DNA of 64,000 bases from Pedosphaera parvula Ellin514 (lineage in GTDB: Bacteria; Verrucomicrobiota; Verrucomicrobiia; Limisphaerales; Pedosphaeraceae). The notes under the pieces were generated by a model that saw nothing but the letters and a program-made list of their open reading frames with translations, was not told the DNA's origin and made no database searches. This document shows, piece by piece, positions 1 through 64,000 of this stretch (position 1 is the first letter of the stretch; each line of letters begins with the position of its first letter). The stretch is from the NCBI RefSeq assembly GCF_000172555.1, contig NZ_ABOX02000042.1, positions 1-64,000 of the forward strand. The letters are read 5' to 3'. The translations under genes were made by a program, and so were the position numbers.

Positions 1-1
1 C

Positions 2-328
2 TCGCAATACGGTTTTTATCCGAAGTGCTATTTTTATCAGTTAACCGGTCTGTACTGTCCGGGCTGCGGCGCTCAGCGGTCGTTGTATCATCTTGTGCAT
101 GGTCATTTCCTGACCGGCCTTCAGTGTAATCCATTATTTATCCTGGCCCTTCCCGTCTTCGCGTACATGGGCATCCGGCTCGTGGCACCGAAAATCAAGG
201 GCCACTCCCTGCCCCCAATAACCTTCTCCGGATATGGCATGATTCTCCTCGGGATTGTGCTGATCCTTTTCACTGTCCTCAGAAATATTCCCCATCCACC
301 ATTTACATTCCTGGCCCCTCCAAAATAG
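2..328 (+). CDS. DUF2752 membrane protein, 5' end outside the window
   Basis: The frame is open from the first bases of the window, so the start lies upstream; an internal ATG at 83 would cut off the conserved part. Residues read in frame before that ATG contain the DUF2752 hallmark LTGLYCPGCGAQRSLYHL, followed by GxF and CNP, then two hydrophobic segments typical of this short family. DUF2752 proteins are small inner-membrane proteins of unknown function, common in Bacteroidota, Planctomycetota and Verrucomicrobiota; the CPxCG pair could bind a metal, but this is not established. The next gene follows after about 80 bases on the same strand and is also a small membrane protein, so co-transcription is possible. 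Confidence 0.85.
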   Translation, partial: SQYGFYPKCYFYQLTGLYCPGCGAQRSLYHLVHGHFLTGLQCNPLFILALPVFAYMGIRLVAPKIKGHSLPPITFSGYGMILLGIVLILFTVLRNIPHPPFTFLAPPK

Positions 329-407
329 GAGCTCTCAACCAAAGGCTTGTTTGTGGCGCGATCGATGGCATCATTAATGGCGTCAGCTTTCGCAGTGGCT
401 TTCATTT

Positions 408-887
408 ATGTATAAGATCATCGGGGCAGACCAGAGGGAATACGGGCCGATAGACGCCAACCAGTTACGGCAATGGATTGGTCAAGGGCGGGCAACAGCA
501 CAAAGTCTGGTCAAATTCGACGGCGAAACGCAATGGAAAGTTCTGAATTCCTACTCCGAATTCGCCAACGACCTGCCAAAATTTCCACCACTGAGCGCCT
601 CAAGCACAAAGGCCGACGATGGCATCTCAACCATCATCCCCTACAAAAATCCGCAGGCCCTGATTGCGTATTATCTTGGCATTTTCTCGTTTATACCGGT
701 GATTGGATTTTTCCTTGGTATCGCCGCTTTTGTCCTCGGCTTGCGCGGCCTGAAATTCGCCCAAACCCACCCCGGCAGCAAAGGGCGGGTGCACGCGTTG
801 ATCGGCATCATCCTCGGCGGTTTATTCGGACTGCTCTATTTAATCGTCATCATTTTGATCGCCAGTGCTGCCCTAAGGCGAAAGTAA
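408..887 (+). CDS. GYF-domain / DUF4190 membrane protein
   Basis: A 159-residue protein. Residues 1-50 form a bacterial GYF_2-type domain (MYKIIGADQREYGP, then a W at the end of a Q-W-I helix and a second W), a module thought to bind proline-rich peptides. Residues 80-155 form two hydrophobic segments with the G-rich DUF4190 pattern, predicting an inner-membrane protein with the GYF domain in the cytoplasm. No enzymatic motif is visible. The N-terminus is nearly repeated in the next gene (MYKIIGADQKEYGP), so the two are paralogs at least in this domain. The ATG at 408 is chosen because the domain begins exactly there. Confidence 0.85.
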   Translation: MYKIIGADQREYGPIDANQLRQWIGQGRATAQSLVKFDGETQWKVLNSYSEFANDLPKFPPLSASSTKADDGISTIIPYKNPQALIAYYLGIFSFIPVIGFFLGIAAFVLGLRGLKFAQTHPGSKGRVHALIGIILGGLFGLLYLIVIILIASAALRRK

Positions 888-959
888 TGCTGCCTGTCCC
901 ATTAAATCTGGAGTACGATTGCGATAACGCAGACACCTGCATGATAACCGTCTTTGATT

Positions 960-1922
960 ATGTATAAGATCATAGGAGCAGATCAGAAGGAATACGGCCC
1001 GGTTAGCGCCGCTGAAATCCGTGAATGGATTGCTGAAGGCCGTGCCAATGGTCAGACCTTGGCCCAAGGCCCGGGTGCCATAGACTGGAAGCCTCTCCAC
1101 CTTTATTCAGAATTCTCGGATGTCTTGAATCCTGCTCCGCCCCCCGGCCTTGGCGCGCCTGTTTCACCAGGTTCCTTTGCCCCCCTGCCGCTGGCCGACG
1201 TAGTCGACAGGGATTATTATGTGGACATTGGAAATTGCATCAAGCGGAGTTGGGAACTTGTCAAAGCCAACCTTCTGCCAGTCGTGGGCATCAGTCTTCT
1301 GTCATTTGCCATCCCGGCCATCATCAACCAACTCATTGGCCTTACCTCCAGCCCGGCCACTCAGGCGCTGATGAAATACTTTCTTGGCCACTTGCTCAAC
1401 CAAACCAGCCCGGAAACTGCCCCACCTCAGATCTCCGTGGGCTTGCTTCTTCTGATTCCCTTCACCTGGCTGCTCAGCATGTGCGTCTCCGAAATCTTCA
1501 TGGGCGGACTCTATAATTATTATTTAAAGCTCATCCGGGGACAAAATGCCGAAATCGGTGATGCCTTCGTCGGCGTGACCCAGGTACCTGGCCAACTCGC
1601 ATTACTGGGACTCATAAAAGGAATTCTTGCCATGATCGCATTCGCCTTTTGCCTGGTGCCGGGCATTTACCTCTCCATCGCATGGATATTCAGCACCGTG
1701 TTGGTGGTCGATCGGCGACTGGGCTTCTGGGATTCCATGGAGATCAGCCGCCAGGTGGTAACCAGGCACTGGTTCACCATTTTCGCGCTGGTCATTGTTA
1801 ACGGAGTGATCTCTCTCGCCGGCATTTTTGCCTGCTTCATTGGCGCGCTGGTCACTCTGCCGATCGCGCTCATTTCGTTGATGTATGCCTATGAAGACAT
1901 TTTCACTTCGCGAGGCACGTAA
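960..1922 (+). CDS. GYF-domain multi-pass membrane protein
   Basis: About 320 residues. The ATG at 960 is preferred over an upstream TTG at 954, because it places MYKIIGADQ at the N-terminus exactly as in the preceding gene. Residues 1-50 are a GYF_2 domain, followed by a proline-rich linker, then four to five hydrophobic segments (roughly residues 100-315). The membrane part resembles the glycerophosphoryl-diester-phosphodiesterase-associated/DUF975-like helical bundles in which a long amphipathic insert precedes 'GLYNYYLKLIRGQ' and 'LSIAWIFSTVLVVDRRLG', a pattern common in bacterial proteins of unknown role. The last 38 bases overlap the next gene, implying translational coupling. The function is unknown. 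Confidence 0.8.
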   Translation: MYKIIGADQKEYGPVSAAEIREWIAEGRANGQTLAQGPGAIDWKPLHLYSEFSDVLNPAPPPGLGAPVSPGSFAPLPLADVVDRDYYVDIGNCIKRSWELVKANLLPVVGISLLSFAIPAIINQLIGLTSSPATQALMKYFLGHLLNQTSPETAPPQISVGLLLLIPFTWLLSMCVSEIFMGGLYNYYLKLIRGQNAEIGDAFVGVTQVPGQLALLGLIKGILAMIAFAFCLVPGIYLSIAWIFSTVLVVDRRLGFWDSMEISRQVVTRHWFTIFALVIVNGVISLAGIFACFIGALVTLPIALISLMYAYEDIFTSRGT

Positions 1923-2280
1923 GCCGCTTACCGCTTCCAGAGCTTATTCCTGCGTGCTCATGAATCAGTTCGCCACTCCGGGCCTGGGTTCTTTAATGGC
2001 AGGTCGTTTTTTGGAAGGCTCCATCCAATTGGCGATTGCTCTCCTTGGGTTCGGTCTCTTCATAGGTTGGTTTGTGCAACTCCTCTATGCCCTGTACAGC
2101 CAGATTGGCGATTCACCGCTTGATGCCCCGCCCTATCCTTGGTTGGGAAAAGTTGCTCTGATTGTTTTCGGAACTTCATGGCTCTTGTCCTGGATTACCA
2201 GCATCAGCGTTCTGCGTGAAGCGAAACGCAAGGAATCAAACAAACCGCCTTTCATCCCGCCGCCTCCGAAAAATGGCTGA
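1885..2280 (+). CDS. small membrane protein, unknown function
   Basis: A 131-residue protein overlapping the 3' end of the GYF membrane gene in a different frame. It has the segment MNQFATPGLGSLMAGR, which is typical of small bacterial membrane proteins annotated only as hypothetical, then two hydrophobic segments (about residues 45-70 and 88-108) and a basic, proline-rich C-terminus (PPFIPPPPK). That tail is a plausible ligand for the neighbouring GYF domains, which bind proline-rich peptides; this is an inference from the sequence only. A second ATG at 1960 directly before NQFATPG is an alternative start that would remove the overlap. Confidence 0.7.
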   Translation: MPMKTFSLREARKPLTASRAYSCVLMNQFATPGLGSLMAGRFLEGSIQLAIALLGFGLFIGWFVQLLYALYSQIGDSPLDAPPYPWLGKVALIVFGTSWLLSWITSISVLREAKRKESNKPPFIPPPPKNG

Positions 2281-2473
2281 CATTTCCGCGTGACCCTCTC
2301 CAAAACCTGTGGCATTGGTTAAGACATGATCGCACTGAGTCCGGCCCACGATTGTAACCGCCAATGCCATTTGAAAACACTTTCCATTGGCCAGCAGGAA
2401 AAGCCTCGTTGGCGGCTGATCAGCATCCATCTTGTCCCATAATTTGAAAATCTGCTAATCTGAAATTTGCATT

Positions 2474-3664
2474 ATGTTCGAAGTAGAAACACATTTTAAA
2501 CGCCACTTCAACGCTCCCCCTGTCCATGTCGTTCGCGCGCCCGGCCGCCTCGAACTGCTCGGCAACCACACCGACTATAATGAGGGCCTGGTCATGTCCC
2601 TGGCGGTGGACAAATATATTGAAATCGCCGCCTCTCCGCGGAGCGATGGCAAGATCCAACTCGTTTCCTCATCATTTCCCGAAAAGGAAATCTTCTCCGC
2701 TAACGAATTCAAAAAAAATCCCGCCGTTCCCTGGGCCGATTACGTAAAGGGTGTCCTTGCGCAATTGTATAAACGCGGCGTTCACTTCACCGGCTTTAAT
2801 GCTGTCGTGCACGGCACCATCCCCATGGGCGCAGGCATGAGCAGTTCCGCCGCTCTTTCAGTCGCCACTGCCTTGATTATCCGCAAATTGCACCCTTACG
2901 CCTTGAGTGAAACCGGTCTCGCCGCCGCCCCAATACCCGACTCCAAAGGCGTAGTTCCTGTTCCAACCCACGCGGAAAAGTTGCACATCGCCAAAATCTG
3001 TCGCGCAGCAGAACACGAATTCGTCGGTGTTAAAGTCGGTTTGCTCGACCAAATCTCCTCCCTCTTCGGCAAGGCCTGGCACGTCATGGACATTGATTTC
3101 CGTGCCCTGACGGTTGAACTCTCCCCGATGCCAGGCGAAGCCATCATCGTCTGTAACTCCGGCGTGAAACATTCCCTCGTCGAAGGCGGTTACAACGAAC
3201 TTCGCGACAACTGTGAAGGCGCAGCCCGCAAACTGGGCATTACCTCCCTTCGCTCGGCCGATGCCAAAATGCTCGATGCCAGCAAAGCCAAACTCACTCA
3301 GCGCGAATATGAATGTGCCCACCACATTGTCACCGAAATCCAGCGTGTCGTCTTCGCCGAACGCGCCCTGCGTGAGGATGACCATCAACAATTCGGCCAA
3401 TACATGTTCCAAAGCCATGAAAGTTCCCGCGATTTCCTCAAGAACAGCGTCCCCGAACTGGACCTGCTCGTCGAAATCGCCCGCAAACATCCCGGCTGCC
3501 TCGGAGCGCGCTTGACCGGCGGCGGCTTCGGCGGCGCTACCATCAATCTTGTCCGACATCACGAAGCTGCCGCTTTCATGGAATACATGGCTCGCGAATA
3601 CGAAAAGCGTGGCGGACACAAAACCCAGCCAATTCTTTGTCAAATCGTGGACGGCGCAGCCTGA
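2474..3664 (+). CDS. galK: galactokinase
   Basis: A 396-residue GHMP-family kinase. It shows the galactokinase signature near the N-terminus (GRLELLGNHTDYNEG, residues 24-38; E. coli has GRxNLIGEHTDYN), the GHMP ATP-binding loop MGAGMSSSAALSVATA at about 117-132, and the C-terminal GARLTGGGFGGATI motif. It would phosphorylate alpha-D-galactose at C1 with ATP in the first step of the Leloir pathway in the cytoplasm. Length is normal for the family. One small oddity is the usual GE-H of the signature being GN-H here (N in place of E), a change seen in a subset of GalK-like proteins. No other gal genes are adjacent, so it appears to be a stand-alone gene. The preceding 190 bases hold no gene. 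Confidence 0.93.
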   Translation: MFEVETHFKRHFNAPPVHVVRAPGRLELLGNHTDYNEGLVMSLAVDKYIEIAASPRSDGKIQLVSSSFPEKEIFSANEFKKNPAVPWADYVKGVLAQLYKRGVHFTGFNAVVHGTIPMGAGMSSSAALSVATALIIRKLHPYALSETGLAAAPIPDSKGVVPVPTHAEKLHIAKICRAAEHEFVGVKVGLLDQISSLFGKAWHVMDIDFRALTVELSPMPGEAIIVCNSGVKHSLVEGGYNELRDNCEGAARKLGITSLRSADAKMLDASKAKLTQREYECAHHIVTEIQRVVFAERALREDDHQQFGQYMFQSHESSRDFLKNSVPELDLLVEIARKHPGCLGARLTGGGFGGATINLVRHHEAAAFMEYMAREYEKRGGHKTQPILCQIVDGAA

Positions 3665-3767
3665 TCAATTATTAGATGCAGTCAGCTTTGGCCTTTACAT
3701 GCCTTCCTGATATCGCTATCAAACGCGCATCAACAGAAGGTAACTAGAACCAAATTCAAAGCTGACC

Positions 3768-4322
3768 ATGAGCAATCCACTTCCACCCGTAAACCCGGCA
3801 CCGAGTTCCAACCCTGCTCCTGAAAGCTCGGGTCTGGCCATTGCCAGCATGATAATGGGAATTCTCAGCCTGGTTTGTTTGGGATTTCTCTCCGGTATTC
3901 CAGCCATCATCTGCGGAAAAATCGGCAAGACCAAAATTCGCAATTCTGCTGGCACACTCACCGGCTCTGGATTCGCCACCGCCGGAATTATTACGGGTTG
4001 GATCGGCACCATGCTTAGTGTCCTTGCAATTGCGGTGTTTGTCGCCCTTCCCTTTGCTACCAGAGGGATGATTTCCAAAGCAACCGCCTCCAACCAACGA
4101 GCCTGTCACAATAACCTGGCGCAAATCGACGGCGCAAAGCAACAATGGGCGCTGGAGACCAAGGCTGCTGCAAACGCTGAACCGACCTGGGAAAACATCA
4201 AACGTTATTTGGGACGTGGAACTTCCAGTACACTTCCCGAATGTCCGGCTGGCGGAACTTATACCTTGGGCAACTTGCAAGAACCCCCAAGATGCAATAT
4301 TCCAGGCCATAGCCTGGAATAA
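3768..4322 (+). CDS. DUF4190 membrane protein with pseudopilin-like C-terminal domain
   Basis: A 184-residue protein. Residues 1-25 are proline/serine rich, residues 25-100 carry two hydrophobic segments with the DUF4190 pattern (GLAIASMIMGILSLV, then GxGFATAGIITGWIG). The remaining 80 residues (ACHNNLAQIDGAKQQWALE, later CPAGGTYTLGNL and CNIPGHSLE) match the C-terminal head of verrucomicrobial pseudopilin-like proteins, where the same N-L-x-Q-I-D-x-A-K-Q-Q-W-A helix normally follows a prepilin helix. Here the prepilin helix is replaced by DUF4190 helices, so the head is anchored by a different membrane module. Four cysteines could form disulfides. It is probably displayed outside the inner membrane; its role is unknown. 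Confidence 0.75.
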   Translation: MSNPLPPVNPAPSSNPAPESSGLAIASMIMGILSLVCLGFLSGIPAIICGKIGKTKIRNSAGTLTGSGFATAGIITGWIGTMLSVLAIAVFVALPFATRGMISKATASNQRACHNNLAQIDGAKQQWALETKAAANAEPTWENIKRYLGRGTSSTLPECPAGGTYTLGNLQEPPRCNIPGHSLE

Positions 4323-4402
4323 AAACGTGCCTCACCTTCTCAACCAGTGGCAGGTTTATGCGATTGCCTATCCGGGCGCTCGAGGGGCTTGAGATATAAA
4401 AC

Positions 4403-5320
4403 ATGAATAAGATCTTGTGCAGCCTGCTGTTGGTGGCATCGCTCACCGGTTGCGCAGCTAACCATTTCAAAAGGGCTTCCGGCTACACCAACCGTCAAAG
4501 CGCCATTCACGAATGCTTCGGCACTTACGACAACGAGCCACGTCTGCCGAATCAACACATTGACATCAACCACCTCATCTCCGAATTGGTCGATCAACGT
4601 GCCAACACCTACAACTGGCTCATCTGGCACAACACGAACGATTGGGAAGATCTTCATGCCTTCCTTCCGATCGCCCGCAAGCATCATATCAAGGTCTGGG
4701 TCACCCTCGTGCCACCCAGCGAAGCTCCACCACTATACGGCACTCTTTCCTCCGAACCTTTCCGCCTCGACTACGAACGCTGGGCCACTGAGCTTGGCAA
4801 ACTCAGTCGGAATTATCCCAACCTCGTCGCCTGGAGCATCGATGACTTTTCCTCAAATCTCAGTTTCTTCACTCCAGAAAAGCTCAAATCAAGTCTCGAA
4901 CTGGCTCACCAACAAAATCCCAAGCTCGCTTTTGTTCCTTGTTGGTACTTTGTCGCAACCCGTACACCACTGAATCCAGCCTACACCAATCTCCTGGATG
5001 GCATCCTCTTCCCCTACCTCTCCGAATCCACCCACATGAATCTGGACGACCCCAATCAAGTGGAATCAGAGGTTCGGCAAATGAAAGGTTACTTTGGCAA
5101 TTCACTGCCCTTAATCGTGGACGTCTACGCCACCCCTTACAGCACGCTCCCGAATGGCTCCCAACCAGCCTACGTGGAAGAAACCATGAAACGCGCCCAT
5201 CGCGCTGCTGACGGCGTCCTCATCTACTGCCACCAGCACAAGGAAACTGAGCCGGTGAAGTACGACATCATCAGTCGCCAATTCCACTCTTGGGCAGCAG
5301 AGACTCCTCGGAAAAAGTGA
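4403..5320 (+). CDS. lipoprotein with glycoside-hydrolase-like TIM-barrel features
   Basis: A 305-residue protein with a lipoprotein signal peptide ending in the lipobox LTGC (Cys at about residue 17), so it should be lipid-anchored. The mature part alternates predicted strands and helices in a TIM-barrel rhythm: ANTYNWLIWH, IKVWVTLVPPSE, LVAWSIDDFSSN, KLAFVPCWYF, LDGILFPYL, LPLIVDVYATPYS and DGVLIYCHQ. The acidic pair in 'WSIDDFS' lies at a strand end, where glycoside hydrolases often place catalytic acids. No family can be assigned with certainty; it may be a carbohydrate-active enzyme or a non-catalytic relative. It converges on mutS, with only six bases between the stop codons. Confidence 0.7.
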   Translation: MNKILCSLLLVASLTGCAANHFKRASGYTNRQSAIHECFGTYDNEPRLPNQHIDINHLISELVDQRANTYNWLIWHNTNDWEDLHAFLPIARKHHIKVWVTLVPPSEAPPLYGTLSSEPFRLDYERWATELGKLSRNYPNLVAWSIDDFSSNLSFFTPEKLKSSLELAHQQNPKLAFVPCWYFVATRTPLNPAYTNLLDGILFPYLSESTHMNLDDPNQVESEVRQMKGYFGNSLPLIVDVYATPYSTLPNGSQPAYVEETMKRAHRAADGVLIYCHQHKETEPVKYDIISRQFHSWAAETPRKK

Positions 5321-5326
5321 GGGAGT

Positions 5327-7882
5327 CTAACCTCCAAACAAATCCAACTGCGGCGGTGGAGCGAGCTTCTTCAACTTGTCCCGCTCGGCACGATGACGCG
5401 CTTGTTGCCGCACGTTCCCTTCAGGCGTGAGCTCCGACTCTTCGAGGTTGTGTAAAATTTCCTTGGCGCGCTCAATCACCGCTTTTGGCACGCCTGCCAG
5501 TCGTGCCACCTGGATGCCATAACTCTTATCCGTGCCGCCTTCGATAATCTTGCGCAGGAAGACAATCTGATCGTTCCACTCCCGCACCGCCACATTGTAG
5601 TTCTTGATGCGCGGCAATCGTCCAGCCAACTCCGTTAACTCGTGGTAATGTGTTGCAAACAATGTCTTGGCGCCAACCTGGTTGTGCAAGTGCTCCACGA
5701 TCGACCAGGCCAGACTCAGTCCATCGAAGGTGCTCGTGCCACGACCAATCTCATCCAAAATAATCAAGCTCTTCGCGGTGGCGTTGTTCAAAATATTTGC
5801 CGTCTCGCTCATCTCCACCATGAAGGTGGACTGTCCCCGCGCCAGATCATCGCTCGCACCAATGCGGGTAAAAATACGATCGACCAAATCCACCCGCGCT
5901 TCTGCCGCCGGGATAAACGATCCCGTATGCGCCAGCAAAACCAGCAACGCCACCTGCCGGATATAGGTGCTTTTACCCGCCATGTTCGGCCCGGTGATCA
6001 ACGCCACCTGCACCTGTTGATCCAACTGCGTATCGTTTGAGACAAATCGTTCCTCGCTTAAATTCTGTTCCAACACCGGATGGCGGCCATCCCGGATATT
6101 CACCACATTTTCCGTTCCCACTTGTGGACGACAATAACTATAAAGCCGCGCCGTTTCAGCGAAGGAACCGAGCACATCCAGTTGCGCGAGTGCCGATGCA
6201 GTTTGCTGAATTTCCGGCAAACGAGCCAGCATCACCTCACGCACACGCAGGAACAATTCGTATTCCAGTTTGATGCTGCGCTCCTCCGCTCCCAGGATTT
6301 TGCCTTCCATCTCCTTCAACTCAGGAGTGATGAACCGCTCACCATTGGCGATCGTCTGCTTGCGAATGTAATGTTGCGGCACCTTGCTCAAATTGCTGGC
6401 CGTCACCTCGATGTAGTAACCGAACACCGAATTGAACCGCACCTTCAGCGAACTAATCCCCGTGCGCTCGATTTCATCCTGCTGAAGCTTGGCTATCCAA
6501 TCCTTACCACTCCGCGAAGCGGCGCGCAATTCATCCAGCGCCGGGTCAAATCCATCGCGAATCAATCCGCCTTCTTTCAATGCCAGCGGCGGTTCATCCG
6601 CAATCGCTCGCGCAATCTGGTCGATCAAGTCCGGCAGTTCCACCACTTGCGATCCCAGTTCCCCGAGCAATGATGGTTCTGAAATCTCTTCCGCTTCCTG
6701 CAATAGTCCGTTCCCTGCGCCGGAAGTGGGCAATCCAGCTAAAATGGAGCGCAGCATGGGAACTTGTTCCAAAGCCAATCGCAACGCCGCCAAATCCCGC
6801 GCATTCCCAGTTCCGGCGCTTAGCCGTCCGAGCGTCCGTTCCAAATCCCGCACCTGGGTCAACTGCGCTCGAAACTGTTCCAGCGCCGAGACATTTTCCA
6901 TCCAGGTCTGCACAGCATTTTGACGGCAGCCAATCGCTTTGGCATCCGCGAGCGGTTGCGACAACCAATCGCGCAATCGTCGCGCGCCCATCGGAGTCAC
7001 CGTCCGATTCAATGCTCCGTAGAGCGTCGCATTCTTCGCTGCATCCCGGTGCAGCGGTTCCAAAATCTCCAGATGCCGCAGGGTGATGATATCCAGCGTC
7101 AAGTAATCGGACGCTTGATAACAGGAAAGCGACGTCAAGTGCCCCACATCTCGACGCAAATGCTGGGTCAAATAATGCAACACTGCCCCTGCCGCGCCAG
7201 TCGCGGCGCCTTTGTTCTTGAGGCCAAACCCATCGAGCGACGCCACTTTGAAATGATCGCGCACAGTAAACAGTGCCGTCTCCGGGGCAAATACCCAATC
7301 CTCGTACCCGTTCAGGATCGGAAAATTGCTGTTCAACAACTCGTGCAACCGCGCCGCTTCGGATGGCAGGATGATTTCCGCCGGACGCAACCGTTCCAAC
7401 TCCGCCAGCAACGCGGCCTCGGTTTCCAACTCAGTGCACTTGAAACTGCCGGTGGTCAAATCCACCAGTGCCAATCCAAAACTCTTGCCGACGCCATAAA
7501 CCGCGGCGAGAAAGTTATTCTTCTCCGCCGCCAGCATCCGCTCATCAAAGTGAGTTCCCGGACTCAGAATCTGGGTGACATCACGTTTGACCAATTGCCC
7601 GGGCCGCGCTTCCTCCAACTGCTCACAAATGGCCACCTTCCGGCCGGCCTTCAGTAAACGGGAAATGTAATTGTTCGCCGCATGGAATGGAATGCCGCAC
7701 ATCGGCACCACACCCCGCTTGGTCAGCGCCACATTGAGCAACGGCGCGGCCACCTGCGCGTCTTCGAAGAACATTTCGTAGAAGTCCCCAAGCCTGAATA
7801 GCAAAATAGCGTCCTTCGGCAGTTCGCCCTTTATTCGGCGATACTGCGCCATCATCGGAGTCAGTTGCTTATCGGCAGCCAT
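5327..7882 (-). CDS. mutS: DNA mismatch repair protein MutS
   Basis: The start at 7882 (MAADKQLTPMMAQYRRIK) gives 851 residues, the usual MutS1 length; an upstream start at 7978 adds 32 residues unlike the family and is less likely. Domain I carries the mismatch-reading F-x-E motif in GDFYEMFFEDA; the C-terminal ATPase has Walker A GPNMAGKSTYIRQ, the Walker B/signature DEIGRGTSTFDG and the ATHYHELTEL motif. MutS binds base mismatches and small loops and, with MutL, starts strand repair in the cytoplasm. No mutL is in the window. It is divergent from the gene at 7994, with a 111-base shared upstream region. Confidence 0.97.
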   Translation of the reverse strand: MAADKQLTPMMAQYRRIKGELPKDAILLFRLGDFYEMFFEDAQVAAPLLNVALTKRGVVPMCGIPFHAANNYISRLLKAGRKVAICEQLEEARPGQLVKRDVTQILSPGTHFDERMLAAEKNNFLAAVYGVGKSFGLALVDLTTGSFKCTELETEAALLAELERLRPAEIILPSEAARLHELLNSNFPILNGYEDWVFAPETALFTVRDHFKVASLDGFGLKNKGAATGAAGAVLHYLTQHLRRDVGHLTSLSCYQASDYLTLDIITLRHLEILEPLHRDAAKNATLYGALNRTVTPMGARRLRDWLSQPLADAKAIGCRQNAVQTWMENVSALEQFRAQLTQVRDLERTLGRLSAGTGNARDLAALRLALEQVPMLRSILAGLPTSGAGNGLLQEAEEISEPSLLGELGSQVVELPDLIDQIARAIADEPPLALKEGGLIRDGFDPALDELRAASRSGKDWIAKLQQDEIERTGISSLKVRFNSVFGYYIEVTASNLSKVPQHYIRKQTIANGERFITPELKEMEGKILGAEERSIKLEYELFLRVREVMLARLPEIQQTASALAQLDVLGSFAETARLYSYCRPQVGTENVVNIRDGRHPVLEQNLSEERFVSNDTQLDQQVQVALITGPNMAGKSTYIRQVALLVLLAHTGSFIPAAEARVDLVDRIFTRIGASDDLARGQSTFMVEMSETANILNNATAKSLIILDEIGRGTSTFDGLSLAWSIVEHLHNQVGAKTLFATHYHELTELAGRLPRIKNYNVAVREWNDQIVFLRKIIEGGTDKSYGIQVARLAGVPKAVIERAKEILHNLEESELTPEGNVRQQARHRAERDKLKKLAPPPQLDLFGG

Positions 7883-7993
7883 CAGCCGATAGGTTACACT
7901 GGAATTGGTCGTCAGGTGAAAGCAAAAATTCCGGCAAAACTCTCTTTTCGGGAGCATTTGTTTGGTTACTCCGTCCAATGGAGGTAGTGGGAT

Positions 7994-8521
7994 ATGAAAA
8001 CAACTGAATTGCCGTTGAAATTACGGGTCGCATCGCCCTGCACTGCTCGTTGGGAGGAGATGAAAGGCGATGAACAGGTGCGCTTCTGCAACCTTTGTCA
8101 GAAAAACGTTTATAACCTCTCCGCCCTTTCTTCCGGCGACGCGGCAACTCTCGTCAAATCCAAAGAAGGTAAGCTTTGCACGCGCTTTTACCAACGCGCG
8201 GACGGAACTGTACTAACTGACGACTGCCCTGTCGGCCTCGCGAAAGCTTGGAAACGCGCGCAGGCAATGTTGCTCGGCGGCGTCGGCTTGATCGTCTTCA
8301 CCATCATCAATATTGCCGCCGCAAACCGTGAGGAAGACACTTCCCAACCGGGAACGGGTTTGAAAGTCCGCATCGAACAAGCCAAAAATGATATTAAAGC
8401 CGGACTCGGGATTAAGACACCGCGCCTGCTAATGGGCGAAGTCAGCGTGTCGCCCGTCATGGGCAAAGTCGTTGCGCCACACACACCAAAACCGCCAGCT
8501 CCCAAGTCCGACAAAAAATAG
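7994..8521 (+). CDS. small membrane protein with N-terminal CxxC-type domain
   Basis: A 175-residue protein. The N-terminal 75 residues have four conserved-looking cysteines in the pattern C-W-E-M-x-G-D-x-x-V-R-F-C-x-x-C-x-K-x-V-Y-N-L-S, then GKLCTRFY, ADGTVLTDDCPVG. This arrangement is recurrent in Verrucomicrobiota and myxobacteria, often at the N-terminus of membrane or carboxypeptidase-regulatory-like proteins; its function is not known, though metal binding by the cysteines is plausible. A single hydrophobic segment follows (about 92-110), then a charged tail ending in a proline/lysine-rich stretch. It lies 29 bases before the alpha-2-macroglobulin gene and is probably co-transcribed with it. 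Confidence 0.75.
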   Translation: MKTTELPLKLRVASPCTARWEEMKGDEQVRFCNLCQKNVYNLSALSSGDAATLVKSKEGKLCTRFYQRADGTVLTDDCPVGLAKAWKRAQAMLLGGVGLIVFTIINIAAANREEDTSQPGTGLKVRIEQAKNDIKAGLGIKTPRLLMGEVSVSPVMGKVVAPHTPKPPAPKSDKK

Positions 8522-8550
8522 TTCCTTCGCCACCCGCACACACTCTTCAC

Positions 8551-11500
8551 ATGAAGGCCATCTTGCTAATTTCCCTCGTCATCTGGTGCAGCCTTGTTCC
8601 ATCGTTTGGTCAGACCGCCAATTACCAGCAACTAAAAGCTGAAGCAGAAAAGTTTTTTTCCGAAGGTTCCTACGCCAAAGCGCATGATGTGTACGAGCGG
8701 GCCGGGAAGCTGCCCTTGTCAACCAATGACACCCGCTGGGTTAAGTTCCGCCTTGCCGACACTCTCTGGCGTTCCCAAGCCGCCACCCAAACCTCGGATA
8801 ATACAAAATTTGAAACTGCCCGCCATGATCTCGAAGTCCTGGTGCGCGATCGTCAACGGGAGGATGAGCACGATCGCGTCTGGGCGGAAGTGGAAGAGTC
8901 TTTGGGAGACTTCTTCTGGACTCGTCGGAATAATAATGATTGGGGCGGAGGATGGCCCCACTATCAACACGCTCTCGATTGGTGGGCTGGTCAAAGTGAT
9001 CTCGCTGTTGCCCGCGAACGGTATCTAAAAATCGTCTGGACCATGGCCAAACCTGCCAATCTGCAAATCCCGTATTATTACTATGGTTATTGGGGAAATA
9101 ACATTCCCGTGGACGTCCTCGATAATGCTCTCACGATTGCTAAAACAGAGGAGGACAAGGCCCACGCCCATTACCTGTTGGCGATGACTCTGCGCAATCA
9201 AAGCGGCGACTGGGATCAACGTCAACGCGTGGTGGAAGAATTCGAAGGTGCCATCAAGCTGGGCAAAAAAACCGATTGGTACGATGACGCTCTTTATAAC
9301 TACGGAGTTTGGATGACAAGCTACGGCCGCATTATCCTGCTCAAAGACGGGAACTGGAGCCAGGAACCGGACTATCATAAAGCCCTCGCTTTGTTCCAGA
9401 AGATCACCAGCGAATTTAAGCAAGGTGAAACCCGCTACTGGGAGCAAGCTCAACAGCAAATCAAAGGCATCATCGATCCACAGCTAAGCGTTGGCGTAGG
9501 AAATATCTTCCTGCCCGATTCTGAAATTCAGTATTCCCTGAATTGGCGAAATATCAAACACCTTGATCTGGCTTTATACCCGGTGAGTCTTCCTGACGAC
9601 GTAAAATTCGAGGCGCGGGATGATCAACATCCGGACTGGTTGCACGCCATCAATCTGGGTGGCCGCGAAAAGATCAAGTCATGGTCGCGGGAAACCAATG
9701 ACAAAGGCGATTACAAACCAGGCAACGATACGGTGCGACTCGATGGCAAACTTCCACCCGGGGCTTACATCCTCGAGGCAAAAAGTGGTGACGTGAGTGC
9801 CCGAGATCTCATTTTGATTACCGACGCTGCCATCGTGCTTAAATCTTCCGGCAAGCAGGCTTTGGTTTACGTGGCGAATGCTCTCAACAGTGCCCCGCTA
9901 GCCAATGCCAGGGTCAGCTTATGGGAACGCTATTACCGGGACAACCATTGGCATGTGCGTCAAATGTCCAAGGATGCGAATAAAGACGGGATCGCGGTAT
10001 TCGACTTAACCGAGCGGGTTGACAACAACAATGTGGAATTGTTTGCGAGCGCCATTTCCAAAGATCGTCAGGCCTTTAGCGCCGGAAACAATTACTACTA
10101 CGGCTACCAACATCAAGATCAGCCCTGGCGCATTTACGCGTTCACCGATCGTCCCGCCTATCGCCCGGAAGAAACGGTGCAGTGGAAATTCATTGCCCGT
10201 CGCCACAATGGCTCCGTCTATTCAACGCCAGCTAACCAAACGATCGAATTCCAAATTGATGATCCGCGTGGAACCAAGGTCAAGGCGGATAAGGCCAGTT
10301 TGAACGCCTTTGGCAGTGCGTGGGGTTCGCTGGATTTAACCACCAACATGCCGCTGGGCGAATATCGTGTGACTTTCTGGGAGGATGCGGCTCACACTAA
10401 ACAGATTGGCAACGCCACGCTGTTCCGCCTCGAAGAATACAAACTGCCGGAGTTCAAGGTTAGTGTTCAAACGCCTGAAGAGGATGGCAAAAAGAAAACC
10501 TTCATTCCTGGCGAAAAAGTCGAAGTCAACATTCAGGCGGATTATTACTTCGGCGGCCCGGTGTCGGATGCGAGTGTGGAAGTAGTCGTGTACCAGAATC
10601 CATTTTATCACTATTGGTATCGCCCTCACGACTTTCCCTGGTTCTATGAAGACATGTCACCCGGCTATCAGTACTCTCGCTCTTACAGTGGCAACGGCCA
10701 GATCATCAAACGTGAAACCATCAAAACAGATGTTACCGGCAAGGCGAAGTTAACGTTCGATACGCCGCGCGGTTCAGGACAGGATTACGAATACCGCATT
10801 GAAGCCCGCGTCACCGATGCCAGCCGCCGTGAAATCGTTGGCAACGGAACCGTCCGTGTCACCAAACAACGTTACTACGTTTACCCTGAACCGGAGCATA
10901 ATCTCTATCGACCGCAGGATAAGGTAACCGTCGATTTCAAGGCCCTCGACGCCAATGAGCAACCAGTGGAAACCGAGGGTAACGTCAAGGTCACCCGCGA
11001 CTATTGGTATGAAATCTGGCTGAATCCCGAGGGCAAGGAAATCAAGGGGGATGAGTTAAAACGCATTCGCAACCAAAGCATGATTTTCCCGCCTCCACCT
11101 GCGAAGCCGGATGGCCACGATTGGCAACTCAAGTTCCGTGGCTATCAACACGATGAAATTTTAACACGCACACTGAAGACGGATACCAATGGCACGGCAC
11201 AACTCACCTTCACGCCGGAGCGCGAAGGTTATTATCGGATTAGTTGGACAAGCCAGGACTCAAAAACGAATACGCGTCCAGCCGCGCCGATTCAGGCAGA
11301 GACTTATGTCTGGGTGGCGACAGGTTCGACCACTGAGTTGGGCTATCGTCACGGCGGTTTGGAAATCATCGTTGATAAGGACACCTTCCGTGTCGGCCAA
11401 AAGGCGCCGGTCATGCTGAGTGTTCCGACCAATGATCGTTACGTGCTCTTCAGCGTTGAAGGCGAGGACCTGTATAGTTACCAACTCGTTCATGTTACTG

Positions 11501-14500
11501 GCACGGTAAAACTGGTGGAACTGCCCATCGAAGAGAAACATGTGCCGAATGTCTTCCTCAATGCAACGTTGCTCAGCGATCGTCAAATCTTCACTGATAC
11601 AAAGCAAGTTGTCGTTCCACCCACACGCAACTTCCTGAATGTGGAGGTCAAATCAGATCGTGAACAATATCAACCGCGCGAACAAGGCACATTCACCATC
11701 ACAACGCGCGATTACAATAACAAGCCCGTGCCGGCTGAAGTCTCCTTCGGCCTGGTGGATGAATCGGTTTACTACATCCAGTCCGATTATGCTGGCGATC
11801 CACGCCAATTCTATTACGGCCAAAAGCGCCAGCAGGAGATCCAGTCCCAAAGCACCTTCAACCAAAAGAGCTACGCCAGACTGGTGCCGGGAAATGAAAA
11901 TCAGTTGATGGATGAAAGAGATCGTGAGGAATCCAAATACCAACGCAATAGAAAGGATGCTGATTTTGAAAGCCTTGATAGGAACAAAGACACGTATTAT
12001 AACGGCATGGCTACTGCCCAATTCGCTTTCGACTCGCTGGCAAAAAGCGAAGGCCGCGCCTCATTAGCGGGTGGAATGGCGGGAAACGAACCGGCAGCGG
12101 CCGCGCCAATGTTGGGACGACGGATGGCAAAGGAAAACAAATTGTCGGTGGCAGAAAAGCAGAAAGCTCCAGGACAAGCACCCGAGCAGGAGCCCGCAGT
12201 GCAGGTACGCTCGGATTTCCGTTCCACCATTCTCTGGAAGCCGGATGTGACTACGGGTGAGGATGGAAAGGCGACCATCAAAGTCACCTACCCCGATTCG
12301 TTGACTGGTTGGCGAGCCACGGCTCGGGCGGTGACTGACGCCAACCAATTTGGAATGGCCACCAATACGACCCGCACCAAACAGCCATTGATTGTCCGCC
12401 TGCAGGCACCACGCTTTTTCCTGGTTGGCGATGAAGTGACAATCTCTGCGATCATTAACAATAATACGGATAAAGCCATGGAGATCAGGGAGCCCGGACT
12501 TGATATACAAGGCCTGGAGCTGAAGGTGGGCCCTAACGGTAGAGACCCGCATCCTAACCGCGAAGTTCCATTCGAAGTAAAGGTGCCTGCTCAAGGGGAG
12601 GCCCGGGTAGACTGGGTGGTTACCGTAACAAAGCCAGGAATGGCTAAGTTGAAAGCATTTGCCCGAGAAGGCAAATACGCCGATGCCATGGAAAAATCCT
12701 ATCCCATTTACGAGCACGGCATCGAGAAGTTCATTTCCAAGTCCGGCAAGGTACGGGGTGATGATGTCACTGTGAAACTCAATATCCCCAAGGAGAGAAA
12801 GCCTGAATCTACTTCATTGATCGTGCAAGTCACCCCCAGCATGGCAGTAACCATGCTCGATGCCTTGCCCTATCTGATCGATTATCCGTATGGCTGCACG
12901 GAACAAACCATGAGCCGCTTCCTCCCTGCGGCCATCACAGCCAAGACACTTAAAGATCTCGGGCTGAATCCCGAAGATGTGATGAGCCGCGTCTTTGGCG
13001 GCATCGAACAGACCAACGCTGCCGCGACACATCCGAATGGCAAACAGGATTTGCAAAAGCTGGATGAGATGGTGAAACAAGGACTGGATCGACTTTACGA
13101 TTTTCAGCATGCCGATGGAGGTTGGGGATGGTGGAAGCAGGGCGAGAGCGATCATTGGATGACGGCTTACGTGGTCTGGGGACTCGCTCTCGCCCGGGAT
13201 GCGAAGATTGAGATCAAGAAAGATGTTTTAGATCGCGGCGCGGACTATCTCAGCAAGCGCCTTGTTGAAGAGGAGGAGAATCCAGACATGCAGGCATGGA
13301 TGCTGCACGCCTTGAGCGTGTATTACTCGCCGTTCAATGATCAACTGATGAGCCCGTTCATCGCAAAGGCTTCCGACAATCTCTGGAATAAGCGCGATCA
13401 ACTCAATGCTTACACCCGCGCGCTCTTTGCTCTCAGTGCTCACAATCTCCACCAACAAGACAGGGCAAAAACACTCATCGCCAATCTGGAGAACGGGGTG
13501 AAGCGTGATGACAAGCCTGACACTTCGGTGATCATGCAGGGTGCGCAACAATCAAATGCCGCTGTCATCGGCACCGCGCATTGGGGTGAAGATGGTTTGT
13601 ATTGGCGCTGGTCCGATGGTGGCATTGAAGCGACCGCTTTTGCGCTACGAGCCATGCTGGCGATTGATCCGCAAAACAAACTTATCGAACCCGTCACCAA
13701 CTGGCTCATCAAAAATCGGCGCGGCGCGCAATGGAGTAACACGCGTGATACCGCCATCACCGTCCTGGCGATGAACGATTATCTCCGGGTCAGTGGCGAA
13801 CTCTCGCCCGACCTCGAATATGAACTCGTGGTTAACGGACAATCCATTGCCAAAAAGAAAGTTTCGGGCACGGATGCCTTCAATGCTCCCAGCCAATTCC
13901 CGGTGGATACACAATTGATTCGTGATGGTGAAAACGAAATCAGGATCGTGCGGACCGCTGGAAAAGGGCCTATTTACTTTGCCGCCAATGCCAAATTCTT
14001 CAGTCTCGAGGAACCAATCACTCCGGCAGGCAATGAAATCTTTGTGCGCCGGCAATATTACAAATTGGTTGGTCGCCCCACCCTGCTGAAAGGTTATGTG
14101 TATGACCGCCAGCCGTTAAACGATGGTGAATCGGTAAAGAGCGGTGAACGCGTGGAAACAGTTCTGACCATCGAAGCCAAGAACAATTATGAGTACCTAC
14201 TGTTTGAGGATCTCAAACCAGCTGGTTTGGAAGCAGTGGAAGTGCGTAGCGGTGAGTCGCTTTACGCCAACGAACTGAAATCCGGATCGGTCGAGCGCAA
14301 ATTCGGCACCAACGCACCATCCACAACACCTGCACCAGCTAAACCTCAACCGCCACGCGCCACCAAACGTCGAGTACTTACCTCAGGTGCAAGCGCCATC
14401 CGCCCAGTTTCAGTTCCAACTCCTGCCCCGTCGCAGGATGACGACCACACGGGGCGCACACGCTGGGTTTACCAGGAATTGCGAGACCGCAAGGTGGCAC

Positions 14501-14667
14501 TATTTATCGACAAATTACCGGAAGGTGTTTGGGAAATTAAATACAATCTCCGTGCCGAAGTGCCTGGCCAGTTTCACGCGCTACCTGTCGTGGGTCACGC
14601 GATGTATGTGCCGGAAATCCGTTGCAATGGAGCGGAGATAAAAATCAACGTCGACGAAGCAAAATAA
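8551..14667 (+). CDS. bacterial alpha-2-macroglobulin family protein
   Basis: A 2038-residue secreted protein with a signal peptide (residues 1-20). Residues 20-300 look helical and TPR-like, an extension absent from E. coli YfhM. They are followed by macroglobulin beta-sandwich repeats, including the bait-region neighbourhood around residues 1090-1230, which is low in complexity and rich in Q, K, E and A. The thioester motif GCTEQ is intact at about residue 1449, followed by the alpha-helical toroid (YDFQHADGGWGWWK, SDHWMTAYVVWGLALA). Bacterial A2Ms are thought to trap attacking proteases by covalent linkage. They often sit next to the penicillin-binding protein gene pbpC; none is adjacent here. 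A further proline-rich insert lies near residues 1910-1970. Confidence 0.92.
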   Translation: MKAILLISLVIWCSLVPSFGQTANYQQLKAEAEKFFSEGSYAKAHDVYERAGKLPLSTNDTRWVKFRLADTLWRSQAATQTSDNTKFETARHDLEVLVRDRQREDEHDRVWAEVEESLGDFFWTRRNNNDWGGGWPHYQHALDWWAGQSDLAVARERYLKIVWTMAKPANLQIPYYYYGYWGNNIPVDVLDNALTIAKTEEDKAHAHYLLAMTLRNQSGDWDQRQRVVEEFEGAIKLGKKTDWYDDALYNYGVWMTSYGRIILLKDGNWSQEPDYHKALALFQKITSEFKQGETRYWEQAQQQIKGIIDPQLSVGVGNIFLPDSEIQYSLNWRNIKHLDLALYPVSLPDDVKFEARDDQHPDWLHAINLGGREKIKSWSRETNDKGDYKPGNDTVRLDGKLPPGAYILEAKSGDVSARDLILITDAAIVLKSSGKQALVYVANALNSAPLANARVSLWERYYRDNHWHVRQMSKDANKDGIAVFDLTERVDNNNVELFASAISKDRQAFSAGNNYYYGYQHQDQPWRIYAFTDRPAYRPEETVQWKFIARRHNGSVYSTPANQTIEFQIDDPRGTKVKADKASLNAFGSAWGSLDLTTNMPLGEYRVTFWEDAAHTKQIGNATLFRLEEYKLPEFKVSVQTPEEDGKKKTFIPGEKVEVNIQADYYFGGPVSDASVEVVVYQNPFYHYWYRPHDFPWFYEDMSPGYQYSRSYSGNGQIIKRETIKTDVTGKAKLTFDTPRGSGQDYEYRIEARVTDASRREIVGNGTVRVTKQRYYVYPEPEHNLYRPQDKVTVDFKALDANEQPVETEGNVKVTRDYWYEIWLNPEGKEIKGDELKRIRNQSMIFPPPPAKPDGHDWQLKFRGYQHDEILTRTLKTDTNGTAQLTFTPEREGYYRISWTSQDSKTNTRPAAPIQAETYVWVATGSTTELGYRHGGLEIIVDKDTFRVGQKAPVMLSVPTNDRYVLFSVEGEDLYSYQLVHVTGTVKLVELPIEEKHVPNVFLNATLLSDRQIFTDTKQVVVPPTRNFLNVEVKSDREQYQPREQGTFTITTRDYNNKPVPAEVSFGLVDESVYYIQSDYAGDPRQFYYGQKRQQEIQSQSTFNQKSYARLVPGNENQLMDERDREESKYQRNRKDADFESLDRNKDTYYNGMATAQFAFDSLAKSEGRASLAGGMAGNEPAAAAPMLGRRMAKENKLSVAEKQKAPGQAPEQEPAVQVRSDFRSTILWKPDVTTGEDGKATIKVTYPDSLTGWRATARAVTDANQFGMATNTTRTKQPLIVRLQAPRFFLVGDEVTISAIINNNTDKAMEIREPGLDIQGLELKVGPNGRDPHPNREVPFEVKVPAQGEARVDWVVTVTKPGMAKLKAFAREGKYADAMEKSYPIYEHGIEKFISKSGKVRGDDVTVKLNIPKERKPESTSLIVQVTPSMAVTMLDALPYLIDYPYGCTEQTMSRFLPAAITAKTLKDLGLNPEDVMSRVFGGIEQTNAAATHPNGKQDLQKLDEMVKQGLDRLYDFQHADGGWGWWKQGESDHWMTAYVVWGLALARDAKIEIKKDVLDRGADYLSKRLVEEEENPDMQAWMLHALSVYYSPFNDQLMSPFIAKASDNLWNKRDQLNAYTRALFALSAHNLHQQDRAKTLIANLENGVKRDDKPDTSVIMQGAQQSNAAVIGTAHWGEDGLYWRWSDGGIEATAFALRAMLAIDPQNKLIEPVTNWLIKNRRGAQWSNTRDTAITVLAMNDYLRVSGELSPDLEYELVVNGQSIAKKKVSGTDAFNAPSQFPVDTQLIRDGENEIRIVRTAGKGPIYFAANAKFFSLEEPITPAGNEIFVRRQYYKLVGRPTLLKGYVYDRQPLNDGESVKSGERVETVLTIEAKNNYEYLLFEDLKPAGLEAVEVRSGESLYANELKSGSVERKFGTNAPSTTPAPAKPQPPRATKRRVLTSGASAIRPVSVPTPAPSQDDDHTGRTRWVYQELRDRKVALFIDKLPEGVWEIKYNLRAEVPGQFHALPVVGHAMYVPEIRCNGAEIKINVDEAK

Positions 14668-14683
14668 CTCCTGGAGAAAAAGT

Positions 14684-15067
14684 ATGAAAAGATTGTGGAT
14701 GTCGTTCCTCGCCCTGGCCATCATTGCCTGCGCGATCACCCGTCTCACCGCTGACGAGAAGCAACCGAACGAAGCGAAGTCAAACAAGAGAATTGAAGAA
14801 CTCGCTTCACAGGTTAAGTCGCTGGAATCCAAGCTCAACACCCTGGAGCAGAAATTATCGTGGTTGGAGCAGCGTCCAACCGCACCGATTCTGCCGCCTG
14901 CACAAATCCCGCCCGGGGTGAATGTTAGTTCGAGCGCATCACCCAAGATCTGGGGTCAAGGTGAATGCAATGGATGGAACTACTACATTATCCCGTTAAA
15001 AACAGGAAATAAGGCGCCAAGTCCGACTGTGCAAATCATAAGTTCCCAGCCCTCCGCCATGCCTTAA
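14684..15067 (+). CDS. small secreted coiled-coil protein
   Basis: A 127-residue protein, 16 bases after the alpha-2-macroglobulin gene and preceded by a good ribosome binding site (ggag, 9 bases before the ATG). It has an N-terminal signal segment (MKRLWMSFLALAIIACAIT), a heptad-like coiled coil at about 36-66 (IEELASQVKSLESKLNTLEQ), a proline-rich linker, and a short C-terminal part containing WGQGECNGWNYYIIPL. The tight spacing suggests it is expressed with the alpha-2-macroglobulin, perhaps as an envelope partner; this is inference. It has no recognisable family. Confidence 0.65.
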   Translation: MKRLWMSFLALAIIACAITRLTADEKQPNEAKSNKRIEELASQVKSLESKLNTLEQKLSWLEQRPTAPILPPAQIPPGVNVSSSASPKIWGQGECNGWNYYIIPLKTGNKAPSPTVQIISSQPSAMP

Positions 15068-15193
15068 GCATGGGCTTGAGATTGAAGGAAACAAAATTTC
15101 ATAAAGAATTCGGCAAGGCCGTCGTGCCGTTTTATAGTTTCGCGCGAAGAATTTCCATTTTATAGAACATCTTTTTGGATATGGTGATGTTTA

Positions 15194-15895
15194 ATGAACT
15201 GGATTGAGAATCTGGAGCAGAATGGTTACGCCATCCTGGAGGACATTGTGTCTCCAGAAACAGTGGCAACTCTGGTTCACGCGATTGAGTCCCTCAAGAA
15301 CCCTGCCAAAAGCAAAGGGCTCTATGCGATGAGGAATTTGATGGAAGAGGTTTCCGCAGTTCGCCAACTCGCCGATTCGCCTCCCATTCGGAACCTGGTC
15401 GAACCTATTCTGGGCAAAAGCGCATTTCCTGTTCGTAGTCTACTCTTCGATAAAACGCCCGATGCCAATTGGAAAGTCGCCTGGCACCAGGATTTATCCA
15501 TTGCTGTAAACACCAGGGTGGATTTGGAAGGTTTCGGCCCCTGGTCCACGAAGGCTGGCGTGCTCCACGTGCAACCGCCGACTTCCATACTTGAGCAAAT
15601 GGTGACTGTCCGATTGCACCTCGATGATTGCGGCCTTGAAAACGGACCGTTGCAGGTTCTGCCCGGCTCTCACACTCAAGGCAAGCTGGATGCAAAACAA
15701 ATTACAAATCAGCGAAAGCATACTCCGGCAGTTCCCTGCACGGTCAAAAGCGGTGGAGTTGTTTTAATGCGTCCATTAATCCTGCATGCCTCCTCAACTG
15801 CAACCAAACCCGGCCATCGCCGGGTAATTCATTTGGAATTTGCGTCCGCTCCACTCCCGCACGGCCTGGCATGGGCATTCCAGGAGCATTCGTAA
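15194..15895 (+). CDS. phytanoyl-CoA dioxygenase (PhyH) family protein
   Basis: A 233-residue Fe(II)/2-oxoglutarate-dependent oxygenase. The facial triad is visible as H-x-D in AWHQDLSIAVN (about residues 97-99) and the distal His in LILHASSTAT, with the 2-oxoglutarate-binding Arg in GHRRVIHLEF. PQVLPGSHTQGK-like residues (QVLPGSHTQGK) match the PhyH core. The family hydroxylates diverse small molecules, so the substrate cannot be read from the sequence. It lies upstream of the TonB-like gene with a 40-base gap and may share its transcript, but no functional link is evident. Confidence 0.88.
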   Translation: MNWIENLEQNGYAILEDIVSPETVATLVHAIESLKNPAKSKGLYAMRNLMEEVSAVRQLADSPPIRNLVEPILGKSAFPVRSLLFDKTPDANWKVAWHQDLSIAVNTRVDLEGFGPWSTKAGVLHVQPPTSILEQMVTVRLHLDDCGLENGPLQVLPGSHTQGKLDAKQITNQRKHTPAVPCTVKSGGVVLMRPLILHASSTATKPGHRRVIHLEFASAPLPHGLAWAFQEHS

Positions 15896-15936
15896 ACAGT
15901 TGCCCACAATCTCAACCTACGGCATCCTTGCAGGAT

Positions 15937-16956
15937 ATGGCCACCAGCAGGCTAAATGAAAAATGGATGCGCTCGACCGAAGATCTTTTGGTCTGGGCCT
16001 TCATCATTTCATTGACTGCTCACCTGGTTTTTGTGGGCATATATTACACTGGCCAAAGGCTCGGGTGGTGGGAACACCTCCGTTCCCTGTCCTGGTTAAA
16101 AAAAGCCCAACAAGCACTCTCTGCCGCGCAACCGAACGTCCAACTGCATCCTGCAGAACAACTCCCCCAACAGGAAATCCAGCTTCAGTTCATCGACGTG
16201 GACCCCTCACAGGTCACCCAGGAAAAACCGAAGGATGCGACCTATTATTCCGCCGCGAATGCGTTGGCAGCCAATAAGGACACTGATATCCAGTCCAACA
16301 AGCCGAAAATTGAAGGCCAGCAAAAAGACGTTCCAAAGACCCAAACGTCTGAAGATCGCAAACCCTTTCCCTTGCAACCTGCCGCTCAGAAAGGGCCTGA
16401 ACAAAAAGAGGAAACCCAGGAACCGAAACCGAAGGGCGGCCCCAAAGTGGGTGATCTGGCCATGGCCAAACCTGCCGAAAAGCCGGGCGATGGCAAGGTG
16501 GAAAACTCCAACGGCCAGTCTGATGGAACCACTCACAAACGTCCCCGAACTTTGGCCGACGCTGGCAAGGTGGCGCCACTTCCCGGCATGGCCATGAAAC
16601 AGGAGGGAGGGGTGAAACGGAAAATGGTCGATCCCTCTTTCGATGTCAAAGGGACCCCATTTGGAGAATATGACGCCGCCTTCGTTCGCGCAGTCAGTCT
16701 CCGCTGGTACACGCTCATGGATGAACAAACCGTAACGATGGAGTCGGCAGGCAAGGTTACTTTGGAATTTCGCTTGTATTATGACGGTCGCATCTCTGAA
16801 ATAAAAGTGCTTCGGAACACTGCGGGGACTTTGATGGGATACCTTTGTCAAAGAGCCATCACCGACTCAGCCCCTTATGAGCGCTGGCCCAGTGACATGA
16901 GAAAAGTAATCGGGGCCGATTACCGGGAAATAACGTTTACTTTCAATATTTATTGA
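15937..16956 (+). CDS. TonB-like energy transducer
   Basis: About 339 residues from the ATG at 15937 (MATSRLNEKWMRST); an in-frame ATG at 15871 overlaps the PhyH gene and is less likely. One transmembrane segment (about residues 15-38) is followed by a long periplasmic linker rich in P, K, E and Q (about 90-230), and a C-terminal globular domain of about 90 residues (GEYDAAFVRAVSLRWYTLMD, then GKVTLEFRLYYDGRISEIKV), with the TonB/TolA C-terminal pattern. It is directly followed by ExbB/TolQ- and ExbD/TolR-like genes, which identifies it as the transducer of a proton-motive-force-driven complex. The final residues end in a strand motif (ITFTFNIY). Confidence 0.85.
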   Translation: MATSRLNEKWMRSTEDLLVWAFIISLTAHLVFVGIYYTGQRLGWWEHLRSLSWLKKAQQALSAAQPNVQLHPAEQLPQQEIQLQFIDVDPSQVTQEKPKDATYYSAANALAANKDTDIQSNKPKIEGQQKDVPKTQTSEDRKPFPLQPAAQKGPEQKEETQEPKPKGGPKVGDLAMAKPAEKPGDGKVENSNGQSDGTTHKRPRTLADAGKVAPLPGMAMKQEGGVKRKMVDPSFDVKGTPFGEYDAAFVRAVSLRWYTLMDEQTVTMESAGKVTLEFRLYYDGRISEIKVLRNTAGTLMGYLCQRAITDSAPYERWPSDMRKVIGADYREITFTFNIY

Positions 16957-16976
16957 TTACCACTTAGGTGAATAAA

Positions 16977-16994
16977 GGACTGTCAAAACAGTCC
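16977..16994. other. short hairpin between the TonB-like and ExbB-like genes
   Basis: A 7-bp perfect stem (ggactgt / acagtcc) with a caaa loop sits in the 52-base gap, just before the ExbB-like start at 17009. With no T-run it is not a terminator. It could tune the relative expression of the transducer and the proton channel or protect mRNA ends; this is inference. Confidence 0.4.
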
Positions 16995-17008
16995 AGAATA
17001 TACGCAAC

Positions 17009-17644
17009 ATGGCAATATTTTTTGGCATAGTAATGGCGCTGACCTCAATCGTTGGCCTGGCTTTCATCATTGAACGGGGATTGGCTCTGCGCTGGAGCAA
17101 GAACATTCCGGGCGCTGTCGAAGATGCTGCTGATGCCTGTCGCACGCCAGCCGACCGGCCAGTACTGCGCCGCATCTGTGAGCAAAACGAAAAATCATCC
17201 CCGCTCGCCCGTTTGCTTTTGACGGCAGATGAACATATGGAACTGCCCAAGGAGGAAACCGAGAGCGCCCTGCAAACTCGCGCGCGTCAGGAAATCGTGA
17301 AACTGGAACGCGGCCTGGTAGTGTTGGAAATCGTTGTCGGCATCGCCCCGCTCCTTGGTTTGGTTGGAACCATTCACGGCATGATGACACTCTTCGGCGG
17401 TCTCAGCCAGTCCAGCCTGGCGGACAATACAGCGCTGGCACAGGGTATTTCTTTGATTTTGAATTTCACCATGATGGGATTGCTGATTGCGATTCCCTCC
17501 CTGATCGCCTGGAGTTACTACAGTAAAAAAGTGGAAATGCTGGCCGTCGAAATGGAAACGGTTTGTGAAGAATTTATCCGGCGACAATACCGGGCGGCAG
17601 TGCCGGTCTCAACCGTTGAAAAGACTGTAAGCACAAAGAAATAA
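17009..17644 (+). CDS. exbB: MotA/TolQ/ExbB proton channel family protein
   Basis: A 211-residue inner-membrane protein with three hydrophobic segments: residues 1-20, about 105-130 (LVVLEIVVGIAPLLGLVGTI) and 145-170 (ISLILNFTMMGLLIAIPSLI). The GLVGTIHGMM motif and the conserved Thr facing the channel are family hallmarks. With the ExbD-like protein it would form the proton channel that energises the upstream TonB-like protein. The length is slightly short but normal. It is two bases from the next gene, so the operon order transducer-ExbB-ExbD is clear. The TolQ versus ExbB assignment is not certain, because no TolB or Pal gene is nearby. Confidence 0.9.
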   Translation: MAIFFGIVMALTSIVGLAFIIERGLALRWSKNIPGAVEDAADACRTPADRPVLRRICEQNEKSSPLARLLLTADEHMELPKEETESALQTRARQEIVKLERGLVVLEIVVGIAPLLGLVGTIHGMMTLFGGLSQSSLADNTALAQGISLILNFTMMGLLIAIPSLIAWSYYSKKVEMLAVEMETVCEEFIRRQYRAAVPVSTVEKTVSTKK

Positions 17645-17646
17645 CC

Positions 17647-18075
17647 ATGCGGTTTTTCATCCGTAAAAAGCGCCAACCGCCAGCCATCATCATCGTCGCC
17701 CTTATCGACGTGCTGATTGTGGTGCTCATCTTCCTGATGGTCACGACTACCTTCAAGAAGCCTCAGAACGCCTTGAAGCTGGCTCTGCCCGAATCCTCCC
17801 AGGCCCTCAAGAGTGGCGCGAGCGAGAATCCTCCTTTGGTCATCATTATCGAACCCACCGGCAACCTGCGCTTCGGTCCTGACGCCACGCCCATGACTCT
17901 GGACCGGTTAAAAAGTGAGTTGCAAGCTGCGGTCAGCAGAAATTCCCAGACAAAAGTGGCTTTGAATGCCGACAAAGGCGCGCCTTGGGGTCAGGTGGTG
18001 AAAGTCATGGATGCCGTGAAGGAATCAAAGGTTCAATCGCTCAGCGCTTTCACCAGGCAATCAGGGAAACCTTGA
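17647..18075 (+). CDS. exbD: ExbD/TolR biopolymer transport family protein
   Basis: A 142-residue single-pass membrane protein. Residues 15-37 form the transmembrane helix (IIIVALIDVLIVVLIFLMVT) carrying the conserved aspartate that handles protons (LIDVLIVVLIFLM). The periplasmic part has the LxxAVSRNSQTKVALNADK pattern, which resembles the ExbD/TolR peptidoglycan-proximal domain. It completes the ExbB/ExbD pair with the gene 2 bases upstream. No TonB-dependent receptor is in the window, so the transported substrate is not indicated. Confidence 0.9.
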   Translation: MRFFIRKKRQPPAIIIVALIDVLIVVLIFLMVTTTFKKPQNALKLALPESSQALKSGASENPPLVIIIEPTGNLRFGPDATPMTLDRLKSELQAAVSRNSQTKVALNADKGAPWGQVVKVMDAVKESKVQSLSAFTRQSGKP

Positions 18076-18170
18076 GGGTGCAGGTTGGTCTTCGAATTAT
18101 TTTCGAGACTTGTCACGGGGAGCTCAATTGAACAATCTACTTCGAAAATTGATGCTGACCAAAACCTGCA

Positions 18171-20579
18171 TTGAGGCACAGCGCGGCTCCAACTTTGGAA
18201 GAAGTATCCTTTTGGCCACTTCCCGCCCTGCTGTTACCTCAAACAACCTGTCAGCTCATAGGAAGCACCGTTCTGAGTGACTCAACATTAGAAACTAAAC
18301 CGATTCCCGGCACCGCTGCTACTTCGGCAATCGACGGAAGATTACTTGAGCTTTGGTTCACGCCCGTACGGTTTGGCCTTTTACTCGCGGTTCTCATCCT
18401 GGCGTCTTTTCCCGAGGTCATTTTTGGAAACCAATCTTTCATCGCGAGGGATTTTGGTTTATTTAGCTACCCGGTCGCCTATTATCATAAGGAAAGTTTT
18501 TGGCGACATGAACTGCCCTTGTGGAACCCCCTGCACAACTGTGGCATTCCATTCCTCGCACAGTTTAACACCATCACGCTCTATCCGCTCTCCCTTATTT
18601 ACCTGATGTTACCTTTGGACTGGTCATTGGGGATCTTTTGCCTGGTACATATCTGGATCGCCGGAATGGGAATGTATTTTCTGGCGCATCGATGGACCGG
18701 CAACCGGTTCGCCGCCTCGATCGCTGGATTGGCATTTGCCTTCAATGGCCTTTCGCTAAACTTCATAATGTGGCCCAGCCACCTGGCCACTTACAGCTGG
18801 ATGCCTTGGGTCATATGGAGCGTGGAAAAAGCCTGGCAGCGGGGTGGCCGTGCTGTGTTATGGGCGGCTCTCCTTGGCAGCCTTCAGATGCTGAGTGGCG
18901 GACCGGAAACCATCTTGATGACCTGGCTGGTGGTGCTGCCAATTTTTGTCCGATATTTTGTTTTGGAAAAATCATCGCGCTGGACGGGAATTATCCGCTT
19001 TTTTGGCGTGATTATTTTGGTCACCGGACTTTCAGCCGCACAACTTTTTCCCTTTTTGGATCTCATCGCGCATTCTCAGCGAAATTCGGATTATGCGCAG
19101 ATGAACTGGTCCACACCGGGCACAGGCTGGGCCAATTTTTTTGTTCCCCTGTTCGGCTGTTTTCTTACCCGCAAGGGAATTTATTTCCAGGACAACCAGT
19201 ATTGGACCTCCTCTTACTATGTCGGGATCGCAGTAGTTGCACTGGCAATGTGGGCTATCTGGCGCGTTAGGAAACCACGAGTATGGTTCCTGGCAGTTAT
19301 TGCCTTGCTGGGCATCCTGCTGGCCATGGGTGAAAACGGACTTTTCTTCAGAGCATTAAAAATCGTTTTTCATCCCATCGGTTTCATGGCGCACCCGGTT
19401 AAGTTCATTTTGCTGGCTGTCTTTGCCCTTCCGCTCCTGGCGGCATTTGCGATTGCGGAATTACCATGGGTAAACGAATCCAGGACCAACCAGCCATCAC
19501 GATCCCTCCTCGTTGTGGGAAGCGTGGTTGCGTTGGTAATATTAGGTCTGATGGCATTTGCGCATTTACGGCCTGCCGACCACGAAGAATGGCAGGTAAC
19601 CTGCCGCAACGGTGTGATCCGGCTCGCTTTTCTGGCTTTGACTTTGAGTGGACTAGCTGCTTTGAGACGTTTTCAAGCAGTCAAATGGAAGGCAATCCTG
19701 GCGTTCGGCCTGCCTGTTCTCCTCTGGGGCGATGTAAATCTACACGCACCGCCCCAAAATCCGACTACGTCTCGCGATGTTTTACAGCCGGGACTTTTTC
19801 AAACAAATCTCTCTCCCAAAAACGGCCAGTCCCGTGCACTTATTTCTGGAACCGCCGCGAAACAGATGCTCGAAGGCACGTCCGGAGACGTGGGGAAGGA
19901 TTTCCTCTTTCTCAGAAAAGGATTGTTCCTAAACAGCAACCTTCTGGATGAAACCCCGACCCTCAACGGCTTCTACTCGCTCTATCTCGAGTCTGACCTT
20001 GGGGTTAGAGCCCTGTTGGGAGCCCATTCGGCCCCTTTCCTGGACTTCGTGGGGGTTTCAATTGAAACCGCGCCGGACGATATTTTCAAATTCGTTTCGA
20101 GGAACTCATTTCTTTCCATGATAACGGGTGGTCAAAAACCCATATTTACCGATCGCACCAACATGCTGCCCGCGCTGGCTGATTCGAACTTCGACCCGCG
20201 CGCGATCGTTTATTTACCGATGGAGGTAAAAGATGAGATCACAGTTTCCAACCGCAGTGAGGTCCGAATTCTGTCGCAAACTCTGGCGGCCCAAAAAATT
20301 GAGTTGGAGGTGGCAGCAACAGTTCCTTCTCTGATGGTGGCAGCACAGTCGTTTTATCATCCATGGCACGCCTGGATAAATGATCAGGAGGTGAAAATTT
20401 ATCCGGCAAATTATCATTTTCAGGCATGGCAAATACCACCGGGTCAAAGCCATGTGCGCCTGGAATATAAAGATCGGGCCTTTGAAGTTGGAGCCCTCCT
20501 TTCCATCCTCTCTCTGGGCGTTGGCGCAGGACTTTTTTGGTCCACACGCAAAGTTTCAGAAAAGTCCGAAGCGTTATAA
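18171..20579 (+). CDS. YfhO-like multi-pass membrane protein, paralog 1
   Basis: Up to 802 residues, but the start is uncertain: the frame opens with a TTG at 18171 and has no ATG in the first 60 codons. By comparison with the two paralogs the protein probably begins shortly before ELWFTPVRFGLLLAVL (near 18345). Twelve or so hydrophobic segments run from there to about residue 520, with a luminal RDFGLFSYPVAYYHKESFW motif and GNRFAASIAGLAFAFNGLS. The C-terminal 250 residues form a periplasmic beta domain ending in PSLMVAAQSFYHPWHAWIND. This is the YfhO family (GT-C-like fold), implicated in glycosylation of cell-surface polymers. It converges on paralog 2. Confidence 0.8.
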   Translation: MRHSAAPTLEEVSFWPLPALLLPQTTCQLIGSTVLSDSTLETKPIPGTAATSAIDGRLLELWFTPVRFGLLLAVLILASFPEVIFGNQSFIARDFGLFSYPVAYYHKESFWRHELPLWNPLHNCGIPFLAQFNTITLYPLSLIYLMLPLDWSLGIFCLVHIWIAGMGMYFLAHRWTGNRFAASIAGLAFAFNGLSLNFIMWPSHLATYSWMPWVIWSVEKAWQRGGRAVLWAALLGSLQMLSGGPETILMTWLVVLPIFVRYFVLEKSSRWTGIIRFFGVIILVTGLSAAQLFPFLDLIAHSQRNSDYAQMNWSTPGTGWANFFVPLFGCFLTRKGIYFQDNQYWTSSYYVGIAVVALAMWAIWRVRKPRVWFLAVIALLGILLAMGENGLFFRALKIVFHPIGFMAHPVKFILLAVFALPLLAAFAIAELPWVNESRTNQPSRSLLVVGSVVALVILGLMAFAHLRPADHEEWQVTCRNGVIRLAFLALTLSGLAALRRFQAVKWKAILAFGLPVLLWGDVNLHAPPQNPTTSRDVLQPGLFQTNLSPKNGQSRALISGTAAKQMLEGTSGDVGKDFLFLRKGLFLNSNLLDETPTLNGFYSLYLESDLGVRALLGAHSAPFLDFVGVSIETAPDDIFKFVSRNSFLSMITGGQKPIFTDRTNMLPALADSNFDPRAIVYLPMEVKDEITVSNRSEVRILSQTLAAQKIELEVAATVPSLMVAAQSFYHPWHAWINDQEVKIYPANYHFQAWQIPPGQSHVRLEYKDRAFEVGALLSILSLGVGAGLFWSTRKVSEKSEAL

Positions 20580-20654
20580 TGATCCAGCAACCCAAATTCA
20601 AAAGCCTCTTCAACAGCAGAAGGAACTGCTCTTTTTAAGGAATATATTGGAGTT

Positions 20655-22943
20655 CTACCCCGCTTGAGGACGTGCCATGAACCAGGCGGCAACACAGCTT
20701 AGCAAGGCCAATAAGGAGATAACAGCACCCGTCTGGAAGGCGCGATCCTTATAAACAATCTCGACGTGGTGATGCCCAGACGGAACTTCCAGCGCCTGGA
20801 AAGCATAATTTGCCCTCCATAGTTTTATTGGTTGACCATCAACAAAGGCCTGCCACGGATGATAAAAGGCTTGCGCCACTACCACCATCGCAGGTGATTT
20901 GGCATCCACTTCGATCGCCAGATGCTGGGCCGAAACTTTGGGCGTTCCCAGTGTAACCTCGGCCGGATTGTCGGCCTGAATCTGCCCCTTCGCTGCTGTG
21001 GGGAGATATACCACCTGCGCAGGTGCGAATTTCTCGTCAAACACCGCGTTCATCGCGTTGCTCCCGTCTGCAAAGAGTGGCTTTTGGCCCGCGGTGATCA
21101 TTGGCAGAAACGAATTACGATTAGTCCAATCCATGCCATTCGTGGAACTATAAAGTGATATTCCCAGAAAATCCTGAATTTTTGGCAGGCTGTTGCTCGT
21201 AAGATACACTCGATCCACAACCTCCTTGTACTCCTTAATATCCAGGGAATAGAAGCCATCAAACTTGGAAGCATGATCGAGCAAATTATAGTTGCCAAAG
21301 AAGCCAAGCCTTCTTCCGCTAACGTCAATCTGGGCATTGGTAACCTCATGAAACTGCAGATTATTCATGGCCTCCAAACTCAACATCGCGCGGGACGCTC
21401 CGGGCCTCAGTTGATCGCCCAGCTTCATGTAATCCCTAATTGCGTCCGGAGCGTACACCGCACGCGAAACGGTGGGATTCAAATTGGGTGAGTGGGTGAA
21501 AACGTCCATCCAAAGCAGGATTAACAAAATCACTTGCAAGATTCGTTGCATTTTCACGGTCTTCTGCCTTTGGAGCATCAGGAACCAGCCAAGAATCAGA
21601 ACGAGAAAAAATCCGCGACCAAATCCGCTCTTGATGGTCAGGTTAATGTCTTCAGAATTCCCTTTGCTTCGTCCTGCCGACCAAATTGTAATGATGATCA
21701 GGCCAAGCAGCACGGCTCCCACAATTCTTATCTCTTTCCAAGCCTTGGTCCGGTCTTCCTCTTGAAGGTTCTGAATCCAGTTCACTCCGGAAGCCGCGAT
21801 CAAGGGAACGGCAAAAGTTACCATCACCACAAATTTGATGGGAAAACGCATAAACCCGATTTGTGGGAAGATGTGCTTAACTGCGGGATAGAACACAGCA
21901 TTATCGCCCATGGCCATGCAGAGGCTGAAGGCTGCCAATACGATGAGCATTTTAATAAAGTTTCCCCGCACATGCCAAATGCCAATCAACGCCAACAAGA
22001 CCGTGCCTATTCCCAAATAGTATGAACTGGTCCAGTACTGGCCGGTTTGACCAACTCCGCCTTGCGGCCGGAAAAGCGGAACGAGATAATTCACCCATCC
22101 GCTAAGAGGCATTGCCCATTGAGCATCCGCGAAACCCTTATCCCGTTGGGAATGGGAAAGCAGATCCAAAAAAGGCAGCAACTGCGCTGCTGCGAGACTG
22201 CTTACCAGAATTAGAACTCCAACAGCACGCAACACCATTCTGCCTCGCGGCACTTGGCCCGAAACTATTTGCACCAGCCATAAAACCCCAAGTAACACCC
22301 AGGTCTGGGCGATTACTTCCGGCGCACCGGACAACATCTGCATTGCGCCCGCAAGCGCCGCCAGCACCATGCCGCGACCTCCCACCCGCCAGGAGCGCTC
22401 AACCAACCAAACCACCCAGGGCATCCAGCCTAAAGCGGCAATGTTGTTGGGCCACATGAGCGAATGCCACGTCAGCCCATTAAAGGCAAAGACCGCGCCT
22501 GCGACAGCTGCGGCAAAGCGGTTTCCTGTCCAACGATAGGCGAGAAAATACATTCCCATGCCCGCAAGAAAAAGATGGCCAAGGCAGAAAACTCCCAAAG
22601 ACCACGACAGCGGAAACAGCAGATAGAAAATGGAAAGCGGGTATAATGTGAGTGTGTTCCATTGGGCTGTGAACGGCATGCCGGAATTACTGAACGGATT
22701 CCAAAGTGGCATTTCGAAGCGCCAGAACGCTTCCTTGTGATAAAAGGCGAGTGGGTAACCAAAGCCTGAGAAATCCCGATAATAAAAAGTCTCGAATCCG
22801 CCCACTACCTGCGGAAAACAGGACACGATCAAAATGCCAAGAATGGCGGCAAACCGGCTGGGAGTCAGCCAGGAGTCCAACCCGGGACCGGTGGGGCTAC
22901 CGGTGGCGGTCTTATCGTTAATAGCAGGTTGCGAATCTATCAT
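20655..22943 (-). CDS. YfhO-like multi-pass membrane protein, paralog 2
   Basis: A 762-residue membrane protein beginning MIDSQPAINDK and sharing with both neighbours the blocks YYRDFSGFGYPLAFYHKEAF, LPLWNPFSNSGMPFTAQWN, GMGMYFLAYRWTGNRFAAAV and, at the C-terminus, AFYHPWQAFVDGQPIKLWRA and VPSGHHHVEIVYKDRAFQ. The conserved D in the first lumenal loop is the expected sugar-phosphate-lipid donor site of GT-C enzymes. Only 31 bases separate it from the downstream end of paralog 3, so paralogs 3 and 2 are probably one transcript reading leftward. Divergence between the paralogs suggests distinct acceptors rather than recent copies. Confidence 0.88.
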   Translation of the reverse strand: MIDSQPAINDKTATGSPTGPGLDSWLTPSRFAAILGILIVSCFPQVVGGFETFYYRDFSGFGYPLAFYHKEAFWRFEMPLWNPFSNSGMPFTAQWNTLTLYPLSIFYLLFPLSWSLGVFCLGHLFLAGMGMYFLAYRWTGNRFAAAVAGAVFAFNGLTWHSLMWPNNIAALGWMPWVVWLVERSWRVGGRGMVLAALAGAMQMLSGAPEVIAQTWVLLGVLWLVQIVSGQVPRGRMVLRAVGVLILVSSLAAAQLLPFLDLLSHSQRDKGFADAQWAMPLSGWVNYLVPLFRPQGGVGQTGQYWTSSYYLGIGTVLLALIGIWHVRGNFIKMLIVLAAFSLCMAMGDNAVFYPAVKHIFPQIGFMRFPIKFVVMVTFAVPLIAASGVNWIQNLQEEDRTKAWKEIRIVGAVLLGLIIITIWSAGRSKGNSEDINLTIKSGFGRGFFLVLILGWFLMLQRQKTVKMQRILQVILLILLWMDVFTHSPNLNPTVSRAVYAPDAIRDYMKLGDQLRPGASRAMLSLEAMNNLQFHEVTNAQIDVSGRRLGFFGNYNLLDHASKFDGFYSLDIKEYKEVVDRVYLTSNSLPKIQDFLGISLYSSTNGMDWTNRNSFLPMITAGQKPLFADGSNAMNAVFDEKFAPAQVVYLPTAAKGQIQADNPAEVTLGTPKVSAQHLAIEVDAKSPAMVVVAQAFYHPWQAFVDGQPIKLWRANYAFQALEVPSGHHHVEIVYKDRAFQTGAVISLLALLSCVAAWFMARPQAG

Positions 22944-22974
22944 ATTCAGGCCAGAACACGATGCTAATCAAGCA

Positions 22975-25308
22975 TCAGCAAGCTGGCGAAGCAATTGATG
23001 TCGGCCTCTTGCCAAACCAGAGCCAAGCAATTCCACTGCCAAAAAGCGTCAGTACTGAGATCAAGGCCCCAACCTGAAAGCTTCGATCCTTATACTCCAA
23101 TCTTACCGAATGATTTCCGGCCGGCACTTCCAGGACTTGAAAAGCAAAATTGCCTTTCCACAACGTAACCGGCTGGTCGTCTACATAGGCGTGCCAGGGA
23201 TGATAGAAAGATTGCGCCACACTTACCAAAGCCGGGGTTTTGGCATCCACCTCAAACTGGAGCCTGGTTGCTGAGAGCTGGTGCGTAGTCAGCTTTACTG
23301 TTGATGCATTCGTTGCCGAGATTTGTGATTTTGCAATCGTTGGCAGAAAAACAACTGCGCGCGGGTTGAACTCCGGCTGAAACATGCTCCTCAAGATATT
23401 GGTGCCATCAGCAAAGATGGGTTGCTGTCCCGCGGTAATCAATGGCAGAGCCGATTTGCGCGGCAGCCATTCCGCGAATTTCTCGGAGTTTGTGGCATTG
23501 GAGTTAATGTAGCCAATGCCAAGATAGTCCTTCAGCCCTTCCAGGTTCCAACCTTGCGCATCCGCGGTCAGGAGCAGCCCTGCCACTTGGTCGGAATCCC
23601 GCAAGAGGAGTGAGTAGAAACCATCCGTCTTCGGAATTTCATCGAGCAGGTTGCAGTTGTCATAGAGTGCCAGCCTGCGACAGAGATAATCCACCTTGGG
23701 ATTGTTGAGGCTCGTGTACCGGACTTTCTCAATGGTTGCCAATCTGGGCATCACGCGTGGCTCACCCACTTGTGACTTGGGATTTAACATCAGTTCCTTC
23801 CTCATTATATCGGGTTCATAAACCTGGGGTGGAACAGTTGGAGTGAGATTGGGAGCATGGGTGTAAATATCGACCCAGAGCAGGACCAGCAGCGAGGTGC
23901 CGAGAATCAATTGCTTTTTAAGCAGCGTCGCACGTTGGAAAAGAATCGTGACTCCTAAAATAAGGATCAACAGGATACTCCGCATTCCTGCATTCATGAA
24001 GGTCAACGTCAGATTATCCTTTATCATCGGTTGAGATTGGGCAGACCAAATAATCCAGCCCACCAAACCTAGGAGGACGAAACCGACGGTCATGATCGAA
24101 AAGCGCGAGCCCTTCGAATTGGACAAGTCAGTTTGTATCCAAGTCATCGAGTACGCACAGAGTAATGGAAGGGCAAATACCGCCAGCACCACAAATTTTA
24201 TGGGATAGCGCATGAAGCCAAGTTGTGGCAGGACTGTCTTTAGAGGTGTATAAATGGGACCTTGCGTGCCCAAGGAAATTAAAATACTGAAAATCGTGAC
24301 TGCACTTAGCAACCAAACATGCTTATCTCGCACCTTCCACGCGGCCAGGAGAGCGAGAGCGACAACCCCAATTCCCACATAATGAGAAGCGGTCCAATAC
24401 TGTTCGTATTGGACAAACACACCATGCCCCGCAGCAAAACAATGAAAGAGCGGCACGAGAAAGTTGGCGGGTCCTGATAGAGGCATTGCCCAGCCTGCAT
24501 CGCTGTAGTTGGTATCGCGTTGTGAGTGAGACAGCAGATCCATGAAAGGCAACAGTTGCGCCGCAGACAAACCTCCCACGAGACAGCCAAGCCCAAGCGA
24601 TCGAACAATCATTTTTGAGCGATTACTATTGCCCTCGGCAAATTCCAAAAGCCAGAGCAGCCCGATAAACAACCATGTTTGCAAAATCAGTTCAGGCGCT
24701 CCGCCGAGCATTTGCATCGCCCCAGCCAATCCGGCTAAAATGGTCTGCCGTCCACCCTCACGCCAGGCGCGTTGCACGCTGAACACTACCCACGGCATCC
24801 AGGCATAAACAGCCAGGTTGCTTACCCACATCAACAAGTGCCAGCTTAGACCGTTATAGGCAAAGGCCACGCCAGCAACCGCCGCCGCAAAGCGATTTCC
24901 TGTCCAACGGTAAGCCAGGAAGTACATGCCCATACCTGCTAAAAAAAGGTGCCCGACACAAAATACGCCCAACGACCAGGAAAGTGGCAGGAGCAGATAA
25001 AACAGCGATGGAGGATACAAGGCAGAGGTATTCCACTGGGCCAGGAATGGAATTCCACAGTTGTTCAATGGATTCCAAAGGGGCACCTCTCCGTTCCAAA
25101 AACTTTGACGATGGAAGAAAGCCGTGGGATAGGTAAAAACGCCGAAGTCCCGATAAAAAAACGTGGCTTGTCCGGTGATGATTTCAGGAAAAGTGGCGAA
25201 TAAGAGAATACCCAAAAGTGCGGCAAACCGGCCCGGAGTAAACCAAGCGCCTAAATCATGCGTCGCGGAACTGGATTCAGTGGAGACCTTCGTCTCACTT
25301 AAAATCAT
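22975..25308 (-). CDS. YfhO-like multi-pass membrane protein, paralog 3
   Basis: The start at 25308 (MILSETKVSTESSS) gives about 777 residues and mirrors the N-terminus of paralog 2; an ATG at 25371 would add 21 hydrophobic residues (FVLTFFLGLWFGLANW) and cannot be excluded, because they could form an extra membrane segment. The same conserved blocks are present: FFYRDFGVFTYPTAFFHRQS, LPLSWSLGVFCVGHLFLAG, GNRFAAAVAGVAFAYNGLSW and the C-terminal SFYHPWHAYVDDQPVTLWKG. It likely acts with the other two in glycan decoration at the cell surface. It is the first gene of the leftward pair with paralog 2. Confidence 0.87.
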   Translation of the reverse strand: MILSETKVSTESSSATHDLGAWFTPGRFAALLGILLFATFPEIITGQATFFYRDFGVFTYPTAFFHRQSFWNGEVPLWNPLNNCGIPFLAQWNTSALYPPSLFYLLLPLSWSLGVFCVGHLFLAGMGMYFLAYRWTGNRFAAAVAGVAFAYNGLSWHLLMWVSNLAVYAWMPWVVFSVQRAWREGGRQTILAGLAGAMQMLGGAPELILQTWLFIGLLWLLEFAEGNSNRSKMIVRSLGLGCLVGGLSAAQLLPFMDLLSHSQRDTNYSDAGWAMPLSGPANFLVPLFHCFAAGHGVFVQYEQYWTASHYVGIGVVALALLAAWKVRDKHVWLLSAVTIFSILISLGTQGPIYTPLKTVLPQLGFMRYPIKFVVLAVFALPLLCAYSMTWIQTDLSNSKGSRFSIMTVGFVLLGLVGWIIWSAQSQPMIKDNLTLTFMNAGMRSILLILILGVTILFQRATLLKKQLILGTSLLVLLWVDIYTHAPNLTPTVPPQVYEPDIMRKELMLNPKSQVGEPRVMPRLATIEKVRYTSLNNPKVDYLCRRLALYDNCNLLDEIPKTDGFYSLLLRDSDQVAGLLLTADAQGWNLEGLKDYLGIGYINSNATNSEKFAEWLPRKSALPLITAGQQPIFADGTNILRSMFQPEFNPRAVVFLPTIAKSQISATNASTVKLTTHQLSATRLQFEVDAKTPALVSVAQSFYHPWHAYVDDQPVTLWKGNFAFQVLEVPAGNHSVRLEYKDRSFQVGALISVLTLFGSGIAWLWFGKRPTSIASPAC

Positions 25309-25436
25309 GCTAACCCAATTTGCCAGACCGAACCATAAACCCAAGAAAAAAGTCAGGACGAACGCATCCAAATGGGTTTCCCCTCAAAATGTTTGCCGCA
25401 AGTTCATTTCTCTCGACACGAAGCCGAACAGTTTTT

Positions 25437-25474
25437 AAAATACCCTTATTGCTGGTTTTCAATAAGGGTATTTT
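25437..25474. terminator. strong palindromic hairpin, probable bidirectional terminator
   Basis: A perfect 15-bp stem, aaaatacccttattg / caataagggtatttt, with an 8-base loop (ctggtttt). The plus-strand side runs into ttttgttttt and the minus-strand side into ttttaaaaac, so it can work in both directions. It lies upstream of paralog 3 and downstream (leftward) of the PQQ-propeller gene, and so would insulate the YfhO pair from transcription arriving from the right. Confidence 0.75.
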
Positions 25475-26025
25475 GTTTTTCGTCACTGCTGTCCAAAATA
25501 GGCAATCTGGAACGTTGACGGCTATGCTTTTGTTCGAGATATAACCTGAAATGAGTTGCTGCTTTAGAAAACAGGTTAGAGCGTGTTCTTGACTTTTCAG
25601 CAGAGGCTTCTGGATGAGAAACTTACGCAATTCGGAATCTGCGCGAGTGCGAAATTAAAATCAAAGCAAGCCTTACAACGGTAGCAAGATGCAAAAGAAC
25701 ATTTAAAAGTTAAGTACACCCTCTAGCCCCTCTGTGGCTCAGAAGCAGGTCAATCAGTATCCCTTTAAATACGCATTAAAATTGGCTTTGCCCCGATAAA
25801 TTCCAAATTCAATTTTGAACAGTAGTGGTTTTGCGTCACTCCAGTTCAATTCATTATTTGGTCCAGGGCGGTTTCTATTGCTGACGCATTGGCCCTGGCA
25901 GGATTTCGGAGTTGCGGCAATTCGCAAAACCAAGTGTTTTTACGCCGGATTGCGGAGGCATTAAGATGCGTCCGTCCTGAGAAAAAAGAGCCGGTCGATT
26001 GGGTGCAGGGGCGAAAGCAGAAAGG
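25475..26025. other. 551-base gap with no recognisable gene
   Basis: Short open frames occur on both strands, but none has a family motif, a convincing ribosome binding site or codon use like the neighbours. The stretch is AT-richer than the coding flanks. It holds the 3' side of the PQQ-propeller gene and the upstream region of the YfhO pair. No tRNA cloverleaf or repeat array was seen. Confidence 0.5.
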
Positions 26026-27255
26026 CTACTTTCCACCGAAACAGAAAAGGTGTTTGTCGCCTCGAATGAAAATCTGTCCATTGCTGATTGCCGGGGAGGC
26101 AAAGCAGGTTTCACCCAGTTCATTCTGCGCTTCCAGATGAAACTCCGCTCCCGGTTTTACCACTCGAGTAACCCCATCGTCGGACAGGAAATAAACCAGG
26201 CCGTTGGCTGAAACCAGGGAGGCATGGTGATCGCCGAATCGCTCCTGCCACAGAATTTTGCCTGAACTGGAGTCGAAACAGTTTCCCATTCCCTGATCAG
26301 AGACAATCAGGAAATAATCCCCGGAAATGATGGGCGATGGAACGTACGCTGCCCCCTTCATCGAATGCCAGGCCACATGCGTTTTGGTGACATTCCCCTG
26401 TCCATCAGGTTTGATGGCAAGAATATGATGTTCCGGAAAACCGCCGGTGATGTAAATGAGCCCGGTCTTTTCACTGTAAACCGGCGAGGCAACAAATTGT
26501 TCGGTTGGACCATCGATGATCCAGTGTAATTTGCCATTATTCGGATCATAACTGGCAACGCATTTACTCCCGGTAAGCACCATTTGCGTGCGACCACCCA
26601 ACTCCCGGATCACCGGGGCACAATAACTGCGGGTATGATTCGGGCGCGGGGTTTTCCAGAGCGTCTGCCCTGTTTCTCGATCCAGCGCGACGATGTAACC
26701 ATCGCCATCGTGATCTCCATTTAGAATGACCTTATCCTTGAATAGAACCGGCGAACTGCAAAAACCATGCATGCTGGCGAAGGAACCGGGATGCACCACC
26801 CATTTTTGCTCTCCTTTAAAATCATAGGCAGCGACCAGCATCTCCTTTTTATCCAAAAAGGCGACGTAAACCATTTCTCCATCGGTTACGGGCGTGCTGG
26901 AGGCAAAGGTATTGAGCCGATGTTTTCCCTCCAATGGAGCGGTGAGAACGGTTTTCTGCCAGAGCGTTTCTCCATTCTTACGATCCAGGCAGAGCAGCAC
27001 GCGATCCTGTGTATCTGAAAGAGCTGTAACAATAAATACGCGGTCTTCCCAGAGGATCGGCGAGGCATGTCCGCTGCCCGGCAGTTCGATCTTCCACAAA
27101 ACATTGCTCGTGGTGCTCCAATGCACGGGAACATTCTTCTCCAAGCTGGTGCCATCGCCGCGCGGCCCACGCCAGCCGGGCCAGTTTTCAGCCTTTGCAC
27201 AACTGAGCAAGGCGCCAATAACAGACGCTGTGAAGAATACCCTTAAAGCCATCAT
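26026..27255 (-). CDS. secreted PQQ-type beta-propeller protein
   Basis: A 409-residue protein with a signal peptide (residues 1-23, with a possible lipobox-like LLSC). The mature part is a beta-propeller with repeating blocks of the PQQ/BamB type: GETLWQKTVL, GEQKWVVHPG, GQTLWKTPRP, GKLHWIIDGP and GKILWQERFG, each with a tryptophan near the blade end. It begins WPGWRGPRGDGTS, the N-terminal signature of verrucomicrobial/planctomycetal PQQ-propeller proteins. No catalytic residues or PQQ ligands can be assigned, so it may be structural. It ends 13 bases from the start of the EboF-like gene's stop on the same strand, and may be its operon partner. Confidence 0.85.
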   Translation of the reverse strand: MMALRVFFTASVIGALLSCAKAENWPGWRGPRGDGTSLEKNVPVHWSTTSNVLWKIELPGSGHASPILWEDRVFIVTALSDTQDRVLLCLDRKNGETLWQKTVLTAPLEGKHRLNTFASSTPVTDGEMVYVAFLDKKEMLVAAYDFKGEQKWVVHPGSFASMHGFCSSPVLFKDKVILNGDHDGDGYIVALDRETGQTLWKTPRPNHTRSYCAPVIRELGGRTQMVLTGSKCVASYDPNNGKLHWIIDGPTEQFVASPVYSEKTGLIYITGGFPEHHILAIKPDGQGNVTKTHVAWHSMKGAAYVPSPIISGDYFLIVSDQGMGNCFDSSSGKILWQERFGDHHASLVSANGLVYFLSDDGVTRVVKPGAEFHLEAQNELGETCFASPAISNGQIFIRGDKHLFCFGGK

Positions 27256-27267
27256 GATAATGGTGCA

Positions 27268-28674
27268 TCAATGTAGCACATGACGCTTGATTTGATGGTA
27301 AACGTCAGTCGGGTTCATTTGTCCATTGGCCAACAACTCTGGTTGGGAAGTAATGAAGATCGGATAGTCAGCTGGATTTGACGGTCTGCACCCGTGCGAG
27401 CCTTTCACCAGGGTGGCATCGAGTGGAATCACGTCCATCAACATCCGAAAGCCAAGCTTCTTCTTTAATAACTTGAGCGCAATCTTCAGTTTCACGGCCG
27501 GAATTTTCGGATCGAGAAAGAGTTCAACCGGGTCGTAGCCCGGCTTGCGATGAATGTCCACACAGCGCGCAAAGTCGGGGGCCTTGTTGTCGTCAAACCA
27601 GTAGTAATAGGTGAACCAGGCGTTCTCGTGTGAAACGGCTATGAGATCGCCGGAGCGCGGATGATTGATCCTTCGAGCCTCCTGTTGCTTGCGGTCGAGC
27701 ACGTCGGCCACACCCGGTACTTTTTCGATCACGGCGCGGACCTTGTTTTCGATGGAGGGGTCGTTGAGGTAAATATGCACGGCCTGGTGATCGGCTACGG
27801 CGAACGCTCTGCTGGCACCTGCATCCAGCAACTCGAGGCCAAGCTCCTCCTTAACGGCGAGCCAATTGTTTTCGCGTAAAATCCGGTTGATATGAATGGG
27901 CGTATCGACCGGGGTTATTCCGTATTCTGAAAGCAATATCACGCGAACTGAACGTTGCTCGAAGAATTGGATTAAATCGCCCACAATGGAATCGATCCGC
28001 CGCAGGTCCTCGGTAATCCCCGGATGTTTTGGTCCCAACCGTTGCAAATTGTAATCCAGGTGCGGCAAATAAACGAGGCTCAGCGTGGGAGAATATTTGG
28101 TCTCGATCCATTTGGCGGATTCAGCAATCCAGCGTGAGCAGGCATCCGGTGCGCCTTGTGGAGTTTGCACTCCTGCTCCCGGTCCCCAAAATGTAGGGAA
28201 TGGAAATTCACCGAGATCCTTCTTGATGTCAGGCCTGATGGAAAATGGCCAGGAATAGATGTCGAACACCTTCCGTCCATCGGCCGGATACATGGGCCGT
28301 GGTGTGATGGAGTAATCGGCGGTGGAATACATATTGTACCACCAGAAAAGTTTCGCGCAGGTGAAGCCAGGCTCCAATTCCCGCAGCTCCTCCCAAATTT
28401 TACGCCCGTGAACCAAATGGTTGGACTGTTTCCAAAACTGCACCTCGGCCTGCTCGTGATTGTACCAACCGTTGGCAACGATTCCGTGTTGCGAAGGAGG
28501 CAGTCCAGTCAGGTAGGTGGATTGCGAGGTGCAGGTTACAGCGGGAAATGGAGGAACAATGTTCGCCCTGGCACCTTTGGAAACAAACCGGTTGATGTGT
28601 GGAGTAGTAGGACCGAGAAGTGATTCGGTGAGTCCAACCACGTTAATGACCGCTGTGCGCTTCATGAGTTCCAT
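27268..28674 (-). CDS. alkaline-phosphatase-superfamily phosphodiesterase (EboF-like)
   Basis: About 465 residues (an internal ATG at 28665 starts MKRTAVINVVGL, more like the family). The nucleotide pyrophosphatase/phosphodiesterase fold shows as VVGLTESLLG, the nucleophile region PPFPAVTCTSQSTYLTGLPP (TCTS carries the expected Thr), the metal ligands HGIVANGW, LPHLDYNLQR, LLSEYGITPV, GSHGCRPS and HQAVHIYL. It would cleave phosphodiester or pyrophosphate bonds in an unidentified small molecule. The gene upstream is a 3-dehydroquinate-synthase-like enzyme. These two correspond to EboF and EboD of the ebo cluster; this is established family knowledge applied by resemblance, and the remaining ebo genes are not in the window. 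Confidence 0.85.
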   Translation of the reverse strand: MELMKRTAVINVVGLTESLLGPTTPHINRFVSKGARANIVPPFPAVTCTSQSTYLTGLPPSQHGIVANGWYNHEQAEVQFWKQSNHLVHGRKIWEELRELEPGFTCAKLFWWYNMYSTADYSITPRPMYPADGRKVFDIYSWPFSIRPDIKKDLGEFPFPTFWGPGAGVQTPQGAPDACSRWIAESAKWIETKYSPTLSLVYLPHLDYNLQRLGPKHPGITEDLRRIDSIVGDLIQFFEQRSVRVILLSEYGITPVDTPIHINRILRENNWLAVKEELGLELLDAGASRAFAVADHQAVHIYLNDPSIENKVRAVIEKVPGVADVLDRKQQEARRINHPRSGDLIAVSHENAWFTYYYWFDDNKAPDFARCVDIHRKPGYDPVELFLDPKIPAVKLKIALKLLKKKLGFRMLMDVIPLDATLVKGSHGCRPSNPADYPIFITSQPELLANGQMNPTDVYHQIKRHVLH

Positions 28675-28766
28675 TTATCCACGGACGGGCACAAATAAGC
28701 ACGGAGGAAATAAACAAGCAAGCCGGCCAACGAAGAAAATTCCAACTTCCAATCGAAATTAAAAAC

Positions 28767-29957
28767 TCAGCCAAAGGCCGGAACAATCTTTGCGCGACGG
28801 TTATGCCGATCCTGAAGCTCGAATATCGATTCGACGATTTTAGGCAATACCATGTCATGCACTTCAAAGCCGGAGCCCAACCCGTTTAACAAGGTGATCG
28901 TGAGTTCACCACCCAAATGTTCACGGAATTCCTCGAGCCCTTTCAGCACCAAAAGTGAATGATCGGAATCCACGTGCAGCAACTCGTTCGCGTATAACTC
29001 ATATCCCAGTGTCTCGAGGAGTTTCAAAATTCTCTCGGTCGAGGCTGAATCGATAAAACCCATTTTGCGGGAATAGACGACATCCAGCGCAATACCGACG
29101 GCCACCGCCTCGCCATGCCGTATTTTATATTCTGAAAGTTGCTCCAGCTTGTGCGCTGCCCAATGTCCGAAGTCGAGCGGGCGGGCTGATCCGAACTCAA
29201 ACGGGTCGCCCGAACTGGCAATATGATTCAAATGCAGCTCGGCGCAACGACGAATCAAGTGATGCATCGCCATCGGCTGAAATTGAGCCAGCAGACCGGC
29301 ATCACGCTCGATTTCTTCAAAAAACCCTTTGTCCCGGATCAACGCAACTTTGATTGCTTCCACATAGCCCGCGCGTTTATCGCGGTCCGTAAGCGACAAC
29401 AGCATGTCGAAATCATTGACCACCGCATAGGGCGGAGTGAAAGTGCCAATAAAATTCTTTTTACCGAAGGCGTTGATTCCATTTTTAACCCCCACACCGG
29501 AATCAGCCTGGCTCAAGGTCGTGGTCGGAATACGGATATGCCGAACTCCGCGATGCGCGGTCGAGGCAGCCAATCCCACCATGTCCAATAAAGCCCCTCC
29601 CCCAATTGCGATCAGATAAGAATGACGGTCGATGTGATAGCGATCGATGTGAGAGTGAATTTCGGAAACATGGAAATAGGAGTTCTTGGTTCGCTCGCCG
29701 CCTTCAATGATCATTGGCGGACAGACCAGCTTTAAGCGTTTGGATGCCGTGGAAAAGTAAGATTCAATCTCCTGAACCAATTCCGGCCGGGACTGAGACA
29801 GCGCCTCATCAATTACGACCAGCACACCATGCACCCGCTCATTTTTGTCGCGAGTTAAAACTTCCTGAAGGAGCGGGTTGGCCGGAGCAAAGACCTTCTG
29901 CGTGAAAAACACGCGCAGATCAAACCCGACCTGAATTGTCCGATGAATCATCGACAT
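28767..29957 (-). CDS. 3-dehydroquinate synthase-like sugar phosphate cyclase (EboD-like)
   Basis: A 396-residue enzyme with the dehydroquinate-synthase fold. The NAD-binding GGGALLDMVG, the substrate motif PTTTLSQADSGVG, the zinc ligand in GYVEAIKVALI and the histidines of DFGHWAAHKLE and RHGEAVAVG are present. AroB is usually about 360 residues; the longer N-terminus (about 40 residues before the Rossmann part) and the position next to an EboF-like gene favour EboD over the shikimate enzyme. The ebo cluster is linked to export or modification of small molecules such as scytonemin, but the EboD substrate is not firmly known. Transcription starts leftward from the 228-base region shared with asd. 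Confidence 0.82.
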   Translation of the reverse strand: MSMIHRTIQVGFDLRVFFTQKVFAPANPLLQEVLTRDKNERVHGVLVVIDEALSQSRPELVQEIESYFSTASKRLKLVCPPMIIEGGERTKNSYFHVSEIHSHIDRYHIDRHSYLIAIGGGALLDMVGLAASTAHRGVRHIRIPTTTLSQADSGVGVKNGINAFGKKNFIGTFTPPYAVVNDFDMLLSLTDRDKRAGYVEAIKVALIRDKGFFEEIERDAGLLAQFQPMAMHHLIRRCAELHLNHIASSGDPFEFGSARPLDFGHWAAHKLEQLSEYKIRHGEAVAVGIALDVVYSRKMGFIDSASTERILKLLETLGYELYANELLHVDSDHSLLVLKGLEEFREHLGGELTITLLNGLGSGFEVHDMVLPKIVESIFELQDRHNRRAKIVPAFG

Positions 29958-30185
29958 TACCTTATTCTGTGGGATTGGACGCTTCGATTCGAGATTTATT
30001 TAATCAAAAAGTGGTGGTGGCCCATCCCAACATCCTTTCGCCGGCGAACTCGGGTTGAATACCGATGATCAACACTTTGGATTTTTATAGGCTGTTCTTA
30101 AGGAATTCGTTTTAAAAATACGTAACGGTGGACGATATTTTAGGGATGACTTTCAGGTGGTTTATTGGTATATTCGCCCGCTTTT

Positions 30186-31190
30186 ATGAATCGTAATCCG
30201 CATGTAGCAATAGTCGGTGCGACGGGTGCCGTCGGCATCGAAATGATTAAGACACTGGAAAAACGTAATTTTCCCGTGGGCAAGTTGACTTTGCTGGCTT
30301 CCGCCCGTTCGGTTGGCAAAAAGCTTAAACTCAAGGAGCAGGAGATTACGGTTCAAGAGCTGACTAAAGATTCTTTCAAGGGGATTGATATCGCTCTGTT
30401 CAGTGCAGGTGGCAGCATCTCGAAGGAATTCGCCCCGGCTGCAGTCAAAGCTGGCTGTGTCGTTGTCGATAACTCCAGCTATTTCCGCATGGATGACACC
30501 GTTCCCCTGGTTGTTCCGGAAATCAATGGAGCTGATGTTAAAAAGCACAAAGGCATCATCGCCAATCCGAACTGCACGACCGCCATCACTTTGATGGCAT
30601 TGTATCCACTGCATCAGGCATTTAATGTAAAACGTATTTTTGCATCCAGTTACCAGGCCGTTTCCGGCACTGGCGCCAAGGCGATTGAAGAATTGGAGCG
30701 GCAGGTTGGGCAGATCGTCGCCGGCAAAACGGTCACGAAAGAAGTTTACCCACATCAGATTGCTTTCAACGTACTGCCCCATGTGGATTCCTTCCTACCG
30801 ACAGGTTATACCAAGGAAGAGATGAAGATGGAAAATGAAGGTCGCAAGATCATGCATCATGCCTCCTTCCGCGCCAGTGTCACCTGCGTACGCGTGCCGG
30901 TTTATCGCGCTCATTCCATTGCTGTCAGTGCCGAATTTGAGAAGCCTGTCTCTGTGGAGAGTGCCCGACTGGTTCTGTCCAAGGCTCCCGGCCTGGACCT
31001 TGTGGATGCTCCCGAAAAAGCTGAATACCCGCTGCCGCTCTACGTGGCTGAGAAGTATAACTGCCAGGTCGGTCGACTCCGCATGGATTGCGCGCTCGAC
31101 AACGGTCTTTGCTTCTGGGTGGCCGGCGATCAACTGCTCAAGGGCGCTGCGCTCAATGCGGTGCAGATTGCTGAAGAGCTGATCAAATAA
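30186..31190 (+). CDS. asd: aspartate-semialdehyde dehydrogenase
   Basis: About 334 residues from the ATG at 30186 (MNRNPHVAIVGATGAVG); an upstream TTG at 30165 is rejected. It has an NADP-binding GATGAVG, the active-site Cys in NPNCTTAI, the catalytic Q in YQAVSGTGA, and the C-terminal CQVGRLRMDCALD. It reduces aspartyl phosphate to aspartate semialdehyde in the lysine/threonine/methionine and cell-wall diaminopimelate pathway. The length is normal. It is divergently placed from the ebo-like operon. Confidence 0.96.
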   Translation: MNRNPHVAIVGATGAVGIEMIKTLEKRNFPVGKLTLLASARSVGKKLKLKEQEITVQELTKDSFKGIDIALFSAGGSISKEFAPAAVKAGCVVVDNSSYFRMDDTVPLVVPEINGADVKKHKGIIANPNCTTAITLMALYPLHQAFNVKRIFASSYQAVSGTGAKAIEELERQVGQIVAGKTVTKEVYPHQIAFNVLPHVDSFLPTGYTKEEMKMENEGRKIMHHASFRASVTCVRVPVYRAHSIAVSAEFEKPVSVESARLVLSKAPGLDLVDAPEKAEYPLPLYVAEKYNCQVGRLRMDCALDNGLCFWVAGDQLLKGAALNAVQIAEELIK

Positions 31191-31271
31191 AGTCGATAGT
31201 CCCTGCCGTCTCAACAACGGTGCGAAATCAAGTTGCCTTTGGTTTAGCCATTGGTAATTGTATAGCGCTAC

Positions 31272-33041
31272 ATGTCTTCGACTCCGCCAGGCTACGCAAA
31301 TGAACGGCGAATGCGAACTCGTCTTTTCCTGATCTTGTTCCTGTTGGTTTGCGCGGTGTTTTATCCCGTACTGAGTGCCGAATTCCTGCCCTGGGACGAT
31401 GATGCCAATATCTACCTCAATCCACATCTCACCGGCCTGGGCTTGGATCAGCTGAAGTGGATTTCTACGGACACTACTTACGTCTGGCGCTATCAACCAC
31501 TCTGTTGGTTTACCTGGTCGGCAATAAAGGCGTGCTTTGGCCTTAAACCCTTTTACTTCCACCTGATAGTTTTGCTTTTTCATGCCGCCAATACTGGCCT
31601 GGTTTTTTTGCTGATCCATAAGCTGCTTTTGCTGGCCAGAAATGTTGCCAGGGAAACGGCGCCGCCTCAATTTGCGATCTGTGCTGCACTTGGCGCCGCC
31701 TTCTGGGGAGTCCATCCGTTGCGAGTTGAAAGTACCGCCTGGGCGGTAGAGTTAGCTTATGTACAGCCGCTTTTTTTCTTTCTCCTTTCCATATTTTCTT
31801 ATCTGCGGGCAGCCGAGGTGAAGAACCCGAAACTGTACGTGGGTTTAAGCATGCTTCTCTTTATCATTTCCTTGATGAGTTTCCCTCTCGCTCTGGGCGG
31901 TTTTGTCGTTTTTTGGGGGCTCAACTTTTTTCCTTTGCGACGGTTGGAATTAGATCCTGCCCGTTGGTTGTCCAGGGAGGCATTCAAAGTCTGGGCGGAG
32001 CAATTCGTGTTCCTGGCGATTGCGGTCTTTTTTGGTTGGTTAAACCTCCGTATTCGATCCCATCCTGCCAGCACCATGTGGAGCAATCCCGCAAGTCTGG
32101 CGGAATTTGGGTTTGCCTCCAGGGTAATGCAAGGATTCTTCATCTGGGCTTATTACATTTGGAAACCTTTTCTGCCTTTTAATCTTACTCCGGTCCCGAT
32201 TCAACTGCTTGAATTCAAGCCCCTCGACCTGCCATTCCTATTGAGTGCGATCCTGGTGGTGGGGTTAAGTTTGATTTTGTTTTTGCGACGCCGCCTCTGG
32301 CCCGGGATTTTCGTAATATGGATCTGTTATTTAGCGCTCCTGGTTCCAGTGTTGGGCATTTCTGAGCATCCTCACTACCCTTCTGACCGTTACAGTCTGG
32401 TCGTGAGCATTGGCTGGTCTATTTTGCTCTCAGCTTTGTTGGCCAAACTCTGGGCACATCTTCGTTTACGCCAGCTTTTACTTGGTGCATCGACAGTTAC
32501 CCTTCTGCTCTTTGCCTCCATGAGCTATCAGCAAACCTTTATGTGGCAGACAAGCGTCGGATTTTTCCAGGCAATTCTACGCCCGTGGAAGGACGAACCG
32601 AAACTTGCCAGTGCGCGGCTTAACCTGCAGATGCGTCTGGCCCAGGCACATGTGGATCATGGCCAGTTCACCAACGCAGTTGAAGTACTAAGAGAGGCTA
32701 TCCAAATTAAACCCGCCTTTGCAGAGGGGCATCATCAACTCGGCAACGCCCTTAAGGAAACCGGCGATCTGGATGGAGCCAGCGCCTCCTATGCCGAAGC
32801 CATGCGCCTCGCCCCCGATCTTATGCCCTCGCTGAATGACCTGGGTGTGGCATACGCTCAATTGGGAAAGCTGGACCAGGCGATGGCCCAGTTTTCAAAA
32901 GTCATGCAACGTGAGCCGGAAAATGCGTCTGCCATAAAGAATATGGCCATCGCTTTGCAAATGAAGGGAAGGACTAATGAAGCTGAAGTGTACCTGATCC
33001 GCTTAAAGACACTCCCAAGCCATCCTTCCGGGTTGCAATAG
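31272..33041 (+). CDS. multi-pass membrane protein with C-terminal TPR repeats
   Basis: A 589-residue protein. Its first 430 residues form about 10 hydrophobic segments. The lumenal DDDANIYLNPHLTGL and WRYQPLCWFTW motif and HAANTGLVFLLIHKLLL are typical of GT-C-like or O-mannosyl-transferase-like proteins found in Verrucomicrobiota and delta-proteobacteria. The last 150 residues are three to four TPR repeats (VDHGQFTNAVEVLREAIQIK, GDLDGASASYAEAMRLAP, GKLDQAMAQFSKVMQREP). TPR-tailed GT-C proteins are probable glycan- or protein-glycosylation enzymes, but the substrate is unknown. It converges on the methyltransferase gene, with 28 bases between them. Confidence 0.8.
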   Translation: MSSTPPGYANERRMRTRLFLILFLLVCAVFYPVLSAEFLPWDDDANIYLNPHLTGLGLDQLKWISTDTTYVWRYQPLCWFTWSAIKACFGLKPFYFHLIVLLFHAANTGLVFLLIHKLLLLARNVARETAPPQFAICAALGAAFWGVHPLRVESTAWAVELAYVQPLFFFLLSIFSYLRAAEVKNPKLYVGLSMLLFIISLMSFPLALGGFVVFWGLNFFPLRRLELDPARWLSREAFKVWAEQFVFLAIAVFFGWLNLRIRSHPASTMWSNPASLAEFGFASRVMQGFFIWAYYIWKPFLPFNLTPVPIQLLEFKPLDLPFLLSAILVVGLSLILFLRRRLWPGIFVIWICYLALLVPVLGISEHPHYPSDRYSLVVSIGWSILLSALLAKLWAHLRLRQLLLGASTVTLLLFASMSYQQTFMWQTSVGFFQAILRPWKDEPKLASARLNLQMRLAQAHVDHGQFTNAVEVLREAIQIKPAFAEGHHQLGNALKETGDLDGASASYAEAMRLAPDLMPSLNDLGVAYAQLGKLDQAMAQFSKVMQREPENASAIKNMAIALQMKGRTNEAEVYLIRLKTLPSHPSGLQ

Positions 33042-33069
33042 ATATTGACTGGGAAATTGTCGGTGCACC

Positions 33070-33807
33070 CTATCTCGGGGACAATCCAACAAGACATCTG
33101 CCGCCGAAAAGCCTCGGCCAATGCGAAAGAGCACCATCCAAAAGCTCAGTGAACTCGAAGCAACTGGCAGGATAAAGTGCGGGCTTGCTGTAGCCACCCG
33201 AAAGCAGGTAGCCAAAACTACTAAACGCCTGGGCGTGGAAGACGTTCCATTGCTCCGGCCAGCTTGGAGTTTCCTTGCGGAAGAACAGCCTGGTGGCATT
33301 CCCTTGCGCCGCATAATAATCGCGCGGCGGTGGAAATGAATGATCGAAGTTTATCCTTTCGTTCAACGCCACCGGTTCATGATGCAACAAACCATACACA
33401 GGATGGCTGCTCCAACTGATGAATGGCTCGAATAAAATCAGCCGGCCATTGGGCTTCAACACACGCTTCGCCTTTGCCAAGAATGCGTTCGGCGCTTCGA
33501 GATGATGAAAGACATCGAACAACACCAGGTGTGAGAGACTTTCGTTTTTGAAGGGCAGGTCATAGCCATCGCACACGATGTCGAGCCAGGGATTTGCGAA
33601 CAGGTCCGTGCTGATGGCTTCGGGTAAATGCTGTTTTAAATTGCCGATGCCTGAACCGATTTCAATTATTCGTCCGGGCATTTGCCGATCGATTAACGCA
33701 ATGATTTGTTGGTAGAACCCGGCGTAAATTTGCTGCAACAATGGTTTGGCTTTCCAGGCGCGCAGGTTTTTCTGAATCTCAAGCTGATGTTGCTCCAGCG
33801 GAATCAT
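33070..33807 (-). CDS. class I SAM-dependent methyltransferase
   Basis: About 245 residues from the ATG at 33807 (MIPLEQHQLEIQ), whose first bases form an ATGA overlap with the stop codon of the upstream gene; the longer frame from 33861 is rejected. The SAM-binding motif I is RIIEIGSGIGNLKQH, followed by the acidic residue of motif II and the LVLFDVFHHL motif. It belongs to the Methyltransf_11 group with a wide range of small-molecule substrates. Coupled translation with the upstream methyltransferase-glycosyltransferase gene suggests both act in the same surface-glycan or lipid pathway. Confidence 0.85.
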   Translation of the reverse strand: MIPLEQHQLEIQKNLRAWKAKPLLQQIYAGFYQQIIALIDRQMPGRIIEIGSGIGNLKQHLPEAISTDLFANPWLDIVCDGYDLPFKNESLSHLVLFDVFHHLEAPNAFLAKAKRVLKPNGRLILFEPFISWSSHPVYGLLHHEPVALNERINFDHSFPPPRDYYAAQGNATRLFFRKETPSWPEQWNVFHAQAFSSFGYLLSGGYSKPALYPASCFEFTELLDGALSHWPRLFGGRCLVGLSPR

Positions 33808-35198
33808 TTTAAAAACTTCATGCGGCGGGCGGCAAACATTACCATCCGGAGCAGCAACCAACCGTGGCTCCAGCGATGAATGTTCGTCTCACCATAGGTG
33901 CGTGCACGATAGCGAATCGGCAGGTCGACCATGCGCAGATTTAGTTTCGCGGCGCCAAAAATCAAATCAAAATCCCCGAAAGGATCAAAGTCACCAAAGT
34001 AGGAACGGTTCTTCGCAATCAGCTCATAATCCGAACGGAATAGAACCTTGGTCCCACAGAGGGTGTCCTTGATATTTTGGCCCAGGAGCCAGCTGAAAGT
34101 AAGACCGAAGGCTTTATTTGCCAGCATATTCAGGAACTGCATCGCTTCGTCCTCCATGGGATACACCAGGCGCACTCCATTCACAAATTCTGCCGTCCCT
34201 GATCGCGCCGCCTCGTAAAACTTTGGCAATTCCTCGGGTGGCATCGTCAAATCAGCATCCAAAATAAATAGAATATCACCAGTCGCGGCAGCGAATGCTT
34301 CGCGCACTGCCCCGCCCTTGCCTTTGGTCTGCTGTTTAAGAACCTTGATTTCCCGCTGTGGATATTTGACGGCAACGCGCTGAATTTCCTCCCAGGTGTT
34401 GTCCTTGGAATGGCCTTCGATGAAAATAATCTCAGTCCCCAATCCCATCTCAGGAGTTCTTTGCACTGCCGCCTCAATATTTCCTGCCTCATTTCGAGCG
34501 GGAATTACGACAGAACATTTGTATTGCGGTCGGGAATCGGGTTGTGATTTCAGACGCGCAACAACAACGACGGTGACACAAAAATGTGGAAGAAACGGAG
34601 CAATCCAGCGATTTATCAGCGGCGCAACCAACGGCGTTCCCGCCGGCCAAAGCAACCGGGTCTCGGTCCTGATGCCCTCCCAACCTGCCAGATGCAGTAG
34701 GTTGGTCATGTCATCCAGTGAAAGCCAGTTCTGCAACAGGGTTGGAGCCTTGGCTCCCATTTTTTCCGCACCACCCAGAATTGGTCGCCAGAGATTGTTG
34801 AAGAAGTTGAGCACCAGTCGCGTGCCTGAATGCGAAACTTTTTTTAAATGCTCCAGCACACCTTGCACGTCAGGCAAATCATTCACCAGATCGGAGAGAA
34901 TGATGTAATCAAACTTTTCAGTGCTCGAAAATTCCGCCGCATCGGCAACCTTGAATTCCAGGTCCGGATGGCGTTCCCGGGCAAGCTTTACCATCCCTTC
35001 ACTAAAGTCTATTCCCACACCTTTGGACGGCTTGACTGCTGCGAGCAAATCACCAACCCCGCAACCCACCTCCAAAACCCGCAGACCTGGAGGAACTAAA
35101 AATCCATAATGGTTGCGAAGCGATTGTTGATAATAGCGATTCGTTTCCCGCAAACGACAGGGCGCCCGCTGCTCATAGAACGCTCGACGGTCAATCAT
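33804..35198 (-). CDS. fusion of SAM methyltransferase and GT2 glycosyltransferase
   Basis: A 464-residue two-domain protein. Residues 1-190: class I methyltransferase with RVLEVGCGVGDLLAA (motif I) and IDFSEGMVKLA. Residues 215-460: family-2 glycosyltransferase with SVVIPARNEAGNIEAAV, the metal/nucleotide DADLTMPPEEL (DxD-like) and GETNIHRWSHGWLLLRM. This order, methyltransferase then glycosyltransferase in one chain, is an uncommon fusion of functions that are usually separate genes. It could methylate and transfer sugars in a surface polymer, but the order of reactions cannot be read. It overlaps the downstream methyltransferase by 4 bases. Confidence 0.83.
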   Translation of the reverse strand: MIDRRAFYEQRAPCRLRETNRYYQQSLRNHYGFLVPPGLRVLEVGCGVGDLLAAVKPSKGVGIDFSEGMVKLARERHPDLEFKVADAAEFSSTEKFDYIILSDLVNDLPDVQGVLEHLKKVSHSGTRLVLNFFNNLWRPILGGAEKMGAKAPTLLQNWLSLDDMTNLLHLAGWEGIRTETRLLWPAGTPLVAPLINRWIAPFLPHFCVTVVVVARLKSQPDSRPQYKCSVVIPARNEAGNIEAAVQRTPEMGLGTEIIFIEGHSKDNTWEEIQRVAVKYPQREIKVLKQQTKGKGGAVREAFAAATGDILFILDADLTMPPEELPKFYEAARSGTAEFVNGVRLVYPMEDEAMQFLNMLANKAFGLTFSWLLGQNIKDTLCGTKVLFRSDYELIAKNRSYFGDFDPFGDFDLIFGAAKLNLRMVDLPIRYRARTYGETNIHRWSHGWLLLRMVMFAARRMKFLK

Positions 35199-35250
35199 TC
35201 GCTATGCTGGTAATGGAAAAACCGGATTCTGGCGAGCGCAAATGCCATGC

Positions 35251-36489
35251 TTAACGACGCCGACGCTTGGCTGGCCCGAAATAATATCCGCCACTCAAGC
35301 GCACTCCTTTAACCTTGCGCTCGTAACCCTGCGGTTGACCTGGTTTCCCTTCCTCGAACAGTGCGGTGTACTTATAGTTGAAATTCTCGAGCTTGATCCG
35401 TTCCACCTTCTTGCCGATAAAGCGCTCGATGGATTGCACGTGTTGCGAATCCTCCGCCACCATCAGCGTAAACGCATCACCAGTGGCTGCAGCACGCCCG
35501 GTACGGCCAATGCGGTGAATGTAATCCTCGGGATGTTGCGGAACGTCGTAATTAATCACGTGACTCACGTCGGCGATATCCAAACCGCGTGCGGCAATAT
35601 CCGTCGCCACCAACACCTCAAACCGCCCGTTGCGAAAACCCTTCAACGCATCTTCGCGCTCGCGTTGCGTGCGATTCGAATGCAGCACCGCCACCGCGTG
35701 ATTATTTCGTTTTAACAAAATCGCAATTCGATCAGCCCGATGTTTGGTGCGGCAAAAAACAATCACCGAATCGTAATTCACCCGTTCCAACAATTCCCTG
35801 AGCAAATCGCTCTTTTGATCCTCCGCCACCGGATAGATCACATGCTTCACCGTTTCGGCGGGTGAACGTCGCGCACCGATCTCAATCGTCTGCGGATTCT
35901 TCATCGCCCATTTGATGAGTGTTTCAATTTGCGGTGGGACAGTCGCGGAAAAAAGCGAGGTGTGCCGATCACGCGGGCATTTGTCGACGATGCGGCGAAC
36001 ATCCGGAAGAAAACCCATGTCCAGCATGCGGTCCGCTTCGTCCAAAACCAAATATTTGATCTGGTCGAATTTGCATGTCCCGCGCTCCAAATGATCCAGC
36101 AAACGTCCAGGCGTGGCGATGATGATATCCACCCCGGCTTTCAAAGCATCCATCTGGCGGCCATAGCCAACCCCGCCGTATAACACTGCGGCACGGAGAT
36201 TGGTGAACCGCGCAAAATCGCGAATGGCCGTCTCCACCTGGGCAGCCAACTCACGGGTCGGTTCCAGAATCAAAAGCCTCGGGCGGGGCTGATGGCTTTC
36301 GAGTTTTGAGAGAATCGGCAAGGCGAACGCGGCTGTTTTGCCGGTGCCGGTTTGGGCACTGCCAATGACATCCTGTCCGGAAAGGATCAGCGGAATTGCA
36401 CGAAGCTGAATTGGTGTAGGCTCAACATACCCCATGGCCTTAACCCCATCGACCATCGTCTGCGAAAGACCCAAATTACTAAAAGCCAT
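35251..36489 (-). CDS. rhlE: DEAD-box RNA helicase, RhlE type
   Basis: A 412-residue helicase. It has the Q motif (GYVEPTPIQLRAIP), AQTGTGKT (Walker A), the PTRELA motif, VLDEADRMLDMGF (DEAD), SAT, and HRIGRTGRA (motif VI). The tail is short and basic (PAKRRRR). Members unwind RNA during ribosome assembly and cold adaptation. The neighbouring gene on the same strand encodes an RGG-rich protein, itself a probable RNA binder; this could reflect a shared role in RNA handling, but the evidence is only proximity. Confidence 0.95.
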   Translation of the reverse strand: MAFSNLGLSQTMVDGVKAMGYVEPTPIQLRAIPLILSGQDVIGSAQTGTGKTAAFALPILSKLESHQPRPRLLILEPTRELAAQVETAIRDFARFTNLRAAVLYGGVGYGRQMDALKAGVDIIIATPGRLLDHLERGTCKFDQIKYLVLDEADRMLDMGFLPDVRRIVDKCPRDRHTSLFSATVPPQIETLIKWAMKNPQTIEIGARRSPAETVKHVIYPVAEDQKSDLLRELLERVNYDSVIVFCRTKHRADRIAILLKRNNHAVAVLHSNRTQREREDALKGFRNGRFEVLVATDIAARGLDIADVSHVINYDVPQHPEDYIHRIGRTGRAAATGDAFTLMVAEDSQHVQSIERFIGKKVERIKLENFNYKYTALFEEGKPGQPQGYERKVKGVRLSGGYYFGPAKRRRR

Positions 36490-36570
36490 ACGTCAAATTA
36501 GCACCGAAACTTCCCAAGGGAAGTCAATTAACTCAGTTAAACTCCTGCCACCCAGCCCAATCCGCTCCAT

Positions 36571-38358
36571 TTAAGTCGCGGAAGTCTCTGGTTTTGGCTC
36601 CGTATCCGATGAAGCACCAGGTGCTGTCGGCTCGGGTGTTGTCGCAGGTTCAGCAGTGCTGGAGCTTTCCTGTGCAACCTGCTCCCCGGCACTCGCCTCA
36701 GTCTGCGTTGCCGTTGCTTCACCCGAAGTCGCGGCCTGGCCTTCAGCCGATTCACCACCCGCAACCGCTGCAGCTTCAGCAGGCTTTGCCTTGGCTGGCT
36801 TGGGCGGTTTCGGAACCGGCTTCTTGGCCGTCTCCAAAATGCCGTTGGCAAATTCAATTACGTGACCCTGGTGAATCAACCAATGCAAATCTCCAATCAC
36901 CGCCGCCTGTTCCGGCGTGGTCGCGGGTTCTGCTGGAGTTGGCGCAGCGGCCGGTGCGGCACCTTCAGCAGGTGCGGACGCAGGCGCAGCTTCAGCTGTT
37001 GCGACAGTTGGCGGAGTTGCCGGTGCGACCTTTGGCGTCGGCGCCAAGGCTTCCACCAATTGCTTCCGCGTGCACTTCGGCTTCGAATCGATGAACTGCA
37101 CGATCTTCTTTACCTGCTCGGAAACCGGCGTTGCATCCAAATCCAAATAATGCGGACGCGCCACCGATACATGCGTCACCGTCTTGTTCACCTTGAAGAA
37201 CTGCAAGCCGTGACCCGCAAATTGTTGGCTCAATATCGTCGCAATCTGCAACGGGAACCGCCGCTGATCTTCCCAGGTGCTCCGCAACAAACGCTGCAAT
37301 GCCGGCGCGCGCAATGCTCTCGCCGCCACACCCGTCATCGTGTGCTTCTCCACCTGCTTGATGATGTTCGGCAAATGAACTTCGCGGAAATGTTTGTCCA
37401 CATCCTCGCGACTCGCCAATCGTCCCGCTTCCGGCACGTTCAGGCAGATATATTCCGTCTTGAAACTCTGGTCTTCCACCCACTTCTTCACCGTCGCCTC
37501 GTCCTTCACGATCTTCACGCGCGACTTAAACATATCGAATGGCATCCGCGAAAAACGTTCCGCGTGCAACCGCCGCAATTGATTCTGATAATCATGATAA
37601 TTCGGCGGGCCCAAAATCACTCCGCTGATGCCGCACTGCGCCACGAACGTATAAGTTCCCTTCGGCGGTTCCGTCGGCGTTTTCTCCGCCTGATAGAACA
37701 TGCCGAAATGCTTCGTCATCACATGCGCCACCGCTTCCTCTTCGGAAAGCCACAGGGAATCATCGATCGCGCACAGGAACAACGGCTGCGCCACCGTTCC
37801 ATCCTGCTTCTTCTTCACCTCGAAGCGTACCAAATGCCGCTCGGGCTTCTGCAAAATCATCTGCGCAATATCAAACAACGGGAACGAACGCCCGCTCATC
37901 TTGATCTGCCGCGACAACGAATCCACTCCCTTGTCATCCGGCAAATAAGTCACCGTCAACTCCGGCAATGGCAACGGCGCCTCACGACGCTCGCCACGGT
38001 CAAACCGACCGCCACGCTCTTCGCGACCCTGACCAGGACCTCTGCCCGGCCCACGATTAAATCCACCGCCGCCCTCGCGACGTGGCCCACGCTGTTCACC
38101 GCCAAAGCCACCTTGACCTTGACCCGGCCCACGCGGCGCACCGCCCGGACGACCGCCGCCACCTTCGCGACGCGGCCCACCAGGACCGCCCCGGCCTTCC
38201 GGCCTGCGACCACCACGATCACCACCACGGCGTTCAGGACGCTCCGATGTTTCATTGCCCGTATACTTTTCGTAACGGTTTGCGGCCGGTGCTTCCTGAG
38301 CCCAGGCGGGCAGGAACAACTTTTCCAAATTAAATTCAGCTTCTGGAGATGTACTCAT
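36571..38358 (-). CDS. RGG-rich hypothetical protein
   Basis: A 595-residue protein with no recognised enzyme motif. Residues 40-140 are arginine/glycine-rich with repeated RGG-like blocks (RRGGDRGG, GGPGGPRREGGGG, GRGPGQGREERGG), typical of RNA-binding, phase-separating segments. Residues 145-410 form a mixed alpha/beta central region with FDIAQMILQKPERHLVRF and VKIVKDEATVKKW but no known family. Residues 440-595 are an A/P/E/T-rich low-complexity tail. A winged-helix-like stretch (KCTRKQLVEAL, then HWLIHQGHVIEF) lies between. Related proteins appear in other verrucomicrobial genomes by style. It lies 82 bases upstream of the RhlE gene and is probably the first gene of that transcript. Confidence 0.72.
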   Translation of the reverse strand: MSTSPEAEFNLEKLFLPAWAQEAPAANRYEKYTGNETSERPERRGGDRGGRRPEGRGGPGGPRREGGGGRPGGAPRGPGQGQGGFGGEQRGPRREGGGGFNRGPGRGPGQGREERGGRFDRGERREAPLPLPELTVTYLPDDKGVDSLSRQIKMSGRSFPLFDIAQMILQKPERHLVRFEVKKKQDGTVAQPLFLCAIDDSLWLSEEEAVAHVMTKHFGMFYQAEKTPTEPPKGTYTFVAQCGISGVILGPPNYHDYQNQLRRLHAERFSRMPFDMFKSRVKIVKDEATVKKWVEDQSFKTEYICLNVPEAGRLASREDVDKHFREVHLPNIIKQVEKHTMTGVAARALRAPALQRLLRSTWEDQRRFPLQIATILSQQFAGHGLQFFKVNKTVTHVSVARPHYLDLDATPVSEQVKKIVQFIDSKPKCTRKQLVEALAPTPKVAPATPPTVATAEAAPASAPAEGAAPAAAPTPAEPATTPEQAAVIGDLHWLIHQGHVIEFANGILETAKKPVPKPPKPAKAKPAEAAAVAGGESAEGQAATSGEATATQTEASAGEQVAQESSSTAEPATTPEPTAPGASSDTEPKPETSAT

Positions 38359-38398
38359 GCGTTCTAAAAGGCGCGTTATTTAATGTCGCGCTTGAAAT

Positions 38399-38836
38399 TT
38401 ATCCGGCTAGCATGGATTGCCTTCTGAAGGATTGCAAGCGCTCGCTAATCAATATTTCAACCGATTTTCCAACCCCTTTTTGCCCTTCAAAGCCTATTTT
38501 AACCTCTTCCGCCACTTCTGTCACTCCACCCACCCAATCCGCTTCATCAATCTTTGCCACAGCCGATTGGCAACCCATCGTGATGACACTACCCCCGCCG
38601 ATCAACTCGTTACTCGTCACGTTCAACCTCTCCATTTCTTTTCCTAATGGCATCATTCCACCCGGAAAAATTTTAACCTTCCGATACCTTCCGATACCTT
38701 CCGATACCTTCCGATACCTTCCGATGGCTTCCGCACCATAAGATATATTACGAACAGCAAACGCCAGACCATCGCCAATTTGAAACTTGGACAAAATGAC
38801 AATCTGAACATGCATTTTATATCTCAGTTTAACCAA
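38399..38836 (-). CDS. possible small protein, unrecognised
   Basis: A 145-residue open frame that includes the 10-bp tandem repeat (encoded as two IGRYRKV copies). It contains KEMERLNVTSNELIGGG and GGVTEVAEEVKIG but no family motif. The opposite strand is also partly open, and no ribosome binding site stands out, so it may be spurious. It is listed because nothing else fills the region. Confidence 0.2.
   Translation of the reverse strand: MVKLRYKMHVQIVILSKFQIGDGLAFAVRNISYGAEAIGRYRKVSEGIGRYRKVKIFPGGMMPLGKEMERLNVTSNELIGGGSVITMGCQSAVAKIDEADWVGGVTEVAEEVKIGFEGQKGVGKSVEILISERLQSFRRQSMLAG
38677..38725. repeat. 10-bp tandem repeat, about 5 copies
   Basis: The unit ccttccgata is repeated four times without error (38677-38716) and a fifth, partial copy follows to 38725. 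The 10-bp period is about one helical turn. It may be a slippage-prone locus or a tandem protein-binding site. It is not a CRISPR, since there are no spacers. Confidence 0.85.
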
Positions 38837-38862
38837 GGCTAACTCAGTTTAAGTCAGTTTAA
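38824..38862. repeat. three copies of tcagtttaa with helical-turn spacing
   Basis: The 9-mer tcagtttaa occurs at 38824-38832, 38844-38852 and 38854-38862. The spacing (20 and 10 bases) is one and two helical turns. It could be a cluster of operator sites for the gene upstream or downstream, or chance in an AT-rich gap. Confidence 0.35.
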
Positions 38863-39175
38863 CCGGTCCATACTGCAATATGATCTATTACTTTATCGTA
38901 AACGTCGTATTTATAAAACATAACAGCCACAATTCAGGTCGGTATTGACCTCTTTCACACGCCACAACAAATACTTATCTTCTACGACTCTGTCAACAAA
39001 TATTTCAATAATTACTCACAAATTCCACCCTGCCCTATCCACGTGAATCCCGATCCATTCGCGGTTACCCATCCGTCCTTTTCCGTTTTGAGCTCTCTGC
39101 AGTTGCTCCTTCCGCATTCAATACTCTCTTTCCTTCCCCGACCCTTTCCTTCATACTCCACCCGCCCTTCACGCC

Positions 39176-39928
39176 ATGAGAACCATTCGACGCCCAGCAC
39201 GCAATACGCACCACGCAACACAACTCTTCTGTGTCCTTTGCGCGTTCCTGTGGCTCACCCTCCCCACGGCCCTTTTCGCCAAAGACGCCCCGCCACCCAC
39301 TGCCCGAGTCACTTCCGTCAATGGCAAAGCCCGCTACTCCACCGATGGCAAAACCTGGGCAGTGGTCGAAAAAGGGACCAGCATCGCCGCTGGCACTGTC
39401 ATCCAAACCGCTGGCAGCAAATCTCAAGTCACCCTTCTCCTTGAAAAAAAACCGCATTATGGCTTCGACCCCAACCAACCTCGCGACCCTTTCTATACCT
39501 GGACCGAAAAACTAAGCACCCTCAACATCTACGAAAACTCGGTCGTCTCCCTCGACCGACTTGATTTTGAAAAAACCAAACACGGCACCATCTCCCACAC
39601 CCGCATCAATCTCCGCGCTGGCTACGTCATCGGCAACCTCCGCAAACTCCCACCCCAATCCGATTACCAGGCCACCTGCGACAATCGCACCGCCAAAATA
39701 AACCCCGGCGAATACGTCATGAAGGATGACGGAACATTCCTCACCGGCACGGGCACTGCCCTCCTCGAAACCAAACACCCAGGTCGCCCTGCCACGACCA
39801 TGCAATTGGAACCAAACATCCTTTACGACTCCGCCCCCGCCGACTCCGAGTTCTCCGGCATCGACGACAACAAACACTACCATCCTCGTCCCCGCATCTC
39901 TCAACCCAACCTCCGCCCGGGAATCTGA
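39176..39928 (+). CDS. FecR-domain secreted protein
   Basis: A 250-residue protein with a long signal peptide (hydrophobic core FCVLCAFLWLTLPTALFA, residues about 18-36). The mature protein starts ARVTSVNGKARYSTDGKTWA, VVEKGTSIAAGTVIQTA, the FecR domain pattern known from envelope stress or sensing proteins, then a strand-rich region with a 'NNRTAKINPGEYVM'-like second motif. FecR domains here probably act as surface or peri-envelope binding modules rather than iron-specific regulators, as no sigma factor gene is adjacent. It runs up to the DUF1275 gene with 25 bases between their stops (convergent). Confidence 0.78.
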   Translation: MRTIRRPARNTHHATQLFCVLCAFLWLTLPTALFAKDAPPPTARVTSVNGKARYSTDGKTWAVVEKGTSIAAGTVIQTAGSKSQVTLLLEKKPHYGFDPNQPRDPFYTWTEKLSTLNIYENSVVSLDRLDFEKTKHGTISHTRINLRAGYVIGNLRKLPPQSDYQATCDNRTAKINPGEYVMKDDGTFLTGTGTALLETKHPGRPATTMQLEPNILYDSAPADSEFSGIDDNKHYHPRPRISQPNLRPGI

Positions 39929-39942
39929 CGCAACACGCAACA
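39928..39942. repeat. dispersed acgcaacacgcaa element
   Basis: Same word as at 42292-42305 and 53838-53851, placed right after the FecR-like stop codon. It belongs to a set of short degenerate intergenic repeats described in the findings. Confidence 0.6.
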
Positions 39943-39952
39943 CACAAAATCA

Positions 39953-40690
39953 TCATTGCTTTCTACCAACCGGCCTGATGGCCAGGCTCATGACCAATGC
40001 AAGCAAGGCCAGGCCGGCGGGCAAGCCCAGGGACTTTAGGCCTCCGGCCGCAAAGCACACCGCACCAAGGCCAGCGCCTGCGATGAAGCCAATGATAACT
40101 GGCCAGGTATGCTTCGCTCGGTGACGCGCCTCGGCCACCTCGGCTGGATTATGCCCCAATAAGACTTCGCCAGCATCCATGATGAAACGAGTAAGGTCTG
40201 TCGTCATCACCGTAGTTGGGGGCGTCCCCTGCAACGAAAGCTGCACCAGTGCATTCTGGACGGCCATGGCTGCCACGGCCAGTTGGCCGGCAATGAGTGT
40301 GTTTCGCGCCCCTGAATCCCGATGGTCGCCAGAGACGAGGCAAAGAACAAAAGCACCGCCCAGCATCAGAAATTGCAGCAGGAGCAGAGGCCGCAAGGAG
40401 CCGATGCCAAGCGCTTCCAAGCCAGCGACGAGCAACCTCGTAAGGCCAAGCACCAGAATGAAAAGCGGCAAGGAGAGGACGAGGCAGGCGGCGCCTGTTC
40501 CCCTGCCTAATATCTGTGCGATGAGGACGACCAGATTGCCGGTAACATGTGCGCTGAACAGGCCGAGTCCGAGAAAGCTGATGACATCCGCGCTGCCGGC
40601 GATCACGCTGAGCAAGGCAGGGAGCAGCCTTGCACAACGGGAACTGTGGATCTGCGAAGTTGAATCCTTCACATCGTCAGCGTCTTGCAC
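39953..40690 (-). CDS. DUF1275 (YoaK-like) membrane protein
   Basis: A 245-residue protein with about six hydrophobic segments. It has the DUF1275 motifs GSADVISFLGLGLFSAHVTGN near the N-terminus, MAVQNALVQLSLQGTPPTTVMTTDLTRF in the middle and a G-rich second half. The family is widespread and its function is not known. It follows the disulfide reductase gene on the same strand with a 49-base gap, so both are probably one transcript. Confidence 0.9.
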   Translation of the reverse strand: MQDADDVKDSTSQIHSSRCARLLPALLSVIAGSADVISFLGLGLFSAHVTGNLVVLIAQILGRGTGAACLVLSLPLFILVLGLTRLLVAGLEALGIGSLRPLLLLQFLMLGGAFVLCLVSGDHRDSGARNTLIAGQLAVAAMAVQNALVQLSLQGTPPTTVMTTDLTRFIMDAGEVLLGHNPAEVAEARHRAKHTWPVIIGFIAGAGLGAVCFAAGGLKSLGLPAGLALLALVMSLAIRPVGRKQ

Positions 40691-40739
40691 TGGCTTGATT
40701 TTGTCTGGTATGATCCAGGGAGATTCATGCTTGTAAAAC

Positions 40740-42188
40740 CTACGCTTTGGAAGCGGGAACGGAGGCAGGCGTCACATTATTAAAAAGTGCGATTAGTCCT
40801 TCGAGCAGCGTTGGATGTGTAAAGATGGCGTCACGTAGCGCTGTATAAGGGAGCCCGGCAATCATCGCGACTTGCACGCTGGCCATGATTTCTCCCGCCT
40901 CGACTCCGAAAACGCTGAAGCCAAGGATGCGATCACTCTGGGTGTCAATGAGGGCTTTCATGAAACCCCGGGTTTCTGAAAGCGTTCGGGCTCGCTGTAC
41001 CGCGCTGAGTGGAATTTTCGCCAGTCGATAGGCGACGCCACCCTCGTTGGCCTCCGTTTCACTCAGGCCGACCCGGGCAAACTCGGGGTCCGTGAATACG
41101 CAGAACGGCACTTGCCGGCCGGTGGTCACGCGATGGCCGCCAAGGATATTTTCGTGCACGATGTGGAAGTCGTTTTCCGAGATGTGTGTGAAGTGCGGGC
41201 TGCCAGCGCACTCACCCACTGCCCAGACGTCGGGTGCCGTTGTTTCCAGGCGTTCATTCACTTTGATGTACCCATGGCTGGTGGTTTCAACTCCGGCGAG
41301 GTCCAGACCAATGCCGTCGGTGTTGGGCGTGCGACCCGCCGCGACCAGGATATCACTGCCTTCCAGGACGAGTTCCGAGCCGTTGCGGTTGGCGCTCAGT
41401 TTCACCGATTCGCCGGATTTGCCTTCGACGCGAGTGATCCGCGTGCCGGTGAGCACGTCGATTCCTTCGTCCCTGAACAGTTCATGCAGGGCTGCCGAGA
41501 TGTCCTCATCCTCGCGATGGATCAGACGAGCGTTGCGGTCAACAATCGTCACCCGGCAGCCGAAGCGGCGCATCGCCTGGGCGAACTCAACGCCGACAAA
41601 GCCGCCTCCCAGAATGATGAGATGTTCCGGGATGCGATCAAGCTCCAGTGCTTCGATATGGGTCAAGGGGTTCACTTCACGCAGGCCCGGCGTAGGATCG
41701 ATGGTTGCATGGGTGCCTATATTGATGACGACCTGTTTCCCGTGAAGGAGGCGTATAACGCCATCGGCAGAGGTAACCTCGATGGTTTTCGGTCCGACAA
41801 AGCGTCCTGATCCCATGAGCAGCTCAGCTCCGCTCTCTTTGTAGTGATCAATCTGAATGTCAACCAGGTCCTTGACCATCTTGCGCTTGCGAGCACGGAC
41901 GCCCTGCATGTCGATTTTCCAATCCCCCTTGGTGATGCCGAACTCCTCGCTTCGCCGGAAGTACGAAGCGACCTTTGCACTATGGATAACGTTCTTGCTT
42001 GGAAGGCAGGCGATGTTTTGGCAGGAACCGCCCACATATTTTCGCTCAATGGAGGCGGTCTTCATCCCGTGTTTGGCCAGGGTCCAGGAGATAAGTTTGC
42101 CAGCCGTCCCGCTGCCCAGCACGAGGAGCTCGTATTCTTCCGGGCTTGAACGAGTCCTCTGTATATCCTCCTGCATTTTTGGTTTCAT
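40740..42188 (-). CDS. FAD-dependent pyridine nucleotide-disulfide oxidoreductase
   Basis: A 482-residue flavoprotein of the mercuric reductase / dihydrolipoyl dehydrogenase group. It has the FAD motif LVLGSGTAGKLISWTLA, the redox-active pair in GGSCQNIACLPSKN (Cys-X4-Cys), the NAD motif ILGGGFVGVEFAQAMRRFG and the C-terminal interface motif ending in FTHPTLLEGLIALF (the catalytic His lies in this type of THPT motif). Substrate is unknown: the N-terminal NmerA domain and C-terminal Cys pair of true MerA are absent. It heads the transcript with the DUF1275 gene. Confidence 0.9.
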   Translation of the reverse strand: MKPKMQEDIQRTRSSPEEYELLVLGSGTAGKLISWTLAKHGMKTASIERKYVGGSCQNIACLPSKNVIHSAKVASYFRRSEEFGITKGDWKIDMQGVRARKRKMVKDLVDIQIDHYKESGAELLMGSGRFVGPKTIEVTSADGVIRLLHGKQVVINIGTHATIDPTPGLREVNPLTHIEALELDRIPEHLIILGGGFVGVEFAQAMRRFGCRVTIVDRNARLIHREDEDISAALHELFRDEGIDVLTGTRITRVEGKSGESVKLSANRNGSELVLEGSDILVAAGRTPNTDGIGLDLAGVETTSHGYIKVNERLETTAPDVWAVGECAGSPHFTHISENDFHIVHENILGGHRVTTGRQVPFCVFTDPEFARVGLSETEANEGGVAYRLAKIPLSAVQRARTLSETRGFMKALIDTQSDRILGFSVFGVEAGEIMASVQVAMIAGLPYTALRDAIFTHPTLLEGLIALFNNVTPASVPASKA

Positions 42189-42291
42189 GATCTGCCTCCC
42201 TGTTCCAAAGGAATGTTTACAGTCTGCTGGTCATTGCTCCAATGGGGAATACCCTGCATGCGACACATTCTGGCGCCAAACCCACGTCCCC

Positions 42292-42305
42292 CACGCAACA
42301 CGCAA
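42292..42305. repeat. dispersed cacgcaacacgcaa element
   Basis: Same 14-mer as at 53838-53851 and near-identical to 39928-39940. It lies between two genes, just 5' of the terminator stem for the CHAP gene. Confidence 0.6.
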
Positions 42306-42306
42306 T

Positions 42307-42341
42307 AAAAAAACCGGCCTCTGGGCTTCCCCAAAGACCGG
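42307..42341 (-). terminator. Rho-independent terminator of the CHAP-propeller gene
   Basis: On the minus strand a 12-bp stem (42330-42341 pairing with 42314-42325; ccggtctttggg with cccagaggccgg, two G-U pairs), a 4-base loop and a run of seven T follow the stop at 42369. Good fit to an intrinsic terminator. Confidence 0.85.
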
Positions 42342-42368
42342 CTCATGCAAAACCTTCCGCTAATCTAT

Positions 42369-44132
42369 TTATTTAAACAGATACGAGATGCTCCCGCCCA
42401 AGGTACCCCAACCATTCCAACTCGTGCTGTTCGCCGAGGGATACTCGTAGTTGTTCCAGACCGCGTTGGTGGTGCTGCCGATGCTGATGTCCAGCCGTCC
42501 ATCCGCATTGTTGCCAACGGCAACGGCGTCGCCGGCCTTGATCGCTGCGCCCGCTCCCAGGCTCACCCAGCCATTCCAGCCGCCATTCGGAGCAGATTGA
42601 TAATTATGATAAACATTCCCGTCCGTCCCGACGCCATAAAGCTCGATGCGCCCATCCAGATTGTGGCCGGCCGTTATGCGGGAACTGATCGATCCTCCCA
42701 GACTGGCCCAACCGTTCCAAGCGCCGTTGGCCGTGGTTTCATAATTGTGCCAGACGACATGGTTGGTATCGACCGTATAGACTTCCAGGCGGCCGTCCGC
42801 ATTTTGAGCTGCGACCGGCACGCGTTGACTTCCCCCGGCGGGCGCACCCAGGCTCACCCAGCCACTCCAACTCCCGCTCGGACTCGCTTGATGATTATAA
42901 TAAACCGCCCCGCCAGTCCCGTTCGCGTAAAGCTCAGCGCGTCCATCCTGTTCGCGTGCTGCCGCGAGATCCGAAGTGATGGCTCCGCTCAAGCTAATCC
43001 AGCCATACCAACTGCCACCCGCCGTGGTCTGGAAATTATCATACACGATATTATTGGTGCCGCGCGCGCACAATTCCAGACGCCCATCGATATCCACGGC
43101 CACCACCGGGGTGCCTTGCATTCCCGGACTCACCAGGTCGGCCCAGGCGCTCCAACTGCCATTAGGAGTGGATTGATACGTGTGCCAGATGCTGTTGTTC
43201 GAGCCGCGAGCAAACGCTTCCAACCGGCCGTCCGCATTGCGGGCAACCGTGACGCCGCTCTGCACTCCGGATAATCCCGTCGTCACCCAGCCATTCCAGC
43301 CGCCATTGGGCGTCGATTGAACATTGTGATAAACGCTCCCGTCTGTGCCTACACCCCACAAGTCCAGCCGACCGTCGGCATTGGTGTTGATCGGCTGCGA
43401 GGCCCAGGTCCACAACGGTATCGGCGGCGCCAGGTTGCCGAACGGGTTATTCGTATTGTGCACCACGCCATAGAAGTAACGATCCGGCCATCCAGAACGG
43501 CTGAGAGACGAACCGTTCACTCCTGAACGACTCATGATGTCGCGCCCGGTTGCAACCGAATTCTGCTCGCAAATATAAACATTGTAGGAGTCCACATAAT
43601 CCACCACCGCCACATGCCCGGCATGTCCGCTGTTGGGTAGCGTCGACTTCCAGACCAGCAAATCCCCGGAAACCGGCACATACCCGCTTCCATTGTTGTA
43701 GGAAGTGCCCACGTCCGGATTATTAAAAAGCTGGTAGGCAGAACTGACAGCCCACGCACCGCAATGCCAGCCACGCACCGTGTACAACCGCTGCGGCATC
43801 TCCACACACTGCCACTCGCAACCCGTATACACACTCTGCCCGCTCGATGGACAAATCGTGTATGAACTCCCCCAACCGCAACAACACACACCGGCATTAT
43901 TGAAAATATCCACGCCCAATCCTCCCAGCCACGCATTGGAATGGACAATCAGCGTTGCAGTCTGCCCATGCGCAGAATAACCAGCCACAGTCATCAACGC
44001 GGCGACGACCATGCCCAGCCACAACGCCCGGCAACGAAGTGCAAATGAAAATAAAACTGAATTCCTGTTTCGCGACGCTTCGGTTCCTTGTCCCGAACGT
44101 CCCATCGGTACGGCCTTTCTTGTATAGTTCAT
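42369..44132 (-). CDS. secreted CHAP hydrolase fused to a seven-bladed lectin-like propeller
   Basis: The start at 44132 (MNYTRKAVPMGRSG) is chosen because the signal peptide follows it directly; an ATG at 44216 is possible. After the signal peptide (ending near HGQ) comes a cysteine-rich CHAP domain. Its active-site pair is the Cys of RGWHCGAWAVSS and the His of NSGHAGHVAVVDYV; CHAP enzymes are amidases or endopeptidases that cut peptidoglycan. The second half holds seven repeats of about 46 residues, each with DGRLE- and NGW-type signatures (e.g. DGRLDLWGVGTDGSVYHN, DGRLEVYTVDTNHVVWHN), as in PLL-family fucose-binding seven-bladed lectins. It is probably an exported wall hydrolase that is targeted by glycan binding. 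An extra Cys cluster (VCCCGWGSSYTICP) precedes CHAP. Confidence 0.88.
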   Translation of the reverse strand: MNYTRKAVPMGRSGQGTEASRNRNSVLFSFALRCRALWLGMVVAALMTVAGYSAHGQTATLIVHSNAWLGGLGVDIFNNAGVCCCGWGSSYTICPSSGQSVYTGCEWQCVEMPQRLYTVRGWHCGAWAVSSAYQLFNNPDVGTSYNNGSGYVPVSGDLLVWKSTLPNSGHAGHVAVVDYVDSYNVYICEQNSVATGRDIMSRSGVNGSSLSRSGWPDRYFYGVVHNTNNPFGNLAPPIPLWTWASQPINTNADGRLDLWGVGTDGSVYHNVQSTPNGGWNGWVTTGLSGVQSGVTVARNADGRLEAFARGSNNSIWHTYQSTPNGSWSAWADLVSPGMQGTPVVAVDIDGRLELCARGTNNIVYDNFQTTAGGSWYGWISLSGAITSDLAAAREQDGRAELYANGTGGAVYYNHQASPSGSWSGWVSLGAPAGGSQRVPVAAQNADGRLEVYTVDTNHVVWHNYETTANGAWNGWASLGGSISSRITAGHNLDGRIELYGVGTDGNVYHNYQSAPNGGWNGWVSLGAGAAIKAGDAVAVGNNADGRLDISIGSTTNAVWNNYEYPSANSTSWNGWGTLGGSISYLFK

Positions 44133-44678
44133 AGTAGTGCTTTCTGTGCCGGGACAATTCAGTGGAAAGAGAAGCGGTGGGGCACTTTGCACGAAACACT
44201 CGTCGTGAGGCATCAAAGCTCGACTCTGTCAGCGACGAACAACGAAGCCCCGGTCCCTGTCTGGAAAAAACGAGTCCGAAAGGACCGTCCGCAAGAATCA
44301 GAAAGATCAAGCAACCGCGCTACTTCAACTGAATTGTCCCGGCTAAGGGGTTTTGTATTTATGGTGAGACAACCGCACTTTGAACCACCCCCAAATCCTG
44401 TCAAGCCCAATGTTCCCCAACTCTACTACCCACCATCACCATCGCTAATGCCCCGCTGAAAACTGAAAACTTAACCCTCTTCCCCGTAGCCGCCGAGCAA
44501 AAGGAGGCGGACCGCCCTCAATCAAAAATCAAAAATCGCAAATCAAAAATTTTTTCTCCCTTTTGTGCCCTTTGTGCCTCTTTGTGGCCATTCCTTCGTG
44601 AAAATTCGTGCCCCTTCGTGATTCAACTCCTTCCGAATTCCCGTTGACAGCCGCTCCAAAATTCAAGTATGTCCGGGC
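44133..44678. other. gap with degenerate intergenic repeats, no gene seen
   Basis: Open frames here carry no motif. The stretch at 44520-44640 has repetitive phrase-like words (aatcaaaaat tandem copies, then tttgtgcc/tttgtgcctctttgtgg-type runs), similar in style to 39010-39075, 46670-46760 and 53920-54000. Confidence 0.45.
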
Positions 44679-46667
44679 ATGACAAGGGCTCATCAGTACA
44701 GGCTGCACCGCATGCTCTCTCTCACTGTTCTGACGACGCCTGCCTCGTCGGCGATGACCTCTTTGACTGACTGCCTTCCATGATTTCCACGCGACATTCT
44801 CTTTGGAAACCCTGAGCGGGACACCCCTGCGCTGTCTCCCGATGGCAAACACCTGGCATGGCTGCAGCCGGACACCAACAACGTCCTCCAGGTCTGGGTC
44901 CAAATCGTTGGCTCCGACGACGCCAGGATTGTCACCGCGGACAAAAAGCGCGGCATCCGCCAGTTTTTCTGGGCGGAGAACAATCGCACCCTGCTCTATC
45001 TGCAGGACAGTGACGGTGACGAGAATTTTCACCTTTTCGGTGTGGACCTCCAGTCTGGCAACGTGTGCGATTACACGCCCTTTCAGGGAGTCAGGGCGCT
45101 CACGGTGAAATTGAATCCCGATTTCCCGGATGGAGCCATGGTCCTGCTCAATGTGCGCGACCGCTCGCTCTTTGATGTTTATCTGCTCAACCTGAAAAAC
45201 GGCGCCATGGAACTCGACACCGAAAACCCCGGAGATGTTCACAATTGGCATACGGACCCGAAATTTCGCGTCCGGGCGGCTGAAGTGCTGACACCCGACG
45301 GCGGCACGGAAATCCGCGTGCGCGACGATGACAAGGGATGGAAGTCCCTCCTCAAGGTCGGTCCGGACGAAATCCTGGAAACGATTGATTTCACCGCAGA
45401 CGGCCGGTCGCTTTTTCTCAAATCCTCGATCGGGCGGGATACAGCCGCCGTGGTGGAAAAAAACATTGACACCGGCGTGGAGAAAATCATCGCGGCCAGC
45501 GACGAAGTGGATGCGGGCGAGGTCATCATCAACCCTCACACGCGTGTGGTGGAGGCGGTCTCGTTCGCGCCCGGACGAACCGTCTGGCGCGTGATTGACC
45601 CCGGAGTGAAGGCCGATTTCGAAGGCCTCGCCCGGCTTAACGACGGCGATTTTCGGTTGGTGAACCGGACCGCAGCGAACGACGCCTGGCTGGTTTTATT
45701 TCATTCCGACCGGCAGCCGCCGCGATTCTATAAATGGGATCGAAAGGCCAAAGAGGGCTTTTTCCTCTTCTCCACCCGTCCCAGGTTGGAAGGACTTCCG
45801 CTGGCGGAAATGCAAGCGATCGTCATCGCCGCCCGCGATGGCCTAAAGATGCACAGCTATCTTACCCTGCCCAACGGAGTGCCGGCGCGGAAACTGCCCA
45901 TGGTTCTATTCCCGCATGACGGTCCCTGGCTGCGTGACACCTGGGGATTCATTTATCCTTATGCCCAGTGGCTCGCCAATCGTGGCTACGCGGTGCTGCA
46001 GCCAAATTACCGCGGCTCAACCGGCTATGGGAAAAAGCTTCTCAATGCCGGCAACAAGGAATTTGGCCGCAAGATGCACGACGACCTGATTGATTGCGTC
46101 AACTGGGCCGTGAAGGAAGGAATCGCAGACCCTCACCGGATCGGAATTTTCGGCGGCTCCTATGGTGGTTATTGCGCATTGGCCGGAGTGACGTTCACGC
46201 CAAAGGTGTTCGCGTGCGCGGTGGACGTGGTCGGGCCGTCGAACCTGAAGACGCTCCTTGCCTTCATTCCATCTTATTGGAAGAGCGCGCGCGGGATGCT
46301 CGATACGCGCGTCGGGAATATTGACGACCCAAGGGACGCAGACCTGCTCCACCATGCCTCGCCACTGAATTTCGCGGACAGGATCGTGCGGCCTTTGCTC
46401 ATCGGGCACGGAGCGAATGATCCACGCGTCAAGCAGGCTGAATCGGAGCAGATTGTTGCCGCCATTGAGAAGAACGGCGGCAGCGTCACCTACGTTCTTT
46501 ATCCTGATGAAGGCCATGGCTTCGCGCGGCCAGAGAACGGGACAGATTTCAACGCGCGCGCCGAGCAGTTTTTGGCCGAGCACCTCGGGGGATGTTTCGA
46601 ACCAATGCCCGCCGATAAAATACCCGGTTCATCAGCCCTGGTCCGCGTCATCAAAGGCAGGCATTGA
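44679..46667 (+). pseudogene. S9 family prolyl oligopeptidase, interrupted by an in-frame TGA
   Basis: The catalytic part (from a GTG at 45042) is intact: nucleophile GIFGGSYGGYCALAG, Asp in ANDPRVKQAE, His in DEGHGFARP, giving a 541-residue C-terminal ORF with the beta-propeller half lost at its start. The same frame reads further upstream through PRDILFGNPERDTPALSPDGKHLAWLQPD, the conserved S9 N-terminus, and continues to a signal-like segment starting at an ATG at 44679. The two are separated by one TGA at 44781-44783. No ATG/GTG/TTG lies between the TGA and 45042 that would save the conserved N-terminus. I therefore call it a pseudogene or recoded gene; a sequencing error is possible. Confidence 0.75.
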
Positions 46668-46728
46668 CCGGAGCCTCTGCGTCTCCGTGGTGAACAATCT
46701 TGTTAATCTTGTAAATCCTGTCTCAAAG

Positions 46729-46980
46729 TTAGTTTCCCTCTTTGCGTTCTTTGGGATCTCTGCGGTAAAATTCCCTCCGCCCAAAACCATTTGGAGCCTT
46801 CCTCTCTGGATATGGAAAATACATTCCACTCTTTCCAAGAATCGTTAACTCCCGAGTCATTTGCGACGCCGTCCGTATTGCGACATTTATGTCCTCATAA
46901 ACATCCTCCGTCGGAAACTGCCTTGTCGGGCCGTAATCCCTTCTCCAAATCCGAAATCTCGTTTTCCTCTTCACGACCAC
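46729..46980 (-). CDS. small hypothetical protein
   Basis: An 83-residue basic protein (MVVKRKTRFRIWRRDYGP...) without a recognisable domain. It overlaps the downstream end of the next gene by 10 bases in a different frame, as expected for translational coupling. No homologous family is known to me. It is in the defence-like region, but no link to its neighbours can be shown. Confidence 0.45.
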   Translation of the reverse strand: MVVKRKTRFRIWRRDYGPTRQFPTEDVYEDINVAIRTASQMTRELTILGKSGMYFPYPERKAPNGFGRREFYRRDPKERKEGN

Positions 46981-47216
46981 CCTCCCTGCTCCTCAATCTG
47001 CCCCCGAATCTTTTCAACGATGCTCCGATAATGCCGCCCAATCTTTTCCGCCTCATCCGCATCACTACACTCCTCAGCAATAAAGAACTCTTCCGGCATT
47101 TCCCCACTCCGCAAAAACTCCGCCGTATTCTCCCATCCCGACGCCCTGATCTCCAATCCATCCAACAACTGCCCAAGATCGTTCGCCCCGATTTTAATAT
47201 GAAATATTTTCTCCAT
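46971..47216 (-). CDS. small acidic hypothetical protein
   Basis: An 81-residue protein from the ATG at 47216 (MEKIFHIKIGANDLGQLLDG); a longer frame to 47285 gives a less likely start. Acidic, with a W-E-N-T-A-E-F-L repeat-like helix and EECSDADEAEKIG. No family is recognised. It overlaps the next small gene by 10 bases; the two opposite-charged products (basic partner, acidic partner) could form a two-gene module, possibly toxin-antitoxin-like, but no motif supports that directly. Confidence 0.45.
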   Translation of the reverse strand: MEKIFHIKIGANDLGQLLDGLEIRASGWENTAEFLRSGEMPEEFFIAEECSDADEAEKIGRHYRSIVEKIRGQIEEQGGWS

Positions 47217-47304
47217 AATCTGGGCATTACTACCTGGCCAGGAATCGCATTTCCGGCAAGCTTTTTCACTCGCAGAATATTCCAACTTTCCTCATCCTGG
47301 CTTT

Positions 47305-48111
47305 ATGGCCAAAGCACCCTCCGTTAAATGGACTCGCGAGCAACTGCTCATCGCCATGAACCTGTACTGCAAACTGCAGTTCGGCCAATTCCACTCGCGC
47401 AATCCCATCATCATCCAAACCGCCGAGAAAATGGGACGCACAGCCAACAGCTTGGCCATGAAACTCAGCAACTTCGCCTCGCTCGACCCCGTGCAACAAG
47501 CTCGCGGCATCAAAGGACTCGCAGGTGCTAGCGAACAAGACCGGGAGGTTTGGAAAGAATTTCGTAAAGACTGGAATACCCTCGGCATCCAAAGCGAAGA
47601 CCTCTTCCAAAATCTCTTTGTTTCAACCGGTGAAAAAGAAGCCGAAATTTCCGACAAAGGGGTAAAAGTAAAACCAGCCAAAATTCTCACGCCTCCCACT
47701 GGTCCAACCGAGAAAACCGCACTCGTCAAAGTCCGCCGCAGCCAACAATTCTTCCGGCAAACCATTCTCAACATTTACCAACACCGCTGCTGCATCACCG
47801 GCATCGCCGTTCCCGAACTACTCGTCGCCAGCCATATCGTCCCATGGAGCCAATTCCCTGAACACCGCCTCGATCCCCAAAACGGCCTCTGCCTCTCCAG
47901 CATCCACGACGCCGCCTTCGACTCCGGCCTCGTCACTTTCGACGACAACCTCCGCCTGACCCTCAGCAAAGAACTCGAAAAATATTTTCCCCAAGAAGCC
48001 CTAGAAAAAAACTTTGCCGCCTATCAAGGCAAAACAATCTGCCAGCCGGAAAAGCTTTCAGAACCTAATCGTGAATTCTTGAAATACCATAGAACGGAAG
48101 TTTTTAAATAA
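47305..48111 (+). CDS. HNH endonuclease
   Basis: A 268-residue protein with an N-terminal helical domain (residues 1-95) and a C-terminal HNH nuclease (FFRQTILNIYQHRCCITGIA, LVASHIVPWSQFPEHR, NGLCLSSIHDAAFDSGLVTF). The HNH catalytic residues are H in ASHIVPW, N in QNGLC and H in IHDAAFD. The N-terminus has a SAP/terminal HTH-like look (LIAMNLYCKLQFGQFHSRNP) found in this common 'restriction endonuclease-like' HNH group. It lies at the left boundary of the methylase operon on the other strand. It could be the restriction partner, but proteins of this type also exist alone, so this is unproved. Confidence 0.83.
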   Translation: MAKAPSVKWTREQLLIAMNLYCKLQFGQFHSRNPIIIQTAEKMGRTANSLAMKLSNFASLDPVQQARGIKGLAGASEQDREVWKEFRKDWNTLGIQSEDLFQNLFVSTGEKEAEISDKGVKVKPAKILTPPTGPTEKTALVKVRRSQQFFRQTILNIYQHRCCITGIAVPELLVASHIVPWSQFPEHRLDPQNGLCLSSIHDAAFDSGLVTFDDNLRLTLSKELEKYFPQEALEKNFAAYQGKTICQPEKLSEPNREFLKYHRTEVFK

Positions 48112-48160
48112 AAGGATTCTTTGCCTGCTTACTTTTATACCGAGATAGGTTAATACTAAA

Positions 48161-48880
48161 TTACTTTCTTTGACGCAGTGACCTACCTGAACGGTGAAAA
48201 TGTCTGCAATTCGATTTTAATGGGCACTGATTACAAATCGGGTTCGCAGACTTACAAACGAGTGCGCCAAGATCCAAAATTGCCCAATTAATCATCCGAG
48301 GATCGTTATTCGTTACGATCATTTTCGACAGAGACTGAAGATAAGGATCGAACCGAATGTCGACAAGCTTTCGAGATCCAAAATACCGCTCCAACACGCG
48401 AGCCATGTTTACGTCCAGGAGAGGAGCTGGAACATCGTGAACAAACAAAAGGATGGCATTAGCAATGTATTGTCCAACACCTGGCAATAAAAGAATGTCT
48501 TCCTGTGTTTGCGGAAAACGTCCTTTCTCGGTACATATCTCGACAGCAAGGGCTTTGATTCTGGGAGCTCTTTGTCGAGATAGGCCTAATGGCTGAAGAA
48601 TTTTGCAAATTTTTTTCTCTGAAGTATTAGCAAGCGTGTCCCAATCAGAAAAAATGTTAATAAACTTGGGCCAATATAGTTCAACCGTCTCTGCACGAGT
48701 CCGTTGTAGAAGCAGTTCACTAACTATTAGGTGGTAGCTAGTTGCATTGTCATTTCTCCATGGAAATTCTCGTGCATTGACACGCCACCAATGCGACAAT
48801 TTCTTCTGGAATATAGCGATTTCTCTATCTAAAACAAATCTATGACCAACTTTCGACCGCTTATTTAGAAGACACTTCAT
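48161..48880 (-). CDS. HhH-GPD DNA glycosylase, Mig (thymine-DNA glycosylase) type
   Basis: A 239-residue HhH-GPD protein. The helix-hairpin-helix is LPGVGQYIANAI, with Tyr138 at the position that is Lys in EndoIII lyases and Ser in MutY, but Tyr in Mig.MthI, the thymine-DNA glycosylase partner of an archaeal C5 methylase. The catalytic acid is Asp156 (LLDVNMARVLERYFG) and Glu55 lies in VSELLLQRT. The C-terminal cluster C209-X6-C-X2-C-X5-C binds [4Fe-4S]. It probably removes T from G:T mismatches caused by 5-methylcytosine deamination, as needed next to the methylase encoded in the same operon. It is the last gene, 37 bases after the REC-HEPN gene. Confidence 0.85.
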   Translation of the reverse strand: MKCLLNKRSKVGHRFVLDREIAIFQKKLSHWWRVNAREFPWRNDNATSYHLIVSELLLQRTRAETVELYWPKFINIFSDWDTLANTSEKKICKILQPLGLSRQRAPRIKALAVEICTEKGRFPQTQEDILLLPGVGQYIANAILLFVHDVPAPLLDVNMARVLERYFGSRKLVDIRFDPYLQSLSKMIVTNNDPRMINWAILDLGALVCKSANPICNQCPLKSNCRHFHRSGRSLRQRK

Positions 48881-48917
48881 TCCACCAACTGAACTTAGGT
48901 GAAATGTCTTTATTCGT

Positions 48918-49916
48918 CTAGAGTAGAGAACTTAGCTCTACTAAGTTTTGCGAATGCCTTCTCAAATCCTTTCTAACCTTCACACACCATTTATCGTCAA
49001 AAATGAATTCGGCCCCGTCCTGTTTACGGTTTTTAAGGACAATCGAACCATCGCTTTTTTGTTCTTCTCGCACGTGGGCCAAGCTATTTCGTAAACTTAT
49101 AATTTCCCCCTCAACGGTCTTCATTTCTGCAAAGATCGCTTCCAATCTTGTTCTTCTGTTGCCAGCATCAAGCACTTTAGACTTATTTCCCAGCTTTTCT
49201 TCTTCTTTTAAAGACCTGATCGTCTCAGAGACACACCCAAGAAATAGACGCAGAGAATCTGAGGCTGTTAAGAACTTTTGTTTGCAAAAGGCATCCATTT
49301 TCTCTGGATCGCAATCAGCAACTGCACGAGCCTGTTTTTCTAAAAATTTTATTTTTTCCTTCAAAAAACTTTGGAGGCGCTTGATTTTGACTTCTCTTGG
49401 AACGACATCAAGATTCCGGGAAAGAAAGGCATCGACTACCTCGAGCATCTTCGATTCGATATCAATCGTTTCAGCAATTACTAATCCACGAGCATTATTC
49501 ACACTTTGCACCTTCCGTATGGTCAGAAAGATAACTTGTTTTATTTTATCTAAAAGCCCCGTACCCCGTCCCGCGTAAAGAGAGACCCGCTCAATCGGGC
49601 CAATTCTGTTCAGTTCTTTGGTTAACATTTCCGGGCTACCTGAATAAAAAAGGATCTCAGTGTATACTCGATGGTCCCTGATTTCCTTCAGTAAGACCCC
49701 ACCGTGATTATTGGCTTTATGATTTCCAGCTAAATTCAGATCAGTGATAATGAGATCGTAAAGATCATATTTGGTTGTTCCTGAACGGCTTTCTCTCCAA
49801 TCTATAGAAACTTGAAAACCAAAAGAGTCTAGATAAGCGGTAATGTCTGGCTCAAAATCGTCTTTAACGTATTCGGCGTTGTCTTCGAACCACAATATTC
49901 TGTAATGAAGTTTCAT
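48918..49916 (-). CDS. receiver-domain protein with C-terminal HEPN-like RNase motif
   Basis: A 332-residue protein. Residues 1-130 form a receiver (REC) domain: the acidic pair (E11 and D12 in LWFEDNAE), phospho-acceptor D59 (LIITDLNL) and S92 (LFYSGS). The C-terminus has LRNSLAHV with R276-N-S-L-A-H281, the RX4-6H motif of HEPN ribonucleases. The middle (150-250) is helical. I infer that phosphorylation of D59 controls the HEPN part. It overlaps the upstream ATPase gene by 4 bases (ATGA), so the pair is translationally coupled. HEPN proteins are common RNase effectors in defence systems; whether this one cuts RNA is unknown. Confidence 0.8.
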   Translation of the reverse strand: MKLHYRILWFEDNAEYVKDDFEPDITAYLDSFGFQVSIDWRESRSGTTKYDLYDLIITDLNLAGNHKANNHGGVLLKEIRDHRVYTEILFYSGSPEMLTKELNRIGPIERVSLYAGRGTGLLDKIKQVIFLTIRKVQSVNNARGLVIAETIDIESKMLEVVDAFLSRNLDVVPREVKIKRLQSFLKEKIKFLEKQARAVADCDPEKMDAFCKQKFLTASDSLRLFLGCVSETIRSLKEEEKLGNKSKVLDAGNRRTRLEAIFAEMKTVEGEIISLRNSLAHVREEQKSDGSIVLKNRKQDGAEFIFDDKWCVKVRKDLRRHSQNLVELSSLL

Positions 49917-52237
49917 TTTTTTAGATGTATTATGATTTCAGCTCCCTTTTTAAGAATTCGACCTATCTTGATTTCTCCCCCCATTTTTGTGATTAGTTGT
50001 TTTGCGTGATATAAGCCTAAACCGGAGCCGTCCGTAGTTGTGAATCCGAAATCAAAGATTTTGTCTGCACACTCTGGTATAATGCCATTGCCATTATCCA
50101 AAACACGTATTTCCAAGACCTGATCCTTGAGTAATTGGCAACTCACCTCCACTGCTGAAGCTCCCGCTTTACGGGAATTGTCGAAAAGGTTGTCTAATAT
50201 TATTATGATCTCGAGAGGTGTAAATCGAGTGTGCCACTTTAGCTTTGGCGAACACAAAACTTCAATGTTCAGCTGAGTGTTATTGACCTTAAATTCCTGA
50301 TATTCTTGATAGACATTTTGAACGTACTCTTTGATAAATTTTATCAAATCATCCTCGATCCATTTCGCTTCAACAGAAAAGTTAGCCTTGGTAACATAGC
50401 GCGATACACTTTGTATTTTTCTTATCTCTAAACTTATTACATTAATCAATTGGTACTGCTTCTCTCTATTCCCGCCAGTCTCAATCGCGCGTTTCAGATC
50501 AAGAAGCTTTCTATCAACTCGATTGGCGGAAATTCCGATCTGGTGTTGCAGAGCCATTACTTCCTTTGAGTCAGTACTGAGGGCAGACTTCAAAAACAAA
50601 TTCTCTCCCGCTAGTGAATCAACCTTTTGCGCCAATTCCTCTTTTTCTGCAACCACACTCTCAAGGCGTTTTTTCTGCCTTTCAAAAAGCGCCTGGACTC
50701 GTTTAAGCGCAGAAGTAGTTGCTAAGGCTAAGTTGTTTCTGTAGCCGGAAAATCCAGAAATTATCTGTTGAACCTTTTCTTCCTCTTCTTCGGAAAGAGC
50801 TTTGATTAGCTCAGTATTAATAAACAGTTTTATGACCTGATCTGGGCTTGTATTGATTGTCGTAGCAAGAGTTTGTAAGACTCGCAGTCTTTTATCTTTT
50901 TCACTCTCTGTGTAAACTTCTTCACTCGGGTCAAATTTCCAACCGGGTTCCTTTGCTTTTTGCTCGAAGGCTCGTACCGAGCTGTCAGGGGCCTTATCCC
51001 AGTTCAGACCTTCAGTTACATACCGCTCCAGTCTTCGATGAGCTAAAAAGTAAAATCCCTTACGGTCGGTAATTTGCTCGGTTCGAGTGTCACGGACAAC
51101 TCCTTCTCTGCTAGAAACAATTTTGTAATAGCCCTGCGGATCTTCAATTTCAATTCGCCCAACCACCTCTCTTGTGCCCAGGTTTCTTGCGTAACCTTGC
51201 GCTTTATGTCTATCCAGTCCAAGCCAATCGTCTTTTTCTTCACCATAAGGTGGTATTCGGAAGCCGTTAATAAATAAAAATATGGAGCCGAACTGCACCT
51301 TATCAAAACCGGTCATCTTTTTGAAATATCCTTTCGCATATGGATTGAGGTAGTAAATCACAGCCTTCACCCCCTTTAGAAGATGGAACCGGTTATTCTC
51401 TTCCACTAATTCAAAAATCAGTCGACCTTTATCTCGAAGGATAGTTGTAATCGTAGACCCATCCTCCGAAACTTGAGACTCTATTGATGTGGATGTAAAA
51501 TCTAGACGAGTAAAAATTTGGTTCTTAATTTCGCCGCTTACCGATTCGTTAAATTCGGGTGCGGCGAGAAATAATGAAAAGGGAGTTTTACTAAAGGCCT
51601 GATTTGGATTGAGTAAGCGTTCCAAGTATCTACGCAGTGACAACAATTTTTCATCGTTCCACTCACTCCTTAACTTACTAATTTCGAGAATCGTACCGTG
51701 GTTGAATCCTTTAAAGCGTGTGGTCTTTAAAAAAGTTGATTTTGTGATGATAGCCACCTCAACTGGCACCGTTTCAATCCGCTTATCTGGAGCATCGTCA
51801 ATCTCAAAATCCTTCCAGTTGACTTTCAGATGAACAATCGGACCTTTCTTAGTTTTCGTATATATATCTAAAAAATGCCCCAAGCGATCGCAAGAAAAAC
51901 GGCCTATCCCTTTTGCCCCTGCAAGAACTCTATCAAACTCCTTCTTTTTAGTTTTCTTTTCTGAGAAAGCGATATTCAACCACCTATTTTCGATCGCCCC
52001 TAAGTCCATTCCCTTTCCCCAATCTTGAATAATAATTTTGGAAGAATGCTTGGAATAAATAGGATTTTCAGAGTCATCGTTCGATAAAATGTTTTTGAAA
52101 CTAATATCGACCTTCCTCGAACCAGCATCGAATGCGTTTTTTACAAGCTCAAGTACTGCGATATTATCATTGTTGATTAAATCTTTTCCAATGATGCTCT
52201 TGAGCAGAACGTTAGTTTTAAAGTGAAGATTTGGCAT
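49913..52237 (-). CDS. dual GHKL ATPase, histidine-kinase-like sensor
   Basis: A 774-residue protein with two GHKL ATPase domains. The N-terminal one (residues about 15-230) has an Hsp90/MutL/MORC-like N-box E30-LVKNAFDA, G1 at DWGKGM (72-77) and a G2 region GAKGIGRFS (107-115). A helical region at 440-600 includes a histidine in LQHQIGIS near residue 550 that could be a dimerisation/phosphoacceptor helix. The C-terminal domain (about 655-774) is of the kinase type, with N-box LDNLFDNSRKAG, G1 VLDNGNGI and G2 GSGLGLYHAK. It overlaps the REC-HEPN gene and follows the methylase immediately (stop and start adjacent). It might sense phage DNA or stress and signal to the receiver; the phosphate transfer is only inferred. 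Confidence 0.82.
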   Translation of the reverse strand: MPNLHFKTNVLLKSIIGKDLINNDNIAVLELVKNAFDAGSRKVDISFKNILSNDDSENPIYSKHSSKIIIQDWGKGMDLGAIENRWLNIAFSEKKTKKKEFDRVLAGAKGIGRFSCDRLGHFLDIYTKTKKGPIVHLKVNWKDFEIDDAPDKRIETVPVEVAIITKSTFLKTTRFKGFNHGTILEISKLRSEWNDEKLLSLRRYLERLLNPNQAFSKTPFSLFLAAPEFNESVSGEIKNQIFTRLDFTSTSIESQVSEDGSTITTILRDKGRLIFELVEENNRFHLLKGVKAVIYYLNPYAKGYFKKMTGFDKVQFGSIFLFINGFRIPPYGEEKDDWLGLDRHKAQGYARNLGTREVVGRIEIEDPQGYYKIVSSREGVVRDTRTEQITDRKGFYFLAHRRLERYVTEGLNWDKAPDSSVRAFEQKAKEPGWKFDPSEEVYTESEKDKRLRVLQTLATTINTSPDQVIKLFINTELIKALSEEEEEKVQQIISGFSGYRNNLALATTSALKRVQALFERQKKRLESVVAEKEELAQKVDSLAGENLFLKSALSTDSKEVMALQHQIGISANRVDRKLLDLKRAIETGGNREKQYQLINVISLEIRKIQSVSRYVTKANFSVEAKWIEDDLIKFIKEYVQNVYQEYQEFKVNNTQLNIEVLCSPKLKWHTRFTPLEIIIILDNLFDNSRKAGASAVEVSCQLLKDQVLEIRVLDNGNGIIPECADKIFDFGFTTTDGSGLGLYHAKQLITKMGGEIKIGRILKKGAEIIIHLKK

Positions 52238-53443
52238 TTATAAAAGCTTCCGTAAAGCTAAACCTGCCTGCTCGGCAAAAAGCGGTGGAATTGCATTTCC
52301 AATTTGAGTATAACGAGGAACCTCTAGTCGCCTAAGTTTACCTCCGGTGGTGTATTTTCCTTTGAATTCAAAACGGTCTGGAAAAGACTGCAATCGCGCA
52401 TATTCTCTTACAGTCAGTATGCGCGGCTCACTATAATGAATGTAGTCATCTGGCAAACTCGTAAGAGTAGGACTCACGCTGTTTGCACAGAGGGGTGTTA
52501 TTGATCTTTTCTTTAATTTGTACTTAGCTTTTAACTCTTCCGAAATTTGCTTAGCTTTCGGCGCACGCCTAAGAATATCTCGGAAACGCCTAACTGTGGA
52601 TTTCTCATGTTTAGCAAAGCGATGACTGTCGGGCACCTCAGAAATCACGCCTTCACGCAAGAATCGCTGATAGCGACTTTGAGGAGTTGAATATGTACCA
52701 GCTAAAAAGCTCTTGGAATCAGGAGACTTAATCAGCCCATTACACTTCTGTAGATCACGAATTGCCTGTGAAACCGTGCACCTTGTAGGTAGCCCCTTCC
52801 GTTTCAAAAAACCAACCTTCTGCTTCTTTATAAGCTTAAAGAAGGCTTTAGCAGATCCTTTTAGTGTTCCGACAAGAATGTATCTCCGTCGACGTTGAGG
52901 AACCCCATATCCTGCAAAGTCAATCACGTCTGCAAATACATCGTATCCGAGCTTTCGAAGGAGCTTACAAACCTTATCCGAGTAAATCTCCCCTGAACCA
53001 TTTTTCGCAAATTCCATTGTAAAGCCCCTCACATTTTCGAAGAGAAGCAGCTTAGGCTTCACAATTTTTACGAAAGCAACATATGATTTCACCAACCTGT
53101 TGCGCTGGTCCTTTTCCTGACGTTTACCATTAACGGAAAATCCCTGACACGGTGGTCCGCCTGCCACGAGGGTAATTTTTCCTGCAAGCTTCTTCAGCTC
53201 GGAAGGATACTTCCTTATGACCTTTTTTATATCATGCGAAGTGGTGGGTAGCCACTTTGGCCATGCAAAGTGCTCCTCCATATCAACGAGATTATGTTTA
53301 AGTGTAGCAAATGCCATCGGATCCTTTTCGATGGCAATTACACCTTTCCACCCTGCTTTCATTAATCCGTACGAAAGTCCTCCGCAGCCTGCAAAAAGAT
53401 CAACTACAGTTAGATTCGGTTGACGTCTGCGCCGTTTACTCAC
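52238..53443 (-). CDS. C5-cytosine DNA methyltransferase
   Basis: A 401-residue enzyme with all key motifs: motif I VVDLFAGCGGLSYGL, motif IV GGPPCQGFSVNGKRQ (catalytic Cys99), motif VI ENVRGF, motif VIII QRRRRYILVG and motif X IGNAIPPLFAEQAG. It would make 5-methylcytosine in a specific DNA sequence, which cannot be read from the sequence; the target-recognition region lies between motifs VIII and IX. It overlaps the XRE gene by 4 bases and directly adjoins the GHKL gene. No restriction endonuclease gene is co-directional in the operon. Codon use and GC content appear lower than in the flanks, as for the whole operon, suggesting transfer. Confidence 0.93.
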   Translation of the reverse strand: MSKRRRRQPNLTVVDLFAGCGGLSYGLMKAGWKGVIAIEKDPMAFATLKHNLVDMEEHFAWPKWLPTTSHDIKKVIRKYPSELKKLAGKITLVAGGPPCQGFSVNGKRQEKDQRNRLVKSYVAFVKIVKPKLLLFENVRGFTMEFAKNGSGEIYSDKVCKLLRKLGYDVFADVIDFAGYGVPQRRRRYILVGTLKGSAKAFFKLIKKQKVGFLKRKGLPTRCTVSQAIRDLQKCNGLIKSPDSKSFLAGTYSTPQSRYQRFLREGVISEVPDSHRFAKHEKSTVRRFRDILRRAPKAKQISEELKAKYKLKKRSITPLCANSVSPTLTSLPDDYIHYSEPRILTVREYARLQSFPDRFEFKGKYTTGGKLRRLEVPRYTQIGNAIPPLFAEQAGLALRKLL

Positions 53444-53667
53444 GCATCCACCCCCTTACAAAGCTCGGAAATGGAGATTCCTAATGCTTTTGCAATGCGA
53501 GCAACATTTTTGATACCAGGATTACGCAGGCCCCTTTCAATTCCACTAACATACGTCGGATCAAGAGTAGCCCGTTCTGCGAGCTTCTCTTGAGTCAATT
53601 TTTTGCTAACCCTTTTTGTACGAACTGCGTCCCCAAATGCCTTGAGAACAGGATCATGCGATGGCAT
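53440..53667 (-). CDS. XRE-family (controller-like) regulator
   Basis: A 75-residue helix-turn-helix protein from the ATG at 53667 (MPSHDPVLKAFGDAVRTKR), of the size of restriction-modification C proteins. The HTH is QEKLAERATLDPTYVSGIERGLRNP, and the tail ALGISISELCKG matches the family. The longer frame to 53703 is possible, but the inverted repeat described next abuts the 53667 ATG, supporting that start. It overlaps the methylase by 4 bases and is the first gene of the operon, so it probably controls its own transcription and that of the methylase. Controller function is inferred from the context. Confidence 0.78.
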   Translation of the reverse strand: MPSHDPVLKAFGDAVRTKRVSKKLTQEKLAERATLDPTYVSGIERGLRNPGIKNVARIAKALGISISELCKGVDA

Positions 53668-53717
53668 TGACTCATCGTCTATGGACCAACCAGCTTCGTC
53701 CATGGACGATGAGTCAA
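53667..53717 (-). promoter_or_regulatory. 20-bp inverted repeat, likely controller operator
   Basis: Left arm 53667-53686 and right arm 53698-53717 match at 19 of 20 positions, separated by an 11-base spacer. The arms contain gactcatcgtc and gacgatgagtc, which resemble the GACTnnnAGTC C-box of restriction-modification controllers with one change each. The left arm ends at the XRE start codon, so bound protein would block initiation. A hairpin masking the start is an alternative. Confidence 0.75.
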
Positions 53718-53760
53718 GTCCACAGGCAATTGGTCAAGTATTGCCAGACAAGGAAGCACC

Positions 53761-53940
53761 ATGTTCAACCTCTTCAAAAGGAAAAAAACCGAAGCCAGAC
53801 TCGAAATCCTCAACACCCTATTCAGCGACATGCGCCACACGCAACACGCAACAAGCCATCCTGCTCCGTGCTTATTGGCCATTCCATGGACCTTGGTCAT
53901 TTGTCATTGGGCATTTACCAAGCTCTCCCCATCCGCGTGA
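53761..53940 (+). pseudogene. short ORF, possible gene remnant
   Basis: A 59-residue frame with an N-terminus that looks like a gene start (MFNLFKRKKTEARLEILNTL) and an aaggaa ribosome binding site at 53750, but which runs into the dispersed repeat at 53838 and then into phrase-like sequence. It may be a small gene truncated by repeat insertion, or chance. Confidence 0.2.
53838..53851. repeat. dispersed cacgcaacacgcaa element
   Basis: The exact 14-mer of 42292-42305 and near copy of 39928-39940, inside the 300-base gap beyond the controller operator. The rest of the gap (53718-54003) holds other phrase-like words (e.g. ccgcgtgaatccgcgtccatc) and no recognised gene. Confidence 0.6.
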
Positions 53941-54003
53941 ATCCGCGTCCATCTGCGGCTGACCTCAAGTTCGAAAATCGAAATTCGCCATTCGCAATTT
54001 TGC

Positions 54004-55875
54004 TCACTCCATCCCCAACTGCTCCTGCAAAAACGCGATATTCACTCGGGCCTGTTCACGTTGTCGCGCGAGTTGAGCCAGTTGAGCCTGGACCAATCGC
54101 AACCGCGCATTGAACAACGTTTGCAATTCACCGAACTTCCGCTCGCACGCGAGCGCCTCCTCTTTCAGCTTCTCCAGCCGCTCCTGCACCCGCCGCTCAA
54201 TCTCCTGCCGCAACGAATTCGACATCGGCTTCGACGCATCATATTTGAAAATCCCTTCACACGTCTTGCGCCACGCCAGCAATCCCAAAACCTGCGTTTC
54301 ACCCAATCCCGCGATCTTCGCCAATGCCGCTTCCGTGATGTCGGCCGTCGTTTCGATGCCGTGCGATTGCAACATCGTCTTGTCACCCAATCCCACCCCG
54401 GACACCAACGCATCGCGCAACAACAAATCGTCCAAAAATTCCTGCATCTGATACTTCTTGCGATCCCCCGCCAGGTCACCTTCAATGTCCCGTCGCACAT
54501 GCCCCGGCCGGCTCAACATGCGCAACATCGGCAGGACGACGGCATGCAGTTTGGAAAACTCCCGGTTATAATCCGCTACGAGCATCTGTTGACTCGGGGC
54601 GCTCTGCAACGAGGCTTCGGCTTCCGCCAGGGCTTTCTGGTTCGCGTCCAGCGCGGTGGACAGCCAATTCTTTTTCCAGCCGCCAAGAGCCACTGTTTTT
54701 TGCAGCGAATTCCAAAGTCCCGCCGGTTCCGATGGCAGCGCCTCGGGTGCCAGATCAGCAAAGACGGGCAGCGGCTCGATGGCAAACGGATGCGGACGTA
54801 TGCTGCGCAAGCGCGTGATAAAATCCGCCTCCTTCAACAGCATGCTTGTGTCACTGGTATGCTCTTCGCGGAATGGAAAGAGATCCACCTCCGTCTCACG
54901 CATCACGGAACACCACGGGCATTCCACTGCCTTTTTCCAAAAGATATGTCCCGAATGATTTGCGCACGCCGTGAGGTTTTTCAACAATTCTTCCAGGCAT
55001 TCCTTCCACTCCGCCGCCTGCGGTCTCGCCTTCGGCGCCTCCGAACCCTTCAAAAACGCGCGCATGAAAAGCTCCTGCATGCATCCCGGCAACGCCGTCA
55101 AGGCTGGACAACCCGGCGGTGGTGCGAGCGGCAAACCAAGTTCTTTCGGCGCGAAAGCAAACGCGAATTCGCCGATCGCCGCCTCCGGTGTCAGTTGTTT
55201 TCCCCCGCGTGGCACACCGGCAAACGGATGTCGCCCGGCAAAGCACAAAAGAAATATCAACTGTGCCAGCCCGAACAAATCATGATTCACATCCCGATGC
55301 AGGCCAACCAGATTTTTGCCCTGCAACTCCGGCGGCGTCCACAACGGCGTCCCCACATCCGAAGTGTAAACCGTCCCTTCATCCGCCACTTGAAAGCTGT
55401 CACAATCAATCAATCGCACGGTGGCATCCGGCAGGACTTTGACATTTTGTTCGCTGATGTCCCCGATCACAATTTCATGGCAATGCAGCTCATCGAAAAC
55501 GTGGGCGAGATTATACGCCACATGCGCCATGAACCTGAAACTGGCCTTGGGAAAATGATGCAGCCGCGCCCGCGTGCCGTAGAGATCATGAATTTCATGC
55601 CCACGCACAAATGGAATCAGAATGCCAACCACCTTGGATAAATCCGCATCGGCGAAGAGCAAAGACTTGGGCAATGCCGCCACCTTTGAAAGTGCCTCTG
55701 CGCGCGACCGCAGCAACTTCAACTTCCGGGTTTGCACCACGTCCGGCTTTTCATGATAAACCTTTACGCACAGCGTCTCGGTGTCCTTGAGGCGATAAAG
55801 CACCCCCTCGCCGCCGCTGGCAAACTGGTCGCCCAGTGGCAGCATCCTTCCCGACTCGTCATAAACTTCATTCAT
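54004..55875 (-). CDS. protein kinase with zinc-ribbon and HhH, TerY-P triad kinase
   Basis: About 623 residues from the ATG at 55875. The N-terminal Ser/Thr kinase domain has a glycine-rich loop SGGEGVLYRL, VAIK-type Lys in CVKVYHEK, catalytic loop IGDISEQNVKV (D in place of HRD's D) and metal motif DCDSF (a variant DFG). A cysteine cluster (CANHSGHIFW, then CPWCSVM) suggests a zinc ribbon near residue 320. A helix-hairpin-helix (VSGVGLGDKTML, then IAGLGETQVLGLL) and coiled coil follow. This order is typical of the kinase in the TerY-P signalling triad. The gene overlaps the phosphatase upstream, and a cognate phosphorylation switch is likely. Substrate is unknown. Confidence 0.82.
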   Translation of the reverse strand: MNEVYDESGRMLPLGDQFASGGEGVLYRLKDTETLCVKVYHEKPDVVQTRKLKLLRSRAEALSKVAALPKSLLFADADLSKVVGILIPFVRGHEIHDLYGTRARLHHFPKASFRFMAHVAYNLAHVFDELHCHEIVIGDISEQNVKVLPDATVRLIDCDSFQVADEGTVYTSDVGTPLWTPPELQGKNLVGLHRDVNHDLFGLAQLIFLLCFAGRHPFAGVPRGGKQLTPEAAIGEFAFAFAPKELGLPLAPPPGCPALTALPGCMQELFMRAFLKGSEAPKARPQAAEWKECLEELLKNLTACANHSGHIFWKKAVECPWCSVMRETEVDLFPFREEHTSDTSMLLKEADFITRLRSIRPHPFAIEPLPVFADLAPEALPSEPAGLWNSLQKTVALGGWKKNWLSTALDANQKALAEAEASLQSAPSQQMLVADYNREFSKLHAVVLPMLRMLSRPGHVRRDIEGDLAGDRKKYQMQEFLDDLLLRDALVSGVGLGDKTMLQSHGIETTADITEAALAKIAGLGETQVLGLLAWRKTCEGIFKYDASKPMSNSLRQEIERRVQERLEKLKEEALACERKFGELQTLFNARLRLVQAQLAQLARQREQARVNIAFLQEQLGME

Positions 55876-56644
55876 CATGCACCATGAGAACGAGGCTTTT
55901 GTCGTCGTCGGTTCGGGCGCATACGCGCTCCGATTCCAATAATTGGTGCAGACCGGAACTGAAACTTTCCTGATTCATCTCCGACTTGAGCCGGCGGGCC
56001 AGTGGTGAAAAAAATGGCGGATGCGGAATACACGCATTCATATCCAACGCCAGCCGTTCCAATCCGTCGGTGATCCCCACAATGAAATCCAGCCGTCCAT
56101 CGATGCGCCCCATCTGAAAGGAACTCGCCGCCGTCGGTGAAGTCACAAATTCAGTCTGCCCAACAAATTCTCCCTGTGCCGGCCACGTAACCGCTCCGAG
56201 AATCCCGCCTCGCGAGGCCGCCCAACACCCGTCGCCAATTTGAAAGAAAAGGGAAATTTTCGGATGCGCCACGGATACCAGCAATGTGCAGGCAAAATCC
56301 TGCACTGGCGCCCGTCGTTCAGCAGCCAGTTGCTGCAGCGTTCTCTGCTGCTCCTGGATCATCAGCTTGCCATCCAGCCGCTCGTAAGCTGCCAGGACCC
56401 GCGCTGGATCAGGATGATCATTCAGTTCGCGGGCGAAAAACTCAATCGCTCCCTCCGAAACCAACTGTGCAGCTTCATCAGCAAAACGCGCCGACCCCGC
56501 ACCATCAGATAACGCGCAAATGACAACATTCCGATCCGGCCCCACAACTCGCAATGTGCTCCAGTCCTGGCATGGCAGGCAGTTCTCCAAATGCGCCGAA
56601 CCACGCACTGACGCGTTTGCGAATTTCCACATCGCTCTAGACAT
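55868..56644 (-). CDS. PP2C-type protein phosphatase, TerY-P triad
   Basis: 258 residues. The start MSRAMWKFANASVRGSAH may be the downstream MWKF (56632), as in related phosphatases; the 56644 ATG is given. Metal-binding PP2C motifs are visible: CALSDGAGSARFADEAA (the D and G of motif 1-2), FQIGDGCWAASRGG and FIVGITDGLERL. It should remove phosphate from Ser/Thr, opposing the kinase encoded downstream by an 11-base overlap. The vWA gene upstream overlaps by 8 bases. The three genes are one translationally coupled cassette. Confidence 0.88.
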   Translation of the reverse strand: MSRAMWKFANASVRGSAHLENCLPCQDWSTLRVVGPDRNVVICALSDGAGSARFADEAAQLVSEGAIEFFARELNDHPDPARVLAAYERLDGKLMIQEQQRTLQQLAAERRAPVQDFACTLLVSVAHPKISLFFQIGDGCWAASRGGILGAVTWPAQGEFVGQTEFVTSPTAASSFQMGRIDGRLDFIVGITDGLERLALDMNACIPHPPFFSPLARRLKSEMNQESFSSGLHQLLESERVCARTDDDKSLVLMVHDE

Positions 56645-57326
56645 TCACTGTGGCCCAGCCGGCGATGGAAGGCAGAACGATTCCCTGCGTGCCGGGATTG
56701 GCCGAGGAAACCGTCCTCAGCGACGAGGATAGCCATGTGAACAACCCTTGGAAATCCAAACCGTTCAGCTTGATCGCCGGTCGGCTTGCTGGACACAACT
56801 CATTCAGCTTCCCTTGATTCGCATCGGACACCGCCACACCAAAAAACATTAATTTTTTATCCACCTCACCTGCTCTTACAATCTCAACCGCCTGTCTCCA
56901 GTTCGCCGTTTCGTAATCCGTTGGCTCTCCATCCGTGATCAGAAAAATCCATGGGCGAAAATAACTCACCCCTGCCGCCCGGTATTTTCTCTTTCTTTTT
57001 TCCAACAGCTCGCAGGCCTGCACCACCGCTTCACCCATCGGCGTCTTGCCACCCGCCTCGAAACGCGGCGGCACGAATGCTGAGGGACTGACAAAATCCT
57101 GCACAATATGCACCCCGTCACCAAAGGTGATGATGGCTGTCTCCACTCGCTTGCACGCCAGCCGGCTCCGCGTCAAATCATGGGCAAAAAGGTCCACACC
57201 CAAATTCAAAAAATCAATGGCCGCTCCCCGCATCGAACTGGACACATCCAGCACCAGCACGCACGGGCACCTCGGCTCCGGATTGTCGACGAATTCGACA
57301 TCAATAAATGGCAGTTGGTCACTCAT
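56637..57326 (-). CDS. vWA domain protein, TerY-like
   Basis: About 229 residues from the ATG at 57326 (MSDQLPFIDVEFVDN). A frame to 57401 adds 25 residues encoded by a near-duplicated stretch (two ccctttatccacagt copies) and looks spurious. The von Willebrand A domain has the MIDAS motif DVSSSMRGAAIDF, the conserved Thr in KTPMGEAV and the Asp of LITDGEPTD. TerY-type vWA proteins act as metal-dependent adaptor proteins near kinase and phosphatase genes in stress or phage-resistance gene clusters. No TerD, TerC or TerB genes are in the window, so the triad may act with another effector. Confidence 0.88.
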   Translation of the reverse strand: MSDQLPFIDVEFVDNPEPRCPCVLVLDVSSSMRGAAIDFLNLGVDLFAHDLTRSRLACKRVETAIITFGDGVHIVQDFVSPSAFVPPRFEAGGKTPMGEAVVQACELLEKRKRKYRAAGVSYFRPWIFLITDGEPTDYETANWRQAVEIVRAGEVDKKLMFFGVAVSDANQGKLNELCPASRPAIKLNGLDFQGLFTWLSSSLRTVSSANPGTQGIVLPSIAGWATVNV

Positions 57327-58155
57327 GGCATATTCCTGTTCGTTAACTGTCTTAATTCCTCTTCCCTTTATCCACAGTCCCTTTATCCACAGTCTCACCA
57401 ATTCGCGAAACCAAGTCTTATGGTCCGCACATCACTTTCATCCGACCTCTTGGCACCTCTTACAGCCACATGTCCTATTTTAAGGCAATATTGGCTGCCT
57501 GGATGCGCTATGTCTATACCTCCTTAGCAAGAACGTTGCCCAACTCCCGAAATCGATTCATTCTTTTTATAAACACCTCCTCCAAAACTCTCCTCCCCCT
57601 CTCAACTGCGGATATCTCATGCTCCTTTCAAATAAAATGGCATTGTGCGGAGAACACTCTGGCCCTGCATACGCTCTGTTGTAAAATGACCTCCCTGTAG
57701 ATTTCCCGGATATCAGACTCGACAAAACCCATCGCTTTTCATCATCCCAAATCCCGATTCCGAAAATCAACCACCGCCACCAATGCCGATGAGAAAACCA
57801 CCCCGCTACTCACGCTGAAATTACTTTCGCTTCGCCTCCTTTCCTCTCCATTAAAACAACTTCGGTGGCTGTAATACGTTAAATAATGCTGTCTGAATAA
57901 ACCTCGCACCGGCTCGAAATTCAGACCCCGGAGGATCACCAGCAACCCGTTTCTCAACCTCTTGCGAAATTACCGCGTGCCTTAAATCTGGACAGAACAA
58001 AACGTGATTCGCTTCTCTTCATGTCAAACACTCGAGCCAACCTGAGCTCTAAATAGTGGCACGCAGTTGTAAGGATTTTGATTGCATGCGCAGTCGAATT
58101 TCCAATACTGCTTCATCCAACTGGACCAGCGGCTCGAATTCCACTACGTTCTAAT
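57327..58155. other. 829-base gap with no recognisable gene
   Basis: Short open frames only, none with a motif or ribosome binding site. Contains the upstream region of the vWA operon and of the chitinase gene. A direct repeat ccctttatccacagt occurs twice in 57361-57391. No promoter could be placed with confidence. Confidence 0.5.
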
Positions 58156-59510
58156 ATGCGTTTGCACGCTTCGCTTCCAAGCCTGATTGTTTCCTTGCTG
58201 GCCTGTTGCCTTCTATCTCCCAACGCTCGTGCTGACATCTGGAGCACCGCTTATTACGCCGCCTGGCGGCAGGGAATGATGCCCGCTTCCAATGTCGACT
58301 ACACCGCCCTCACCCATGTCATCCACTTTTCCATCGAACCCAATGCCGATGGCTCCTTGAATACCGGCGTCAATGGCATCACAGCCTCCTATTCCAACGA
58401 TCTTGTTACTCGTGCCCATAATGCTGGAAAAAAGGTTCTTATCTGCATCGGCGGTGCTGACACCCAGATAAAATTCCAGGGTGCAACGAGCGCCACAAAT
58501 CGCACCACCTTCGTCAACAACCTGGTCTCCTTCATGAAAACGTACAATTACGATGGCATCGACGTCGATTGGGAACCGTTGGATGCTGCTGATGCCAATC
58601 TGTTCACCAACCTTGTCGTCAACTGCGCTCCGCTTTATCCATTGCCAAACCACAGTCGCTTCTTACTGCCGCTGCCCTGACGTCCTCTTCCTCCATTTTT
58701 TTCCCGGTGCGCAGTCAGTTCGATCAAATCAATATCATGACTTACGATCTGTCCGGACCCTGGGCTGGTTGGATCACCTGGTTTAATTCTCCGATTTATG
58801 ATGGTGGCACCCGCTTCCCCAGCTCCCACGGTTTGGTCCCTTCCATCGATGGCAGTGTAAATGCCTTTATCGCCGCAGGGATACCAGCCGGCAAGCTCGG
58901 CATTGGCATTGCCTTTTATGGTTACATCTGGAGCGGTGGCACCGGGACAACGAATGGTGGAGTGGCCTTCCCACGCGAATCTTATACCACAGATCCAGTT
59001 GCCGTTCCCTGTTCCTACGACGAAATCATGACCAATTATCAATCACAACTTTATCGTTGGGACACCTATGCCCAGGCCGCTTACCTGACCATCGATAATT
59101 CGGGTTCGGCAAATGATCGATTCATTTCCTATGACGACGAACATGCCTGTCAGGCCAAGGTCAGTTATGCCCGCAATCGCGGTCTCGGTGGTGTCATGAT
59201 TTTTGATCTCGGCAACGGCTACCGCCCCACTCAACCCGTGGGGAAACGCGATCCGCTCCTCCAAGCCATCAAGCAAGCTCTCGCCACTCCGCTTTTCACT
59301 GGTTTGACTCGCACCAACCAACTCACTCAACTCAATTTCAACACCAGCCCGCTTGGTCTTTATCGTGTACTCTGGACGAGTAATCTCATGGGGGGTCCTT
59401 GGAATACCCTGACAAACAGTTTGAGCGCCAGCGGAACCAACCTCCAGGTCATCGATTCTGCCACGCCCGCTTCTGACCAACGCTTTTACCGCATCCAAAC
59501 ACCGCCTTGA
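58156..59510 (+). pseudogene. GH18 chitinase disrupted by a one-base frameshift
   Basis: The 5' half (58156-58680) carries a signal peptide and the GH18 catalytic motif DGIDVDWE near residue 140 (Glu is the acid). The 3' half (in another frame, from about 58617) continues the same fold: RSALSIAKPQSLLTAAALTS, QINIMTYDLSGPWAG, CSYDEI and FISYDDEHACQAKVSYARN. The frames join smoothly at about 58617 if one base is added, which would read ...FTNLV-RQLRSALS. Thus a base was lost there (or a sequencing error exists). The product would be a secreted chitinase or related GH18, needed for chitin breakdown. C-terminal 70 residues form a fibronectin-like tail (LYRVLWTSNLMGG). Confidence 0.82.
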
Positions 59511-59914
59511 ACCATTATTCAATAGATCTTCCTGGCAATCGGTGGCTCAACCCTTGTTTGAATGCTGATGGCTCTGAAAATGACATATTCATTTCCTACG
59601 ATGACGAACGCGCTTGTGCCGCCAAAGTGACGTACGCCCGTGACCACCACTTGGGTGGTCTCATGATCTTTGACCTTGGCAATGGCTACCGTCCCTTTCA
59701 GTCCGCTGGAGAACAAGATCCATTGCTGAAAACGATTAAAAAATCCTTGTTCAAAGAACCAATCACTACCATCCAACCATGGCGTTGCGCTTGGACCAGG
59801 GTAAGCCGGGTTGAACGCCGTCGCCGCACGCCGGTCAAAAGGCTGGAATTAGGACCGTTGGACACTAAACTCGGGAATCACCCAATGAACCATCATAACT
59901 TAAGCTTGGCATGA
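59507..59914 (+). pseudogene. degraded copy of the chitinase C-terminal part
   Basis: Residues encoded from about 59514 to 59760 repeat the preceding gene's segment: FISYDDERACAAKVTYARDH and LGGLMIFDLGNGYRPFQ match FISYDDEHACQAKVSYARNR and LGGVMIFDLGNGYRPTQ. There is no start, no catalytic motif and no natural end, so it is a fragment of a duplicated, diverged GH18 gene. The downstream part of the frame to 59914 is unrelated. The AI-2E gene begins at its end. Confidence 0.78.
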
Positions 59915-60885
59915 CCAGCCCGACCCGTTTTTCCTATGGCTTTTTGGCTCTGCTGCTGGTGCTCGTAATCTGGCTGCATCTGGCTGTTCCATTGCTCGCG
60001 GTGCTATTCTCGCTGTTTGTTCTGAATAAGCTCACTTTTGGAAAACACAAATGGCTTGCCGTGGTGCTTTTTATCCTCGTGATTGCCGGCGTCTCCTATG
60101 GCGCTGTTCATTTCCTTCGCGCGGCTGTCGTCGCTTTCCCAAAAATCGCTGAAACCTCCATACCCTCGGTGCTGGCATGGGCACAATCCCGGAACATCGA
60201 ACTGCCGTTCTCCGATTACAGCAGTCTCAAGGATCTCGCTGTGGATACGGTTAGGGAACAACTTCATTCTGTCGGAACCCTGGCCCGCGGCGCCACTTCC
60301 CACCTTGTGTTCCTGCTCATCGGCGCGGTCGTCGCCATCAGCCTGTTTCTTAACAGCCAGCTCGACCTGGACCGCCACTCGCATCGCGTTAAGAACAATC
60401 TTTATTCCCTTTGTTGCGAAGCCATCGCCGAACGCTTTTTTGCTCTTTACCAAAGCTTCTCCACGGTAATGGGCGCACAAATCGTCATCTCACTGATCAA
60501 CACCCTGCTCACCACAGTTTTCGTTTTCATCGTCCATCTGCCCTATGGACTTGTAGTCATCGGCGTGACGTTCCTTTGCGGATTGCTGCCGGTAGTCGGC
60601 AATTTGATCAGCAACACGATCATCGTGGGTGTTGCTTTCACGATCTCTCCCAGATTCGCATTCATCGCCCTGATTTTCCTGATCGTCGTTCACAAGCTCG
60701 AGTATTTCCTTAATAGTAAAATCGTCGGCGATCGCATCCGCAATCCGGTCTGGCTGACGTTGCTTGGCTTGCTGATTGGCGAAAAATTGATGGGCCTGCC
60801 CGGCATGATCCTCGCCCCCGTCATTCTCAACTACATCCGCGTCGAAACTTCTCAAATTGAGGTTGTAACTCCTCCAAAGGAATGA
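59911..60885 (+). CDS. AI-2E/PerM family membrane protein
   Basis: 324 residues with about seven hydrophobic segments: two in the N-terminal 65, and then GATSHLVFLLIGAVVAISLF and the conserved LVVIGVTFLCGLLPVVGNLISN motif near residues 215-237 (G-L-P-x-x-G in the family), ILIVVHKLEYFLNSKIVG and LLIGEKLMGLPGMILAPV. The family's export roles vary (AI-2 export, glycine, Na+/H+); the substrate is not readable. The length is slightly shorter than usual (about 340-380). Upstream overlap with the fragment above is by chance. Confidence 0.85.
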   Translation: MTSPTRFSYGFLALLLVLVIWLHLAVPLLAVLFSLFVLNKLTFGKHKWLAVVLFILVIAGVSYGAVHFLRAAVVAFPKIAETSIPSVLAWAQSRNIELPFSDYSSLKDLAVDTVREQLHSVGTLARGATSHLVFLLIGAVVAISLFLNSQLDLDRHSHRVKNNLYSLCCEAIAERFFALYQSFSTVMGAQIVISLINTLLTTVFVFIVHLPYGLVVIGVTFLCGLLPVVGNLISNTIIVGVAFTISPRFAFIALIFLIVVHKLEYFLNSKIVGDRIRNPVWLTLLGLLIGEKLMGLPGMILAPVILNYIRVETSQIEVVTPPKE

Positions 60886-60950
60886 CGGCTCAGGCTCAAG
60901 TTGGAAAAAAACGAATTCACTGACATTGCGAGTGAGTAGGAGTAAATAAA

Positions 60951-60978
60951 GGAGGCCGGGAATTCCTTCCCGGCCTCC
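60951..60978 (+). terminator. strong GC-rich hairpin between convergent genes
   Basis: A perfect 12-bp stem (ggaggccgggaa / ttcccggcctcc) with a ttcc loop, followed on the plus strand by tgctttcccccgtttt. It lies 65 bases after the AI-2E gene and 42 before the LamG gene stop, so it can serve both. The GC-rich stem but weak T-run means Rho-independent activity is probable, not certain. Confidence 0.7.
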
Positions 60979-61019
60979 TGCTTTCCCCCGTTTTAGGGAG
61001 GTTTAATTCTCCATGCTGC

Positions 61020-63977
61020 TCAGAGTTTCACTCGATAAAACTTCTTCGCAGCCGCCGGCGTCACCGTGTAAGGCGAAGTGGCCGCTGTCACATCGGTGTA
61101 AGGTCCGGTCACCTGATCAGCAGCTTGCAGGAGTCCTGCCGGCCAGACAATCTGCAACTGATTGCCCAAAGGTTGAAGGGTCATTTTTACTGGAGCCGAG
61201 GCAAAGCTCACTCCATTGATGCTTCCACCCACATACATGGCGCTGATTTCCATCGGTGACAGCACACGCTGCCACACGCCGAAGTCGTCAATGTCGGCTT
61301 CGCCGGTTTCGGCATAGGTGCCGGTTGGATCCTGCCCGATGTTGGTGGGCTGGCCAGTGTTCAAATCACCAGCTCCCACAATCGGACGCCCGTCAACACG
61401 GATGCCATCAACATAAGTGAGCCCATAGCCGTTGCGATCAAATGTGTGCACCACATGATGCCAATTCCCATCATTAATGGTGCCATCTCCCCCATTGGCC
61501 CCCATACCCGTCGAGCCCGTCTTGTCATAGAGCGACCATCCCCAGCCGCCAGATTTGTACGAGGGAGCGATCACATAACCGGGGCTGTAGGTCGAACCCA
61601 ATGCGTTGCACAGGAACGGCAGATCACCCTGCAAAGCTCCCGCCGGTTGCCGTACCCAGAAGGCTACCGAGAAGTTCACGTTGGAACTAAACTGGAGATC
61701 CGGCCGCAGGCCGAGCGTCACATAACTATAGCTCGCCGAGCTGGAATCCGTGAAGTAATGCAGCGCATTGGCGCCGATCTTACCCGGAACAAACGTCGTC
61801 GCGCCCACATTGGTGCCGTTATTTCCCCGTCCGGAATAATCGCGATAATCACCGTCAAACTTGAGGTGCATTAACAGGCCGGAAGTCACATCCACCACCG
61901 TGGGAGCGGGCAACACCGTGAGATGCGCGGCACTGCTGTTGGTGGTCCCGAATGGATTGCTCACGGTCACGGAATAATTTCCAGCGTTGGTCAAATCCAA
62001 CGGTGAGACAACGAGTGTATCGGAGGTCGCGTCGGCAATATCCACGCCGTTAAACTTCCATTGGTAAGAAACTGGATCGGTGCCCCCACCATACACCGTG
62101 AATACTCCCTGCAAGGTGACATAATTGGTCGTGGCCACGGGCTGAACTCCCACGGCTGCAGGAGTACTGCTGCCATACCGCGCCGCATAATGGGCCTGAA
62201 CCTGGGTGGCACTCAAGGCCGTCCCATAGATTGCCACTTCATCCATGCTGCCGGTGAAGTTGAAATCGTAAGGGCCTGTAGCAGATGACCCAGACTGCCG
62301 CGATCCAATGCTCACTGCGTGTGTCGAGGGAAGAATGTCACCTGGAGCCGTCGTCGTAGCCACTTCCACACCATTCACAAAAAGATGTAGCGAGCCGCCG
62401 GGACCATCGCATACACCCACCAAATGTTGCCAGGTACCATCAAGAGCAATCGATGAATTGCACGATTGGATCACGTTCTGTGTACCGCGAACGAAAAAGC
62501 GATATTTTCCTCCGTTGCCGTTGTCCAGATTGAACTGTTCGCCTCCGGCTCCAGTTCCTTTGGTAATGAATCCTACGTCACCATTCTGAACCACCGGCCC
62601 TTTCACCCAAGCTTCAACAGAGAAAGCTGCATTAGTGCCAGTGCCAAAATCGATGCCCTGAATATTTCCTACAAAGCTGTTGAATTGAGGACCAATACTC
62701 ATCGCCGCGTTGGTATCAATCGCTGAATAGCCCGGCACTCCCAAGGTCGCGTTCGTATACTGGCCATCATGATTTCCCAGATAATCATGCGCCACGGTTC
62801 CGTTGGTTTCTCCCAGGCGCCAGTAGGCCAGCGGATTATCAGCCAATATCGTCGCCGCATAAGCCCCCGCTGGAGCCCCCACGACTGTGAGAGCAACCGT
62901 GACTGTATTGGTGGCCCCATGTGTGTTGGTAATGGTGCAACTATAATTGCCAGCATTCGCGAATTGCAAATTGCTCAACGGATAACTCGAAGCCGTTGCT
63001 CCCGCTATCTTCGTCGTACCATTAAAGTACCACTGGTAAGCCAGCGGTGCTGTGCCGGCGGCAGTAACGGAGAGCGTGCCGAAACCGCCCTGATATCGCG
63101 AAAACGCCTGGGGTTGTTGCAGAATGTATGGCGGACTGGATTGCACGGCCAGTGCCACGATCGAACTCGTAATCGCCCCATAATTATTGGTGATGACCAC
63201 CGCATAGCTTCCGCTGTCGCTGGCTGCGATGCTGCTGAAAGCCAAACTGGAAGTCGTTTTACCTGTGATGGAAGCTCCATTCTTGGTCCACTGATAGTTC
63301 AATGTTGGCGTACCAACAGCACCAACTGTAATAGTCAGCGCAGAACCTTCGAAAACCGATCCCGGTAATTGCGGCTGCTGCGAAATGAGAGGCGCGATAT
63401 TCCCGGAATAAAATATTTGTTGGATTTGCGATAACGACAACGCGCTGTCAAAGATGGCAACTTCATCTATGCTTCCGGCAAAAAGCCGGTCTGTTGCATG
63501 ATCTGGCACCCCGCCAATTGTTACGGAAGCCGCGCTGCCAAAAAATGCGCTCGGAGTTGGCTGCGACCCATCGAGCGTTCCATCCACATAGATGGCTTGA
63601 GTTGTCCCATCATACACCCCTGCTAAAAAGTGCCATTGACCGTCATTAATATTATGCACTCCAGCCGCATCTTTATTTGCTCCGACTGCAAAGTGTGCAA
63701 ACCCGTCGGCATCCATGGAGACGCGCCAGGAGGTGTCCCCCTTTCCTACTATCGTCTGGAATCGACCATCGGCCGGATTGCCTTTTACCCAAACGGTCGC
63801 GGTCATCGGCCCAATTAAATTAAGCCCGTCAGCAGTTCCCAGATCAATAAACCCTGTCGCGCCATTGAAATTAAAAGCACGGTTGTTGGCACCAATCCAC
63901 TGTTCGGAACTCCTGCCACCCCGGTCACCACTCTGGATAAATAAGACCGTCTGCCGTATTGGCCAGACTCCCGCTGT
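61020..63977 (-). CDS. LamG/immunoglobulin-domain secreted protein, 5' end disrupted or outside window
   Basis: The frame is open from 61020 to a stop at 63978; the only ATG near the 5' end (63806) lies inside a LamG domain, so the true start is upstream. Domains in order (from N): LamG concanavalin-like (GNDGQWHFLAGVYDG-type WHFLAGVYDG, FAGSIDEVAIFDSALS), two Ig-like (YQWTKNGASITG, YQWYFNGTTKIAG), LamG (WQHLVGVCDGPGGSLHLF, GSMDEVAIYGTALS), Ig-like (YQWKFNGVDIADA), LamG (WHHVVHTFDRNGYGLTYVDG, EADIDDFGVWQRVLS). Such proteins are surface adhesins or polysaccharide binders. No signal or anchor is visible because the 5' end is missing. Confidence 0.8.
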   Translation of the reverse strand, partial: TAGVWPIRQTVLFIQSGDRGGRSSEQWIGANNRAFNFNGATGFIDLGTADGLNLIGPMTATVWVKGNPADGRFQTIVGKGDTSWRVSMDADGFAHFAVGANKDAAGVHNINDGQWHFLAGVYDGTTQAIYVDGTLDGSQPTPSAFFGSAASVTIGGVPDHATDRLFAGSIDEVAIFDSALSLSQIQQIFYSGNIAPLISQQPQLPGSVFEGSALTITVGAVGTPTLNYQWTKNGASITGKTTSSLAFSSIAASDSGSYAVVITNNYGAITSSIVALAVQSSPPYILQQPQAFSRYQGGFGTLSVTAAGTAPLAYQWYFNGTTKIAGATASSYPLSNLQFANAGNYSCTITNTHGATNTVTVALTVVGAPAGAYAATILADNPLAYWRLGETNGTVAHDYLGNHDGQYTNATLGVPGYSAIDTNAAMSIGPQFNSFVGNIQGIDFGTGTNAAFSVEAWVKGPVVQNGDVGFITKGTGAGGEQFNLDNGNGGKYRFFVRGTQNVIQSCNSSIALDGTWQHLVGVCDGPGGSLHLFVNGVEVATTTAPGDILPSTHAVSIGSRQSGSSATGPYDFNFTGSMDEVAIYGTALSATQVQAHYAARYGSSTPAAVGVQPVATTNYVTLQGVFTVYGGGTDPVSYQWKFNGVDIADATSDTLVVSPLDLTNAGNYSVTVSNPFGTTNSSAAHLTVLPAPTVVDVTSGLLMHLKFDGDYRDYSGRGNNGTNVGATTFVPGKIGANALHYFTDSSSASYSYVTLGLRPDLQFSSNVNFSVAFWVRQPAGALQGDLPFLCNALGSTYSPGYVIAPSYKSGGWGWSLYDKTGSTGMGANGGDGTINDGNWHHVVHTFDRNGYGLTYVDGIRVDGRPIVGAGDLNTGQPTNIGQDPTGTYAETGEADIDDFGVWQRVLSPMEISAMYVGGSINGVSFASAPVKMTLQPLGNQLQIVWPAGLLQAADQVTGPYTDVTAATSPYTVTPAAAKKFYRVKL

Positions 63978-64000
63978 TCACAGTCACCGGAAACGTGCTG

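Follow-up and report, generated by a model that had tools for sequence, protein, structure and literature searches.

A CHAP hydrolase joined to a seven-bladed PLL-type propeller in Pedosphaera parvula, a probable member of a secreted bacteriolytic arsenal

Introduction

Most of what is known of PLL lectins comes from the insect pathogen Photorhabdus, where they are taken to be host-directed. The Photorhabdus members of the family (PLL, PLL2-5 and PHL, alternatively named PropLec7A) bind L-fucose and O-methylated sugars, and no signal peptides are recognised in the Photorhabdus copies (PMC12203525); DUF346 was earlier assigned as PLL-like (excerpt of PMC7778903). Modular peptidoglycan hydrolases and phage endolysins pair a catalytic head with an SH3b, LysM or PG_binding_1 tail, and domain shuffling is a hallmark of such hydrolases (excerpt of PMC12352652), a source in which archaeal wall hydrolases with modular tails are also described as killing bacteria. 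In Streptomyces, the umbrella-toxin protein UmbA4 is a C-terminal beta-propeller lectin, with diversified tails, that aims a secreted antibacterial at a wall glycan, namely a wall polymer resembling teichuronic acid on the Streptomyces cells that it targets (excerpt of PMC13274773). GH25 heads, finally, are probable antibacterial enzymes (excerpt of PMC4241558).

Here we describe a gene from Pedosphaera parvula Ellin514 whose product joins a CHAP head to a PLL-type propeller. The window, by which we mean the whole stretch of DNA that was analysed, is 64,000 nucleotides long. Like the Photorhabdus lectins, the window protein has seven W-blades, DGRLE motifs, the same fold and most of the sugar-site residues, but whereas those lectins stand alone, its propeller follows a CHAP head and the N-terminus is signal-like. 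Where modular hydrolases and endolysins bear the tails named above, it bears a propeller lectin, and where Umb particles are built from several proteins, the toxin being a separate one, head and lectin here form one chain, a likeness by description. Modular wall hydrolases, their domain shuffling and PLL lectins are thus already known; what is new is the PLL tail on wall hydrolases, their scale in one genome and the reshuffling of heads and tails. In the open literature, which leaves most subscription journals outside, we found no report of a PLL propeller on a muramidase, amidase or CHAP domain.

Results and Discussion

The window protein and its CHAP head

The gene occupies 42369..44132 on the minus strand and reads from an ATG at 44132 to its stop as 587 aa, a CHAP domain followed by a seven-bladed PLL propeller. 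Residues 1-57 (43962..44132, minus) resemble a signal peptide by heuristic criteria, with a putative start codon and cleavage site: a hydrophobic stretch at about residues 39-50 is followed by SAHGQ. This agrees with the secreted CHAP domain of the initial annotation, and the protein is predicted to be secreted. Elsewhere in the window, an ORF of 2038 aa lies at 8551-14667 on the plus strand.

The CHAP catalytic domain spans residues 102-191 (43560..43829, minus). When the N-terminal 240 aa are scanned alone it matches Pfam at E 1.2e-8, with 35.8 bits against a cut-off of 26; a Pfam scan of the full-length protein missed it. The presumed catalytic residues, placed by motif, are C109 in WQCVE, H173 in GHVAV and N191 in EQN, with E189 also present, and Cys, His and Asn are identical in all four heads aligned (that of the window protein and three others). 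It is on sequence that the CHAP domain of the initial annotation stands, as the predicted structure of the head is of low confidence, with pLDDT <50 over most of it in an AlphaFold2 model from 47 sequences and <50 throughout in a second model from 2 sequences (mean pLDDT 28).

The nearest solved relatives of the head by sequence, at weak similarity, are glutathionylspermidine amidases, CHAP-type enzymes for which no wall activity is known. We rejected this identity for the window protein: glutathionylspermidine amidase is cytoplasmic and synthetase-joined, whereas the window protein has no synthetase domain, carries a signal-like N-terminus and resembles the amidase weakly and in its head only.

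Searches of the P. parvula genome find two CHAP proteins at an E limit of 0.1 and one at 0.001. The second (L001) scores 1.7e-9 in the former search and is absent from the latter, and an hmmscan of 236 aa of it returned no CHAP match; we include it among the CHAP proteins on the strength of its head, which is 47% identical to that of the window protein and retains the residues. The L075 head, with a weak NlpC/P60 match only (E 0.035), was left out of the head counts. CHAP heads also occur on other C-termini: G420 has such a head, and a 1086-aa protein (L134:714-3971) with a different, non-propeller C-terminus has one at 39% to the head of the window protein. Viral contigs scanned twice for relatives of the CHAP head gave none, and the window protein had no match in 50,697 phage records, which leaves a phage origin without a match there. 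Among plasmid records 39 matched, none over more than 80% of the query; the 10 places listed all fall within the propeller part.

A PLL-type propeller with largely kept sugar sites

The C-terminal region holds seven DGR[LAI][ED] motifs spaced about 47-51 residues apart. With approximate boundaries drawn from the motif and a blade HMM, the blades lie on the minus strand at 43239..43382 (blade 1, DGR at residue 253), 43095..43238 (blade 2, residue 301), 42954..43094 (blade 3, residue 349), 42804..42953 (blade 4, residue 396), 42663..42803 (blade 5, residue 446), 42510..42662 (blade 6, residue 493) and 42372..42509 (blade 7, residue 544). The HMM, which was built from these same seven blades, finds exactly seven in the protein, and phmmer matches the protein to PLL2 at E 2.3e-74. 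An AlphaFold model, the check suggested with the initial annotation, gives the propeller high confidence (AlphaFold2 pLDDT mostly 90-97) and a close match to solved PLL and PHL lectins. These lectins take Foldseek ranks 1-22 and all of the top 18 entries of a second structure aligner (Z 45.4-48.2, rmsd 1.1-1.6 A), in which the propeller model scores Z 39.4 against BP39L and 35.4 against CV39L. The model thus has the seven blades of four strands, with PLL-like sequence and fold, that define the PLL type, and the seven PLL-type blades first proposed are borne out.

Site residues of PHL (excerpt of PMC5584973) were mapped by hand onto the propeller through the phmmer alignment. At the hydrophobic site (PHL Thr194, Trp199 and Trp214), all seven blades have T or S, W or Y (three W, four Y) and the second W. 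At the polar site (Arg91, Glu93, Trp107, Gln155 and Trp163), all seven have R, E or D, Q or E, and the W equivalent to Trp163. The stacking Trp107 of the Photorhabdus-type lectin, in contrast, is kept in none of the seven, being replaced by Y in four and by F, V and H in one each, whereas it is kept in 185 of 245 blades of 35 Photorhabdus proteins. Since most site residues are kept, sugar binding is likely. Fucose specificity, as initially suggested from the PLL family, is putative here, with largely conserved sites but a changed stacking residue at the polar site.

A proposed mode of action

We propose that the window protein is a secreted two-part peptidoglycan hydrolase. Its N-terminal CHAP cysteine hydrolase would cleave the peptide portion of peptidoglycan, as an amidase or an endopeptidase, while the C-terminal PLL propeller, with as many as seven sites in each of its two rings, would hold the head on its substrate. 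The glycan-targeted wall cutting suggested earlier is thereby retained as the best functional guess that can be predicted from the domains.

We further hypothesize, and consider it reasonably probable, that the gene belongs to a secreted bacteriolytic arsenal whose wall-cutting heads are interchangeable and are directed against other bacteria by lectin tails. Heads of the GH25 muramidase, Amidase_2, CHAP and M23-like kinds would cut different wall bonds, and the tails recombined with them (PLL, DUF346-type propeller, LGFP, Ig plus laminin-G, golvesin and unnamed repeats) would bind glycans of other bacteria. Other bacteria are the presumed target because the secreted-type wall hydrolases are many, the bonds they would cut are varied and the umbrella toxins set a precedent. 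Several observations count against the bacteriolytic arsenal: the low-confidence model of the CHAP head and its nearest solved relatives, the glutathionylspermidine amidases; the preponderance of peptidases among PLL-bearing proteins of other bacteria; the GH43 head on one of the genome's own PLL proteins; the loss of the Trp107 equivalent from all seven blades of the window protein; and the M23 head of L019, which scores below the Pfam cut-off and has no last HxH motif.

Putative wall-cutting heads in the P. parvula genome

The genome encodes 13 PLL-like propeller proteins, 12 of which bear a head of peptidoglycan-hydrolase type. Seven are GH25 (L015, L016, L020, L022, L023, L024 and L025, the last cut by a contig end), two are Amidase_2 (both L017 genes), two are CHAP (the window gene and L018) and one is a weak M23 (L019, 26.5 bits against a Pfam cut-off of 28.7) inserted between propeller blades; the thirteenth protein, L021, has a GH43 head. 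An M23-like domain within a PLL propeller, between late blades, is kept in two genera (L019:2150-3874 and L130:1229-3043); it is without the final HxH motif and may be inactive.

This census bears on the idea that the propeller binds fucosylated or O-methylated eukaryote glycans and that the CHAP domain acts at that surface. The closest solved propellers are indeed those of Photorhabdus lectins with L-fucose and O-methylated sugars as ligands, but the 12 of 13 peptidoglycan-hydrolase-type heads (with L025 contig-cut and the M23 below cut-off) and the lack of any sign of a host make such a role most unlikely. The host contact that the initial annotation had thought plausible finds no specific support; the four kinds of peptidoglycan-hydrolase-type head, all within this genome, point to bacterial walls.

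In all, GH25 matches number 19 in the genome (two are contig-end fragments that could be one gene) and carry several tail types, which sets the genome apart from the spread of antibacterial GH25 muramidases described so far. Each of 57 relatives has 0-3, with any at all in 10 of the 57, and 19 of 386 other genomes of the phylum have one each, in a search that scored only 8 of the candidates from P. parvula itself. Amidase_2 proteins number eight, of which L158 and L162 look different by eye, and 13 in the same-genus genome G387. The GH25 and amidase proteins keep their catalytic motifs and have, by heuristic criteria, signal-like N-termini. The tails on the remaining GH25 and amidase proteins are LGFP, laminin G with Ig, golvesin, FG-GAP-like, an unnamed GYWLV repeat, or none. 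About two dozen predicted wall-cutting enzymes are encoded, and their heads and tails appear to have been exchanged. Three similar tail-less GH25 genes lie within about 5.5 kb (L156, C7:35000-45000) and are apparently recent duplicates.

Many autolysins are CHAP, amidase or M23 enzymes, and the proteins might accordingly remodel the wall of the producer itself, during division or in a resting stage. Relatives would be expected to have such a house-keeping role in common, but GH25 counts fall from 19 to 0-3, and relatives of the window protein are absent from G387 at E 1e-8; we regard self-directed remodelling as very unlikely. In the other 57 relatives no match spans both the CHAP head and the PLL tail.

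Apparent exchange of heads and tails

BLAST among 44 proteins, comparing pairs with different heads for common tails, shows tail families shared across heads in P. parvula and its relatives at 49-61% identity. The tails of L018 (CHAP) and L019 (M23) are 61% identical over 290 residues, those of L025 (GH25) and G387 L166 (Amidase_2) 57% over 336, L161 (Amidase_2) and G393 L175 (GH25) 55% over 374, L150 (GH25) and G387 L167 (Amidase_2) 51% over 296, and L152 (GH25) and G387 L171 (Amidase_2) 49% over 230. The closest cross-head match of the window tail is L015 (GH25), at 38% over 346. One tail, a GYWLVGxDGGIFSFGDA repeat that matches no Pfam family, is found on GH25 in L150:1266-2942 and on the congener's Amidase_2 in L167:1046-2587.

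A propeller tree was built from 42 propellers, 10 of them own or from G388 and 32 taken from 89 usable named ones; the divergent propellers of L022-L025, also from P. parvula, were excluded, and the GH43-borne propeller forms a long branch. One clade (support 100/99) unites propellers carried by Amidase_2, GH25, CHAP and M23 heads. The other two P. parvula propellers carried by GH25 heads group elsewhere, in a clade (support 100/98) that includes two Verrucomicrobiota records and would fit an origin of the window in that phylum; the window propeller stands apart. The propellers of the two CHAP proteins do not group as sisters, and forcing them together costs 81.6 log units (p-AU 0.00035), while forcing the three GH25-borne propellers together costs 200 log units (p-AU 5e-30), p-values that are weakened because the groups were named after the tree was seen. 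Since the CHAP heads are 47% identical while their propellers are not sisters, the histories of head and tail differ.

A stronger form of the hypothesis would be a combinatorial arsenal of at least four head kinds and at least six tail kinds, in which every enzyme has a wall glycan of its own as target and PLL propellers serve as wall-glycan readers. We regard this form as possible, though somewhat less likely than not. If true, the lectin diversification seen in umbrella toxins would have a counterpart that is chromosomal and single-chain, a form of bet-hedging against many prey.

The strongest rival to the bacteriolytic arsenal is that the secreted enzymes digest dead walls for carbon and nitrogen, with lectin tails that only retain them and no killing involved. 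A MurNAc-6-phosphate etherase-type gene scores above the curated cut-off in the genome, and a GH43 head on this type of propeller hints at feeding on polymers. The etherase model, however, matches 20 of 20 genomes (11 of 20 above cut-off) and is thus uncoupled from the arsenal, and several tail families with swapped heads would look more like diversification of targets. We consider necromass feeding unlikely, while favouring the bacteriolytic arsenal; the benefit to the producer would be predation, competition or feeding on dead walls.

The repeated joining of PLL propellers to muramidase, amidase and CHAP heads suggests that aiming enzymes at other microbes may be a common bacterial use of these lectins. 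Natural head-and-tail pairs in the set could show whether targeting is decided by the tail, and wall lysins with lectin-type binding modules might be drawn from it.

PLL propellers in other genomes

PLL propellers had initially been described as mostly stand-alone, which the wider distribution contradicts. A scan of species genomes gave 77 loci from the best 80 of 211 candidates, and among these the propeller is accompanied by 100 aa or more in 59 of the 67 named loci from outside Photorhabdus (head lengths were taken stop to stop, and some are spurious extensions). Pfam heads in 63 extra segments from these best 80 of 211 candidates are M10 (19), PG_binding_1 (18), C1 (5), S8 (5), astacin (2) and GH25 (2), with one each of M23, Amidase_2, CHAP, SLT and GH43; one segment may count for several families, and the tally is weighted towards Arthrobacter relatives. 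PLL fusion is therefore common, chiefly to peptidases. Because PLL tails elsewhere sit mostly on peptidases, reading walls is not an intrinsic property of the tail. PLL occurs at 1e-10 in 3 of 387 genomes of the phylum, P. parvula included, in a search that scored 5 candidates per genome and so under-counts P. parvula.

GH43 heads on PLL-type propellers occur in P. parvula (L021:1884-4073) and in Nonomuraea (L093:2930-5056). In three other genomes (L129 in G391, L131 in G401 and L132 in G388), PLL propellers are joined to long two-component-type sensors with regulator-propeller repeats, and kinase-like motifs can be seen by eye near the end of the stretch in L129 and L131. Judging from their sequences, these fusions are possible sugar sensors.

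Follow-up and report, generated by a model that had tools for sequence, protein, structure and literature searches.

The 51-bp inverted repeat that abuts the start codon of a small XRE gene in Pedosphaera parvula Ellin514 is very probably the autoregulatory operator of a restriction-modification (RM) controller of the C type, in a wide-spaced form of the C-box pair. The boxes of this operator lie 36 bp apart, centre to centre, in the window (the whole 64,000-nt stretch of DNA analyzed here), and we provisionally regard the 36-38 bp geometry found in the window and its relatives as new to the controller-protein family. It adds a well-supported operator arrangement to that family, and it ties a controller to the little-understood systems composed of a methylase, a GHKL protein, and a response regulator.

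The repeat occupies positions 53667-53717 on the minus strand and ends at the ATG at 53667-53665. Read on the plus strand, its arms are TTGACTCATCGTCTATGGAC (53667-53686) and GTCCATGGACGATGAGTCAA (53698-53717), with the 11-bp spacer CAACCAGCTTC between them. Read directly from the sequence, the 20-bp arms are complementary at 19 of 20 positions; the near-perfect repeat ending at the XRE ATG is just as the preliminary description had it, and the 11-mer one change away from GACTnnnAGTC, GACTCATCGTC, is present in each arm. On the minus strand, distal box A (53705-53715) reads GACTCATCGTC, matches 7/8 of the GACTnnnAGTC core, and has CATG and a GAC half box after it. Proximal box B (53669-53679, minus strand) reads GACGATGAGTC, also matches 7/8 of the core, and lies 1 nt from the ATG.

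Could such a structure be a chance palindrome? The one-mismatch core does occur at background frequency (16 in the window against 14.7 expected), so single boxes prove nothing, and the significance rests only on the pairing, symmetry, and position of the boxes, not on the core alone. The probability of a chance origin is nevertheless negligible. We estimate that chance would produce about 2e-4 inverted repeats of such length, match, and distance in 64 kb; in the shuffle test that was also applied to homologues (below), the window repeat gives p = 0.005, the floor of the test, and 25 homologous loci have the same layout. It is the sole inverted repeat with arms >16 nt in the 64-kb window. Genome-wide DNA and pattern searches found no second copy in the 7.4-Mb genome, and chance or a dispersed repeat was ruled out on these searches.

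The gene that follows the repeat encodes a C-like XRE/HTH_3 protein of 75 aa (53440-53667, minus strand; HTH_3 8e-16, PADLOC Control_protein 1.8e-17). Its best solved relatives by sequence are the RM controllers C.AhdI (4.7e-10), C.Esp1396I, and C.BclI, a kinship that bears out the earlier assignment of the protein as an RM controller. As expected of a C protein, it is small (about 70-100 aa) with a single HTH_3 domain akin to those of characterized C proteins; its gene lies directly 5' of, and overlaps by 4 nt, the gene of a C5-cytosine DNA methyltransferase (52238-53443, minus strand; DNA_methylase 1.2e-54); and a GACTnnnAGTC-like box pair, conserved in relatives, lies upstream. The window departs from the family in lacking the classical tandem spacing of about 15 bp centre to centre within a 35-bp site. 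The main base contacts of C.Esp1396I are R35, T36, and R46 (PMC4041747). The window protein keeps the equivalents of T36 and R46 and has a proline at that of R35; homologues with P, A, or Q at this position also retain the operator. A longer open reading frame starting at 53703 was rejected: this start falls inside the repeat, and relatives with a stop immediately upstream, together with the alignment of MPKRD.., favor 53667, as do the register of the conserved blocks at the ATG and the reading frame of relatives, closed one codon upstream. Viral and plasmid collections yielded distant controllers only; a relative on plasmid pEC22 serves as the classical example for comparison.

About 55 relatives of the XRE protein were gathered from the same order and phylum, the closer ones 57-75% identical, and most are encoded immediately upstream of a C5-methylase gene. 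Two blocks are conserved in their upstream regions, GGCTGATMGTCCATAGAC and, abutting the ATG, YATGGACTATSAGTC. The best inverted repeat was searched for in 53 homologues without the window motif and tested against shuffles. In 23 of the 53, it falls in the register seen in the window, with 0 nt to the ATG and 15-17 nt separating 16-nt arms; among the 24 homologues with at least 63% identity, 14 reach p <= 0.05. Across 20 loci of equal spacing, conservation amounts to 1.64 and 1.69 bits per column in the two arms, compared with 0.74 in the middle and 0.23 outside. The preliminary description had named absence of the repeat from homologous operons as grounds for abandoning its reading; this check has now been run, and the repeat is present.

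Box pairs were then scored by the published core GACTnnnAGTC only, with dinucleotide shuffles as the control. The centre spacing is bimodal, with 26 loci (25 homologues plus the window) at 36-38 bp and 11 at 15 bp, although 15-19 of the 56 loci fit neither class clearly and locus counts are not independent trials because the homologues share descent. These pairs beat their shuffles at p <= 0.04, mostly at 0.003-0.013, and the window at 0.007. In the wide class, box B lies 0-3 nt from the start codon, and in most homologues it is GACTATSAGTC directly before the ATG, while the 11 tandem loci carry the textbook C-box, such as GACTCATAGTC-CCTA-GACTTATAGTC in L110. Both classes, where the start codon is clear, have box A starting about 48-50 nt ahead of the ATG; box A of the window, about 48 nt upstream, is thus where tandem-class homologues have theirs. 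On a controller tree, which is poorly resolved, the wide and tandem classes cluster, requiring 6 changes where shuffles average 17.5. From these alignments, we infer that in the wide class box A has kept its usual place, that the neighboring box B has decayed to the GAC half-site, and that a new box B has arisen at the start codon, where its distance to box A is 36 bp (15 + 21, or two helical turns further downstream). The C-box pair of the preliminary description therefore stands as far as its C-box-like, conserved arms are concerned and fails in its geometry, which at 36 bp against about 15 is not that of the classical tandem. It is supported as a wide-spaced variant because homologues form a 36-38 bp class and their arms are strongly conserved.

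The homologues also bear on whether the repeat acts mainly in RNA, as a hairpin masking the start codon or regulating controller translation. In the window RNA, the hairpin is indeed very stable (-40.8 kcal/mol, z -6.6 for the repeat strand) and ends at the ATG. Both blocks are conserved in the homologues, but their pairing is imperfect: of 20 homologues, 15 have C-T at one position, a second position is mixed, and two inner positions almost never pair. The energies predicted for the homologues are only -10 to -23 kcal/mol, with other folds in several; each half fits the core of a protein site instead; and the hairpin is absent from tandem-class relatives. We consider this reading improbable, and a hairpin was rejected as the main function since pairing has not been perfected in the homologues.

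Beyond the methylase, the operon encodes a GHKL protein with HATPase_c_3 and HATPase_c domains (49913-52237, minus strand), a probable restriction or effector component whose N-terminus is distantly like the BbrUII/HgiDII restriction enzymes (1.4e-14, below the curated cut-off). Its response-regulator-like partner (48918-49916, minus strand) has no Pfam match and is conserved by neighborhood and tblastn. A MutY/HhH-GPD-like DNA glycosylase (48161-48880, minus strand; TIGR01084 4e-47, below cut-off; HhH-GPD 1e-14) closes the operon where related systems have Vsr, and its relatives (45-53%) are found near the methylase in L008, L041, and L042. Repair of deaminated 5-methylcytosine is a role usually taken by Vsr; here, it probably falls to the MutY-like enzyme. 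Convergent with the operon is an HNH_2 nuclease gene (47305-48111, plus strand; PF13391 2e-14, PADLOC HNH 1.4e-96), a candidate restriction enzyme. Relatives of this nuclease (46-62%) adjoin the controller, mostly convergently, in L094, L107, L087, L096, L090, L093, L118, and L071, and among nucleases found near the related two-component-like RM elements, HNH_2 is the most frequent (PMC8011034). HNH_2 relatives often start about 10-20 bp past the end of a truncated methylase match. The HNH_2 gene and the GHKL/response-regulator pair are both candidates for the restriction partner of the methylase, and both were overlooked when the region was said to have no conventional restriction gene.

Where does this operon come from? 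The methylase has 36 relatives in other phyla; it is kept together with the GHKL protein in most of these loci and with the response regulator in most of those, and the controller is usually missing from the operon there. L040, a relative of the same methylase-GHKL-response-regulator operon, has a controller with C-box-like GACTTATA repeats upstream. In L077, the order controller, methylase, GHKL protein, response regulator is that of the window, with a convergent Vsr gene, but the C-box is a textbook tandem. This methylase is found in just 2 of the 320 genomes of the order, and homology with the DNA of a same-family genome breaks off at 54004; the operon was thus probably acquired as an insertion. 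Upstream on the same strand, a cluster of VWA, PP2C phosphatase, and kinase-like genes (54004-57401) has 72% DNA identity to the same-family genome. The insertion could suggest that the repeat is a mobile-element boundary, a terminal repeat or REP-like element unrelated to the XRE protein. This is very unlikely: the genome holds no further copy, and the repeat is kept before homologous controllers in other chromosomal contexts, where it ends at the start codon. It goes with the controller gene rather than with the end of the island, and the boundary reading was rejected.

How would the wide-spaced operator work? Dimers of the 75-aa protein would bind box A and the box B that touches the ATG. 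In a naive cell with little controller, the operon from controller to glycosylase would be transcribed; as controller builds up, box B would become occupied, initiation or early elongation would be blocked, and expression would be capped. Box A may assist binding or serve to activate the promoter. The repeat, its conservation and geometry, and the kinship of the protein are observed; that the controller binds, that it does so cooperatively, where the promoter lies, and in which direction regulation runs are what we infer. A scan found no sigma-70-like promoter, and a terminator scan was likewise empty. With box B lying over the start region, abundant controller would be likely to repress the operon, either through occlusion or as an elongation roadblock in the manner of C.Kpn2I (PMC6237814).

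Might the pair still be a classical activator-repressor switch, its two strong boxes serving as OL and OR despite their spacing and delaying restriction? This is possible but doubtful. The protein family and the box core are classical, box A is in the tandem-class position, and the Csp231I and EcoO109I controllers tolerate about 18-25 bp between operators (PMC3115060). Against this, the boxes stand 36 bp apart and not 15, box B lies over the start codon region, and with controller and methylase in one operon restriction would not be selectively delayed unless the HNH gene or another promoter is involved. In known systems, the C gene usually precedes the restriction gene, and the classical delay is that of the restriction enzyme (PMC6237814). 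The preliminary description had predicted a delayed methylase on the classical model, and this does not hold: C and M overlap by 4 bp in a single operon, which leaves C no means of delaying M relative to itself at the level of transcription initiation. For the operator as we read it, the operon anatomy predicts a capped methylase level, not a delayed methylase.

Wide operators stand before methylases of five or more groups that are <40% identical to one another, and one controller module thus serves several methylase types. In L143, the locus of the closest controller relative (75%), the genes that follow encode a methylase and a GHKL protein; L129 and L139 have controller-methylase operons with a further gene, read as a restriction enzyme from its place. 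L141 (G018:C35) has two controller genes about 1.1 kb apart, each with its own start-codon operator and its own methylase type. In one methylase group, 12 of 15 loci combine a truncated methylase match with an intact controller and operator, and such loci possibly represent orphan controllers kept after methylase loss. Short matches, of about 46-230 of 350 residues, are seen in L083, L084, L086, L087, L088, L090, L094, L096, L098, L107, L114, and L115. We tentatively suggest, as a conjecture we would not yet bet on, a separate class of RM switch in which box A is fixed and a repressing box two helical turns downstream, on the start codon, blocks transcription start or elongation. Controller and operator would form a module that moves between unrelated methylases, persists after methylase loss, and possibly excludes incoming RM systems of the same control specificity. 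The tandem and wide forms in close relatives are natural variants with which to test whether spacing turns the activator-repressor switch into another circuit.

How does the window compare with systems already described? Like the HEF_HK/Response_reg_2 elements (PMC8011034), it has a GHKL ATPase and a receiver-like protein beside a C5-methylase, with an HNH_2 nuclease and a mismatch-repair gene nearby. It differs in that the repair gene is MutY-like and not Vsr; PF19191 (HEF_HK) and PF19192 (Response_reg_2) have no match among the window proteins even at E 10, and the paper on these elements mentions no controllers (PMC8011034). C.Kpn2I shares an operator that overlaps the start region of its own gene, where it acts as an elongation roadblock (PMC6237814), but its site is inside the coding region and its methylase is controlled by overlapping divergent promoters, so a roadblock here is by analogy only. 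An unusually wide operator pair is shared with C.Csp231I and C.EcoO109I of motif 8 (about 18 bp, and 7 more in EcoO109I; PMC3115060), whose core is CTAAG-N5-CTTAG and whose longer proteins have two extra helices. With C.AhdI, C.Esp1396I, C.BclI, and C.PvuII, the window controller has in common a small single-domain HTH_3 protein related in sequence, GACTnnnAGTC-type boxes, GTC-N4-GAC junctions, and a gene that comes first in the RM operon. Unlike them, it has boxes 36 bp apart instead of about 15, a proximal box on the start codon, a place in the operon of the methylase, and a proline at the R35-equivalent position.
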